DNA of 64,000 nucleotides, from the NCBI RefSeq assembly GCF_021134715.1, contig NC_060025.1, positions 2,232,001 to 2,296,000 of the forward strand. Direction: 5' to 3'. Shown in pieces: positions 1-64,000 of the stretch. Positions within the stretch are counted from its first letter, which is position 1. Each line of letters opens with the position of its first letter. The position numbers were made by a program, and so were the translations under genes. The notes beneath the pieces are model-generated. The model saw only the letters and a program-made list of their open reading frames with translations. It was not told the DNA's origin and did not search any database. This stretch comes from Daphnia pulex. Taxonomy: Eukaryota; Arthropoda; Branchiopoda; Diplostraca; Daphniidae.

Positions 1-1
1 C

Positions 2-562
2 AATTCGAACGCACGTCGAGCCTTGCCTCTGTCATCAAACACAGACATTAGCAACTCGAACAAACGGCATTCCCTGACTAATATGGAGCAACGTCCTCAC
101 AGCTTCAACGCCACTCGTCGCTCTTCTCTTACGGGTCAGTTCTTTTTTTATCTGTCATTCCATCGACCATGTGTGTTTACTGATGGTTTCTTTTTATGTA
201 GGAGACATCGAGAATGGCCCTTATGTGCCATCGGCTATTTCCAGTCTGTTTCTCGGCGGTCGAGTTAAGGCACTTCATGGCGGTCATTTAGTTGTTACTG
301 GAATTGTGTGGTACCGCGGGAAGCTGCCCGGTATTACCGAAGATATTGTGGGTATCGAGATTGACCAAGTTGGACTTGGAGGCGATGGCACTTTCCAGGG
401 TCATCGTTATTTCCGCTGGTACAGTTGTTTCTTTTCTCCTTGCCATAAAACTTTGACATTTGATGTATTCTTTTCTTTTTTCCCTTTTTTAGTGCTCCGG
501 GTCGTGGACTGTTTGTGCCATTCCGTAAAATAATTATGGCCTGGCCTACTCATCCGCAGTAA
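2..562 (+). CDS. CAP-Gly domain protein, C-terminal part (5' end outside window)
   Basis: Three exons read in one frame: 2-134, 202-418 and 493-562 (TAA at 560-562), joined at GT-AG introns of 67 and 74 bases. The visible product begins with a Ser/Arg/Asn-rich linker and ends in one CAP-Gly domain, a fold that binds C-terminal EEY/F or tubulin-type tails. Seen directly: the glycine-spaced core, the DGTFQGHRYF stretch, then C-A-P-G-R-G-LFV and K-I. The spacing PG-x4-(I/V)-x-G-(I/L)-E and DGTF-x-G-x-RYF recalls the third CAP-Gly of the deubiquitinase CYLD. In CYLD a USP catalytic domain follows, whereas here the chain stops about 13 residues after the domain. It may be a CYLD-related paralogue, a truncated isoform or another CAP-Gly protein. 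The domain call is firm; the family is uncertain. Confidence 0.8.
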
Positions 563-968
563 AAAAGAAAAAAACAAAAAAAGACGTGACTCGATGAACG
601 CCAAGCAGGTTCCGTCCTGGAAAGATAAAAACATATAGATTGTGTGCCATGGTGCTATTGATATTTTTATTGCCCCCAATATCCATCTATCTAGTCGTTC
701 GCCGAGTCGTCGTTCAAACAACAAACATACTCTTTCTACTCTGGAAAATTCAATTACTTCTTCTTAACTGGGACGTCTTTATTTTCTTTGCCCTTCTCTG
801 TCGTCGCAGATGTTATTTTCTTGACATGTCACCGTGATGTCATGCGCGGGGGGCAGCCAACAATGGTAGCGGTTGGGATTTCTGCGTTAAGGCGCGTTTG
901 TTTTTTCAGTGGGAGAATTGTCCCTGATTCGTGAAAAGGTATAACCGGCGACGGAATTCTCCACCCAG

Positions 969-974
969 AATAAA
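969..974 (+). terminator. Poly(A) signal, probably of the CAP-Gly gene
   Basis: AATAAA lies about 400 bases past the TAA of the CAP-Gly gene on the same strand. It is the first canonical hexamer I see there. The 3' UTR between is T-rich. Confidence 0.4.
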
Positions 975-1907
975 GTTTTCGTGTTTGTCAAGGTGCCCCA
1001 GCGACCGTCTCTTTCCTCAAGTGAACGATGGCGTGCTCCACCGTCATCTTGACCTCCTTGTTATTATTCCGTTTCCCTGTTGGCCATTTCGTGAAATCTC
1101 CATCAGAAAATTCTTTTTTCTTCATTCCGGAAAAACAAAAAAACTAGTCGACGTAGACGTTTGTTGTCCTCAATTGATCCATCCTTTTTCTAATTATTTT
1201 TTTGTTGTTATCCTGGGTGCTGAACCCTGGCCAACATGTCCATGTAGACCATTTTTTTGGGGGGTAGACTGTTAAACCTTTTTCCCATTCCAAATTCGAT
1301 CTAGGAGAGTTTTTCATGATATTCTACATTTTCACAAATAAGAGATCCCGTTTCTTTCTCTCTCTCTCTCTCTTCTCTCCGTCATGATACCGTGTGCATA
1401 GATGAGCGATTAGCCATTTATTATTAAACGTTGTTCGTACCTTTAATTGTTTTGACCGAGAAATGTACACACCCCAGGGAATGAAATAACCTCATGACCC
1501 CAAAATTTTATCTAATTTTTTTTTTCTTCTTCTTTCAGTTTGAAAATACACTCACGGAAATCGTCAATCTAAAGACTATCTGCCGTTTGTTTTGCCGTAT
1601 AGAACGAGGAGATTAAGTTGCAACAAATTCAAATTTTTATATTATAATATTTATTGTATTTCTTTTTCATTTTTTAGAGTACCAGCTCCATCATTGTTTG
1701 TCAAGAGGTTATAATAGAGTATGCCAAATTGGTTAATAGTTATCCCTCTTTGTAAACAGTTATATGGAGAACTCCTTTCGACAAAACGTAACAAAACAAA
1801 GAAATTTGGTGTCGTGAAAAATTGGGGACTGTTAATCGGGTGAGTCCACTCTGGCTGGGGCTGCGGTCGCGTGGTTTTGTATTTTTGTACTAATATACTT
1901 TTTTTTT
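975..1907. other. Intergenic, no gene seen
   Basis: AT-rich DNA with short T and CT runs (for example near 1360). I see no supported exon. It separates the 3' ends of two convergent genes. Confidence 0.6.
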
Positions 1908-1912
1908 TTATT
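1907..1912 (-). terminator. Poly(A) signal overlapping the stop codon of the small secreted protein gene
   Basis: The minus strand reads AATAAA, sharing bases with the TAA stop. The following A/T-rich stretch is compatible with cleavage soon after, which implies a very short 3' UTR. Confidence 0.5.
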
Positions 1913-2545
1913 GTGGGCGTTCACCACCGAAAGGCTTCTCAAAGGGGAAGTCCATCCTATTAAGAAAGAATATCAATGGGTCATCGTGAAAAAAGCTATA
2001 AAACTCCGACTACACTCGGAAAAAGCCCATCTTAGAAACTAATTTTATAGGTTTAACCTAGTTTAGATGATTTTTATGATGATGCGAGGGGTAAGAACTC
2101 ACTTTGGGAAGTCGGGGAAGGCGAATCTCGATTCCATGCTCTGGTTGTCGTCTAGCACAATCTCTCTGGGGGCAAAACCCTGGAAATAGCCTTGGCCGTC
2201 GCTACCTGCGTCGTTTGCCTCGAAATCGTGTTGTTTGCCGAACGCTTCCTTGGGTGGATTGAAATCACGGCCTTCCAGTTGCTTCATCAAAACCTCAACG
2301 GGCTCTTCCCGAGCTCCCTCTCTTGCTTCCGATTGAACTTCCGGCATGTCCACTCGATCCTGGAAGTCTTCATCCAACGCAGAAGGCCAACCTGTCAAGA
2401 CACGACCGGAAATGGCCGGAACGAGGACTGCGAGGGCGAGTACCTTTAGAGGAGGAAATCGAAATCATTTCCGCACACGTTGGTATCTTAGTTAAGTAAC
2501 TTTGAAACTAAAATTGAAATGACTTACTTTGAGTAAAATGTTCAT
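1908..2545 (-). CDS. Small secreted protein of unknown function (3 exons)
   Basis: Exons on the minus strand: 2545-2528 (MNILLK), 2443-2103 and 1956-1908, giving 135 residues plus stop. The first six codons join VLALAVLVPAISG to form a clear signal peptide. The mature chain is acidic and Glu/Asp/Pro/Phe-rich, with no cysteines, and ends in FP-rich motifs on both sides of the last junction (FAFPDFPK, then FPFEKPF). The second donor overlaps an in-frame TGA: unspliced RNA would stop at 2099-2101, while splicing AA|GTGAGT to ATAG|G keeps the frame and runs to TAA at 1908-1910. The frame fit, acceptor tract and AATAAA overlapping that TAA favour the spliced form. Its size and secretion suggest a cuticle, peptide or haemolymph product. 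I do not recognise the family. Confidence 0.7.
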
Positions 2546-2582
2546 CTTTAGATTTTGTGTTGTTGCGCTGATGTCGACGGAT

Positions 2583-2619
2583 GTCTGATCCACTGGAAAC
2601 CGCACCGGGCCTTTTTATA
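2583..2619 (-). promoter_or_regulatory. Core promoter: TATA box plus initiator of the small secreted protein gene
   Basis: The minus strand has TATAAAAAG at 2619-2611 and an arthropod-type initiator TCAGAC at 2588-2583, about 32 bases apart, the usual TATA-to-start spacing. The ATG follows about 40 bases downstream at 2545. Confidence 0.75.
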
Positions 2620-4227
2620 CCGAAATACGGAGAGATTGTCCAGCAATCCGTACACATTTCGCCGTCGGGAGGGAAGTGAGATACAAAAGAAGGAAAGAAA
2701 GAGGAGGTTCTCAGCTGTGGAGAGAAGCAAAAACAACATAGGTACATTGAAAATGCCCTTTTTTCTCTCTCTCTCTTTGAAGAATGTCTTATACATTAGC
2801 CCTAGGGATGTATAGATGGGGCACTTCTCGAGACACACACACCTAAATGCTTCGTATATGGACACACGTTTCTTTTTGTTGCTGCTGAGACTGCAGGGCT
2901 GAAGAATCAGCAGCACCGCCGGTTCGGTGGAAATAACCCAAACGCTTTCTCCTTAGTGGCAAAAGAAAACAAAAAAGACTTTTGCATAAATTTTCTCAAA
3001 AATTACCCCCAAAGAGAAACTAAAAAAATTGTCTGCTGACAACAGGGAATCATCTTCAAATGGCTATCATAATTTGTCCAAGTAGAAAATGCCGCGGCAC
3101 GCAATGACGTAATTAGCCTTTGCAATTGATGAATTGGAAAAGGAAAGCCGAGTAGTCTTGCAGGCTTGTATTTCTCTACTCTACCGTTACATGCTTAGCT
3201 CATTTACCCATTTAGTGTGTGGCATAAACTCCAACATCGAGGTGAAACGTGAAAGCATCAACAAAGTTGGACAAGTTAAGCTTTAAAAATAAATATATTT
3301 ATGGACGTTTTCCGTGAATGTCTGGGACTCAGTGAGCCCCAGCAGGACGTGCGCTAATAACGGAGCCAAACTGCTGTTCGGACCATTTGCCATAATTCTA
3401 CTTCATCGTTTCTTCTTTTCCTTTTTTTTCTTATTTCTCTTGAATGGTTTCAACAAGTTGTAATTAGTTGTTATTCTTTCTCCCCCACCCCACAGGAGGG
3501 ATTCTCTTTGTAATATATAGAAAAGCTTTCTCTTGCCGTCATTTCCCCTCCCCCCTGGTGCGCATTCTATTATGCCTATTATATAAGGTATAATAATTAT
3601 CAGATTTCGTTTGTTGCCATTTGCCAGTTTTAGAGCCCAAACGTGTTCCGGAATTTAGATCAGTGTTTCCTTTTGCTCAGGAAGTGTGTTTTTAGACTTG
3701 TTCTGTAGTTATTTATCGACGATGTGAATCGCAAATGACTGAAAGAAGATTACCATTTGTTTTCCGGTAAAAGTTTTGGGTTTACACTTATTAAGGAAAA
3801 CGCATGTTTTCCCTGTATTTTTAATGTGTTTAATAACCGCTAAGTTTTTAAAATTATAATGTAAGTACTTTATTCGGAATGTCGAATGCGATAATGTGGT
3901 AAAAATGATAAAATAATTGGCTAGCACTAATTGTCTTTATAATTATGAATTGTTGCTCATACATTATTTGAACTAGAGATATAGCATAAGTATCGTATAT
4001 TCCGTATTATTATATTTCTGACAAGGGAAAATCACGGAAATCGTGAAAATGCGTGAAAATGAAGAAGTTGTAATGTAAATTATTGAGATCTGGCAGCATC
4101 TAAACTCATCTTGCACGCACACGACAATAACAACAGTACAACACAGCGCCAAAGCCATCAAATATCATCCTTCCGGTTTTCTTTTCTATTTTATAATTTG
4201 ATTTGGTCTACCAAAGTCATATGTAAA
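2620..4227. other. Divergent intergenic region between the secreted-protein gene and PPIL4
   Basis: Holds upstream sequence for both neighbours, a short CT run near 2768 and AT-rich stretches. Open frames here are short and lack splice or domain support. The 4090-4227 part is the likely 5' UTR and promoter of PPIL4. Confidence 0.5.
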
Positions 4228-6155
4228 ATGTCTGTCATTTTGGAAACTACCAAAGGAGATTTGACGGTTGATCTGTACATCAAAGAAAGACCTAAAAGTG
4301 AGCAATTTTCATTACATTTGTTGTACAAATATGTGTATAGTTACTTTCAATGTTGAATTCAAATAGCTTGCCTCAACTTTCTCAAGCTTTGTAAGATGAA
4401 AAGCTACAACTTCAACAGATTTCACCATGTTGAGCGAAATTTTTTATGTCAAACTGGAGACCCCACTGGAACGGGCAGAGGAGGTGAATCAATATTTGGG
4501 TATTATGGACTTTGACAATATGAAATCAATCGTTTTGATAACACTTTTGAAATTTTTCTAGGGTATTATATGGACAACAAGCAAAATACTATGAGGCTGA
4601 GCAAGTTCCTGTGTTGAAGCATACCAAACCTGGATTGCTTTCGATGGTGAATGTTGGAGATAACATGTATGTATGCAAAGCTCATGTTACAGTGCCTCAA
4701 ACATTAAACAACTTTTGTGTGGGATATTTCTTAGGCTTGGATCACAGTTTTTCATTACTCTTGGTGATAATTTGGACTATCTTGACAAAGAGCATTGTGT
4801 GTTTGGGGAAGTTGTCGAAGGTCATGATGCCTTGCTCAACATTAATGAAGCCATTTGTGATGAAAATCACATCCCTTATCAGGATATTAGGTATTCATTT
4901 GAATCATACTTGTATAAGATTTCCCTTGACTTTTAGTTATGTTTTTGTAGGATAACCCACACTGTTATTCTTGATGACCCATTCCCAGACCCATCAGGCT
5001 TAGAAATTCCAATTCATTCACCTGAACCCACCAGAGAAATGCTTGATGTAAGTAAACATATATAATGATTAATGTTTCTGCATAAAATACTTATAGAGCT
5101 CTTTCTCATAGAGCGGGAGAATTGCTGCTGATGAAGACATCAATGAAATGGAAGGCAAGACGGCCGAAGAAATTGAAGAAGCGATTGCAGATAAGGAAGC
5201 CAAAGCTCGTGCAACAATCCTTGAAATGGTTGGCGACTTGCCTTCTGTTGATGCAGCTCCTCCCGAGAATGTGCTCTTCGTTTGTAAGCTCAATCCTGTG
5301 ACAACCGATGATGATCTCATGATTATCTTCAGTCGTTTTGGCAAAATAGTCAAGTAAGTTTGGATTGGCATTAACTTTAGTAAAACTGCAGATATTAACT
5401 CTTTTTGTTTCATAACAGCTGTGAAATTATTCGTGATCGACAAACGATGAATTCTCTCCAGTACGCTTTCATCGAGTTCGATAACCCCAAATCATGTGAG
5501 GATGCCTATTTTAAAATGGACAATGTGTTAATCGACGACCGACGTATTCATGTTGATTTCTCGCAGTCCGTCTCCAGATTACAGTGGAAAGGAAAAGGTA
5601 CGCATTTGTTAATACTCAAATGAATGTGTTAAATTCAATCCAAGTGTATTTATTCCAGGACGAGGAGTGGATTTCATCGGTGGCAAACCTTTTGATCCCA
5701 ACAAGGAAGACTACAAGATGAAAGGTCCCCACAAGAAACAACAGGGAAAATATATCCAAAATGATGACTACCAAAAGAGGCGTGAACCCCAGCAAAGACC
5801 AAGAGATTACCAACCAAGAAATTCAGGATATCGTGACAATCGAGACGATAGAGGTCGTCGGGATGATCGAGATTATCGCGATCGCAACGAGCATCGAAAT
5901 GAAAGAGATCGTCGAGATGATAGGGTTGACAGTCGAGGACGGCATGGCGATCGAGACCATCGAGATAATCGTGAACATCGAGATCAAGGACATAATCGCG
6001 ATCGTCGGGAAAAATCAGATCGCCGAGAGCACCGGGATCACCGTGAACGACATAGATCACCAGATAGATCACGTAAGGAAGAATATGCCAATCCACAAAA
6101 AAGGATACGCAAAAGTAAGTCCCCGAAAAGTTCCCATAGAACGATATCAAAATGA
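4228..6155 (+). CDS. PPIL4: Peptidyl-prolyl cis-trans isomerase-like 4 (cyclophilin + RRM)
   Basis: Eight exons: 4228-4297, 4367-4499, 4562-4666, 4735-4890, 4951-5047, 5112-5353, 5419-5597, 5659-6155. All phases agree and the product is 492 residues, the usual PPIL4 length. An N-terminal cyclophilin domain ([12 protein letters not shown] at the start, [17 protein letters not shown], later [13 protein letters not shown]) covers about residues 1-165. After a short acidic helix comes an RRM (about 238-318) with RNP2-like VLFVCKL and RNP1-like LQYAFIEF. The tail after [18 protein letters not shown] is made of RD/RE/DR/HR dipeptides, typical of nuclear splicing proteins. PPIL4 is a spliceosome-associated prolyl isomerase. 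An internal GTAAGT near 6115 could serve as a rare alternative donor, but the unspliced frame ends cleanly. Confidence 0.95.
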
Positions 6156-6378
6156 CCGCCAAACATGTCCTTTAATTCGCTCTTTCAAATTCCTTCCTGT
6201 CAAACTTTCCTCCTAAACTTTCGACCTTGGAAGGCTGGTGTCATCCTTCAGTCGTTGTTGGAGCATTGTGTATTGAATTTTTCGAAATCATTTTGTGAGC
6301 ATTTTCCCTTTAAATCAACTTTTAAGGGAAGAATTAAGTCTTTTGGCTATTGACTTCGAGAACTTCTTTTTTTTTTCT

Positions 6379-6384
6379 AATAAA
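6379..6384 (+). terminator. Poly(A) signal of PPIL4
   Basis: AATAAA 224 bases after the PPIL4 stop on the same strand, following a T-tract. Confidence 0.65.
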
Positions 6385-7373
6385 GCGTTTTGAATTATTA
6401 CAAGAAAAAGGCCTTGTAAACACCGTTTATTTGATTTACGGTCTGTCAGTTGGCTACGGGCTGAAAGAAGTTGAGCTGGCAAAAGATTGCCGTAAAGAAA
6501 CCGGTTCTGCTCGAGATGCAGATAATTAAATCACCATCATCTTGCCTGATGGCGCCGTGACATGATTTGTATCCAAGGATTTGTGATCTCGGTCAGTTTC
6601 TAACACATATTATTGAGCTTCCATCGCATCCAACCTGTTGGCATTGATGCCATAAGCGATCCTCTCACTCATCCGGATGACTTGACCCCAATTCAGTCAC
6701 TTTTGTTTTATCACCTTGCAACCCTTCACTTTGTATCCAAAAAGTAAAATCAGAGGTCAGTCAATAGTTTGAATTTGTTTTTGGTCTTACTTAAGAGTTT
6801 TGCCGCCATGTGTCCGTGTTGTGCTACAGGAATTTCGGGCACTAGAAATTGAAACTTAACGAATGGTCCGATACTATTTGGCTTTTTCTAATCAGTCGAC
6901 TATGAATTTCGTTCTAGGCTTTTAGCGTTTCACGGAAATTCGCTATAAAATGCGTGAAACGGCAACGTGAGTTAATGGGTTCGTGAGCCGTTACTTTTTG
7001 TTTGTCGATATTCACGCTTCGCCGATTTTATCAACGTATTCTTAGGATTTTTCAATGTCAATATTGTCAATGCAATAATCGAAAGTTATTGTGTGGGTAC
7101 AGGGACGCTTGAAAGTTTCTTTTGCTGCAGGCTTTTTCTTTCAATCATTTTTACTTGCTCTTTTGAGGTAGTATTTGAATTTTGCGCATGCCGCCAGCAG
7201 AAGAAAACTTTCAAGCGTCCCTGTTTGTGGTTTGTACGTTGATCTGCATGAACTTGCCTTTCACTTTTTTTGTTTTGGAGTCCATCATTCCCTTTTTGTT
7301 ACTCACGCACGCCCCATCAGTGTCGCGTGTTGTGGAACTTGCCCACATGCTAAGATTTCTTGCGCTCCAAGTC
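6385..7373. other. Intergenic region upstream of the cuticle gene
   Basis: I see no supported exon. It contains the inverted repeat listed separately at 7100-7223; the last few hundred bases are probably the cuticle-gene upstream control region. Confidence 0.5.
7100..7223. repeat. Hairpin-forming inverted repeat
   Basis: The left arm from 7100 (CAGGGACGCTTGAAAGTTT) and the right arm ending at 7223 are near-perfect reverse complements over about 29 bases, with a loop of roughly 65 bases. It may be a miniature transposon relic: each arm begins with the same CAGGGACG, but no clear target duplication flanks it. Confidence 0.7.
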
Positions 7374-7410
7374 TATAAAAGCACCTACGGAACGACCATT
7401 AGCATCAGTT
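7374..7410 (+). promoter_or_regulatory. Core promoter of the cuticle gene (TATA + Inr)
   Basis: TATAAAA at 7374-7380 and TCAGTT at 7405-7410, 31-33 bases apart. The start codon is at 7446. The same architecture occurs at the other secreted-protein gene (2583-2619). Confidence 0.75.
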
Positions 7411-7445
7411 TTTGGACTACCCTAGCCCCGTGACGAACAGTAAAT

Positions 7446-8881
7446 ATGAAGGTAAAGTAAATCATTTTTTTTTGCAAACAAATTTGATATTTTTGCAAAT
7501 GAATAATGACACTGATTTTTCTACAAACAGTTCCCGATCTTCTTCGTATTGCTCGCCGTTTTTTCAGCCGAAAATTATGCCTCAAGTTACAAAACAACTG
7601 AAGACGTGAGAAACTATTCAAATATTTCCTTCAACATTTCAAAGTGACAGTTTTTCCAAAATTTAATTTCTGAAAAACATTAATTAGGCGAAGAAGTCAG
7701 GGTACAGCTTCGAGTCATCCTATGACAACAACTCTCGCTCTGAGAGCCGTCATGGAAAAGTGACAACCGGTTCGTATCGTGTACCTCTCCCCGATGGCCG
7801 TGTTCAGGTTGTCAACTACAGGGCTGATGAAAATGGATATGTCGCTGACGTGAAATACGAGGGCGAGGCCAAATATCCAGAATACAAACCCGCATATTCT
7901 TATTCCGCTCCAGCCTACAAGGCTGAAACCGTACCGGTTTACGAGGTTGTTACGACCAAACCGACTTACAAGATTCCTACTACTCCGGCTCCCACAACTA
8001 CTAGCCCAGCTTATAAGACCCCTGCATACGTTGAACCTAGCTATATAGCGCCAGCACCGACTGCGGCTCCAACCTATGAGGATCGTTCTTATCCCGATCC
8101 TGAATTTAAGGCTTTGTACAAGATAACAACTACCACCCCGGCTCCAACGACGACTCCGCGGGCTTATGTAGCTCCTGTTGATGTTGAGTACAAAGTTCCT
8201 GCTTACTCTGCTCCGGCCTACCAGACCCCAGTTTCTCCTGCATATGGTATTCGCTATATTGGTGACGCAAAACAATACGAGGATAGGAACAAATATCTGG
8301 AAACTAAAGTGAACTCTCCAGCCTACAAATCTACATTTTTTGTCATTCCCAAGTACAAAGTTTCTTCTTTGGCCGGCCCAGTCTATGAGACACCGGAAGT
8401 GCCAGATTATAGAACATCTTTTTACTCCGCTCCTGCGGCTCCTTTGCCCCTTGCTTACAGACCTCGTTACGCCGTCAAGGCAGCTAATAAGGTCGTCGAT
8501 CAGAGCACAGACTACAAGGATTCGCCTTACGTCGCTCCCAAAGTGACAGTTTCCGTTTATACCCCAGTCTATTCTGCCCGTACTACCACTACTCCAGCAT
8601 ACCAGGATTTGACAACTGCTGCTCCCGCCTACAAAGTTCCGATTACCACAGCCGCTGCCCCGGTTTATACTACTTCATCCTACAAAGCTCCAAAGTACGA
8701 AACTTCCACCAGCGCTCCGGCTTACAAGCCATCTACTTTTTTCACTTCGAATAAAGATAGCATCTCTACTGGATACAAGGAACTATCCAGAATCTTTCGT
8801 GAAACATCTTTGACAGCCGGAAATAAAAATTGGGATAATTTCTTTAACAAAGCTTGGGAATTCGCTAGAACAAAATATTAA
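7446..8881 (+). CDS. RR-type cuticular protein with PAYK/TTTPAP repeats
   Basis: Three exons: 7446-7451 (Met-Lys only), 7531-7605 and 7688-8881; 424 residues. The tiny first exon plus FPIFFVLLAVFSA forms a signal peptide, an exon layout common in arthropod cuticle genes. A chitin-binding Rebers-Riddiford domain follows (about residues 28-80), seen as SYRVPLPDGRVQVVNYRADE, then NGYVADVKYEGEAKYPEYKP. It is pro-resilin/RR-2-like in its PDGR-x-Q-x-V-x-Y-x-AD core. The remainder is a Pro/Tyr/Ala/Thr-rich repeat region built on PAYK, PAYS and TTTPAPTTT units, which should make an extended, cross-linkable chain (Tyr). The last 40 residues are less repetitive and charged. It is extracellular, in the chitin matrix. 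Confidence 0.93.
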
Positions 8882-10559
8882 ATGACTTAATCATTTCGGA
8901 AAACATTCATTTAAAAAATTCATTTAATATTTATCAATCACAATGTACTACCGGTACTACCTTTGAAATGAGCGAATTCTTGTTTTTTTCTTAGCTTTTT
9001 TTTTAATATAAAAAGTCATTTTTGTCTAATGTGCTCTTTCAAAATGAAATAGAAATCAAAAAATTTACATGCTAGACGGTGCGAGTCGATTGCTTTCACA
9101 ATTGAAAGTGAAGGGTTTGTTTTGTTATCTCCAGACTGGACCAGTCTTTACGGAGCTTGCAGCGCCAAAATCAAATCAGTTGTTAATTAACTGATTGACC
9201 AGTTCTTCTTGCAATTTGCGGTAAGTAATATTTGTGCGTATTTGTGTACAGTCCAATAAAGATCCCTTTCGCGTTTGCCCCTACATTTTACTGAATTCAA
9301 GTGGGTTTTATTGTAGTTATAAAATTTAAACATCTGCATAGCAAAGTCTTAGAATATGAAGTATTTTAAGATTTATCCTATTTACTGTCAAACCTAAATG
9401 GGTTTTTCGCATTCTTATGGTCATAACCGTTTATTTTACAGATTTGTATGTGATCTAATATCTAATGAATCTGTTGACCAGTCTACTCAGACTTCGTTTC
9501 GTTCTCTCAATGTTTAAGTACTCCGAAGAGTTCCCAGATCCCTTCCCAGAAGACATCCATTGCCAAACAAGCCGGAGAAACGAGTTGCATCTTAATGATC
9601 AAAAGTTTATTTGGCGTCGTCAGGGCTGGACGTCTCATGCGGTCTCTCCAAGGGTTCACTCTGCTGTCTTACGATCAATTGCCAAATGCGAATGGTAATA
9701 GATACGATTACGACACATTAAATTTGATGTTGGTTTTAAATCATCGTCCAACATATTGCGGCAATTTCAAGTTCTATCTACATTCTACACGAAAACAACT
9801 CAATCTTTGGACATGAAATACAGGCTGTAGATAGCAAGATTGTGACCTGTATTATACAGGTCATTTATGGTACGCCGAAAGGGTCACAAAAAAAATAAAA
9901 AAAAAAAAAAGTTTCGCCACAACGCTATCTAGCGGTCAAATATAGAACTACATGCAAAATACCCTTTTCTTGCCCCAAAACGCGAAATTTTCTTCGCTTA
10001 TTATTCGTCAGAACGTGAGAAGAGAAGTCCACCACAAAGACCAGAGAAGACTCAAACTAAAAAAAAAACCGCTTGTTGTAACCTTGGTTAATCATTTCAA
10101 CTGAGTCAACACTCAACAGTCAACGTTAAGCTAGCTTCGAAAATTACCAATGAATTCATAAGTGAACTCGAGTGATTTCGTCTGTAACTTGTCGGTGATG
10201 TGTTCTATTCCGTGTGTATGTTGGATATAAACCTTAATGTTTTTCATCAACTTACAGTCAGAGGAAACGTGAATTCATTGTATTCTACTGAATGTGTTAT
10301 CGAAATCATACAGGTAAAAACCAACACTAGCTTTATTTCATGCTAAAACATATATTCTTCTCATGTTTTATTAGGATTAATCTTAATTATCGGCTGTTTC
10401 TATTGAACTTGCTAGATCACCGACCCCAGCATTGAGCATGGACCAATCTCTCATTCCATCTTCTAGAGAATCTTGGATAACTGATTGGTGCTTCCATGTG
10501 TAAGCTCACTTGTCATGTTCCTGAACTTTATTAATTGCAGTCTAATATGAATTTTTGTT
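8882..10559. other. Non-coding stretch downstream of the cuticle gene
   Basis: AT-rich. Open frames near 9465-9816 lack domain or splice support. Several good donor-like GTAAGT/GTAAAA sites (about 9220, 10312) could belong to a non-coding transcript joined to the exon-like repeats that start at 10560, but this is not demonstrated. Confidence 0.4.
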
Positions 10560-10745
10560 TTATTCACAGGTTCCTAAATTGGCATGACTGACTGAATGAG
10601 AAGTTATGTCCTTCAAGAAAAAGGGCTTACGGTCAACAAGATTCCTTGTTTGCTAACCCATTGGCTGCTACCCTTGAATCTCCCTATTTGTCAACAACAA
10701 AAAAAGAGGTTGAATATTGTGATCATGTTATCATCATTGTAAGTT
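10560..10745 (+). repeat. Exon-like dispersed repeat, copy R1
   Basis: Starts at an acceptor-like CACAG followed by GTTCCTAAATTGGCATGAC and includes GCTAACCCATTGGCTGCTAC. The same block recurs at 11250-11460 in direct orientation and at 22470-22690 and 23690-23905 in reverse. R1 is the shorter version and lacks the second half seen in R2. Confidence 0.7.
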
Positions 10746-11249
10746 GTGTTTACATTGAATTATGAGAAGTTGTCATACTAATAGCAATTTTAACGATTGT
10801 TTGGTTTCTAATTTAAATGTTGCCTATAAGACCAATTGTGGGGCATCTGGTTATCCCTCCAAAATAAGGCAATGACCACACGTTCAACGCAGATCATTCG
10901 TTTTGTCATCGAACTTGACTCATTCCCTGTGTAACTTCATTGTCATGTCACTGAATTTAAATGTTGTTTACATTTTGTTTCTTGATTTAAGCATTTAGGT
11001 AATGACCGAGAAGATGCGGCCTACATGAACATCATTTAGGCGGCCAGCATCGTTCGACTACTCAATCGGCTTCTACTACCCTGCTCTCAACATAGCAAGG
11101 AGTTTCACCCTTTAGATTTTTGGCTGTTCGCGATGTGTGATGGCGTTTCCTTGGACGAGATGATGATTTTGGTGAGAAAGATATTGCGTGAGTATATACT
11201 TAAACTGTTTAATTATTCTTTTACTTATTTTTTAAATGTTTTTTTTTTT

Positions 11250-11857
11250 CATTTACAGGTTCTAACCTTCAGGTTCCTAAATTTGCATGACAGAATTTAT
11301 GAAAACTAATGTTCTTTCAAGAAAGTCAACAAGGTCCCTTGTTTGCTAACCCAATGGCTGCTACCCTTGAATCTCCCTATTTAGCTCCTTACAGAGTCCC
11401 TCTTGATTTGAGGTATTCCTTTTTGTCGCTACAATCTTATTGAAAATTATTGTCATCCAAATCAATGTTAATTCTGCTTACAGGGTAATCCTTCGCTACT
11501 GATCATGGACTCCATTGGTGAAACTGAAAACCGACGACAGAATGCTGTAATCCAAGACTGATAAATTGTGTAGTTAGATTAAATTACAAGTGCATTTCTG
11601 GGCTCCCTTCTTTTCTGTGGCCCCGTTTCCCTATCTAACCACTAACCAACGTCCGCCGGTGGTCACTCACCCGCTGTGAAACCAGGAGGAGGGGAGGGCT
11701 CTGGTCGAACGGGGACTTGGAAGGCGCATGATCTGAGGGTCATGAGTCTAACCAGGAAGCCTAGTAGTGACTAATCGCTCCCCAGTAAAACTTGCCTCGC
11801 ACTCTTCTCTCCTCTTCCATTTCCAGGTAATCTCCCTGGATCTACGCCGACACTGCA
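11250..11857 (+). repeat. Dispersed repeat, copy R2 (long form)
   Basis: Contains the R1 block, a donor-like GAG|GTATT, an acceptor-like ACAG|GGTAATCC, then a conserved second part around CCACTAACCAACGTCCGCCG and GAGGGTCATGAGTCTAACC. A reverse-complement copy with the same order lies at about 22040-22690. R2 is cut off on its right by the foldback element beginning at 11858, while copy R3 continues past that point, so the foldback probably inserted later. Confidence 0.7.
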
Positions 11858-12364
11858 TGTGCGAGTTTTAGCAAGCAATCCGCCACCCAATTTGACAAAA
11901 AGTGATAGTTTGTTTTCACGGAAATTGCGTCAGACGGTAAAAAAATTTCTAGTTCAAAAATCTCATGTAAAAATTAGCATCTAGTCTACTGGTGCAAATT
12001 GCGATTCTTTAAGCTTGATTAATTTAGATGATGTGTTAAAAGCTATTGTGGGTAGCTAAAAAATTGAACCAATTCGCTTTTTCAGAATATTTTGAAGAGA
12101 GATCACAAGAATTCAAAAACAACAAAGTGATCTAAAACCAAAATATTCAGAAAAAGTGGATTAGTTCAATTTTTTAGCTACCCACAATCACCTAAATTAA
12201 TCAAGCTTAATGAACCGGAATTCGCACCAGTAGACTAGATGCTAATTTTTACATGAGATTTTTGAACTAGAAATGTTTTTACCGTCTGACGCAATTTCCG
12301 TGAAAACATACTATCACTTTTTGTCAAATTGGGTGGCGGATTGCTTACTAAAAAGCCTCGCACA
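11858..12364. mobile_element. Foldback element: 507-bp near-perfect palindrome
   Basis: The left arm starts TGTGCGAG, the right arm ends CTCGCACA. The arms of about 240 bases match along most of their length, for example TCTAGTCTACTGGTG and its complement, with a central spacer of roughly 25-30 bases near 12105-12130. The outer halves are almost identical and the inner parts more diverged. There is no open frame for a transposase and no clear target duplication. It is a foldback/MITE-type insertion. Confidence 0.8.
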
Positions 12365-14623
12365 AAAAAAAATAGTCTTGAACCGGACGCTCTGTTTAAT
12401 GAATTGTTTATTTTGCATGTGTTCCAGAATAAATATAGTTTACACATTTTAAATGCAATGGCGTTTTATTTATTTCAATTTAAATTTGATTATAGATATA
12501 CAACAATTGTGTGAATTTGATGTTGGAGATTGTGGGGTTTTAGGAATGGATGTGAGTGGATGTGGGATTTGATGCTGGTGCTTATGGGGTTTGAGGAATG
12601 GCTGTGTAAGTGTGGAAGGTATAGGATGACAGGAAGGTATAGGTTACCAACAGATCTTATCACCAAGTACTGCATATTCATTAAAAATATACCTCACTTC
12701 TTTTAGTTAATCATAACCAAATACCCCACCCCAACTTCCTTCTCATTCCCCCATCCTGGACATGTTTATTATTTGTTTGACATAAACCTCCCCGTGTTAC
12801 TATTTTTTTTGTTCCTTCTCAATATATAAAGGTAAACTGCAAAGACACAAATAGCAATTAAACACAATATTGGATGTCACTTCTGTAGCACAAAACCAGC
12901 AGTCCAGCACCTTGGATGCACAAGGAACAGCAACTTGATGCAGATATCTTTCATCACCATAGGCTGCAACAACACACCACATTGGACAGCAACACCACTG
13001 CTACGTAAACATGAACCTATAACCGAAGTAAAATTTATCTTCAGCTTCATTGGAAAGGCTGTATGAAATTTAAAAAAAATATGCTACATATCACTTCAAA
13101 TATTCAACCCAAATCATTATCTTATACCTATCATGGAAACTTAAATTAATAAATTTACATGAAACTAGATGACTGATTTAAATACAAATTCATTTAAACT
13201 TTAAAGGATACTCTACAGTGGAACAAATAAACAAAACTTCTTTCAGAATCTGCCTTTCTTGCATACAACAAACTCCCCTTAAATAATCCATAACAGAACA
13301 CAACCCTGAAGGAAATAGCTGTTGACTTGACGAAATCCCAAAATGTTAAAACTAACCAATGAATGCAAAGCTTAATCACATTTTAATTGTAAAATCTATA
13401 ACTGGATAAGATTGTCACCTTCAAATAGTGTATGTGTTCATGATGTTCACAGCAAAGGTAAATGCGACTTCCATGCAGCCTACACGATTTGATGGAAGTC
13501 CTATATTGGATGGCTTAAGTTCCTTTTATTAAGAGGTGCCTGCATTCAAACATTACAAATGTTATGATCCACATATATTTCAATCAGTTTAATTGTTAAT
13601 TTTACCTTTGTAAAAGCAGAATGTTACTCAGCTTCTCGACGTGGTCGACAGTATGGTTTCCAATAGTCTTTCAGCAAAATTCGTGTCTCAGCCAACAGCA
13701 TGGTGCCAACAATAAAAACAATTTTTTTTTTTAATTATTACGACTAAATCCATCAAGGGAACTTCACACATTGATGGGTGGACCAACTTACCAAATTCGT
13801 CAATCACTTCAATCACGCTCTGAAAAGAGCGACTGTCTTCCATGTCTGTCTGTGACTAACAGTGCATTATTCAAAACTCGTACTAGATGTCGCCAGTGTC
13901 GCCGATGTTGCTCTTTCATGGTGAAACGAGGCGAAATGAGCGAAACAAATTGTTGCTAATTTATACTTATACCTGTGATTTCAATTACCAAATTGAACTT
14001 CGTATCTTTTGTAGGTTTATCTTTAACTAGTTTTCTTAATTTTATACTGTACCAACTTATTTCTTCAAATTCTAGATGCATACTGTCAGTCATTCAACAA
14101 GTTGACTACTTGACTTAGTGCTCAGTTGTCAGTTCATCCTCCTTCATGGTTCATCCATTAGATCTCATGCTGTCAAAGCCTAAAACTCATGTTTGAAGAG
14201 CACATATAGTGGAATACAAATGTGCCGATAAGGTATTTCCCCATTACTGCTACCAGACCATTACAATTCACATTCATATAACATAGGTATTCTTGCTTAT
14301 GAACCATAGGATCTTTTCTGAATCTCACAATTTTGGTGGTGTACCGTGCAACAGCATGTTTGTTGTTTTGCCTGTGTTTACTTTGGTTTAGAAGGCAACC
14401 CAGCTAAGAGATAGGTAGAGTTTAATTTCTTACAGGTAAATTTGTGTAAATTTGTAAATAACATAGAGAATTTCCTTGTCCCATTTCCCCTTAGAGTTTC
14501 AGTGACATGAAGAGTGTGAAGTGAACCACCTATCACCACGCTACTGCAATACTTCATGACACTTTCTTTAGCATCAGGAAATTTATCTCAACATGTGGAG
14601 TAATGCTGTTGGTTGCTGTGAAT
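12365..14623. other. Non-coding stretch between the foldback and the hAT-type element
   Basis: AT-rich with a GT-rich degenerate minisatellite at about 12510-12605 (GATGTGGGATTTGATG-like units). AATAAA at 12427-12432 could be a poly(A) signal for a plus-strand transcript. No supported coding exon. Confidence 0.4.
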
Positions 14624-15541
14624 TAGTGGTGGCAACCTAGTTTTTTTTTGTTACTAGGTAATACTAGGTAAAATACCTAGTTTTTTTAGAATACTAGGTA
14701 ATACTAGGTTATTTTACCTAGTTTTCGCTAAAACTAGGTACGGTAATTGAAAAAAAACTAGGTACTAAGTAATAGAAAAAGTACTAAAAATAACTAGGTA
14801 AAATTTTTAACTAGGTAATTACCTAGTAATTTAGGTACCTAGTTTTAAAATTCTAACTAGGTACAACTTTTAAACTAGGTTCTTCAAAAAATTTTAATTT
14901 CCCAAAATATGAAATGTAAAATGCAGTACTCATACGAAATAAAAAATGACCATAGACTTCGATTTTGAATCAGATTTTGAAAAGAACAAGCAAGAGAGTT
15001 AACGTCTAAAATTTGTTCGAAGAAAAAATAGATGAATCTACTTAAATAATGACAGAAGGAGATTGGATATTTCAACTGAGTAAACTCTATTGTGCAGAAG
15101 CACTCGAGTCGTAAGCCAAACCGAACAGCAAGATATATGATCGACAATTTTCAACTTCACTCTTTCAGATTCAGACAAAAATGGCGAAAAATCTTAAAAC
15201 ATGAGAGTGTGAGAGATGAGAGTCATGACTCATAAGACGTGGTGAGGGACTGTGCCTGTAGGCGCGAAAAACCATGAGGTTGGGAGCGAAAAATATCAAG
15301 TGGGTGACATAAAAATGAATAAAAAACATCGTTGCCATTATTTTGACAACGCTGCATAAAAATCGAAATTACCTAGGTAATTATCTAGGTAATAATTTTT
15401 AAAAACTAGGTATTACTATTACTAGGTAATTTCTAGGTAGAAAAATTGGCCAAAAACTAGGTAAAAGTAGAGGAAAAAAAACTAGGTAATACTAGGTAAC
15501 TAGGTAAAACTAGGTAATACTACCTAGTATTGCCACCACTA
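14624..15541. mobile_element. Non-autonomous hAT-type transposon with ACTAGGTA subterminal repeats
   Basis: Terminal inverted repeats TAGTGGTGGCAA (left) and TTGCCACCACTA (right) match over 12 of 12 bases. The element is flanked by the 8-bp direct repeat CTGTGAAT at 14616-14623 and 15542-15549. An 8-bp duplication and a YAGTG-type terminus are diagnostic of hAT elements. Both flanks (14632-14880 and 15370-15535) are packed with ACTAGGTA/TACCTAGT units in both orientations; the centre (about 14880-15360) is unique and has no transposase frame. The 918-bp copy therefore depends on an enzyme supplied elsewhere. Confidence 0.9.
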
Positions 15542-15549
15542 CTGTGAAT

Positions 15550-16186
15550 TCCATTTTCACGGTTTTGTCATCATGAACTTTTCAGTGTGCTTCTTAGAAT
15601 AGGTAAAGATTGATATGCTTTATTCATTGTTATATTTTCATTAATGTAAAACATTCGTTTTTACAGAGCATACAGTTTATTTATGGAATCGTGCTGTCCT
15701 GCACGGAGATTCTTCTGCCAATGCTGACCTTTATGCTTTATCCATGACGAAAGAGGGACTTCCACCAACATCCTTATCTTCGCGACGCACGCTCATCTAG
15801 CTTCACTGCTTCTAAACACAATTGTTTTTACTTCACTGACGACTTGGCGAGTTTCTGGACCACTTCATGATCGCTTCCGTCCGTTGTGCAGTCACTCACC
15901 ACGGGATTATGTCCAGGTACCCAACAGTTGACTTATTTTCGTAGGTTATCTACCAATAGTCTAGTTGCGTTAGTCTCTGTCTGTGTAATAGTTTCCAAAA
16001 TCAGGCCCTTTTACGCGCTAAACGAAGTTTTACTTGGACGTTTCTTTTTTCTAACGCTAGATGGCTTTTTGATAATTTGCAGCTGTCAAAACAGTCAGTT
16101 TCAGTTACTTTGAACATCTCTTTTTATATTTATTGGCAGTTGTTTTGTTGAAATATTTAGTGAAAACTGGCGATTACTATTCCAGC
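15550..16186. other. Non-coding gap between transposons
   Basis: Unique-looking AT-rich DNA. A 75-codon open frame at 15886-16113 has no recognisable domain. Nothing else supported. Confidence 0.4.
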
Positions 16187-16575
16187 AACAAAGCTCACTT
16201 GTTAAATTTTCGATAGTTGCTTTTTTTTTCTACTTCCGGTTTTCACATTTCAGTCAGTAGTTCAGTAAATATTCATCTGAAGTACAAAAGAACCACAAAT
16301 TCGTGATCCTCGTCAAATTTGTGGTAAAGTTCATGTTTTGTTTTGTACGTTTTCGTACTTCCGGTTTTGAAAATTTTCCTGAACTATAGTTCAGGAAAAT
16401 TCTCGATTTTGGCCAAATTTTGGATTTCGTTGAAATCACACCAAATCGACCCCAAATTTCATGGGGATCACGAATATGTGGTTTAATTTGATGACAGCTC
16501 AATGGTTGAGGCACTGTTGTTACTTCCGGTCTACTTCCGGATTTTTTTTTTTTAGACTAGCAAGTGAGCTTTGTT
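16187..16575. mobile_element. MITE with AACAAAGCTCACTTG termini (copy 1)
   Basis: Left end AACAAAGCTCACTTGTTA and right end TAGCAAGTGAGCTTTGTT are inverted repeats of about 18 bases with one mismatch. The 389-bp interior includes several CTTCCGG motifs and GGGATCACGAATATG, the latter shared with the element at 22872-23101. No transposase frame; target duplication not evident. Confidence 0.75.
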
Positions 16576-16929
16576 ATGTGAACAGTTCTCAACATTGTTA
16601 GGTAGATTTTAAGCAATTTAAAGTGCGCCTTTGAAGTTTTGAGCAAAAAAACCATATCAATGAACTTGTAATGTATTATATGACTATTACGTAACTTTTA
16701 TTGGCATGTCACTTAATAAGAATTGTTTTGTTTTTATTCAGGTAATGCAGAGGAGACGTCGAGAAGATGGATTTTGTCATCTTTAACGGTCGTCATCGGT
16801 CTCCGTCGGATGTTGCCCCTTCTCCTGGTGCGAACGAAACTCGGTCGAATCGCGACCGACACCGAGACTCGTCATCAACGTGGATCATCGTATTGTTGGT
16901 ATTATTTCGTTTGTGTTAGTGTTAGTTAA

Positions 16930-17188
16930 CCCGTTGTCTGCCACGCCTTTGTTCTCCCCTGCACGGGCCGCGCTGTTCGCTCTCGTGGTTTACAAGCCGC
17001 GGGGTCGGAGAGTCGCCAAGCCCAAAATTTGCCGCAAGGCGCCTGTTTCAGGCAATGCACCTTAGTCCCCCCTTGTCAGCCCGGACTTGTCAGCAATGGC
17101 AAGTCCCACTTGGTCATGGATCCTTCAGACGTGGCGCGTAGAGTAGTAGAGTACAACCTACGGGTTGTATGGCGTGGCAGCCAACGGG
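16930..17188. mobile_element. piggyBac-type miniature element flanked by TTAA
   Basis: Termini CCCGTTGTCTGCCACGCC and GGCGTGGCAGCCAACGGG are inverted repeats matching at 17 of 18 positions. TTAA lies immediately outside both ends (16926-16929 and 17189-17192). A TTAA duplication with CC-starting ends is the hallmark of piggyBac-superfamily insertion. The 259-bp interior is GC-richer than its surroundings and encodes no transposase. Confidence 0.85.
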
Positions 17189-17192
17189 TTAA

Positions 17193-17795
17193 CTTAAGTG
17201 TATGTATGTATGTATGTGATTGTAAAATGTGGTGGAATTGCGGGTGGAGGTGGGACAATAAAGCAATTCCTTTTAATGTTTTTGTTTGCTGTGTTTCATA
17301 ATTTATAATAAAGAAATGTTTAATCACGATTTGTTTATTTTTTACAACTTGAAGTTTTACAAAAGTTAGACAAGTGACTGATCAACTCCAGACCCTTCAG
17401 ATAAACTTCTATGAGACACCAAACACTATCTCCAACTCCTTTGTTACGCCAACTAAAGTTAAAAACAGAGCTGTTAACATCGAATTTTTTTAGTAAACAC
17501 CACAGTACGTTTCTTTCGTAATTTGCCCTGTGAATGAAGTTCGTCCCAACAATAGAACATGTCGGAATGCAGAGCGACTAGAGCAATAGTCACCTCCAAC
17601 ATGCGAAATAGGAAAGATTCAACAAAAATCAGAAAACGTCGCAATGTCAAAGGCTTTTAGAGAAGCCGTACAAAATGATTACCCAGGTTAAAGAGAATTT
17701 ATTTCTCTTTAAAGACCAACAATTCCCATTGACTAGTAATTATTAAGTTATGACTGACAAATCTGAACGTAATTATTAAAATTGAAAATTCGACT
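17193..17795. other. Non-coding stretch with poly(A)-like signals
   Basis: Contains (ATGT)n near 17201-17217 and two plus-strand AATAAA hexamers (17257-17262, 17307-17312). These could end a plus-strand transcript passing through the piggyBac-type element. No coding exon supported. Confidence 0.4.
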
Positions 17796-18796
17796 CTAGT
17801 ATTTACTATTTAGAAACGTCCCTGTAATAAGTGGGAGAAGCGTAGGGTGTGGTGTAATATTCAGGTGCCTTGGTGGTGTAGTAACTCGGGATAGAGTAAT
17901 ACTTCGGAGCTTCGGTGTAGCTGGTCGGAGCAGCGTGTAAGTAGTGTTGAAATACTCAGGTGCCTTGGTAGTGTAGTACATAGGGGCCTCGGTGTAGTGT
18001 GTAGTAGGTGTAGCGTAGGTTGTGGTGTAGCAATGCAGCCTCGGTGTAGTATTCCGGTTCAACGTAGTACGAAGGAGTAGCCGCTGTGTAGTTAGTCGGG
18101 GCTGCGTAATACTTGGCCGCCTCAGTTGTAGTTGTGTAGTTTGGGGCAGAGTAATACTTCGGGGCTTCGGTGCAGTGGGTCGAGGAAGCACAAGTTGTGG
18201 TGTAATACTCTGGGAGCCTTATTGGTGTGGTACTTGGGCGGCTCGGTGTGGTATTCAGCAGCTTTGGTGGTGTAATAAGTTGGAGCCTCGGTGTAGTAGC
18301 TAGGAACCGAGTAATACTTGGAAGCCTCGGTGTACAAGCTGGGGCAACATACGTGTAGCACTCCGGTGACTTGGTGGTGTAGTACTTGGGAGCCTCGGTG
18401 TAGTAAGTTTGATGATGTAATTCGGGGCAGCATTTGCTGCGGTGTAATATTTTGGAGCCTTGGTGATGTAGTAATTGTGCCTAATGTAGTAACCGGTTCT
18501 TGCGAATGTTGTCGTTGTGTAGTAAGGCGGCGGCGTGGTACTTTGGTATCCGCCATACCCAGGAGATATCGATACACCAGTGATCGACCCAGCCTTCAAC
18601 GACACGGCAAACAGCAACATCACGACATCACAATCAACTATGCGGAAAATAATTTGAACATTAATATTCAATATGGTACATAAACAGATAAAAACAAATA
18701 ATTGATATAAACTCCATGAAACAGAATATTTACCCGATTGCGTTCTGATAATACGACGAAGAATGCACTTGTTAACAGTGCACTGCAGTATTTCAT
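17796..18796 (-). pseudogene. YYTEAP-repeat secreted protein, broken copy 1
   Basis: The minus strand shows a signal-peptide-like first exon (18796-18734, [17 protein letters not shown]), an intron, then from 18637 a glycine/tyrosine start (SPGYGGYQSTTPPPYYTTT) and a long array of units such as YYTTKAPEYYTEAPKYY. The array runs through all three frames because of repeated one-base shifts, and the exon phases no longer agree, so the gene cannot make its full protein. The family looks like extracellular, Tyr/Thr/Pro-rich repeat proteins akin to cuticle proteins. The period is near 36-42 bases. The region directly upstream is not a promoter but the end of the AIFM1-like fragment. Confidence 0.7.
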
Positions 18797-19845
18797 CCAT
18801 GTTTCTTTGCCGGGGTTGTTCTCTCCAGCCAATCGCCCTGATACAACAGCATGGTAGCTATGTTCCATACGACAACGACCCAATTTGATATCACAAAAGA
18901 ACGTAACATCTCCACCCTAATAAAAAATAAAGTCCATACCCAATAATTAGAATCTAATTTAACAAGAATTTCATATACTATCTAACAACAACATCAGAGC
19001 AGTCAATGTTGGTGAAGTTTTAGTCACAAGTATTACAATTAATATGAAATAAATGTTCAAGGATTCTTACCTACCAGACGTTCGATCGTGCTTCAAGCTC
19101 GGTATTGACTCGATAACCACCAAAAGTAGAATCTATTTCCTAACCGAAAGCGACAGCCAAATCCATTGTTTCGTCCCAACCGACAACAGCGACGACATAG
19201 TCAGTTTGAATCTGCACAATGAATTCCAGGTTTTAATTAACATCGCTAAAACATGTACTGAAATAACTGTTTACCTTTTGACCATCGTTTAAGGTCAATG
19301 CGACCTTGCAGTCTTCCAAAATTGCACCCTCAACATTAGGCTTTAGGCAACACATAAGCACCTTGCGCTTTCACCTTCTCCGTTTTCCATTGGCTCAAAT
19401 ATTTAGGGAGAACTCGGCCTATGTTGCCGCCATCGATATGGCGGAACAGCGTTACGTGCTCGTGGGGATCTTTAAGGGCACCGCTCAGGGATTGGAACAG
19501 ATTTTCGTTTACCACCTAACAAGAAAATGAAGGCCATTTTTAGAGTGATTCGTAACCACAAAAATAAATTGCTAGCAGATTAAATAGACTCTTAGATACT
19601 ATCGAGCAGGAAGATTATCCAAGATATTCAACATTCCAAAAAAGGTGTAATCATTGAGACTTTAAAGACGAATTTCGTTTGGAATAAAATGTTTACCTGT
19701 GGCAATAACGCACTTGTCGTAGGTGATGGTACGGCCATCGTCAAGTTCGGCTTTCCGACCAACAATGTCAAGTTTAACGACGCGGTGTACACGTACGAAT
19801 GTGTTATCTTTGCTATTCAATTCGACGTAATTCCAAAGAATTCGT
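18797..19845 (-). pseudogene. AIFM1-like (apoptosis-inducing factor) gene fragment, broken
   Basis: Four exon pieces on the minus strand resemble mitochondrial AIF, a flavin/NADH oxidoreductase: 19845-19697 (KAELDDGRTITYDKCVIATG), 19515-19275 (NIGRVLPKYLSQWKTEKVKA), 19211-19071 (FGGYRVNTELEARSNVW) and 18916-18797 (DIKLGR, then [16 protein letters not shown]). The order and GT-AG boundaries are those of a spliced gene, so it is a duplicated genomic piece and not a retrocopy. Lesions: a one-base frame slip after VLPKA, an in-frame TAG after FG in the third piece, and loss of one base at that piece's 3' junction. The N-terminal FAD-binding start and the C-terminal part are absent. Confidence 0.75.
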
Positions 19846-19925
19846 CTTGTTCGAAAAACAGACAAGGAAGGAAAACAAGTCATTAGTATATGTTCCACAC
19901 AATTCCAATAATAAAGAGCTCACCT

Positions 19926-20523
19926 TCACTGTTTGAAGCGAACTTTATTCGAAAAGGAAAACTTTATTCGGCTCACTCGACTGATTTCTATGGTACTTGG
20001 GCGCTCCTTTGTAGTATACGACAGCTTTGGAGTCGTAGGTAGAAGCATATGTAGTTGCGTAATCTCAGGTGCCTTGGTGGTGTAGTACTTAGGAGCCTCG
20101 GTGTAGTACTCTAGCGCTTTGATAGTGTAGATCGGGGAGCAGCACAAGTTGTGGTGTAATAATCTGGATCCTTGGTGGTTTAAATGTAAACCAAACTGTG
20201 CAACCTCGGTGTAGTACTGGTCGTTGCGTATATTGTTGTGTAGTAAGGCGGCGGCGTTGCAGTTTGGTATCCGCCTTATCCAGGAGACATCGGTACACCA
20301 GTAGTCGACCAAGCCATCGACGATACAACATCCAATAGCAGCACGACGCCATAGTTAACTAGACAATATTAAATATTCAATAATAACGAACAGATTATCT
20401 AACAGAAAAAAATAGTAATTGATACAAAATTCCACGTAGAAATACATAATATTTACCCGTAATTGCGACCTGAAAATACGACGAAGAATGCAGTTGTTGC
20501 CGTGTCGGATGTACTCGCTCGAC
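19926..20523 (-). pseudogene. YYTEAP-repeat secreted protein, broken copy 2
   Basis: A shorter copy of the gene at 17796-18796. The first exon retains TTAFFVVFS and the donor GGGTAAAT at about 20460, but the expected start codon is missing. The second exon (from about 20358) keeps a related start, TTGVPMSPG, then has TAA where copy 1 has TAT for Tyr. Further frame slips occur in the EYYTEAPKYYTTKAPE array. It is a clear pseudogene although its TATA/Inr promoter survives. Confidence 0.7.
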
Positions 20524-20555
20524 TGATCCCTGTCGACTTTTCTCTCGCCTTTATA
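20518..20555 (-). promoter_or_regulatory. Surviving TATA + Inr core promoter of YYTEAP copy 2
   Basis: On the minus strand TATAAAGG at 20555-20548 and the initiator TCAGTC near 20525-20520 are about 32 bases apart, matching the other promoters in this window. The downstream gene is broken, so the promoter may drive a non-coding RNA or be silent. Confidence 0.65.
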
Positions 20556-20578
20556 CGACTTTTTCTCACCCCTCCTCT

Positions 20579-20987
20579 TAAGCCTTGTGGCTGTTTTACC
20601 TTCTTGATAATGATGCAAAACGTCCCGTTCTCACCCAACCTCTACACCACTGCATGACACCTTTTACGTTATGATATCCATGACCTTCGATTGAAATGCA
20701 AACTGGCCTTTCCTTCTGCAGGTGAATTTGTTGGGGATGGGTCTACAATAACCAATATCAAAATGAATACCAAATAGCTTACCCTTGCGGCTATTGTACC
20801 TGCTTGATAATGTTGAAACACGTGTCATTCTCACCCAACCTATACACCACCCCATTCCAGTTTTAAGTAATTATCTCCGCGACCTTCGAGTCTGGAGGCC
20901 ATGGAAATTGGTCTTTTTCTTTCTGCGGGTTGACGTTGCTGGGGATGGGCCTACAAAAACCAATATCAAAATAAATATCAAATCATA
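20579..20987. repeat. Tandem duplication, two units of about 200 bases
   Basis: Unit 1 (about 20579-20783) and unit 2 (about 20784-20987) share CTTGTGGCT/CTTGCGGCT, CTTGATAATG, TTCTCACCCAACC, ATACACCAC, GGGGATGGG and CCAATATCAAAAT in the same order. The duplication lies just upstream of the YYTEAP copy 2 promoter. Confidence 0.7.
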
Positions 20988-22039
20988 AATTATAATGGCT
21001 TAAACTTTAGTAGTTAAATGAGTCATTTGACTCATTTCTTCAGTGAATGAATAAATCTTCAATTTCGAACCGTTTGAACAGCAATCGGCTTTTCTGAAAA
21101 TATTCTACTGTAACCTTATCTAAGTTTCAAACACATGACCCTTGCACCTATCCTCGATAGACTGTCAGAGTTCGTCCGCTACGTTCACAACGCTTAACTC
21201 AAAAAATAACTTAAATGATCCTAAGTAACCATTCAGGAGAAGCGGGGGGAAAAAATCGTATTTCCACAACTGATTTTGGAGTATCTAACACGCAAATCGA
21301 ATGATTGATTGACAATACCTGAACTCTAGGCCTATGGATTTTGTAACCGCAAATCAACAATGAGTTCCTACTAGCAGCTATTTAACAAAAATGAATAACA
21401 TTTACAGGAGCTAACCTTACCCTGTCTTTTACATTGACAGGTCTACCATCTTGAATAGTTGATGACCACCGGAACCTATCGCGTGTCGTTTGATGCTGCA
21501 CCAACAAAAGAGAAAAAAATTTACCGTTACATGACCAACGCGTTTCTGCCACAATTATGTATGAGCAAGTAAAACAATGTTTTGACACTCGCTTTTTTTT
21601 TCGTTGCTAAGCAGTAAAATGTGTTGAAATTTAGGTTTTGCTCTTCACACCGAATGTAGACGGAAAGGACTCGGCTAGGATATATAAAGGATCGTTGGCT
21701 GCAAACAAATTCACATTATTTTCTGCGAAAGCAAAAGCTTAATGTCGTATATCTAGCATTACCTTTTTTAATATTTTTTTTTTTCATTTGGTTTAGCGTT
21801 TTGTTCAGTCACTCCTTGTCACCAAAACTTCCAATGGGCAACACCTCCGCGTCATCTGGATAATACAAACAATTGAATCTGTAGCTTTAGCAATTTGACT
21901 AATGTGTAATTACGTACCCTCGTTTAAGCCTCGATGGAATGGCAACCCTAAAGGATTCAGGATTGTCTGGGCCGCTCAAAGGAGGCGTTGTTCTAGATTT
22001 AAATTCTTATTTTAACAGACCGTCCGGTTCAAACTGCAG
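20988..22039. other. Non-coding region with an orphan TATA box
   Basis: AT-rich. TATATAAAGG at 21681-21690 on the plus strand is a strong TATA match, but the first ATG downstream is followed within three codons by a stop and no exon is recognisable. It may be the relic of another promoter. Confidence 0.35.
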
Positions 22040-22690
22040 CCAGTCAAGCAGGGGGAGACACTGCCCGACTGACTCTACCAGGGAGATTACCCGGCAGTGG
22101 TTAAGAGAAACCGGAAAAAGAGCGAAGAGAGCCAGAGAGGAACAGTTTTTAAGAGAGCAATGCATCATAGTAGACTTCCGGCTTAGACTCATGACCCTCC
22201 AACAGATTTCATCGAATAATGCGCCTTGCAAGTTCCCGTTCGACCAAACATCTCCCTTCCTCCTAGTTGTCGCAGCGAGTGAGTGACCACCGGCGGGCGT
22301 TGGTTAGTGGTTATTTAGGGAAAAGGGGCCACTGAAGAAGGGAGCCCAGATATGCAGTTGTAAATAACTACACAATTTATCAGTTTTGAATGACAGCATG
22401 CTCTTGTCGGTGTTCAGCAATCGATGAAGTCCACGATAAGTAGCACGGGATTACCCTGTGAGCAGAACGAACACTTATTTAGGATGACAATAATTTTCAA
22501 TAAGATTGTAGCGACAGAAAACAATACCTCAAATCAAGAGAGCCCATTTAAGGAATTAAAAAGGGAGATTCAAGGGTAGCAGCCATTGGGTTAGCAAACA
22601 TGGGAATTTGTTGTCTTTCTTGAAAGGACATTATTCTCAACAAGTCTGTCATGCAAATTGACTAATTAAGGAACCTGTAAATAAAAAAAA
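22040..22690 (-). repeat. Dispersed repeat, copy R3 (inverted relative to R2)
   Basis: The reverse complement of this block follows R2 (11250-11857) in the same order: the GGTTCCT start with GCATGACAG, GCTAACCCAATGGCTGCTAC, the ACAGGGTAATCC junction, CAACGCCCGCCGGTGGTCAC, and GGGTCATGAGTCTAAG. It extends past the point where R2 is interrupted by the foldback. Together with R2 it forms an inverted pair about 10 kb apart. Confidence 0.7.
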
Positions 22691-22871
22691 AAATTTAAAT
22701 AAGTAAAAGAATAATTAAACAATTTCAAGTATACACTCGAAATCGTCGTACAAAAGGTAGACGTAATTGCAGATTAATACAGATTAATTGCAGATTATAA
22801 TACTCACAAAACTTGAGCAGTGCATTTTAATTAGCTTAAACATCGACTGACACGTTAAGAAATGTGCACAG

Positions 22872-23101
22872 AACGAAGCTCACTTGAAAGTTCAATGCAA
22901 AGTTTCCGGAAGTGGACCGGTTGCGATTTTGACCCATTTTGTGATATTTTGTACTGAACCATGAAATCGACTCCAAATTCGACGAGGATCACGAATATCG
23001 TATTCTGCGTCACATGAATACTTGCTGTACTATTAGCTGATTTAGTAAACGGAAGTAGATAAAGACGCAAATTATCAAAAATCTAACAAGTGAGCTTCGT
23101 T
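22872..23101. mobile_element. MITE with AACGAAGCTCACTTG termini (copy 2)
   Basis: The ends AACGAAGCTCACTTG and CAAGTGAGCTTCGTT are perfect 15-base inverted repeats. The interior keeps GAGGATCACGAATAT and AAATCGACTCCAAAT, which resemble the 16187-16575 element. The length is 230 bp, so this is a diverged or deleted relative. Confidence 0.75.
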
Positions 23102-23659
23102 GTTAGATCACTTACGGTCAAATATCACCCAAATAATCTTACAGTAACTCCGATAAATGTCTTTAGAAATGTGCAAAATAAAAGTTACTGAAGCTGGTGC
23201 TTCTGACAGCTGAAAAACGATCAATGGCCATTGTGTGTTATCTAGCGTTAACAAGAAAAAATGTCTAAAACAAAAACGTCCCTTCTCAAGCTCATTGGCA
23301 CTCAACTAAATTTAAATAACAAACAATAACAAAAAAAAAGGCAAAAACAGCTCAATACTCACATCATCATCGTCCTCAAGATACCACCATCACAGATCAC
23401 TAACAGATCTAAACGATTTAAAGATCAAACCCCGTGCTGTGTTGAGAGACGAGAGCAAGGGTGTACGAGTTGTGAGCGAGGGGTGAGTTGACAAGCCATC
23501 GGTTGGGTAGTCGAATTACGCTGGAGCAGGCACAACCATGCCTCGAAGCGACGGAAGGATGGCACGCATGTGAGCTTTATTGCTAAATGTCAGCACGTTC
23601 GTCAGTCTCTCTCTCTCACTGATCTCTGGTTAGTTTCCACCAATGAATTCCGTCCATGG

Positions 23660-23905
23660 AATAGAGGCGCAGGATTAACCTGAAACGAGAATGGAGGTGA
23701 CTTGAGATTTAAAAAATGTCATGTAAGATTGTAAAGACAGCCAGCAATACCTCAAAATAAGAGTGGGTCCATTCCAAGGATATAGGAGTGGGGATTGAAG
23801 TGGTAGCAGCCAACAGGTTAACAAACAAAGAACTTTGTTGACCGTGTTGGTGGTGTTGGCCATGTCTTTTTCCTTGAACTTAAGCGGATGGCTCTCATTC
23901 AGTCT
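23660..23905 (-). repeat. Dispersed repeat, copy R4
   Basis: On the minus strand it carries the same core as R1-R3 (GGTCAACAAAGTTC, GTTAACCTGTTGGCTGCTACC, TTTTGAG|GTATT, CAG|GTTAATCCTG). In this copy the exon-like part opens with ATG and gives MANTTNTVNKVLCLLTCWLL before the donor-like site. Whether it was ever coding is unknown. Confidence 0.6.
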
Positions 23906-26323
23906 AAATGCAAAATCTAAAGAAAAATCTAAATTAACAAAAAGTAATCAAAACTATTTCACCCTACAAGACAAAATCTTAGTTAGTTAATAAAATAAAA
24001 TTTTGAAATTTTCTTTAAAAAAATATGTACGTATGGTAAGCTGTTCACTAGGATTTCCCTTGTTTTGTTATCATCGATTTTTTTCAGACAACTCACTGAC
24101 ACTGTGACACAGGTCACACAGCCAATATTGACAAGGTATACGAGTGACTGACAGCATAGACTTTGGAATGCAACACATACCTGGCAGTTGGCACCACAGC
24201 TGTATATCTTAAAGATTCACGCTTTTTGTGGACCCTTTCTTTCGATCAAATGTTGCACTAATTGAAATGAATAATCTCCTGAAATTGAACAATAGCAACA
24301 AACAACAAGCAACATAAACAACTGCTTTTAAAAAGCAGAAATACATGACCTAGTTGCAGTTGGTTTAGCTAACTCACATATATCAAGCACACCTCACTAG
24401 GAGGGAATTCAATTAGATCTTTGGCAGGCTAGATTTTAATAATTAATCCTCTGTCATGCAAGAGTGGATCATATCATACTCATGAAGTAACAATACTTCA
24501 TGTTCATAGTTATAGAAAAAAAAATCGGAGTAACAAGAGCGTAGTTTTGCAAGCTCTGGAGTCAGTGAGTACAAATTCTATAATCACACACCACTGTATA
24601 GAAGGTTGAAACATTAAATGTACGATACTTGAAATGTAAAATTCCTCGGTAAATCACCTACCTACAGTTCGCCCATCACAGATCACATGACACGCGAAAA
24701 CGAAGCAAACAAACGGATAAATAATTCCAATTAGAAGTACGTAGTTTTTCCACTAGGTGTCTCACATTTGAATTGAAGAACGCCAGATGTTCTGTTGATC
24801 TAACTAATGATCTGCTGTACAGTACTTCATGTCCAAGGATTGAGTTGTTTTTGAGTAGATTGGTATATAGAACTTGAAATTGCCGCAAGCAACTTAAAGG
24901 CGTGTAAGGAGAAACCATAAATGTGTTAGAAATGTTATGGTTAATAACAATGCATTGTCGCAAACTTATTTCACTCTAACATCGATTGCAAAAACGGCTG
25001 TGACAGCACGGCCACGGGCCATCTACTATACAGTCACGGCCCCGATTGTCCATCTTATTAGAGAGAAATAATAAACGGCGAAAGAATTTGAATAGAAGGA
25101 CAGTCAGACACATCTCTGCAAAATGCCGCGTCTGACACAACATTCGATGGAAATGCTCTGAGATTTTAAGAATAACAGATGGCAGATTAAAAAGGGCAAG
25201 ACTTTTCCGAGATTTAAAAAACACATCGCGGCTCACTTGCGAGATAAAACTGCGTACAAATAAAAATCTTTTTCCGTCTTCCAAGATGATAACTTTTAGA
25301 CGCCATATGGTATTTTCCTTCTAATTTCACGTCACACTCAGCGACCCGCACACTAGGGTACCGTTCAATGGTCCGTTGAAGAACGCAGTATTTTACTCTT
25401 GCTTTTCTTTTTTCACGTTAAAAAAAAGAGGAAATTGTGAAACACTATGAGAAAAGTAATCGACGGGAACAGGAAATAATGATTAGGAAACAATAGCTGA
25501 CCTTCACTCGCCTACACTGCTCTGACTCGATTGGAAATTGTTACGGAAGGTGTCAAAAAGGTAATAAGTTCCACTCGAATGAGAAACCAACTTCCACCCA
25601 CATTAGGTTCATTCATTCGTGAAAAACTTATTATTTTAAAAGAAAAATCATCTTCTACTAATCTCACTAACATTGATGCCGGGTTTGACACGAATAACAA
25701 ATAGAAAAATTATTTTGCAACTCGCAAGAAAAAAAATTTCGGATATTTAGAATAAAAAATCGTAGACGAAAAATATATACGTGCCATTAAAGTTAATGAG
25801 AATTAATGACTCGCGGCGGTGAAGGAAGAAGACTCGAGCGTTATGAAGGGCTACGCACTCTTTGGTGCGTTAGGTCCGTTTGCCGCTGGCACTTTACGAA
25901 CAGTTAACTACTTCGTTTCAAAGCCGAGCAATTTTAGTTCGTCTACTCGTAGCCAAAGGTCTGGTTGTGAGAGCTGTTGTTCTGAAAAAGTAAAATCGAA
26001 AAGGATGTCTCATTATGTGTAAAACCAGTAAGTCGTAACTATAATTATATAAAGCTCGTTGAAAAACAATTAATTTGAATCGACGGATTCCCCCCCCCCC
26101 CCGATCTCTGTGTGCTACATGGAACGATAATTTCATCGACAAAAAATAAGGCAATTAACTAGCGTGACAGGGTTTTCCACAAGCAATGTCCTTGGCAATT
26201 GTCAGTCTGATTCTGATACGAGCACTAATTTCCGTGGACCTTATCGGCAAACACCAACACGTTAGTAGCTGTCGAACTGTACGTAAAAGCTCACGTGCTA
26301 ATTACTGTTTCTACCTGTTAACT
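23906..26323. other. Non-coding, AT-rich stretch before the galactosyltransferase pair
   Basis: Open frames of 95 and 102 codons on the minus strand (24676-24963, 24976-25284) have no recognisable domain. There is a 13-base C run at 26090-26102. The last 200 bases are probably the promoter and 5' UTR of the first galactosyltransferase gene. Confidence 0.4.
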
Positions 26324-28195
26324 ATGTTGACATTCGGTGCAGAATCGGCGATGTTTCACCCGCCCCGTCGAAGAGTTTTACTTTTTATCATCATTGGGTT
26401 TGGCTGCTGCATCATCTTGTTCATGAACCAATTACTTTACACGTAAGTTTAACATTTCAAATAAACTGATGACCATCACCACTTTAGATTTAATAATATT
26501 ATTGCACTACTTATTAGACAACAATCCCAGTCAATTACAAACATCAAAGAGTACACCAATGGAATAATTATTGGTAAATTTCATATCGAGTTTTCATTCT
26601 CTATTTTATTTTTAAACCTTGGTCTATCGCAGAAGACGAAAATAACGATCTCTACTCAAAGGTGCGCGTGTTGTGCTGGGTTATGACGTCACCCGACAAT
26701 CACAAAACAAAAGCGTTAGCAGTCAAAGAAACGTGGGGTAAACGCTGCAACATTTTGCTGTTTATGAGTTCCGCAGAAGGTGTGTGGACTGTGGGTTATC
26801 AACAAAACTCAAAAGCCAAATCTTATTTCTTAATTTTGAAGTAAAGATTCAACATTACCAACTGTGAATCTGCCCGTGCGTGAGGGCCGAAACGGACTTT
26901 GGGGTAAAACACGGGAGGCATTTCGTTACGCATGGAACAATTACAGAGATCAAGCAGACTGGTTTTTGAAGGCTGACGATGACACGTAACATTATTCTGA
27001 TAATCTAATCAATAAAGAATTTCAGAAATTATGTTCTTATTATAGTTATGTTATTGTTGAGAATTTGCGATATTTCCTATCAGCCTTTAACACATCGACA
27101 CCGTTGTGGTTCGGCCACAAGTATAAGGTAATTGTTAAATCAGGATATTTCAGCGGTGGAGCTGGTAAGTTGTTTTAAAAAAAATCGTCCATCAAATAAA
27201 TGTAAAATCTTTTTTTTTTTTCAGGTTATGCGTTAAGTAAAGAAGCGACCAGGAGGTTCGTCGAAGAAGGGTAAACCACTTTTATGCTTCTTGATTTCAT
27301 ACAAATCGATTCATTTTCGGCCGTCTTTTAGTTATTTTAACGCACTCAAATGTCGACACGATCACGAAGGGGCGGAAGATGCAGAAATGGGTTTGTAATT
27401 TTACATCGACATAAACCGCTACGATTTATTACAATTTCGTTCGTTGGATTGAAAAGGAAAATGCATGGAAAATCTCAACGTCTCGACAATGGACACGCGG
27501 GACTCTAAAGGAAGGGGCCGATTCTTCCCCTTCGTTCCAGAGCAACATTACTTTCCTGGTAAAATTACACCAACTTATTGGTACTGGAATAATATTTATT
27601 ATCCACCCACAAAGGTAATAATATTCTTAACAATTGCTGAACGAGAATTACCTTGGAAATCTGTTTTTGGTTTTTTTTACAGGGTAAAGACTGTTGTTCT
27701 GACAGTGCCATATCCTTCCACTACGTCAATCCTCAATTGATGCACATATTCGACTATTTGATTTATCAACTTCGCCCTTATGGAATGCCAGCCGATCAAC
27801 GACCTGCAACTCCCGAACCACCTCCAGACTTCAATCTGACTGCTTTACCGTGGTTCGCCCCTCCAGATGAAATCATTACTATTCCTAGCACAAGCACAAC
27901 TGAAAAAAATAGTGTACTTCCACCAACTATGTTAAACACAACTCTTTCCTTACAACAGAACGCTACTATAAACCAAACACAACTGAACTTGACGGATGCC
28001 AATTTTTCCAATTCGACAAATCCAGAAAATATTGTTGATCTTACTCCTAAAAGTGCTACTACTATCCAAACTGAACTGAATTCAACGGAAGCCAATTCTT
28101 TCAATTTGACAAGTCCTGAAAATCTTGTTGAACTTACTTCAAAAACAAAAAGGGCGGGAGTAGTAAACAAATTACGGAGTGCAATTTTCGGATAA
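26324..28195 (+). CDS. Core-1 beta-1,3-galactosyltransferase-like (C1GALT1/GT31), gene 1
   Basis: Nine exons: 26324-26442, 26518-26573, 26633-26779, 26847-26985, 27046-27164, 27225-27270, 27332-27390, 27457-27614, 27683-28195; 451 residues, phases all consistent. The N-terminus is a type II membrane anchor ([20 protein letters not shown]), then a GT31 catalytic domain with [23 protein letters not shown], the metal-binding DDD in [21 protein letters not shown] and [12 protein letters not shown]. It would add galactose to GalNAc-Ser/Thr in the Golgi to make core-1 O-glycans. The start at 26324 is chosen because gene 2 has the matching MxxxxAxSAMFHPP context. The tail after WFAPPDE is a Asn/Thr/Ser-rich extension with eight N-x-S/T sites. 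Confidence 0.93.
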
Positions 28196-28698
28196 TACAA
28201 CTTTTTTCTACATTCAAATTCTTTTTGAAGCACATTAAAAATTATTTATGAGCTGACGGTGTGCCTCACAGTGGGCGAAAAAATTTCAGACCATGATTCA
28301 ATTTAAAAAAAACTTTTATCTTGATTGCATTCAAGAGAAGAGCCAGAATTTAATCATGAGCAAAGTAAGTAATCGAGGTATTAATGACGTAACACCTTCA
28401 GAAATTGCTGCAGACGAAATTGACTGCACCCTTATCGTATTTTTTTTTTTTAATTTGACAGAGGTTGTTGGTGGAAAAAAAAAACAGGAAAGAAGAGAAA
28501 CAACCAGAATCGACAGAATGGTTTGCTAATATTTGGCAGTTAACTATAGCGCAACAAGGATTTCAGGTTTCTTTTAGTAATGCCCTAGGCAGTTTTCAGT
28601 TTGATTCTGAAACCAGTTTTATTTTTCTATTGTTGACCCTTTCGACAAAAACCAACAAGCTAGTGTTAGTATCTGTTTAATTGCTCTACCTGATCACC
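28196..28698. other. Spacer between the tandem galactosyltransferase genes
   Basis: AT-rich, about 500 bases. It must hold the 3' UTR of gene 1 and the promoter of gene 2. Small open frames overlap a T-run and are not supported. Confidence 0.5.
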
Positions 28699-30412
28699 AT
28701 GTCGACATCGAGTGCAGGATCGGCGATGTTTCACCCGCCCCGTCGAAGAGTGAAATTTTTTGTAATCGTTGGTTTTAGTTGCTGTGTCATCTTCTTCATG
28801 AACCAGTTACTTTATGTGTAAGTTCAACTTTTGATAACTGATGATTAGCACCACGTTAACATTAAATTAAGTCGTAACTAAACATATTTGAAAAATTAAT
28901 CATGTACGTATCATCCCCTAGACAACAATCCCAGTCGATTGAAAACTTCAAAGAATACGCCAACGGAATAGTTATCGGTAAATTTCAAATCGAGAGTTTA
29001 CATTCCATATATATATATTTTTTTAATTGGTCTATCGCAGAAGACAAAAATAATGATCTCTACTCAAAAGTGCGCGTGTTGTGCTGGGTTATGACGTCAC
29101 CCGACAATCACAAAACAAAAGCGTTAGCAGTCAAAGAAACGTGGGGCAAACGCTGTAACATTTTGCTGTTCATGAGTTCCGCAGTCGGTGTGTGTTAGCA
29201 ACAAAAATTGTCCTCAATGCCAAGTCTTATCACTTTATTTGAATGCAGATTCGACGTTACCAACTGTGAATCTGCACGTCCCTGAAGGCCGAAATCACCT
29301 CTGGGGCAAAACACGGGAGGCATTTCGCCATGTATGGAAAAATTACAAAGATCAAGCAGACTGGTTTCTGAAAGCTGACGATGACACGTAAAATTATCCC
29401 GACAATCTATTAACCGGCCACAGACAAAAACTTATTTTTTTACAGGTACCTTATTGTTGAGAATTTGCGATATTTCCTATCAGCCTTTAACACATCGAAA
29501 CCGTTGTGGTTCGGCCACAAGTTTAAAGTAATTGTTAAATCAGGATATTTCAGCGGTGGGGCTGGTAAGTTGTTACAATAAAATGTTCGACCCCAAAAAA
29601 GTGAAAAATCTCTTTTTGCAGGTTACGTGTTGAGTAAAGAAGCGACCAGGAGGTTCGTCGAAGAAGGGTAAACCAGCTTTTATGCTTTTTGATTTCATGC
29701 AAATTGATCTCATTTTCGATCGTTTTTTTTTCAGTTATTTTAACGCACTCACTTGTCGACACGATCACGAAGGGGCGGAAGATGCAGAAATGGGTTAGTA
29801 ATTTAACATCGACTTGAACCGCTACGATTAATTACATTTTCGTTCGTTGGATTGCGAAGGGAAATGTATGGAAAATCTGAACGTCTCGACAATGGACACG
29901 CGGGACTCTAAAGGAAGGGGCCGATTCTTTCCCTTTGTTCCAGAGCAACACTACTTTCCTGGTAAAATTACACCAAGTTATTGGTACTGGAATAATATTT
30001 ACTATCCACCCACAAAGGTAATACTATTCATATCAGTTGTTGAACGAGTATTACCTTTTAAATCTGGTTTTGGCGGTGTGAACAGGGAAAAGATTGTTGT
30101 TCTGACAGCGCCATATCCTTTCACTATATCACTCCTGAACTGATGCACATATTTGATTATTTGATTTATCAACTCCGCCCTTATGGAATGCCAGCCGATC
30201 AACGACCTTCAACTCCCGAACCACCTCCAGACTTCAATCTGACTGCTTCGCCGTGGTTCGCCCCTCCAGATGAAGTTACTGAACAACAGATTGTCAGTAT
30301 AAACACAATACCACTGAACTTCGTGCATTTGACTATTTTTGATTTGTTAAATATGGAGAATATTGCTGATCCTTTCTCCCAAAACAAAATGATCGAGGGG
30401 GTAGTAAAATAA
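28699..30412 (+). CDS. Core-1 beta-1,3-galactosyltransferase-like (C1GALT1/GT31), gene 2
   Basis: Nine exons: 28699-28817, 28922-28977, 29041-29187, 29249-29387, 29446-29564, 29622-29667, 29735-29793, 29860-30017, 30086-30412; 389 residues. Exons 1-8 have exactly the lengths of those in gene 1 and encode nearly the same protein (membrane anchor, [27 protein letters not shown] all intact). It diverges after the shared [11 protein letters not shown] and WFAPPDE: the tail is short and lacks the sequon-rich repeat of gene 1. The stop TAA at 30410-30412 lies where gene 1 has a sense codon; eight further codons and a second TAA still align with the gene 1 terminus. It is likely functional and Golgi-located. 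Confidence 0.93.
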
Positions 30413-30700
30413 TTACATAGCGCAGTATTCGGATAATACAAAACGTTTTCTAACCTGATCTTTTTTTCATGCACGGTTAAATTTTATGACCTGATAATCT
30501 CTGTCATTTTCTTCCGTTGTTTCGAATAACTTGTGACCACAACAAAACCTATATTGGGGAAATTTTAATATCATTTTTAGGCGAAACATATAAATTTGAT
30601 GGAAAGAATTTCACGTTTATCGTTATTGGAGATGAATTTAACCGTTAGTTGTTAAATTTAACAATGTTTTTTATTTTATTTATTATTAACCCTCAGAGAG
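30413..30700. other. Short intergenic region between galactosyltransferase gene 2 and U2
   Basis: AT-rich; holds the gene 2 3' UTR and, nearest 30700, the 3' flank of the minus-strand U2 gene. No exon seen. Confidence 0.5.
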
Positions 30701-30887
30701 GGTGGGCCGATCCCGGAGGTACTGCAATACCGGGTCAACCCGTGGCGGGAGCAGTGCAAGCACTGTATTCCCGCCTGATTCCAAAAATCAGTTTAATATT
30801 CTGGGGACCATTTGGTCCCGTATCAGATATTAAGCTGATAAGAACAGATACTACACTTTGATCTTAGCCAAAAGGCCGAGAAGCGAT
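30701..30887 (-). ncRNA. U2: U2 spliceosomal snRNA
   Basis: The minus strand begins ATCGCTTCTCGGCCTTTTGG and contains GTGTAGTATCTG, whose GTAGTA pairs with the intron branch point. It also has the Sm-site region GATTTTTGGA and GGTATTGCAGTACC near the 3' end, finishing in GGCCCACC. The length of about 187 nt is normal for U2. ATCAAAGTGTAGTA carries the extra A seen in insect U2, in line with an arthropod genome. All landmark segments are intact, so it may be a working gene, though U2 pseudocopies are common. Confidence 0.93.
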
Positions 30888-32861
30888 ACCTAACCAATGA
30901 TTTACTCGAGAATATAAGCGTTGGCCGGGTCGAATCAGCGTTAGTGTACCGGGGGTCTCAAAAATCGTTCAAACACTGAAAAAGGGTCACCACATCAATT
31001 TCTTGCCCATTTTCAACGTTCGAACAATTAAAACACAAGTTGCTCACGATTTATTATGAACTATGATCTATTATTAAAAATGTGTGAAGGAAAATACTAA
31101 AAAAAAATTGCGTTCTGTTGGAGCCAAATTTGTCGAACGGCGAAGGGACGCTATGCAGAAGCCCCCGGCTAGTTAACGCCCTCTAGCGGCGAAATTTATA
31201 AACGAATTCCCAATAGTGCGCCAAAATTCAAATTTCACTTTTTTTTTAAAAAAAAACATTTATACGCGGGAAAAAATCAACCAACTTTCCTCACGAACCT
31301 TTAGAAAACTTCTATGAGTTATCTTAACTTAACACCATTTGCCATGTTACGTTTTACAAAAACATAAACAACTAGTTCAGACATGATGGATATCATCCAG
31401 ACCTTACTTAATTTAACCACCTTATTTTAATATTTCTGCCAAACAACCTTGTTTTCTCTTACCTTTTGTAAATGATATCGAATTCCTGATAGCAGTTTGT
31501 GGTTGAAGTCCAATGCCAACGAGTAAAAAAGCAGCCTGCAAGAACTTCTATAATAAGGGAATGAGTAAAAGTGGAAAGAGATTAGTAACTGTTAGATTGC
31601 ACACATTATATTCTATTACATACCCTCCAAATACAAAAGTGTAATCCTGATATTATATCCCATTTATTCTGTAATGGTTTCCATTTGAGGATCAATCTGA
31701 CGTACTGAAACATTCAGTACAAAAGTGAAACACTCAACTCTGTAAGTTGCACTCAAACGAACAATTGCTAGTTATTCAAGGAGAAAGCTTGTTGGTTGAA
31801 TTTGATTGAGACATTGCACACGTGTTCACTGATTAGCATGAATCACTTTCACTTGATCAGCAGCAACATGCTAACAAATGGCTGAAACACGTCAACTGTT
31901 TGGGAAACATGGATCATAAACTGAATGCACAGAAGATCTTGATGGATAAATAAGATTTATGAGATGATTCCCTTGTTCATTAGTTAAACCCTTCACTAAT
32001 CAGAAGTAAAATAACGATCACTTTTACTCTGAACGATGAGTCACTTTCGACATTTCATGTTCTAGATTTATCTCTTGCCAAATGCCACAGTTAAGAGAAA
32101 GCATTTCAATAGTTGAAAAATAATTAAGGCAGTTCAATATTCACTTGAACTAGTTAATGCAAATTAATCGAAACAACCATAGTAACACCAGGTTGAACAC
32201 AACCACTTCGAGCGCCATACAAGTGAACAATAAGGCTGGCAGAAATGTGCTCTACCGGCAACCGGAAACGTGCATCGTTGCACAACCAATTAAAATTAAA
32301 AGAAAATTAATAAATAACCGCCTTCTGCCATTAAATTATTAATAAAAATTTCATCAATTTTAATTGCAAAAAAAATTAAAACTAAACACCTCGTGCCTTG
32401 CTTCAAACAAAATTGTTCAATCTTTACTGTTGGCAACTCTGGGACTTCTCTGGGTTGAAAAATTTGAAATGTTTACACCAACATTTTTACACCTAAAAAC
32501 CCATAAAAAATAATCAAATTCATTTGAGCATCTTCTCTTGATAGTGTATTAGCTTGATCCACGAAAAAGTAATTGATTCAACAACCAAACCAATCAAAAT
32601 ATCCATTAAATCGTTAGATTAACTACCAAGAATTGGGTATTCATATGAATATAATCACGGCATTCGCGAGAAAATTCGAAAACGTAATAAGAAAGACAGG
32701 TATTACGGCACTCTTTGAAGCGTACGTATCTAAGAGAGCTGTAAAAAAAATACATACAAAAAAGCGTTTGTTTAAACAAAAAGATTTTGAAAACAAAAGA
32801 GTGAAAACAAGAAACAAAGAAACATTTTCATTGATTACACAAGAGGAACTTGAGTAACCTA
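30888..32861. other. Intergenic: U2 upstream flank and 3' side of the FYVE gene
   Basis: The first 80 bases are the U2 upstream region, where proximal elements are expected; I cannot identify one with confidence. The rest is AT-rich. A lysine-rich 74-codon frame at 32633-32857 is not supported by splice or domain signals. Confidence 0.45.
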
Positions 32862-35800
32862 TTATTTGGCTATATTACGGGCACGTAGCCATTTATCACA
32901 AAGTGCCAAAACGGCCATTTGCTGCAAGCGGGTCGCCTCCTGCTGGATATGTATCACATCGGCGACTTGTCCGTTTTTCACGGCCAACAGATATGCAGCT
33001 TTCAACCAGCCGAGATTGATGAAGCCGCGGATTTTACTGGCTGGTTTCTTGATGTATTGAACGATCAGCTCAAGATCGGGACTCCTGCTCTCTCTGTCAC
33101 GCTCCTGGACTAATGTGGCGCACTCGACTAGAAGGTCGTCCATGTCGAAGAAGCCGACCGACTGACTAGTCATTCGTCCTTTGATGAATTCCACTAACTG
33201 GATCAGAGATGGAACTTGACCGCGACGAATCAGGACGAAAGACGACAGACGGAAGTAACGATCCAGTCTGACACGCAAATCACAGCAAATGGTCCACGAA
33301 AGCTCAAAGGAAAACGCGTCGGGGTTGGCGCAAGTGATCAGGACGGCGCTGGAACACCGGAACTGTCGAGAGCCCAGTAATGTGGGAATCAAATAGACTC
33401 CGCTGTTGTTGTTGCTATTCAATTCGCCGAAAGAACTGCTGATCCCGTCCGGCGACTGAGTGACGCTCTTAACCACGGCCAGGAAGGCGCTGGACAATTT
33501 CCCTTCCTTTAAACACACGTCCAGGAAGCTGGTGACTTTCATTTGAAGTTGAACCGTTTTCTGGAGTGAAATCACTTCGTTGACTGGCCACCAGAGCGGC
33601 AACTGCTTTTCACTTTCGCCTTGAGAATCCAGGGACTGCTGACGGCCAAGATACTGGTTCAGATGGGCGGTAATATCTTCGAGTAAATGCGACCGGCTTA
33701 TCAGGGTCTCGACGCTGAAAAGATCGCTGAGGAAAAGTCGCCGGATGGCAACCAAACTGGCCCGGATCCAGTCACCGCAAAGGCAATGCAGCTGGTAGAG
33801 ACTGTTCCAAAAGCATTTCGTCTCCAGCAATTGAGCGGCGGCCAGCAGGTGAGTCTTCCACGAGTAGAAACTAGAGTCGTGACGCTTCATTTCGATGATC
33901 AGATCCTCGAGTTTGCTGGACTTGAGACAAGGCAACAACAGTCCTTGATTGAAGACGTCCGACGTCTTGTGTCGGCCGTTGCTACTGGAGGCGAAACGGT
34001 GGACGGCCAGATCGATCCTTCCGCTCCTTTCGACGAGGTAAGCGCAGGGTGATTCGGGCTGCCCATAACTCTCCAAGTAGAAGAGGATTTCCTCCATGAT
34101 GCAGTTTTTATCCTCCACTTCGACTAAATTTCCAGCGCAAATGTCGCCCAGACGAGTCAGCGAAGCGACAATCAACTGCGGATTGTCGCAGTTGAAAACG
34201 GGCGAAGGCAGAGACGAGGGAGACGATAGGTTTCGGGTCCGTTTCGAGTTCCACGAACTTCCGGCGCTGCTTTCGTTCATGTTGCCGGGCAAACTGGCAC
34301 AGGGAATACTCAAACTCTCCAACACTGAAAGGATCTCTTGCAACAGTGGAGAATTCTTGCCCGGCTTCAAACACCGTTGAAATCTCTGTCGAGCTCCTGA
34401 AATTTTGTTTTTGAGAAAAAGGAAATTTTAATTTAAAACATTTGATTTAATGATTAGAAATCATATGGTTGATTACCTTGAAAATTTCCAGCTTTCAGGC
34501 AAACTAACCCCCAGGCAGCCCAAACGGAACCGGCATCCAGTCCAGCTTTGGTGCTGACATCCAGCGCCAAACTCCAGAGTTCAATGTCGATGAGCCGGTC
34601 CCTGAGTTTCCTCCACGTGTCCAGTTGAGACATTGGCTGCGGCGGAAGCAAATGAAGGCAATTGGCCGAGACAAGCAGCGATAATAAATCAATTTGTCCG
34701 AGCAAAGCGTCGCAGCGGGCCAGGCCGCGAGACGGTTTGCCTTTGCTTTGACTCGGGGCGGCGATGATATCAGAGTACCTCATTTTGGCGCCTAAAATTA
34801 GCGATTTGATGAGAGAGAACATCATCAAAGGATCGGAGCAAACGTCCATCAAAGTGCCGTGAAGGAGGTAGCGGTGTAAAGTGGCCAGCATGGAGCTGCT
34901 CTGATCCAGAAGGAAATTAGCCATCGTTTCATTGCAGTGGCACAAATGTACCATGGCCAAGGCCAGGGCCAAATTGGGAGCGTGTTCGTAACTGAATTCA
35001 CGCCGGGCAATTTGGTTGTGCAGGGCTTCTAGCGACAATCGCCAGACGAGCTGGCCGCCGTCTCCGGCTGTCGAACGAACGGATCGAGGCTCCGATTCCG
35101 AGCGATCCTGCAAGGTGGAGTGGCAGTCGACGCAGGTGCGGACTGGAACGTCGCCGTAACCGTCGACTAGTCTCCTGTGAGGAGAGCAGGCGGAGCAGAC
35201 GACACGGCCACAACGGCGACAGTGATGGCGTCGATCGAACATGGAGAACTGGACCGTCTTGCAGCAGGGACACTGGTCGACATCGGCATCTTTCACCCAT
35301 TGCTCCTTGGGCGGGACGGTGGCCGGCAGCTCGAAAGCGCCCGTTTTCTTCTTCTTGCTCATCTGATCGACCTGCTGGACTTTGGAAGAAGAATCCCTGG
35401 AAGGAGGAGAAGATGCAATTTCCGGCAGGCCCAGAGCCAGGGCTTTGGTTGCGTAACGTAGGAGGAGCTTGTCAATCTCTTCCATATCCTCGTCGGGGCC
35501 GTTGAGCCTCAGCACTTTGACCAAATCGGTGGCCAAGCCCATTTGACTGTTCATCAAAAGTTGTTCGACAATCAAAAGCGGCTGGGGCAGCAAGTGCTCC
35601 AGCTGTTTGGCCGAGGCTTGAGGAATGGCTTCCAGGATCAGGGCTCCTAATCGAGCGGTTGGCTCCTCTTCTGACTCGGCCAGCAATGAATTATGGGCAT
35701 CCACAATGGGCGATGGCGAATCCGGCAGTGGGCGGACGTGAGCCCGTTTGGGCGGTCTGGAGTTTACGGGCGGACACGTCGTTGACTCCTTGGGTTGACC

Positions 35801-38544
35801 CAATTGGGACGGCCGTTCCAGGTAGCGCCGGAACAGAGCCAAGCATTCGGTGCCGACCTGTCTGTCCAGATCTGGAAAATGGGAGAAACCGTGTCGGGTC
35901 TGCAGTTGGAGCTCAACAACTTGGGCCAGGATTGGACAACGGGCGTGGAGGTAAGTGATTAATTTGACCACGAATTCACGGTCCGACAGGTCGACCAATT
36001 TGGCCCCCGAATCCGGAATGGAGCAAAGGCATTCGGCCAGGAAAGCTGGCAGTTCGATTCCCATCGACTGGGCGATCGTTTCCATTTCCTCAATGGCTTC
36101 CGGTTGCTCCCGCAACCGCTCCATAATCAACACGGCGACGTGGTGCACTTCCAGGAGACGGGCGGGGCTTTCCCCCTGCAATCGTGACGGAATTAACTGC
36201 CGTAAAATGCCCAAGTAACGCTTTATCCGGAGTAGAGGAGTCGACTGGCCGCCGAGAATTCGGTCCAACATTTCCAATGCCGAATCGAAGGGATCCGGAT
36301 GGTTGCATCCGCCGACCAACTGAGACGCTTCGACGAGCTGACGAAATGCAACGCGGATGGATTCCAAACGCTCGGCCCGCTCTTTAAGCCGCTCCAAGTC
36401 GAATGGCAGATGAGACTGGGCAGGAGACGATCCGGCCGGTAGGAGGTAATTGCTGGAATCGGTGAAACGTCTCAGGGTGCGCCACGGCTCGACATTGGTG
36501 TCGACCGTGCCTTCGATCCGTCGCAGTGCGTAATTGAGTAGCTGGACGTTGAGCTCTGGTGTGGATAGAGTGGAAGAATTGATTAGATCGGCCATCAAGA
36601 CGGCCGATTGCCAGTCGTCATCGGCAGTCAACGAAGGCACGACGGCCTGCTGTAGCGTGCTGAGTTGAGTTTCGACGGCCGACGGTAGACGGACGTGACT
36701 GAGGGACTCAACTTTAGGATCTTGCGAGCCAGCGATCTGGCGCCCGATGCGACGGAGCTCCTGGGCGGCGGAAGCGTGGGCCAAACTGAAATGCAATTCC
36801 CGTCCCTGCGGAGTCTCCCAGAGTTGGTACAAATCAGCCACTTGACGGGCGGCGGACAATTGCGAATTCATCATGGACATGGCCATCAACGAAAGCGGAT
36901 CAGCTAGCAGCCGGTTGACCAGCAGCGGATCAATGTGTCGGTCGATTGCCTTGCTCGCCTTGGCCGAGCTCGGCGGACGCAATTTACGACGGCCGCCGTT
37001 GTAGCCGTACCAGGTCTGCACCGACGGATTGAGGCGGGCCAGCCAGGCTTTGCGTACGACAATGCAGCCATCTTGCGGCGGTCGTGGACGGGAGAAATAG
37101 CTGGCCGTCCGGGGCTCGTAATCGACAAGTTGCAGTCTCCAAAGGGCTTGACTGACGCGCTGCTCAAGTTTACGATGCCGCAGCGATAATTCCGCGTCGT
37201 CGCCAACCTGAATGTCTTCCAGCCGCATTTTGAGCATCAGGAGCGATTTCTAGGAGAGACAACCAGGACACAAATTAACACTTTTTGATCCGCCAACCAA
37301 CACTAAAAGAAATGGGTCGCCAGCAGAAGGCATTTTCGCTTCATTTTAATTGACCGGAAACCCCATAAAGAAATGTATGTTTTTTTATTTTGTTTTAATG
37401 GATGGTGAGCTATTAAAGAAAGCGTAATTACCTGGAGTTTATCGGGGTCCTGGCACAGAAAACCGAGCGACATGTCGCCCTTTTTGCCTGCCAAACAGGC
37501 GGTGCTAGACGTCCCCGTTTGAGTATTGCTCGGGCTGTTACTGTTTGATGGGCAAGAAGGCTCTCCACTCTTTTTGGATTTGGAGACTTCTTCGGACTTG
37601 ATTTCTTCTCCCCCACTGTCTGAGGCAGTGTCCTCAAAGATGATGTCTTCTTTCCTCAGGAAGCAGAGAGAGAATACATCCTCCATGACTTGGAGACTCA
37701 TTTCTTTGCAATTGATGTCTCTGATGAGGCTGTCAACCTCTTCCAGGTTGGTGGCTTTGTTCTGCGACCTTTGAAAAGGTTTGAAGAGGTACTGAATGAA
37801 TCCGCTAAGGGCCAGGAATCCCCTGTAAACATTGATGGAATGATAGTCAAGAAAGGCAGATACATCCTGTTGATTGACCAGTTGCAGGCCACCCAGAGAT
37901 TTTAGTGTGTTTAAATTGGATGGTTGTTGGGTGCACAGCTCCAAGATTGTCTTCAGGGAGGTCCCAGGGCCGCAGAAGGATTGATCGAGGCACCAGACAG
38001 CAAAGCAGACTTTTTCTTTGAGCCATTTCAAGGCTTTAGTGAAGACGTCTTCTTCATCTAGCCAATTGAGAGACTTTTTCAGCAAGTCTGACAAATCGGT
38101 GACAAAACAGTCTAGAGACTTTGGATCAGCTGGTGGTTCCTCCCTAGTAAACGAGAACAGAGGTAGCAGAGCGTGGAGGATTTCGTAAACCCCAGCCGGT
38201 AAAGGAAACATCCCACCAACCGTTTTGTTTCCATCCTTCTGCAAAAGAGTATATTCAGGTCAAACTTTGTAACGTAAAGATTTCGAAGAAAAAAGAAAAT
38301 TCCTCACCAAAAGTTGCTCAACGATGTGTGTATTATTGCGTATGACGTTCACGACAAGCAGATGTTTGAGTTCGTCTGACGTCGACGGTGTGCCAGTCAC
38401 TTTGGCTGGCGCCAGCAGCCCATCTTCTTGTTCGTGGAATATCTTTCCCGATTGGTGAGCCACATGGCCAACAAATCCGTTGCGAAGCAAACACTCTTTG
38501 ATGTGATTTACGTTTATTTCAATTTGCGACGACGGACGAGACAT
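32862..38544 (-). CDS. ZFYVE26: FYVE zinc-finger protein, ZFYVE26/spastizin-like
   Basis: Four minus-strand exons: 38544-38308, 38238-37432, 37249-34477 and 34396-32862, in consistent phase; about 1783 residues. The FYVE domain lies at about residues 997-1060: WVKD (WxxD motif), CPCC, RRHHCRRCG (the PI3P-binding basic patch), CSAC, then VRTCVDC, so all three FYVE signatures and the zinc cysteines are present. FYVE domains bind PI3P on endosomes. The C-terminal segment (YIKKPASKIRGFINLGWLKA, then AYLLAVKNGQVADV) is a helical repeat as in spastizin, which works with spatacsin and AP-5 in endolysosome recycling and cytokinesis. The human protein is about 2500 aa, so this one is shorter. The first two exons are less conserved and their link rests on splice and frame fit. 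Coding DNA is much more GC-rich than its flanks. Confidence 0.88.
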
Positions 38545-41500
38545 AATGAGTGAAAAGGGTTTGTTAAAAAAAAAAAAGACATCAATTCTGAATTGAGAGA
38601 GGGGGGAGGGCGGCTGTTGTTTATTTTCAAGCAGCCGAAATTAGAAACACCCCGAAAATTGTATTTACTTCATCGTATCCAACGTTGCAACATATTATTC
38701 ATTCATAACAAAATCTATATACATTTTCGTTTCTCGTTTCTTTTTTCCGTGTGTGTTCTTTTCATCGTTTTACATAATTCAATCATCCAGGCGGCCGTTG
38801 TTGTTTCAGCTTCCATTAACGTGTTTCTCCCCCTCAAAAAAATGTTTCATTAAAAAATGTTAACTCACAGCTAGCCTATAATATAGGCAGGCTATATAGC
38901 TGCTGTGCTGGGAAACACACAATTCATTAATGATGATACCTTCTTTCTAATTCTGCCGACGCCGGATGGCTGGCTGGCTGGCTGGCCCTGTGTATATGGA
39001 TTATTAATAGAAGGAAAGGAATACTAGGAAACAGACACACAGGGACTCTGGTGGATTTTTGAGTTTTCCAGAAAACTGGAACCTGGATGCCCAGGCTTTC
39101 TCTCTCTAAACTAAATTACAGCCTATATATACAGGGCCGTAATAATACATAGGCTCATCTGATGGTGTTATATGATAAGTGGAAGAAGACTCATCAGAAT
39201 TTACAAACAGTTGCTCATGTCTCGTGCCGAGCAGCCGCTTTCAACGTCGTCGCACATCACTCATGCATGTAACGTTGTTTTAACTATATACCACGCCTTT
39301 CTCTCTCTCTCTCTCGGTAGGAATAAGTTGAGGATTGAAAACGAAGCGACGTGCTGCTGCTGGGCCTGGTCCTGCACGGGATAACACAGTCCAGGAACAA
39401 TGGCGCAATAATAATGAGTTAGATCTCTCTCTCTCTCTCTCTCTTCTATGGTATATTATAGCTCGTCCATGTAAACTCGCTACTATAATCGAGTAAATGT
39501 TATAATAGTAGTAGTAGCCGCCCGGCCCGTTGATATCAAAGTTGTGACCATTAAAACGTAATGTGACACATTGAGAGACCTGGCCAATTCGTGTGTAGGT
39601 CTCTTCTCTCTGCTGCCCATCTGGAATATTTATGACGTGATGATGATGGGCCATAAGGTATATAGCAATCATCCGGTGGAGGGGGAGGTTATTACATCAT
39701 TCACACAATCCCGACGACCTGGAATCGCTCACAAAAAAAGGACGTTTCTAAAAATCAGGATCGGTTGAAAACAAAAGAAGAGCGCGGATGACTCTGTAAA
39801 ATAACGATAGCCTCTCCAACTTCTTCTGTCGTCATCTTCGTCTTGTTCTTCTTCGTGAGCGGGAATATATCACACATCGGTCGAGTCAGCGGATAATCAA
39901 ACAGAGAGAAGAGCAAAAGAGAATAGAGATCCCGCTAAATCTGCAGCTTTATATACCACACGATATATTAGCAGACTCATCATCATCGTCGCTATGGTGA
40001 AACTTTTTTTTTATTCTTCTAATTTGAAATAGTGCGCGTCTCTTTGTAACACATTTTTCGCTGGCTCACATCGGCGTCCCGGCATCACCCGGCGACGCTG
40101 GTAGAAGATAAAAAAAAACTCTAATCACGTCACATGTCGGCCAAATGGAGACGGACAGCGTTCCAGCCAAAAGCAGCCCAGCAGAGAGAGAGAGAGACGA
40201 GTTCGCTTGTGACACTTTTTGTTATATCCCAGCCAGAATGACGTTAGAATCTAACTTTATATACATGTATGGAAATGACGGAGTGTGTGTGTAGTAGTGG
40301 TGGTGGGGTGTTGTGTGTGTGTGTGTGTGTATATATGCTAATAATACGTCCACTTGTCCGGCATTCGATTTCGTCGCCGCCAGCGGGCGCTCTGAACTGT
40401 CACGACAGTCTAAAAAAGAAAAAGAAAGAAAGAAAGCAAACCCTGGTCCCGGGTACGTTCGTTGTATGGCCGTCGAGTGTAATATTGGACCGTCCGTTTC
40501 GATGACTCGGTTGCCCGACTTGATTGAAAGAATCCCGTCCGACATATATCTACTTTTCAGGACCTTCTCCTCTGATTTAGATTCCAAAATGTCAGACTCA
40601 TTTCTTTTTTCTACTTTTTCTTTTATTTTTTTAAATAACATTCCACACCGGTGAAATCATCTCGAAATGTTTTACAATTTACGTCAACCATATTTCTCTC
40701 TCTCTCTCTCGGCTAACGAAAAAAGAAAAAAAGTTATTGGCGGGAAAAAACAGGAATTTAAATACTACATGAACGGAGATGACGGTCGTGATTGTCGACG
40801 CGTTGAACCACATGGAAGGAGCGGCTGAGTCCTTTTGGGTTACATCAAAAGATGGTCGTAAATTTATCTACCCCCTCCCAACCCAACCCATTTCGGTGTG
40901 ATGCGGTCTTATTATATGGGGCGAATGCCGGGCGAAATGCGTCCGATTGATAATGAGGCGGCGGGATTATTCAAATCATCCCGCTTTTTGTTTCTACACA
41001 CAACAGAGAAAGAAAAAAAAATATGTATTATAAATTGGATTCAACATCAAATCTAACTGGATATATTTCTAGGCGTAACGGTTGAACGGGCAGCGAGCTG
41101 GTCGCGGCCCGTCTCCAGCGCAACTCGGTTTGATGAGAGTCGACACGGCACGAACTCTCATCAGCGCAAACACGTCACCCGGCCGGCGTCTAGATGGCCG
41201 AAATCAAATGTATATATACGCCCGTGTCTAACAGCATCGATGGCTGTACAGACCACCCAGCTAGCAGCTAGCCTAGCACTCGATGATTACGTATTCAGGT
41301 CAGCAGCGACCAAAAAGAAAGAAGAGTGGGAAAAATAGACGGACAGCAAAATAAGTCGAGTTGTCTCTCTCTGTCGGCCCCCGCAAATCAAGTCCCTTCT
41401 GCCCGGCTATATAAACAAAAAGGAGAAAAAATAACTTGGGCTAATCCTATACATGTAATACATAATATGTGTGGGTGGGTGGGTTATTGGTGTTGTGGTT

Positions 41501-44500
41501 ATTATTTATTATTAGTCGGTTGCTACATACTGTTGGGTGGCCAGCAGCAGCAAATTATTTGCCGGATTCCTATTAGATATTAAGACATGTTGACATCTCT
41601 AGCTCATCCGCGCAGCACAGCTAGATTCTATATTGGCCTCGTTTCAAGTCGATCAGACATTCTTTTTTTCATTGATATTCGCTCGGTTAGAGAGAGATGT
41701 ACGCGCTCTCGCCTATTAATGGAGCCTGGGGGGAAAAAAATGATACAAATGGGAAAATGTTTAGACTGTATATCCCGTCTCTATTGTCTTGTAATAACGC
41801 GTGGCGTCGAGGCTGCGCTGCATGCCGAGAGAGAGAGAGAGAAATGGGCGCGGTTCATTTGACGGAGTAATAGCGCTTCGATGGCACATTGACGACGGCT
41901 CATTGGCTACTGTCAAACTATTTATATACATCCGGGGTATAGTGTCTAAAAATACGCGCATTTCTTTTCTTTCTTTTCTTTCTCTTTTTTAAAATAAAAA
42001 AATAAAAATAAAAATAAAAAAGTCGGTAGACATATTCATTAATCATCCTAAATGGCGATCGATACATAAAGTTGTACTACTACTACTACTACACACCAAG
42101 TTTTGTAACAAAATATATAGAGTATATCTCTAGAAAGTTTCCGCTAGTATAGTACCAGTAGGGGTACGTATATATACGGCCAGGTTGCTCATTATAACTA
42201 ATGTTCGTGGTGTGTATAGCGAAAGTTTTGTCCAGCCAGTTTTCGTACACACACACACACACACACAGACATAAAGCGTTGGATAATATACAGAAGAAAA
42301 CGAGCGTATATTATTATAATAAGAAAATCCTCCCACACACACAAAAAGTCCTGGATATAATAATTTATAACCTATTTAGAATGGACGATCCTATTATATC
42401 TCTTTCGGGTGTTTGAGCTGTTGATTGTTGTATGGCCCTGTATAATTCTCCAGAACAAAAAACCAAAAGTTCAATTTTAACATTTTATGGAGTGACGACA
42501 GTTTAACGAGATTGAACTTAAATCTCTCTACTTTTTTATAATGTGCCCTTGTTTGATTTTTGGGAAATTGTCCTATAATATATCGAATTCCATGTAATTG
42601 GGTCGATGAGTCAGCTGGGAGCATTTCGTATTCTTAGCGCTCCGTTGGACTCTTCTCTCGGCGATGGCAGAGATATCCTCCGCGCTGCTGCTGTACACTG
42701 CTGCATCCGGTTGGCGGATGGACTGAGATACCATTACACGCGCATAGTGACGACAAAAGAAAACGAATTTCTTCTTTTTCCCGGTAAAAAAGATCGCACA
42801 CAATTCCGAGTAAATCGCAATTAGTTATTTTAAAAATAAAAATAAAATAAAAATAAAACGAACCCCCCCCCGCCCAACTGTCCAAATGTGAGGGGACGAT
42901 TCTGTCGTGACCGTGAAAGTCACGCACGGCCCGCTGCGTTCCACATTTTGTCAGCTGTGTGTATAACTCTGAGATTGTTATTAGGCCACTATATATATGT
43001 TCTGGGATGTATTATGCAGCTGCATATCTCCGAAATGATTATTTCCTTGACCTCTTTTTCTTCTAAGCACACACACACACAAATAATCTTTTAGGGGAGG
43101 GTATCATCATTTAGTTCTATTGCCCGCCAAATTTAAAATACACGACTTGCGCAGCTTGTCCGCAAATCACTCGGAGGCTAATTGAACATGTATAATCAAC
43201 AGGGGACGATACCCCCCAAAAAAGAAAAAAAAGAAAGAAATTATTTTTAAAATAATCGACATCAACTTTAATATATAACGTCGGGGCGATTATTACTACT
43301 ACACACGGCCGGCCCCGTTAATATATTTATATCTGAATATTAAAGAAAAAGAAGAAGAAGAAGAAGAAAAAAAAGATTTTTCTATTCCGTCGGGAATGGA
43401 TCTCAAGAGCGGAAATGATGAGATATCACAGAACACGAGAACGAATCATATGCTGACAATTCTCCAAGGATCTCATGTCTGACGGAATAAGGGAAAAAAG
43501 GGGTCTGGGTATACATAAATATGATCACATCCAATATCTTTTTTTAAAAAAAAAAAGAACCGAAATAGTAATGTGTAATAGTTCCTTAATAACATGTCTA
43601 CGTACACACATCTACCGCAAGGACATGATCAAAATCATTTTTAAAAATAAATGGCACACTTTAGTCTAGTTAGATATCTTATACTGTTGTTGTGTATACA
43701 TATAGCAGAGTGATTTATGGGTGCGCTAATCATCTTCATTTTGTTTTATGTAAATTTGCCTCCGTATAATTCTGACCGTGTAGGCGGAATAGATATAGGT
43801 TATACTAACGGGCGACGACATTCTGTATTTCCCAGTTGGAGAGTTTTAATATACTACCCCCTGTGGCCGACAATATAAATGATGGGCCGTGTCTACAGAG
43901 GCCAACATTTTATGTTTCTCCCGATGAATTCTATACAGAGAATATATAAGAAACCGATGGACATGAATATAAACTAAACTAAAAGAAAAAAAGAAAAAAC
44001 TTGTGATCATTGAAAATTGGATATTTTTTCTTCGGAATATGCAAAATTCAGTTGAAAAGGAAAAATATGTTTTTTTTTTTTATTTATTATTATTTTCACG
44101 CGAATAAAAAGAAAAATAAACGACACAGGGTGGCATATTTACATATAACACGTCCGCCATATAAGAGACGTCAACGTATAAAATAGCGCACCTCCGGGGT
44201 ATTTCCCCCCACCCTTATTCTCCGTCAACTGTGCTGATGCGGGACTATAACACCGCGTGACGCCCTTAACAATTCAACGACAGTCGTCGTCATCTATCGC
44301 TCACTTGAATATATTTCAAATAACGATTTTTCAAATTCAACCCATTTCCCGCCAACAACTCTCTCTCAGTCTCTCCTATATATATATATTGAATAGATTA
44401 AGTTGATTGATTTACTTACAGAATTTTTTTGATCCGGAGCACTTTATTTTTTCCTTTCCACTCTTACCGACGATTTGGTTTGGTCTGACGTAATTTAAGG

Positions 44501-45500
44501 GGAGGAAGGGTGAAGAAAAATAAAAAAGGGGGCGTGTATATGAACCGATGGAATTATTGTAAATGAAAATTGAATTCCGAGTTAAATGGCCGTGAGATGG
44601 GATCATATCAAATTGGCCGAGTTTGAGAGTTTCACACAGCACAGCACTGATTATAAATGAGCGTTCGTGATGTGGGCGTGACGACTTTCATAACTCTGGC
44701 GGCTGAAATAATTCATCATATCAATATTATAATATGTAACACAATAAAAGTTTGGCTCGTCCAGCGACCGACCGACCGCCCGCCCGCCGGGTTGTCAACA
44801 CCTGCGCTGATGGTCCGTGTCGTGCAAGAGCATTTCAGCGTGAATAATAATATTGAGCCCCCTCTGGGCACGTCTAAAACTTCTCTCCTACAATAATAAA
44901 TGAATAAACAACTCGTCATCAGTTTGAAAACTCTCGTAAGTTTAGAGTTTCAACCTCCTCCCTCCTGGCCAATGTTATGTATGTATCTCTCTACCGAGTT
45001 ACGTCATCATCATCTTCTTTAACGTGTCCAACATTGAAAACAATTCAGCCACCGACAATCTTTTTTTCTATTTCTTTTCTTACAGAGTTGCTGTGGAAGA
45101 AAAGGGAGAAATAAATGTATTTACTGGATTTTTCTTTTATCTCTCTCCAGGCTCTTATCCGCTACGCCTTGGCTCCTCCTGTCTATACGTGTCTGTCTGT
45201 GTGTCTGTGTATAAATACAACGGCCAAAATTCAACAAGAACGTGATCAACCGGATGCGGAGGAGGAGAGCAGAGCAGAGCAGCAGCACAGAACAGCACAG
45301 CCCGGAATCAATAGATATTTTTCTCCTTCAGCGATCGACCAAGGACGTTAGGAGCCGGCCCTTGTTAATAATAATGTAACACCACAGCAAGAAACTCAAA
45401 AAATAAAAATAAAATAAAGAAAGTTTCTGCAGCCCCCAAAAAATCAAATAAAGTGAAATGACATCAAAGAAGAAAATTCTATAGGGGAATATAACTTGAT
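38545..45500. other. Long non-coding region rich in microsatellites
   Basis: Contains CT/GA runs (39300, 39427, 40695, 41829), GT/AC runs (40311-40330, 42247-42266) and TA-rich motifs. GC-richer islands occur near 40060-40140 and 41080-41230; the latter is followed by TATATATA near 41210. I see no coding exon. The region separates the 5' end of the FYVE gene from the innexin, and could hold control elements or an unseen non-coding transcript. Confidence 0.45.
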
Positions 45501-45515
45501 ATCAAAATAGCTATC

Positions 45516-45543
45516 GTAGTAGTAGTAGTAGTAGTAGTAGTAA
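45516..45543. repeat. (GTA)n microsatellite
   Basis: About nine uninterrupted GTA units. Confidence 0.9.
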
Positions 45544-45599
45544 TAGTATAAATATATAGGGTCTTCTTATATATATATAAATGTGTATATATAAATATA

Positions 45600-45812
45600 A
45601 GGAAACCATCAGGGCCATCTGCGACATGGAAGCCCCGGCGCAACATAACATGGGCTGCAAGCCAAAAAGATTTGGTGCATCGCGCTCGGCGGGATCGACG
45701 TCGTCGACGACGACGACGACGAGGGACGGACCCCAAAAGAGGAGGAGACTTGAGCGGTTCCTCCATGTCTCCAGACTCCCCCCGACCGAGCCTCTCTCTA
45801 GTCCCGGAGGCT
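45600..45812. other. Isolated GC-rich island with open frames on both strands
   Basis: About 200 bases of much higher GC than the AT-rich flanks. The plus frame includes MEAPAQHNMGCKPKRFG followed by a run of threonines from (ACG)n. The minus strand is open too. There is no matching splice partner in the window. It might be a lone exon, a CpG-type control element or chance. Confidence 0.3.
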
Positions 45813-45819
45813 TATAATT

Positions 45820-46590
45820 TTTCAGCGTGTATAATATGAGGCTCCGGCCCATCATCGTTTATAATATCCAGCAGCCGAGAAATGTATAATATTAAAGAAT
45901 AAAAGAAATATTTTTCGTTGATTCTAGTACAGGCCTCTAATAATGATTATTGGCTGGGAGGATATTACGACATGTATTTAATATTTTATACCTGGGATAT
46001 TCTGTGTTGTATTCTGCGGCACTCTGAGTAACAACTGAACTATGACGATTCAATTAGATTATCTCGCCCTTTGTTGAGATAAAGAAAAGATAACCCAAAA
46101 AGAAAAAGAGAAAATCGATCGAGAGATTATTTATACAAGCCGCATATTATGTCATTAACATATTATATGCATCACCCAGTGCGGCCACAAAGTCAAAAAA
46201 TATTAACGACCAGCTGGTGCGCTATAGTATATTATAGCAGCTAGCGGCTAGACCGCATCAGCCCATGATACTCCCTTTCCCCTGGAAGCTATCTAACGTC
46301 TTTTGGGCTGCTGAATAGATTTAGATTTATGTGTGTTTATTTCCACCACTCCCAAACAAGTTAGATATTGATCTCTCTCTGGGTGTGTGTGTGTGTGGGC
46401 AACTGTGGGCTCTCCGGCCTTTTATTACATATATTTTTTAAAATAATAATAAGAAAGAAAATCGAAACTGTTTAGTTTTTTTTTGTAATCTTTTGTATCT
46501 TTTTTATCCACGTGCCAAATGACAACCTATAGAATCATATGATGATGATGAAGAACAAGGAAATAAAATCAAACAAACAAACAAGAAAGA

Positions 46591-46625
<35 letters not shown>

Positions 46626-49598
46626 CAATATTTTGCAATAAATAACAAGGGATTCCTTAGGATGGGATGGGGCTGTAATAAGGATAGGTTGGGGGGGGGT
46701 TATAATCATAACGGGGGGATGGGAAGATAATAAATCATCATCATTATAGAATCATGATAAACTTTGATCCAAACCAACAAACAAACGACAGATAATGGCA
46801 GAATTATGTAATGGCAGAGATAGAGAGTTTAGAGAGAGAGAGATTAGATAGAGAGACCGAGAGAGAGAGAGAGAGAGAGAAATGGGAGGGGCTTGATGAG
46901 GGGGGTGGGGGCGGGGTATTGCACGTTAGGCGAAAAAGGTCATAGTATTGCTCATCGATACTGGTTTTTAAAAATTTAACTTTTTTTTTAATTTTTATTT
47001 AATTTTTTTTTTGGTTTCGATTTCATCTTTTTCCGACTACGAAAAAAAAAATTCAATTAAAAAAAAGATTTTTTTTTCTTTCTTCTCTCTCCCTTTTTTA
47101 ATAAGTTTTTTTTTGTCGTCTCTCAAAAATGTTTTTGAACACACACACATGGACATAACCTTGTTGAGGGGGGTTGGGGGGTGGGCGGGGATTTATTTCA
47201 TTTTGTAATTTTTTTTTAAACTTTTGCCAGACGAAATTTCGATTGAATTTTTTGAAAATTGAAAAAGGAGCTGAATTTGTTGTTTTTTTTAATCCTTGAA
47301 GGTGTGAAATTAAAATAAAAACAGATGGACACGCGAGTCGATCATCATTCATCATCATCGAATTAAAAAAAAATGTCTATTTATAATCTCAAGAATTAAT
47401 TCTTCTAATTTCTTTATAATGCGTGTGTGTGTGTGTGTGAAGAAGGGTTAGAGATAGATAGGAGAGATAGGAAAGTGAGAAGTGAGAAATGTTTCATTAT
47501 ATCATACATCATCGAATTTTTTCCCTTTTTTGTTTTTTAAATTTCTAATAGAGATTGAAAGAATTATATTATAAGAGATAGAGAGATGGAAATTTGTGAA
47601 GGTTTCTTTTTTTTGTCAAAAAACCTTTTTCTTCTTCGATTTAAATGAATAAATTTTCAATGAAAAAAAAATGTTTTTTCTTTTTCTTTTAGTGTGGGCG
47701 AAATTCTAATTAGCTTGGGGTAATAACAAGGTGCTGATTACACACACGATATAACAACAACAACAATCGGGGCGATGAATTTCTTTTATACAGATCAAAT
47801 TTTTGTAAAATAAATCAATCAAAATCAAAATAATAAATGTGTGTTGGGTTTGGGAGATCCTCTGTCGAGTTGATGGGATTTCAATCAAAAAATCGCCGGA
47901 TGAAGTTGGCGAGACACGACAGAAACCGAAAATTAAAAAAATGACATTTACCCATTTTTTTTGTAAATGTACTAAATTAAAATTGAAATGAATTCAAATA
48001 AAAAAAAATTAAAAGGGGGGGGGGGTCTCTCAATCGCGGAATTATTTCATTTTTTAAAGAAAACACACAGGACCGCTCCATCCACACATGTCTACACTGT
48101 ACACACACGTGTCCACTAAAAAATGTTTGGTTTTCTGAAAGAATTTTTTTAAAGGAATTAAAGAATGTTATAACAGCAGGGGGGAAGGGGGAGGGGGACT
48201 GGCGACGTAACGATTCAATCATTCGATTTTTTGAGGAGAGAGAGAGAGAGAGAGAAACTGGACCTTGAACACAAAAATGTCGTTGTTTGACATTTTTTTC
48301 CTTTTTTTTTGGAATCCAAATTTGTTTCATCGACTAGAAATTTGATTCGTCCTCAAGATTATTGACTCATTCATTCGAATTTGAATTCATTGAAATTTTT
48401 TTTGGGGTGAATTTTTACATTTCTGGTGGACAATAGAGGGCGCTATCCCTAAAAAAATTCTATCGATTTCTAAAAATTTCAAAAATCGTTTTTTTTTCCC
48501 GCGGAATTTGGGCGAAAAAAAAAATTATTCAAACACGTCGCTAATTAAGAAAAAAAAAACAATTTCCTAAATTTGCATGTCACACACGTATTCCTTGTCT
48601 TGTCGCTCTGGCATTCTTTTGTTTGTTTGTTTTTTACACACATTTTGAAAATGAATTATCAAAAAAATCGCACGAAGAATTATATCCCAGAAAAGAAAAT
48701 GTTCAACTACAAATGACAAATGAGCTCCCCCTCATATCCTTAAAATAATAATAAAAAAAAAAATCATTTGCCATATTTTTTTTTAAAGAAATAAAAAACA
48801 AAAATTGACCGAACCTAAAAAAAAAAATTAAAATAAAAAAATTTGAATTAAATCAAATTTTGTCGAACGAAATTGTTGTAAAAAGAGAGAAAAATAGCAT
48901 CAGGGCATTGGCGTCGAAAAGCATTGCCATCGCTCAGAAATATCCGCCGACGGGAATCACTAATTTATTTCAAGTTATATAATAAATAACTTTTTATTTT
49001 TTTACTTCTTTAAAGGGAAAGGATTTTTTTTTTAAATCTTAAAATTTGTTTTGTTGAAACGGCAGTGTGTGTCTATTGGGGGGGTGGGGCGCGGGGGAGA
49101 GATTGGGGGCAACACACACACCAAAAGTGTGAAGAAAATGAAGATGTTGGCGTGTCGAATGTGTGTGTGTGAGTGAGTGTTGTTGCGTGGCTCCTATTAC
49201 GAACGAAAATAATAAAAAGGATCAAACCCAAAAAAAGGACGAGGTGATTTATAGTGTGACTTAAAATAAAAATAATAATAAAATAAAATAATGATTTTTT
49301 TTAATGTCCTTCTAAGAAGATGAATTAGATATAATCGAATTATTTTTTTTGTTGGAAGAAGAAGATGGAAGAAAATGAAATGAAAAATTTGTTTTTTTCG
49401 TTGAAATCGCTCGGGAAGAAGAGGAGGGGAAAAAAATCGAGGCGATATTATGTTAATGAGTCGCGCCTACACACACAAGAAAAATTGACAATGGACACGC
49501 CTCCTCACACCCGGTGTGTGCATGGGAAGGGGGGGGGGCTGTTTTTTTAAAGAAACGGAAGTCAAAGTTGATAGTCCGACTGCTGAAAAAGGTTGGAA
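45820..49598. other. Low-complexity AT-rich region
   Basis: Dominated by A/T homopolymers and simple repeats, including (GA)n at 46593-46622 and 46859-46880, (GT)n near 46383-46398, (GT)n at 47422-47439 and a G run near 48016. No gene is supported. The part nearest 49598 may be the 3' UTR of the innexin. Confidence 0.5.
46593..46622. repeat. (GA)n microsatellite
   Basis: About 15 GA units. GAGA tracts can bind GAGA-type factors, but here the tract sits in generally simple DNA. Confidence 0.9.
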
Positions 49599-49707
49599 TT
49601 AATTTGTTATCATTTTTGGGATCGACACCATATTGATCGCAGAGCCTCCTGGCGGCCTCCGGCTGATCGCTCTTGATTCCGGATTCCGGAATTTAGGTAT
49701 TGAAATT

Positions 49708-50244
49708 TCAGTGGCGGTAGCCGTGCGACGACGACGACGGAGCGAATTTGGCTCGCCCGTGCTCACGGAATTTGGGCTGTCCGGATGAGGAGCCCGAGTG
49801 TCCGTGCTGCCTGTGGGTCTGCGTGTGAGCGGCTCCGGAAGCGCCTTCGTCGTACGAGTCGCGTCGATGGTGCGAGGCTTTGGGTCTGCGGAAGGATCCG
49901 GCGCTGACGGCGCCCAGATGATGTCGGATGATGATGCCGTTGGGCGTGCGGAATCCCATGATTCCGGCCGACGATGAGTGGTGGTGGTGGTGGTGATGGT
50001 GGTGGTCGGCGACGGCGATTCCGGCGGCTTCCAGGTCTCGTATTTCAGTGTCGTAGAGGAGTCGGACTTCGGCGGTGGCCCCGGCCCCCGGGCCCCCGGA
50101 TGAGGAAGAAGCGGATTGTGTGGATGGGTGGTGTGATGCGGCGGCGGCGGATGTCGATGGAGCGTTCGACCAACTGTCGAAGAGGATATGTCTGCTATTA
50201 ATAACATCGGAGGAGCGCTGGTTGTCTCCCGACGCCGCCCTGTG
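49708..50244 (-). other. In-frame open extension after the innexin UAG stop (candidate readthrough)
   Basis: Directly after the innexin TAG, 178 sense codons continue in the same frame to a TGA at 49710-49708. The would-be peptide has a nine-histidine run, Ser/Gly/Ala-rich parts and protein-like stretches (EVRLLYDTEIRDLEAAGIAV and MGFRTPNGIIIRHHLGAV). Codon third positions are mostly C or G, as in the innexin exon itself. It could be a UAG-readthrough tail for the intracellular end of the channel, or be joined by splicing across the stop; ATTAATAG near 50200 is a weak acceptor. Confidence 0.5.
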
Positions 50245-50759
50245 CTAAGCGTCCATAAAGTCTTTGCCGGTGTGGCCGAGCTTCTTGCCCAGCTCGTGCA
50301 TCACCTCCTTGAAGATGATGGAGTCGACGTTCTGGCCCAGCATGTAGAAGAGGAACCAGTCGCCCATCTTGGACTTGCGGACAATGGTGTTGATGACCTC
50401 GCGGTTGATGAGCCGGAAGCGGATGTAGAGCAGGTAGGCCCTCATGCGCGGGCTGAGGATGATGATGAGCCGGTAGAGGAGGACCAGGGCCGTCAGGAAG
50501 CCCAGGATCAGGAACCAGAACCAGAGGAAGATGTAGATCTTTTCGTTGACCACGTTGAGCGGGAGGATGCACAGGGCGTCGTGCTTCTCCACCTCGCCCG
50601 ACGTGCCGAACTTGTTGAAAGTGCACTTGGTCATCCGCGGGAAGATGTAGATCATCGGGTCGATGCGCTCCTCCTGGTCCCGCTCGGCGAACGCGATCAC
50701 GTCGAAGCCGAACGTCAGGAAGGCCCCGTCAAAGAACGTGTTCATCAGGAACATTTGAC
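50245..50759 (-). CDS. Innexin, shakB/inx-type, terminal exon (5' exons outside window)
   Basis: A single exon after the acceptor TTGATTGCAG, entering in phase 1 (a G from the previous exon gives GQMFLMN) and ending DFMDA then TAG at 50247-50245; about 171 codons. Innexins are the four-pass gap-junction channel proteins of invertebrates. Visible parts: the end of transmembrane 3 ([19 protein letters not shown]), and extracellular loop 2 with its two conserved cysteines in TKCTF and [10 protein letters not shown]. Next come the innexin signature [14 protein letters not shown], transmembrane 4 ([18 protein letters not shown]) and a cytoplasmic tail beginning [25 protein letters not shown] and the final DA resemble the shaking-B group more than ogre or inx3. 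Earlier exons with transmembranes 1-2 are not found up to 64000, so a long intron must follow. Confidence 0.92.
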
Positions 50760-53700
50760 CTGCAATCAATCAATTAAGACACACAAATTTATAATTTTTT
50801 TAAATTGACATTTTTATTCATTTTTAGCTAATCAAAATTGGGCTCAGCTCAGCTCCCGGCTTCTTTTTATATAATTAATTACAACACCGTTGCCAGGGGT
50901 TACACACACACACAAGGCCTTTCATGTGGCGCGCAACCCCCATCCATCCATTCAAACCCATTACTCATTTCGCATGTCGTCTGCTGGGCCGGCTCTCCAC
51001 ACAGTCGACATTTAGGCCCATCGAGAAAAAAACTGGGAGTCCGCTTTCCGGCCGTCAGGAGGGAATAAGGTTGCCAGGAGCGTTTCTCAACTGCAGACAC
51101 ACAATATCCCCGGCCCTCCTTCGCCATTTACTACACTCACTTTACGCTCGTCAGGATCTCGAGGATCAATCCATCGTGGGGCTGGAATTTTTTTCTTCTT
51201 CTTCTTCGAAAAAAAAAGTATATAGAAACTTTCAAATGATTTATAGAAGCCTCGACTAGGAGAGGGGGAGCTTTAGCTTTTATCGAACTCGCCCAGCGAT
51301 AGTCATTAAAGAATTATTATATGCCTCAAAAGATATTAAGACTTTTTTTTTTTAACTTTTTCTTTTTTTTCTTTCGACGATGATTAGGAGCCAAGGAGAA
51401 AGAAATAAGTAAAATAAAATAAAACTGCCAGGCTGAACCGACGATGTGTGCAGTTTCCCATTTTGGACGGGATCCAAAACACCATTTTTTTTTCTCCTGT
51501 ATTTTTCCCTGGGCAAGCCAATGTTTTTGTTTTTGTTTCTAGAGATCTATTCTGCTGTATCTTATCTCTCCCGGGGTTGCTCTGTGTGTGCTTCTTGGTG
51601 CGTTTGATGGGCCAGAAAAAAGAGAAAAAGAAAAAAGACGTTGATGGGAAGTTGGTGATGGATACAAGAGGAGGCCAACAGACTCTCACTTCATTTTCTC
51701 ATCTTTTCGGGTTGCCATTTTGGCCGCCGTTCGATTCCTCAACTTCTCGCCCCGGCTAAAACCCCCTTGGGCTCCTGACACCTCCATTATCCAAACCCGT
51801 CACCTCCCTGGCAGCCGACAACAATTGCACACATATATAAATAAATACGAAAAGCAAAAAGAAAAGAAGAAAAAGAAAAGACAATCTCGAGATTAGGGTT
51901 GGCGTGACGGGCGTCGTCGTCCAACCAATAGCTCCTCACTCGAGCGAACACGCTGGGCTCCTGGTAATATAACAGGAGCCATGCTGCTCTATCCAAAAGA
52001 TATAGGAGAAAAAAAAAAGAGACCAGCAGCAGCAGCAGCAGCAGCAGGGTTTGCGGAGGCCCAGCCCACCCCCAGCCCAGTTTTATGACATAAATGACTC
52101 GATATCGTTGGCGATGTGATATCTCTCTCCGCGTGCCTCATCAAAGGTAATACACATAGAGCCGAGGATGAGATGGCCAAGCCCGTCGCCGCAAGACACA
52201 CATTTCACGCCCGCGTCTCGGCCTCGCCGGATAGTCCCAGCTATTGATGATTCCGGCTATCCCCGCCCTCTCCTACCACCAGACTTTTTTCTTCTTCTTT
52301 TTACGACGGACCGTTTTCCTTCATCTTTTTATATTCGATATCAAAATGACGACCCACAGACGCCACCCCCTGATGTTTGATATCTTTCGGGCCGGCCGGC
52401 CGGCCGGGGGTATATCTATATACATATCCAGATCATCGCGCTGGATCTATTCCGGCAAACAGCTCAAAACTGGATCACATTGAGAGTGGAGGGGGGAGGT
52501 CAATTTTTTCGAAAGTTGGCGCCAATCTTCTTTAAGTTTGTGGCTCAATTGGCGCCTCTTTTTTTCAAATTCAATTTTATTTTGGGTTGTTGTTGTTGTT
52601 GTTGCTATTTTTGGGTTGTTGAATGGAACAATTGAATTTCGGAGGGTCTCGCAAAGTGTTTAACGCCATCGATTTCTATTTTTTCCCGTTCGTGTGTGTG
52701 TTTTTCTCTCTCACTCTTCTGTGTGTGTGTGTGTGTGGGTTGCATCAATAAATTTGCAGGAGAAGCTCCTCCCACTCCGCCGCTCGTCGTGATGGATGGG
52801 AAAAGAAAAGTCGGAGCGACACGTCAAAGCTTCTCCTCCTCCTCCGATATCAAATTGCTGTGCATATTATTACATCAATTGAGTTGTCATAGATGACGAG
52901 GAGAAGAAGTTGCTCTTCTTCTTCTTCTTCCATCCATTTTTTTATATTTTTTTTTGGCTGGGGGGTTGGGGGTGGGTGGGGAATTTGATTGATGGCAAAT
53001 TGAAAATTCCCCCAACCCCCTCGGCGAAATGATAATCACGTCATTGGCCTCATTATAAATCGAATTTCAATGAGTTTGGAAATTGACTCTCTCCTCCTGC
53101 TGCTGCGGTGCACGTTGGCCAAAAAGAAAAAAAAGGAATTAATCGAATGTTTTATTCCCCCTTCCTCCTTTTTATTTTCTTCTTCTTGTCTTTTGATTGG
53201 AGCACACGCAAAAGAGAGTCACGGGGCGACGGCGGGAAAAGGGGGGAGAGAACTAGGAGCACAGGAGCACAGGAGCTGCTGCTGCTGTGTTCACTTTAGA
53301 TTCTTTTCTCTGCGTTAACGGCTCGACGGTTTGAAAAGATCCTCTCAAGAGAAAGGAGAGCCACACACACCCACACGTCCAACTGCCAGCCCAGCACACA
53401 CAGCAACCCAACAGCCAAAGTGCTCCTGTATAGCTTTGGCTCCTTTTCTCACTCGATTCACGGGCGGGCTCCTACAGCTCCTTGCGCGTATAGACACTGC
53501 ACAAAAGAGCTTAGATATTCTCTCTCTCTCTCTTGAACAACAACAACCAAACAACTCCTTATAGACAGTTTCTCTCTCTCTCTCCTATAGGCTTTTCTTA
53601 AACATAATAGACTTATATATACAGATAGCCCCCCTGTATATACTCTCACTCTCTGTGTAGTGTGTTGTATATATACTTGTGTTTCCGTGCATAAACTAAT

Positions 53701-55441
53701 AGAATATCTCACACAACGGCGGCAAGGAGTGAGTCCCGCAAGAAAAAGAAAAAGACGTGAGAGCTATAGGCCAAAGAAGAAGATTCTTCTTTTTCCCATT
53801 TATGACTAGCTAAAAATTTTCTTCTTTCCTAGGATAGATCCGAAGGAAGAAGAAGAAGAAGGATATAGAAGAAGAAGAGGAAGGAAACATTGGAGCGGAA
53901 GGCCAGAATCCCTACCCTCCATCCTCAGGACACGAGAGAGAGAGAAAAAAAGAATTTGATGCAAGTCGAGGAATAGTTTTTTCTTCTTTTTCTTCGGCCA
54001 GCACTTTTTATCTTTTCCGCTTGTCTCATCTCTGATCTGTCGGCCCCCGACAGTCTTGGCTCTCCCATCTTTTTTTCTTTTTTTACTTTTTCGTTATTGT
54101 CTTTGCCAACATTTTTCACGCTCCAACGTGTACCTGCAACCCAGCTCGGTGGAAATGTGTCTTAAAGTATATCTCGGGGCTATTCGAAATAAATAAAAAT
54201 GGAAAAAGAGAAAAAAAAAAAATGGGCGTGACTCTCATTCAAATTTTCATTCATTTCCCGGGAGATGTCGAACGAGAAAATTGGCTACGTCCGACACCTT
54301 TTCTCATATTCATAACTTTGCTGGAAAAATATTCTCAAAAAAGAAAGAGAAAAAGGAAGAATCAAACGCCCAGACACATCAACACTTTCTTCTTCTTCTT
54401 CTTCTTCTTTAAGATTGACCTTTTTCTCTCAGACTCGCGAGAGTGTAATAATATGTAAATTAGCTAGCTCCGTACGTTGGCAGGTGAAATTGACTCAAGT
54501 CACTCTGAAATTTCTACTGAAAAAGTTCAAGAGTTTGTCGGTTGTAAAAAAAGAAAAAAAAAAGAAAAAAAAGGGATCGAGTCGATTGAGTCAACTGGAT
54601 GGGTGGGGTGGGGTTGGGTGGGATCACAAGAGAAACAAGTCTGCATTATAGAAGAGGAAGAGTCGTATTATATATACTTTCAGTGTCAAATCCCACGGAT
54701 TAGGAGAGCCGAGGTAAAAAGGTTCCCGGAATGACTATATACACACACACATCCATACTTGAACGCCGCGAATGAATAAACACTTTGGCGAACGCTCCCC
54801 GCTCAAATAATTGATTTTCCACGCTCCTGGAGCTCCTACTAGCTGGCTGCTGGTCCCCGCCGAAAAAGTTTCCGACTCCAGGTGAGCTGTCGGACTATTC
54901 AATAATAAATCAACGCGTTTTATTGTTATCTCTCCAAACTGATTCGCTTATAGAGAAATCAATAAAAACAAAAACAAGTCCAGTTTCCAGGGGGAAATAA
55001 ATAGAATTTCCCACTTTTGATGTACAGGGAATTTGAATTTGGCGCCGAGATGGTATAAGTGCTTAAACGTGTACTCGTTGCCCTTTAATCCTTCACGGAC
55101 GTCACCCCTTGGCCAGAAAGACAGAAAGAAACAAAAAAGAGTCCAGGTGTGTGTATCCAGGGTACACTGGATCCTACATACTGTATCCTCCCCGATATAC
55201 TTTCCTCTTTGCTCTTATCCATCTTTTATCATCACCCCCCTTTCTCCCCTGGAGCGGCCAAACTTGCTGGATTTGATATTTATAAATAATGAATTGAATC
55301 AAAATGATTCCTTTCTATACACAGCAGAGCAAAGCGAAGCAAGCATGAAGCAAAAGTGGGCGGGATAAAAATATAAAAACAAGCAATTTGCTTTTACCAC
55401 CCACCCACCCATCTCCCGACTCCTTGGGCACCCACCAGTAC

Positions 55442-55462
55442 GGGGGGGGGGGGGGGGGGGGG
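55442..55462. repeat. 21-base G run
   Basis: Uninterrupted poly-G followed by GGTGGTG. Comparable runs occur at 57658-57672 (G15) and 58659-58672 (G14), and as C17 at 60370-60386 and C14 at 60928-60941. Confidence 0.9.
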
Positions 55463-56871
55463 TGGTGCAATTGCGTGCGTGAGTGTTGCAAAGTTTATTT
55501 TTTTTTTTTATTTTTTTTGTGTGTGAAAAAAATAAACGGCAGAGAGAGAGAGAGAGAACAAGTTAAATTCCGTAGCAGCCAATCTCTCCCAGCGGGTACA
55601 GACAACTCCTCCTTGTACCTCCTACCTCCTCCTACCCTGCTGGAGTTGAAAACCCACAGCGCTGAGGATGGATGGATAGAGAGAGAGAAAAAAGACTTTT
55701 AACTCCGCATTCCTCCCGGCTACATATCCCCCGCATCAGAGTCGAGTCTAGTGCAACTTAGTAGATACTACTACGACGACTACGACGACTACTACAAGGC
55801 ACGGCCAGAAAGTGCAAGGATCGATCGATAAGTTGCCACAGCGCCCCTATAGATCCCCCCACCCTTCCGTCGACGCTTTTGCTCTCTTTAGTGTCGGAGT
55901 GTGTGTCTGCCTGTGTGTGTGTGTGTTTCACGTAACATGTATATTAGAGCAGCAGCAGCAGCAGTGTGTCCGTATGCGGATGCGCAATTCGACCGATTAA
56001 TTCACCCAAAATTGTTACCAAACTAATCAAAATATTTGTTGACAGTTTATTTTTATTTTTTAAAAAGGGAAATCAAAGTTTAGAGAGATGTTCCGGATAT
56101 CCGGAATATCAAAATCAAACAAAAAATAGACGCGAAATGCTCAAGGGAAATCGGCCAGTTTCGATCAGTCGAGGAAGAAGAAAAAAAAGAAGAAAAAATC
56201 GTTCGGGAAGTCCCCACCCCTCCACCTCCTCCTCGACAACAAACAACACGAAACTGAGAAAAGGAAGAAGAAGAAGAAAAATAAAAAAAAAAATGTGTTT
56301 TGTCGAAAAATGGAAGGGAAGAAAAGAAGATTGTAAAAGCCTCTTATCACCTGATGTTGATCTTTTATAAATATATATTTGAAAAGGAGGGTAGGAAGAG
56401 AGAGACATATATGCCCGGGGCGTTTCCAGGGAGAAGAGAAAAATAAAATAAAAATAAAAAAAGCAAAAATCGACTAAAAAATATCCCTGCGCCGCTGCAC
56501 TCTATTGTTTTTTCAAAAAAGAAAAAGAAAAAAAAAAACAAATATTTTTATATTGGATAATAACATTGTCTTCTCTCCCCCCCCCCTTCCCAACCTAACA
56601 TTTTGTGTGTCTATATAATAGACGTGATGGCCTATAACTAAACAGACGTCAATAAACAATGTCGGATCCGAAACGGAAATTTTTTTCTTCCACCCATCCA
56701 CCCATCCGTCTGTATTTTTGTTTGTCATTTGTTTTATTGACACACACACACACGAGGAGAAGGAGAGAGATGATGGGAGGTGAAAACAATCGGCTTATAA
56801 TAATATCCACTTATATATATAAAAGCAGCCAGCCGAAATATCGGGCAAAGTCATCATCATCGTCGCCCGTC

Positions 56872-56898
56872 TAGTAGTAGTAGTAGTAGTAGTAGTAG
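56872..56898. repeat. (TAG)n microsatellite
   Basis: Nine uninterrupted TAG units following a TCATCATCATCGTCG stretch. Confidence 0.9.
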
Positions 56899-59229
56899 CT
56901 TCGTGCCCAGTCACGGTCGCCCGCACTCGACCCATTATATAAGCCTGTTTATGTAGCGCACGAGTGTAGTACCACTCCTGATCCCCCCTTTTGCATCAGG
57001 ATCCCTTAGCAAAAACAAGGAGCCCAATCCAGTCACACTGTTGTCTCCTTCTCTCTCTCTGCCCAGCTGATTGCAATTAAATCCAAACAAAAATCACATC
57101 CAACAAATGTCACGATAGCGTGAATCGACTAGATCCCCTGAGGGGGGTGAGTACAAACATTATCGACTGCTAGAAACTGGGACCGACCAGCAGAGGAAAT
57201 CATTATCGACATTTGGTTACTCGTCCGGCTCCTAAAGTTCCTATAGCAGCTGGGCAGTGAGGGAGATTTTACGACCCCTCGCTTACACGTACGTTACATC
57301 ACCCAAGTTTCTAAAGAATATAAAAATCGTGTAGTAGTAGCTGAACCCCCACTTCGACTTTGGCTGGATGGATGGAAGAAATCGATTCGAAAATTCATCC
57401 GCAATGAAAGTTGGCGTCAAATTGAGAGAGCATAATCATAATGATACCCACCACCACCACCACCACCACCCATCCAACCCTCCCTCCTAAAAAGTGGGTT
57501 GGGAAACTTCTTCTTCCTCCACCACCACCACCATACCCATTCGGCTCCACTACACACAGACAAAAGTTTGGTGCACCCAGATATATATATATATTCCAGT
57601 TGGAGCAGCCCATGGGCGCTCCAGGAGCGGGCCAGCTTTAGGCAAAGTTTTGCGTGTGGGGGGGGGGGGGGGCAGCCTCTTTTGTGTTGAAACCTTCAAA
57701 TGGTGGGCCCACCAAGTTGTGTGTGTTGTGTGCAGAAAACTTGGGTACAGCCTTACCAATATAATCCGACCTATAATAATAATAATAATAATAATAGTAC
57801 AACCATCTCTCCTTCTCGTAGACCCTTGAAGAGAGAAATTGATGGCAGAACTCTCCTCCCGCGGTTTTATTTGAAATCATTTTTTCTTTTCTTTTTTTTC
57901 TCCTGCCCGCCCCCTTTTCAAACACATCCTGTGTGCTGGGCATTTCCCATTTCCTGGGCATGTCTTTGCCTGGGAACTTTTTTCTTTTTTTATTATTCTT
58001 TTCCAGGAGGAGGAGGAGGAGGTGGAGGGTGGGGGAGATATGTCGGCTGTGAGGACTGACCCTGTTTTGCCTATTAGGTTATTTGCCCGTCACTTCCGCT
58101 GGGCCGAGATTTTGCCAAGATTGAACCTTGCGGGCATTTCCCAATAAAGACGCAATCTCAAATCGGATGAGCCACTCCCTACCCACCCCACCATCCTGTG
58201 TATATCAAACGGGATGATGTTGGCTCGTTTCAAGGTCGGAAAAAGAAAAAAAGACAAATTTTCCTTTTTTCTTCTCTCTTTTGATTCGTTGGGGGCCAAT
58301 CAGCGAGGAGAGAAACACACACAACACACACACCCGCACCCAGCAACTGTCAACTTCTTTTTGGCTGGTTTTTAGGAGCCACTGAAGCTGAAGAGGATGG
58401 ATGTGTTTTGGCAGCAACTGCCAACATTTTGTGTATTGCCCTTTTTTTTTTGCCCCATCCACCCTTCCATCCATCCATCCGTCCGTCCATCCATCCATCC
58501 GAGGCATCCATGTGAGCGAAATACCAGAAAATACCACCATAAATCACGGTCTACATAAAACTGACCAGTTTTTCGCTGTTCCAGTGAGCGCAACCCCCTC
58601 CGCCATTTCTTTCTCTCTCTCTCTCAAAAGAGTTGAACGCCGACCATAGAAAATAACAGGGGGGGGGGGGGGCTGGCCAATTAATCGGCGGCGGCCAAAG
58701 ATTATGAAAACTCTATTACACTATACTAGACGGAATAAATATCCAAAGAAAAAAGGGTGGAAAAAGGAGAGAGAAAACATAATATTGTGTGTGTGTGTGT
58801 GTGTCCAGGACACGACATCCATCATTTTGGCGCAGTGCGTCTAAGGGTTCCCACCACCACTACCACCACCCAGAAGAAGAAGAACCACAACATCACATCT
58901 ATATTTCTTTGAGTTGTTGTTGTTGTTGTTGGGAGGAGGGGGGAGGAAGAAAAAAGAAGATGGTCGGCTGGCGAGGACGACATTATCACTCACAGGATTG
59001 CCTTTACTGGATGTCTGGGCAAGAGCAGAAGAAGAAGAAGAAGCGGTAAAGGTCCGGGATTTTAGCCTCGAGGAGATCAATATCTTTCCCTACCCCCTTC
59101 TTGTGTGTGTGTGTGTGTGAGAGGGGGGCCACTTTGATTGTCTAGTCCCGACAAAAATAAAAATAAAAAAGAATCAAGAAAATGGCTGCGCGGTCCTATT
59201 ATTATTATTAAGGGGTTAGGAGGAGTAGC

Positions 59230-62200
59230 AGCAGCCGGAGTAGCAGCAGGAGCGCTAGGAGCCGTTTGGTAATAATATCGAAAAAGTTAACTTTGACATT
59301 CTTCCCTGTCCTGTTTGCCAATGAGACCTCATTTGCATTAGTGATGGGCGTGGTGACTTTATTATGTAAACACTTTCCCCGAGTTGATTTTCGTCTTCAT
59401 TCGTTTTTCCCTTCCTCTCTATCCCCCCTTCCTCCTTCTCCTCCGAACCCTTAAAGTCCAGGGAGACAACTCTGATGTGTGTGTGTGTGGCAATCAAATC
59501 CTCCTACCCCCAGCCAAAGTCGTATAGTCTCTCCACATGCAAATTGACTCCCGAAAAGAAACAAAACAAACGACTCCCGATTGGTGTGGTCATGGAATCC
59601 CCCCCCCCCTCACCCCCAGCCAAAGTCTGAAAAATTGTCGCCAATTCAAAATAATCAAAAAAATTTCAAAAAACAAAATGGCGGGAGAAAATTGGCAGTT
59701 TGAAAAAATAAAAAAAATTCCGACTTTTAAAAATAAAAAAATATCGTCACCCAAGTTGACTGTTGGAATTGAAATCTGGGCGGGGGCTCCCCCTTCCCAG
59801 CTCTCTCTCTCTTCTATGCACATACCACCCACCCACCGTCCCACTCAGCAGTGGAAGCCAGAAAAAGGAGGGAAAAGAAGGAGCAGAGTTGATTGAATTG
59901 GCTATTTGAATAATTCATCAGTCGTTGCCAGTTCTTTCGCTGCGTGAAGACCGACCGGCTTAAAAAATAAAATAAAATAAAATAAGAGAAAAAAAAGAAG
60001 AAGAAGATCCGCTTTCTTTCATCTTCTTCTTGGCTGCATTCGCTGCTGCTTTTAGACGTTGTCTACTCAAGGGGCGGCAGAGGGTGGCTGGGTGGCGGAC
60101 TGGGAGCGGGGTAAGGGTACTCTGCGCCCATTGTCGTTGACGTCTACTCGGCACGTCACTCAAGTCAGTCCAGGGCTCGTAACATTTTCTTCTCTCTTTT
60201 TCTTTCTTTCTTTTTTAGATTTTTTTGTCGTCGTCAGCCTCTTTCCCATCTCTCCCACCCACTTTCCTCTCCATTGTGTCATCCTCTTCTTCTTCTTCTT
60301 TTCCAGTCGGCAAAGATTTATATTCGTCTGCGTAGGCCTCCTGCTGCTAGCTATATATGGGTTAAACGTCCCCCCCCCCCCCCCCCAAACGGGAGAGTCC
60401 TGGACACAGCCAGTCCAGTATCCCTGGGCAAATAGTTGTCCAGATTAATATGAGATAGACTAGGAAACAACTTTCCATTCGATTCTTTTCGTCTGTAAAG
60501 GAGGCGAATAAATAAAACCAATTCAAATTCAACTTTGTGGCGGGCGCGGGAAATTTGAATTTCGTCAAAAAACTCTCCAAAATCAAAATAAATAAATTTA
60601 TATCTATTTATTTTTTTTTGGGCTCCTAGTTTTTATTGATTTTGTTTAACTTCTTTTTTTTTTTGTTCTTTCGCTTTCTCTCTCTTCTTCTTCTTCCGTC
60701 TTCCGGTTTATTGATGCGTGCGGAGTACACACACACACACACACAGTATACATATATATACCAAAGTATAAAAGGGAAAGAAGCAGAAGAAGAAGAAGAA
60801 GAAGAGAAAAGGAGAGAGATGGGAGGGATATGGCACGCGCTCCGCTCCTGGGGCGACTGGCAATTCCCGCAGGCGGCGTTTTATTGTCCGTGCGTGTGGA
60901 AACGTTGGGCTACTTTCCTTTACCCCACCCCCCCCCCCCCCTAAAACTTTTTCTTTATTTTATTTTTTTTATCTTGAAATAAAACAAAAATATATGACCC
61001 CCCTCAACCCACCCACCGTTCAAACCCCCCCACTCCCTCGAAAAAAAGAAAAAAGTGGTAGCGCCATTTTATACATTTCGAGTTACATCAGAGACACACC
61101 CAACGCGCATACGATTATAACATCCCTCCAGTGTGTGTGTGGCGTGTGTTTGATTTAGGAGCCAGAGAAAAACTCCTTCCTTCCTTCTTTCTTCTTGTAT
61201 TTTATTCCTCCTCCCCTTAAAACAAGTTGAATGGAAATGCCGTAAGGGATCTAACGAGTTGCAGTATGGGAAAGAAAAAGAAGATGGAAGGAGCGGGGGG
61301 GGGGAACCTGCAGGGCAAGGACTGCAGGAGCCGCGATCGGAGGAGTTTGAGGCGCAGCCAAAAGCCCCAAATCCAATTAGGAGTCGAGCAGAGCAAAGCA
61401 GGAGCAGCAACACACACACACACACACACACGCACGCCAAAAAAGAAAGGGAGGGGGGGGGGATAAGACGTTGCTGCTGTGTGAGCGCTCCTGACGCTCC
61501 TGCTGGCGCCTCGATCCTACACTACATCATGCTCCTTCAACGTCCAAGCTCCTTCTTCTTTTCTTTCTCGCGCTCCTATCGGCTAGGAGCTCCGGCGAGA
61601 ATCCGCTAAACCCTAACCTCCCCCCCCCCACGGCTCCTTCCATCCCAGTCGCCTCCCCTATAGAGCCCCAGCACTATAGGAGCTCCGCCCTTTCCTAGCC
61701 AAACGTCGTGTGTGGCTCCTAGTCTGCCAAACGTCGAGAGAGAGCTAGAGCTAGAGAACGTCTACTACTACACATTCGGCGCGTCTTCATCATTGATCTG
61801 TTTGGCGGTTGGGGTGGCTGATGGTTGCCGCGCCTTTCTCTTTCCTATGACTCGACTCGTCTGCTGGGCTCCTTGACTCACCCCACCCCTTTCAACCCCC
61901 CTCTCTCTCTACAGCCCGTGATATGTGCGATTGAATCAATCGATAAACGGAGAACGGAGGGAGGGGAGACACACTATTTATAGGAGTAACTTTATTTCCT
62001 CCTTTTCTCCCGGAGAGAAAGAGAGGAAAAAAAAGACAAAAAACAAAAGAAAAACGACAATAAAATGACCAATCATCAGTTCATCAGATCAGTTCAAGGA
62101 GCCGTTCAACGGGAAAATAAATTGAACCTTTTTTTTATTATTATTATTATCGTTTTATTTTTCAATGGCAAATAAAAGAATTTGCTCAGATAGGAGCAAG

Positions 62201-63870
62201 AGAAAAAAGAATGACGGGACGGGGAGACGATATCATCAACGAAGAAGATTAGAAAAGGAGATCCTTATATAATAGCCTATGGATCAATCAGGACATGCTC
62301 GGAATATTTCCTTCCATCTGGCGACGCTGGCCGTATCCCCCCTCAAGATAAGAAAGAGGAGAAGATTACATTTTTCCTTGTTGTTGTTGTTGTTGTCTCA
62401 GCCCCGCATTGTGCCGATGCTATGCGGAAAATAGGAGGAGGGGGAGGCCAGGCCTCTCCTTATTGTCTTGAACACAGTTTGTGTGTGTACGTCACATCTT
62501 TCTGGCTCCTTATTCCACCCGTCGAGGAAAAAGTCTCGAGACGACCACAACAACAACAACAAAAAAGGAGCAACAAAAGTATTTCGGCTATTCCCTCCTT
62601 CATTTTTTTTTCTTCTTCTTTTTGTGGCGAAAAGTAAGAAATTCCTTCAATAAAAATAAATAAATAAATAAAAAGGGAGCGCCCAGGAGCGTGTGGGTAG
62701 GAGCTATTGCTTTACATGCAATCGAAGCTAGGAGCCAGGAGCTACCGACAACACAACAACTTATTCAATAACTTCATACATGCAAAACTCTCTAAAAGGC
62801 TCGTTCGTTTTTCTACCCATTGCAAAACGTTTGGCTCCTTCAAGGAGCCTTAAAAAAAGAAAAGTCGACAGCTGCAGGAGCCAAAAAGCTCCCCCCCCAA
62901 AAAATAAAAAAGTTTCCATTTTTTTTTCCTTTCTACGAAGCGACACTATCTGAATATAAAAAGAAAAATAGAAGAAAATTTTTATAAAGTCGCAAGGAGC
63001 GTCGACTTTCTCGGCTCCTATTTCTTCTGATGTCTCCCATATCATGTCCCCCCCTCTCTTACTTCCATGTCAAGAAAGAAAAGAAGAAGAAAAAAACCTG
63101 GACCCCTCCAGCTGGACAGGACAGGCTTTTCACTTGGCTCCTTCGTCCGGTATATACTCTCTTCCATCTTACTATACTCTATCCGGTTTCTCTCTTATTT
63201 TTTTTTCTTCTTCTTTTTCAAAATAAAAAAAAAAAAGATCACCCAAGATCAAGAAGGAGAGCCGTTCGTGTTAAAAGGGACCAGCCTCGAAATGTATTGG
63301 GCGAAAGAGAAGAAGAAGAAGGAGAGAGAGACGCCCGAGTAGGAAATCAATATCACACTGGTACATGTACATATAGCACACTAGTAGAGTTGTTGTAGTT
63401 GTTGTAGTGCCGTAGTAGATATATATATATATATCTACACTTTCTGTGGAAGGGGGGAAAGTCAAGGCAACCAGGTCCTATATAGTGCGGTATGTATATA
63501 TACGAGGGATATCCTTGGACCCGTGACTTTTTCCTTTCCAGGCAACCACAGCAGGACCTCCGTCCAAAAGAATAAATAAAAAAAAATCAATAACAACAAC
63601 AACAACAACAACAACAAAAGAGTAAAAGAAAAAAAAAGTCGAGTCTATATGCAGCCAAGACAATTGAAATGGCACACACACACAGACAGAATCTGGCCAG
63701 CTAGAGATTTCTCTCGGTGATATGGGAATTGATTATTTTTGAACCCGAGTTCACCTCCTTTTTTCCCCTTCTTATCTAGACAAAAGAAGAAGAGGAAAAA
63801 AAATGAACTCCTTGACAATATCAGAGAGAGAGAGAGTAGCCTGGGCCGGCTCCTGGCTCCTAGGGATGCC
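59230..63870. repeat. Cluster of dispersed AGGAGC/GCTCCT motifs
   Basis: By eye, about 34 copies of AGGAGC or its complement occur in roughly 4.7 kb, where two to three would be expected by chance. They are not in one tandem array. Frequent contexts are TAGGAGC, GGCTCCT, and close pairs such as GGCTCCTTCAAGGAGCC (62834) and GGCTCCTGGCTCCTAG (63849). Lower-density copies start near 51 kb. Confidence 0.7.
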
Positions 63871-64000
63871 TTCATTTCCTCCGCCAAGAGACAATGAAAG
63901 GAGACAAGAGAAAGAGATAAGACTGGGCCATCAGCAAGAGTCTCTCTGCCTATTATAATATCTCGTGAACTCTGTTGTATACACGACAGCACACGCACAG

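Follow-up and report, generated by a model that had tools for sequence, protein, structure and literature searches.

An in-frame extension past the TAG stop of a Daphnia pulex innexin gene, a candidate for stop-codon readthrough

Results

The innexin gene and its two stops

The window analysed here is the whole stretch C9:2232001-2296000 of Daphnia pulex, 64,000 nucleotides in length, and the genome searched comprises 133.19 Mb in 13 contigs. An innexin gene is located on the minus strand, with its 3' end inside the window and its first two exons beyond the window edge (Table 1). Hallmarks of innexins are a YYQW motif and two Cys per extracellular loop. Exon 1 starts with MLDIFRGLKNL and contains the YYQW motif and two Cys, and two Cys are also found in exon 3. 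Exon 2 ends with a GTAAGT donor; the two stops listed in its match are explained by the start of the match a few codons inside the intron. From the C9 positions at which exons 1 and 2 matched, the two introns of the gene are about 14 and 15 kb long. The reading phase at the start of exon 3 is 1, and the acceptor of this exon scores 4.0 with an approximate consensus table. The 174-residue frame of this exon (50248-50769) matches Pfam PF00876 (Innexin) over residues 2-163 (E 1.1e-59; 202.7 bits versus a curated cut-off of 25), and both upstream exons match this family too. The structure of innexin-6 (PDB 5h1q and others) also matches the exon 3 frame, over residues 43-113 (E 1.7e-8). This innexin-6, which we take to be the C. 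elegans protein, thus belongs to the same family by sequence; the match does not involve the extension described below. Counted by hand over the three exons, the canonical innexin ending at the TAG has about 365 residues.

Table 1. Features of the innexin gene and its 3' region. Positions are those of the window, except where contig C9 is named.
Feature	Position	Strand	Evidence or remark
Innexin exon 1	C9:2311925-2312239	minus	Innexin match in genome; outside window
Innexin exon 2	C9:2297556-2297801	minus	Innexin match in genome; outside window
Innexin exon 3, last coding exon before the stop	50248..50759	minus	acceptor gattgcag/GTCAAATG at 50759
First stop TAG, then C	50245..50247	minus	context GAC GCT TAG CAC AGG
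In-frame extension, 178 codons, rich in Ser, His, Ala, Gly	49711..50244	minus	open frame, codon score, periodicity
Nine-His tract	49978..50004	minus	read from sequence
Second stop TGA	49708..49710	minus	end of open frame
First candidate poly(A) signals past TAG	48964..49305	minus	ATTAAA at 49305, AATAAA at 48998 and 48969

An earlier note on this DNA had described an innexin that ends in TAG, a frame that then stays open for 178 codons to a TGA, and a nine-His tract in this extension; the positions confirm all three. The extension contains 31 Ser, 24 His and 24 Ala among its 178 residues, and includes the segments LLYDTEIRDLEAAG and IMGFRTPNG. Per 60 bases, the GC content is 0.67 just before the TGA, then 0.52, 0.37, 0.47, 0.50, 0.50 and 0.25. 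AATAAA and ATTAAA are poly(A) signal motifs. Neither was found between the TAG and the TGA; counted from the TAG, ATTAAA first appears after 942 bases and AATAAA after 1249. Further downstream in the same frame, past the TGA and one more TAA, there is a protein-like patch (IPESGIKSDQPEAARRLCDQYGVDPKND; 49595-49692, minus strand), which is surrounded by AT-richer 3' UTR and is without Pfam match. Over five training sets, the full codon scores of its 32 codons range from -19.0 to 6.7, with four of the five within 10 of zero. With these scores, and with another in-frame TAA in between, double readthrough into this patch is not supported.

Comparison with innexin paralogues

Eight last exons of innexin paralogues, called last by their frame stop without transcript check, were available for comparison. 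This count leaves out a degenerate copy near C6:6.360 Mb, as well as paralogues for which no last exon was available. The stops are TAA in six cases and TGA in two, never TAG, and none is followed by C. All eight are located 5-34 codons past the Innexin domain. The TAG of the gene studied here lies 11 codons beyond the end of the domain (residue 163 of 174), and so sits where the family stops, as had been claimed from its length. The next in-frame ORF past the stops of the paralogues has 8-54 codons, and the paralogues examined are without such a tail. Among the nine innexin last exons, the sole TAG-C stop coincides with the sole long extension.

Openness, third positions and periodicity

The earlier note had cautioned that openness alone is modest evidence. 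In fact, the extension frame was open in 1059 of 5000 dinucleotide shuffles and in 1349 of 5000 order-2 Markov samples. With so many shuffles equally open, openness is not significant and provides no evidence for coding. The third positions had been said to be GC-rich like those of the preceding exon. They are GC-rich (127 of 178 codons), but less so than in the exon (162 of 171; Fisher p 4e-9). The change point of GC3, 6 codons before the TAG (range -12 to -4), is close to where the domain ends, and a similar drop is seen in the tail of one paralogue, L021 (22 of 32 codons versus 0.83 in its domain). For these two reasons the GC3 break was considered undiagnostic as a sign for or against an old stop, and was set aside.

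The three-base periodicity of the extension, determined unsupervised, has a z of 7.33, a value reached by none of 2000 samples. With runs of at least three equal residues masked, z is 5.37 and one of 2000 samples is as high. Half-overlapping control windows, 48 in number and each as long as the extension, were taken from the intron between exons 2 and 3. Their mean z is 0.48 and their maximum 3.3, a single window reaching 3; these controls are less GC-rich than the extension (0.38-0.50 for the top eight versus about 0.64, from base counts). Among nine homeobox coding windows z ranged from 0.9 to 11.4 and was below 2.1 in two, and innexin exon 3 gave 43. The two halves of the extension have z values of 5.3 and 2.2. 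By periodicity, the second half taken by itself does not stand apart from the stretch past the TGA, which also has a z of 2.2. What is above chance in the extension, unlike its openness, is its frame-specific composition.

Codon models

A codon model was trained on 35 exons (7068 codons) from ion channels, innexin paralogues and three long ORFs of the window. By its full score the extension frame ranks first of six, narrowly (-14.9 versus -18.3), and is not first in the first third. None of the 32 held-out coding windows from the same set scores as low as -14.9, their minimum being -5.0. A homeobox training set was picked after this weak result, because the amino-acid make-up of channels was judged unsuitable for a disordered tail. 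It consists of six exons (1998 codons), taken as open frames from the first Met, with ends called without transcript check. With this model the extension frame scores +10.3 per 100 codons and the other five frames -19.4 or lower, to -52. The extension frame is the best of six in each of its six segments (about 30 codons each), also in the one that directly follows the TAG, and it is first in five of the six when both training sets are used. When homeobox windows of 178 codons were scored by leave-one-out, values were 0.0 to 18.9 for the true frame and -21.9 to -3.1 for the best wrong frame; the true frame won in 14 of 14 windows with the homeobox model and in 11 of 14 with both sets. The observed homeobox-trained score was reached by none of 5000 dinucleotide shuffles and none of 5000 order-2 Markov samples, nor was the codon score with residue runs masked by any of 5000 order-1 samples. 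Another minus-strand frame, open for 233 codons at 49602-50300 and spanning the TAG, does exist, as the earlier note had warned. It scores as non-coding over the extension (-32.7 versus +10.3).

When synonymous choice alone is scored, the extension frame obtains 2.3 (channel-trained) or -1.4 (homeobox-trained) and an antisense frame wins with 7.0-7.4. The synonymous score is a weaker guide: it ranked the true frame top in 28 of 32 windows of the channel set and in 11 of 14 of the homeobox set. The coding signal of the extension is its amino-acid make-up, not its synonymous codon choice. We consider it probable that the extension is coding.

Structure and relatives of the extension

Ordered-looking segments had been proposed for the extension. 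AlphaFold2, run on the single extension sequence, gave a low-confidence model (mean pLDDT 51.7) with at most one short helix (66-73) and one hairpin (95-99 and 105-109; mean of 78 for the best ten-residue block), the rest being unstructured, so that only these two elements can be retained. A search of the D. pulex genome with the extension returned its own locus and two weak low-complexity matches (E 0.04 and 0.19). The piece without the His tract found only itself in this genome and nothing among solved structures, both up to E 10. Pfam gave no match up to E 1, and NCBIfam a single chance-level match (E 0.096; 11.6 bits versus a cut-off of 275). Viral contigs scanned with the extension gave 241 pattern matches and prokaryote contigs scanned with the core exon gave 26, with no relatives in either case.

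Discussion

The best explanation for this locus is, with a probability of roughly 0.57, low-level readthrough of the UAG giving a mostly disordered, His/Ser/Ala-rich cytoplasmic tail. The TAG would be a leaky stop at which most ribosomes end and produce the ordinary innexin. A small fraction would insert an amino acid at the UAG and continue to the TGA, and the product would gain a mostly disordered cytoplasmic tail of 178 residues, rich in Ser, His, Ala and Gly. Innexin channels are oligomers, and incorporation of a small number of extended subunits would thus yield mixed channels differing in placement, partners or regulation. The earlier note had also read the locus as UAG readthrough. In favour of this reading are a coding-like ORF directly past the in-frame stop (by composition, synonymous bias being absent), the C at +4 (TAG CAC; found after none of the eight paralogue stops) and the absence of a good splice route among those scored, whereas the occurrence of readthrough, its frequency and all functional consequences are what we infer. 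We regard the gene as a good readthrough candidate, on firmer ground than the earlier reading for the coding nature of the extension and on weaker ground for its function. No RNA stem stands out past the stop: three stretches pair no better than shuffles (z -0.63 to -0.88), such a stem being found in some readthrough genes and not required.

That readthrough is abundant in arthropods, as the earlier note had stated, is also what Jungreis et al. 2016 (PMC5100048) report for Pancrustacea, including most insects tested and D. pulex by name. There, C after the stop is among the readthrough signals named. By the same account, readthrough genes are marked by longer introns, larger numbers of exons and longer coding regions. 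The innexin gene fits by intron length only; its three exons are few and its first ORF is short, which speaks against a typical readthrough gene. It shares with the candidates described there an in-frame coding-like second ORF right past the stop, the C, long introns, and a coding signal weaker than that of the first ORF. Those candidates rest on conservation among several species, whereas the innexin extension is known from one genome. The words 'innexin' and 'Inx' are absent from the main text of PMC5100048. Abundant readthrough in D. pulex is thus already known, as a genome-wide estimate; the innexin candidate offers a concrete named case with a long candidate tail in a model crustacean. 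By titles and abstract starts, no readthrough innexin or gap-junction gene was found in the open-licence literature. In the same literature, no study of Daphnia readthrough beyond PMC5100048 was found by title, and no Daphnia ribosome footprint data by title or abstract start among the matches listed.

Several other explanations were considered. The extension could be a GC-rich, non-coding 3' UTR, its open frame and period-3 pattern being accidents of low-complexity repeats. The frequency of chance openness (1059/5000), the absence of synonymous bias, the channel-trained score under 32 of 32 held-out coding windows and the second half with a periodicity equal to that of the stretch past the TGA (z 2.2) are all in line with this, and the intron controls were less GC-rich (0.38-0.50 for the top eight versus about 0.64). 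The masked data do not agree with it (periodicity z 5.37; codon score reached by 0/5000), nor do the 48 intron windows, all with z of 3.3 or less; GC also falls once the TGA is passed, although parts of the next 300 or so bases remain near 0.5. We see non-coding sequence as unlikely, while giving it more weight than the explanations that follow. The long tail could also be the ancestral C-terminus, with the TAG having arisen in this clone by recent nonsense mutation, or being a base error of the assembly. TAG is one base change away from several sense codons, and PMC5100048 excludes or subtracts both events as false sources. This is rather improbable, since the TAG sits at the family stop position: its distance of 11 codons from the domain falls within the 5-34 codons found for all eight paralogue last exons examined.

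A transcript that splices into the extension, from the innexin gene or from an unseen upstream exon, would make readthrough unneeded. AG sites with fair scores exist at 50239 and 50191 (1.7 each, phase 2, compared with 4.0 for the real exon 3 acceptor), an AT-rich patch lies near 50180-50208, and a fair donor, GAG/GTGATG, is present at 50304 (2.2). The phases, however, do not match: it is 2 for the better acceptors inside the extension, 0 for the one fair donor ahead of the TAG, and 1 at the start of exon 3. Among pairs that keep the frame, the best one (50304 to 49818) totals only 0.8 bits and would retain just the last 36 residues. These scores are based on an approximate consensus table instead of MaxEnt, and of the real splice sites they cover the exon 3 acceptor; by this rough measure there is no good splice bypass, and we hold this route to be a little less probable still than a recent stop. 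Editing by ADAR would convert the UAG to UIG, read as Trp, in some tissues. ADAR favours a U-A-G triplet, as present at the stop, and neural genes are generally common targets. Pairing of the stop region with flanking pre-mRNA is nevertheless ordinary, 24 of 34 control windows pairing at least as well, and editing appears very improbable.

Readthrough, the preferred reading, has related examples. In Drosophila, dfr/vvl undergoes UAG readthrough with a C-terminal extension, according to PMC13170385. In the reporter for dfr described there, UAG leaks less than UGA, which counts against the innexin candidate, and readthrough is strongly affected by a stem-loop past the dfr stop. The innexin gene resembles dfr/vvl in its UAG stop and candidate C-terminal extension, and differs from it in that no stem-loop stands out. 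AQP4ex is the readthrough isoform of mammalian aquaporin-4, found in arrays with the canonical forms and linked to polarised placement (PMC9138620, PMC7073200 and PMC10701521). The likeness is that of a membrane channel with a readthrough form, as proposed for the innexin; AQP4ex is, however, a vertebrate water channel with another tail and from another family. If readthrough of the innexin is true, some gap-junction channels would carry an extra His/Ser-rich tail, fitting a known arthropod habit. Metal or pH sensing via the His tract is conceivable. It is a doubtful idea, but the leaky UAG might set the share of innexin subunits with a His-rich cytoplasmic tail, and translation termination might thereby serve the cell to tune how electrical synapses respond to pH or metal, or where they are placed.

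Two other innexin loci were noticed in this genome. At C6:6360462-6362073, seven matches, most of them interrupted by in-frame stops, correspond to an innexin copy; it is either a decayed copy or a place where the search read through exon edges. At C9:4714396-4715720, two matches belong to an innexin that is divergent, has a long insertion ahead of YYQW and carries a 34-residue tail past the domain.
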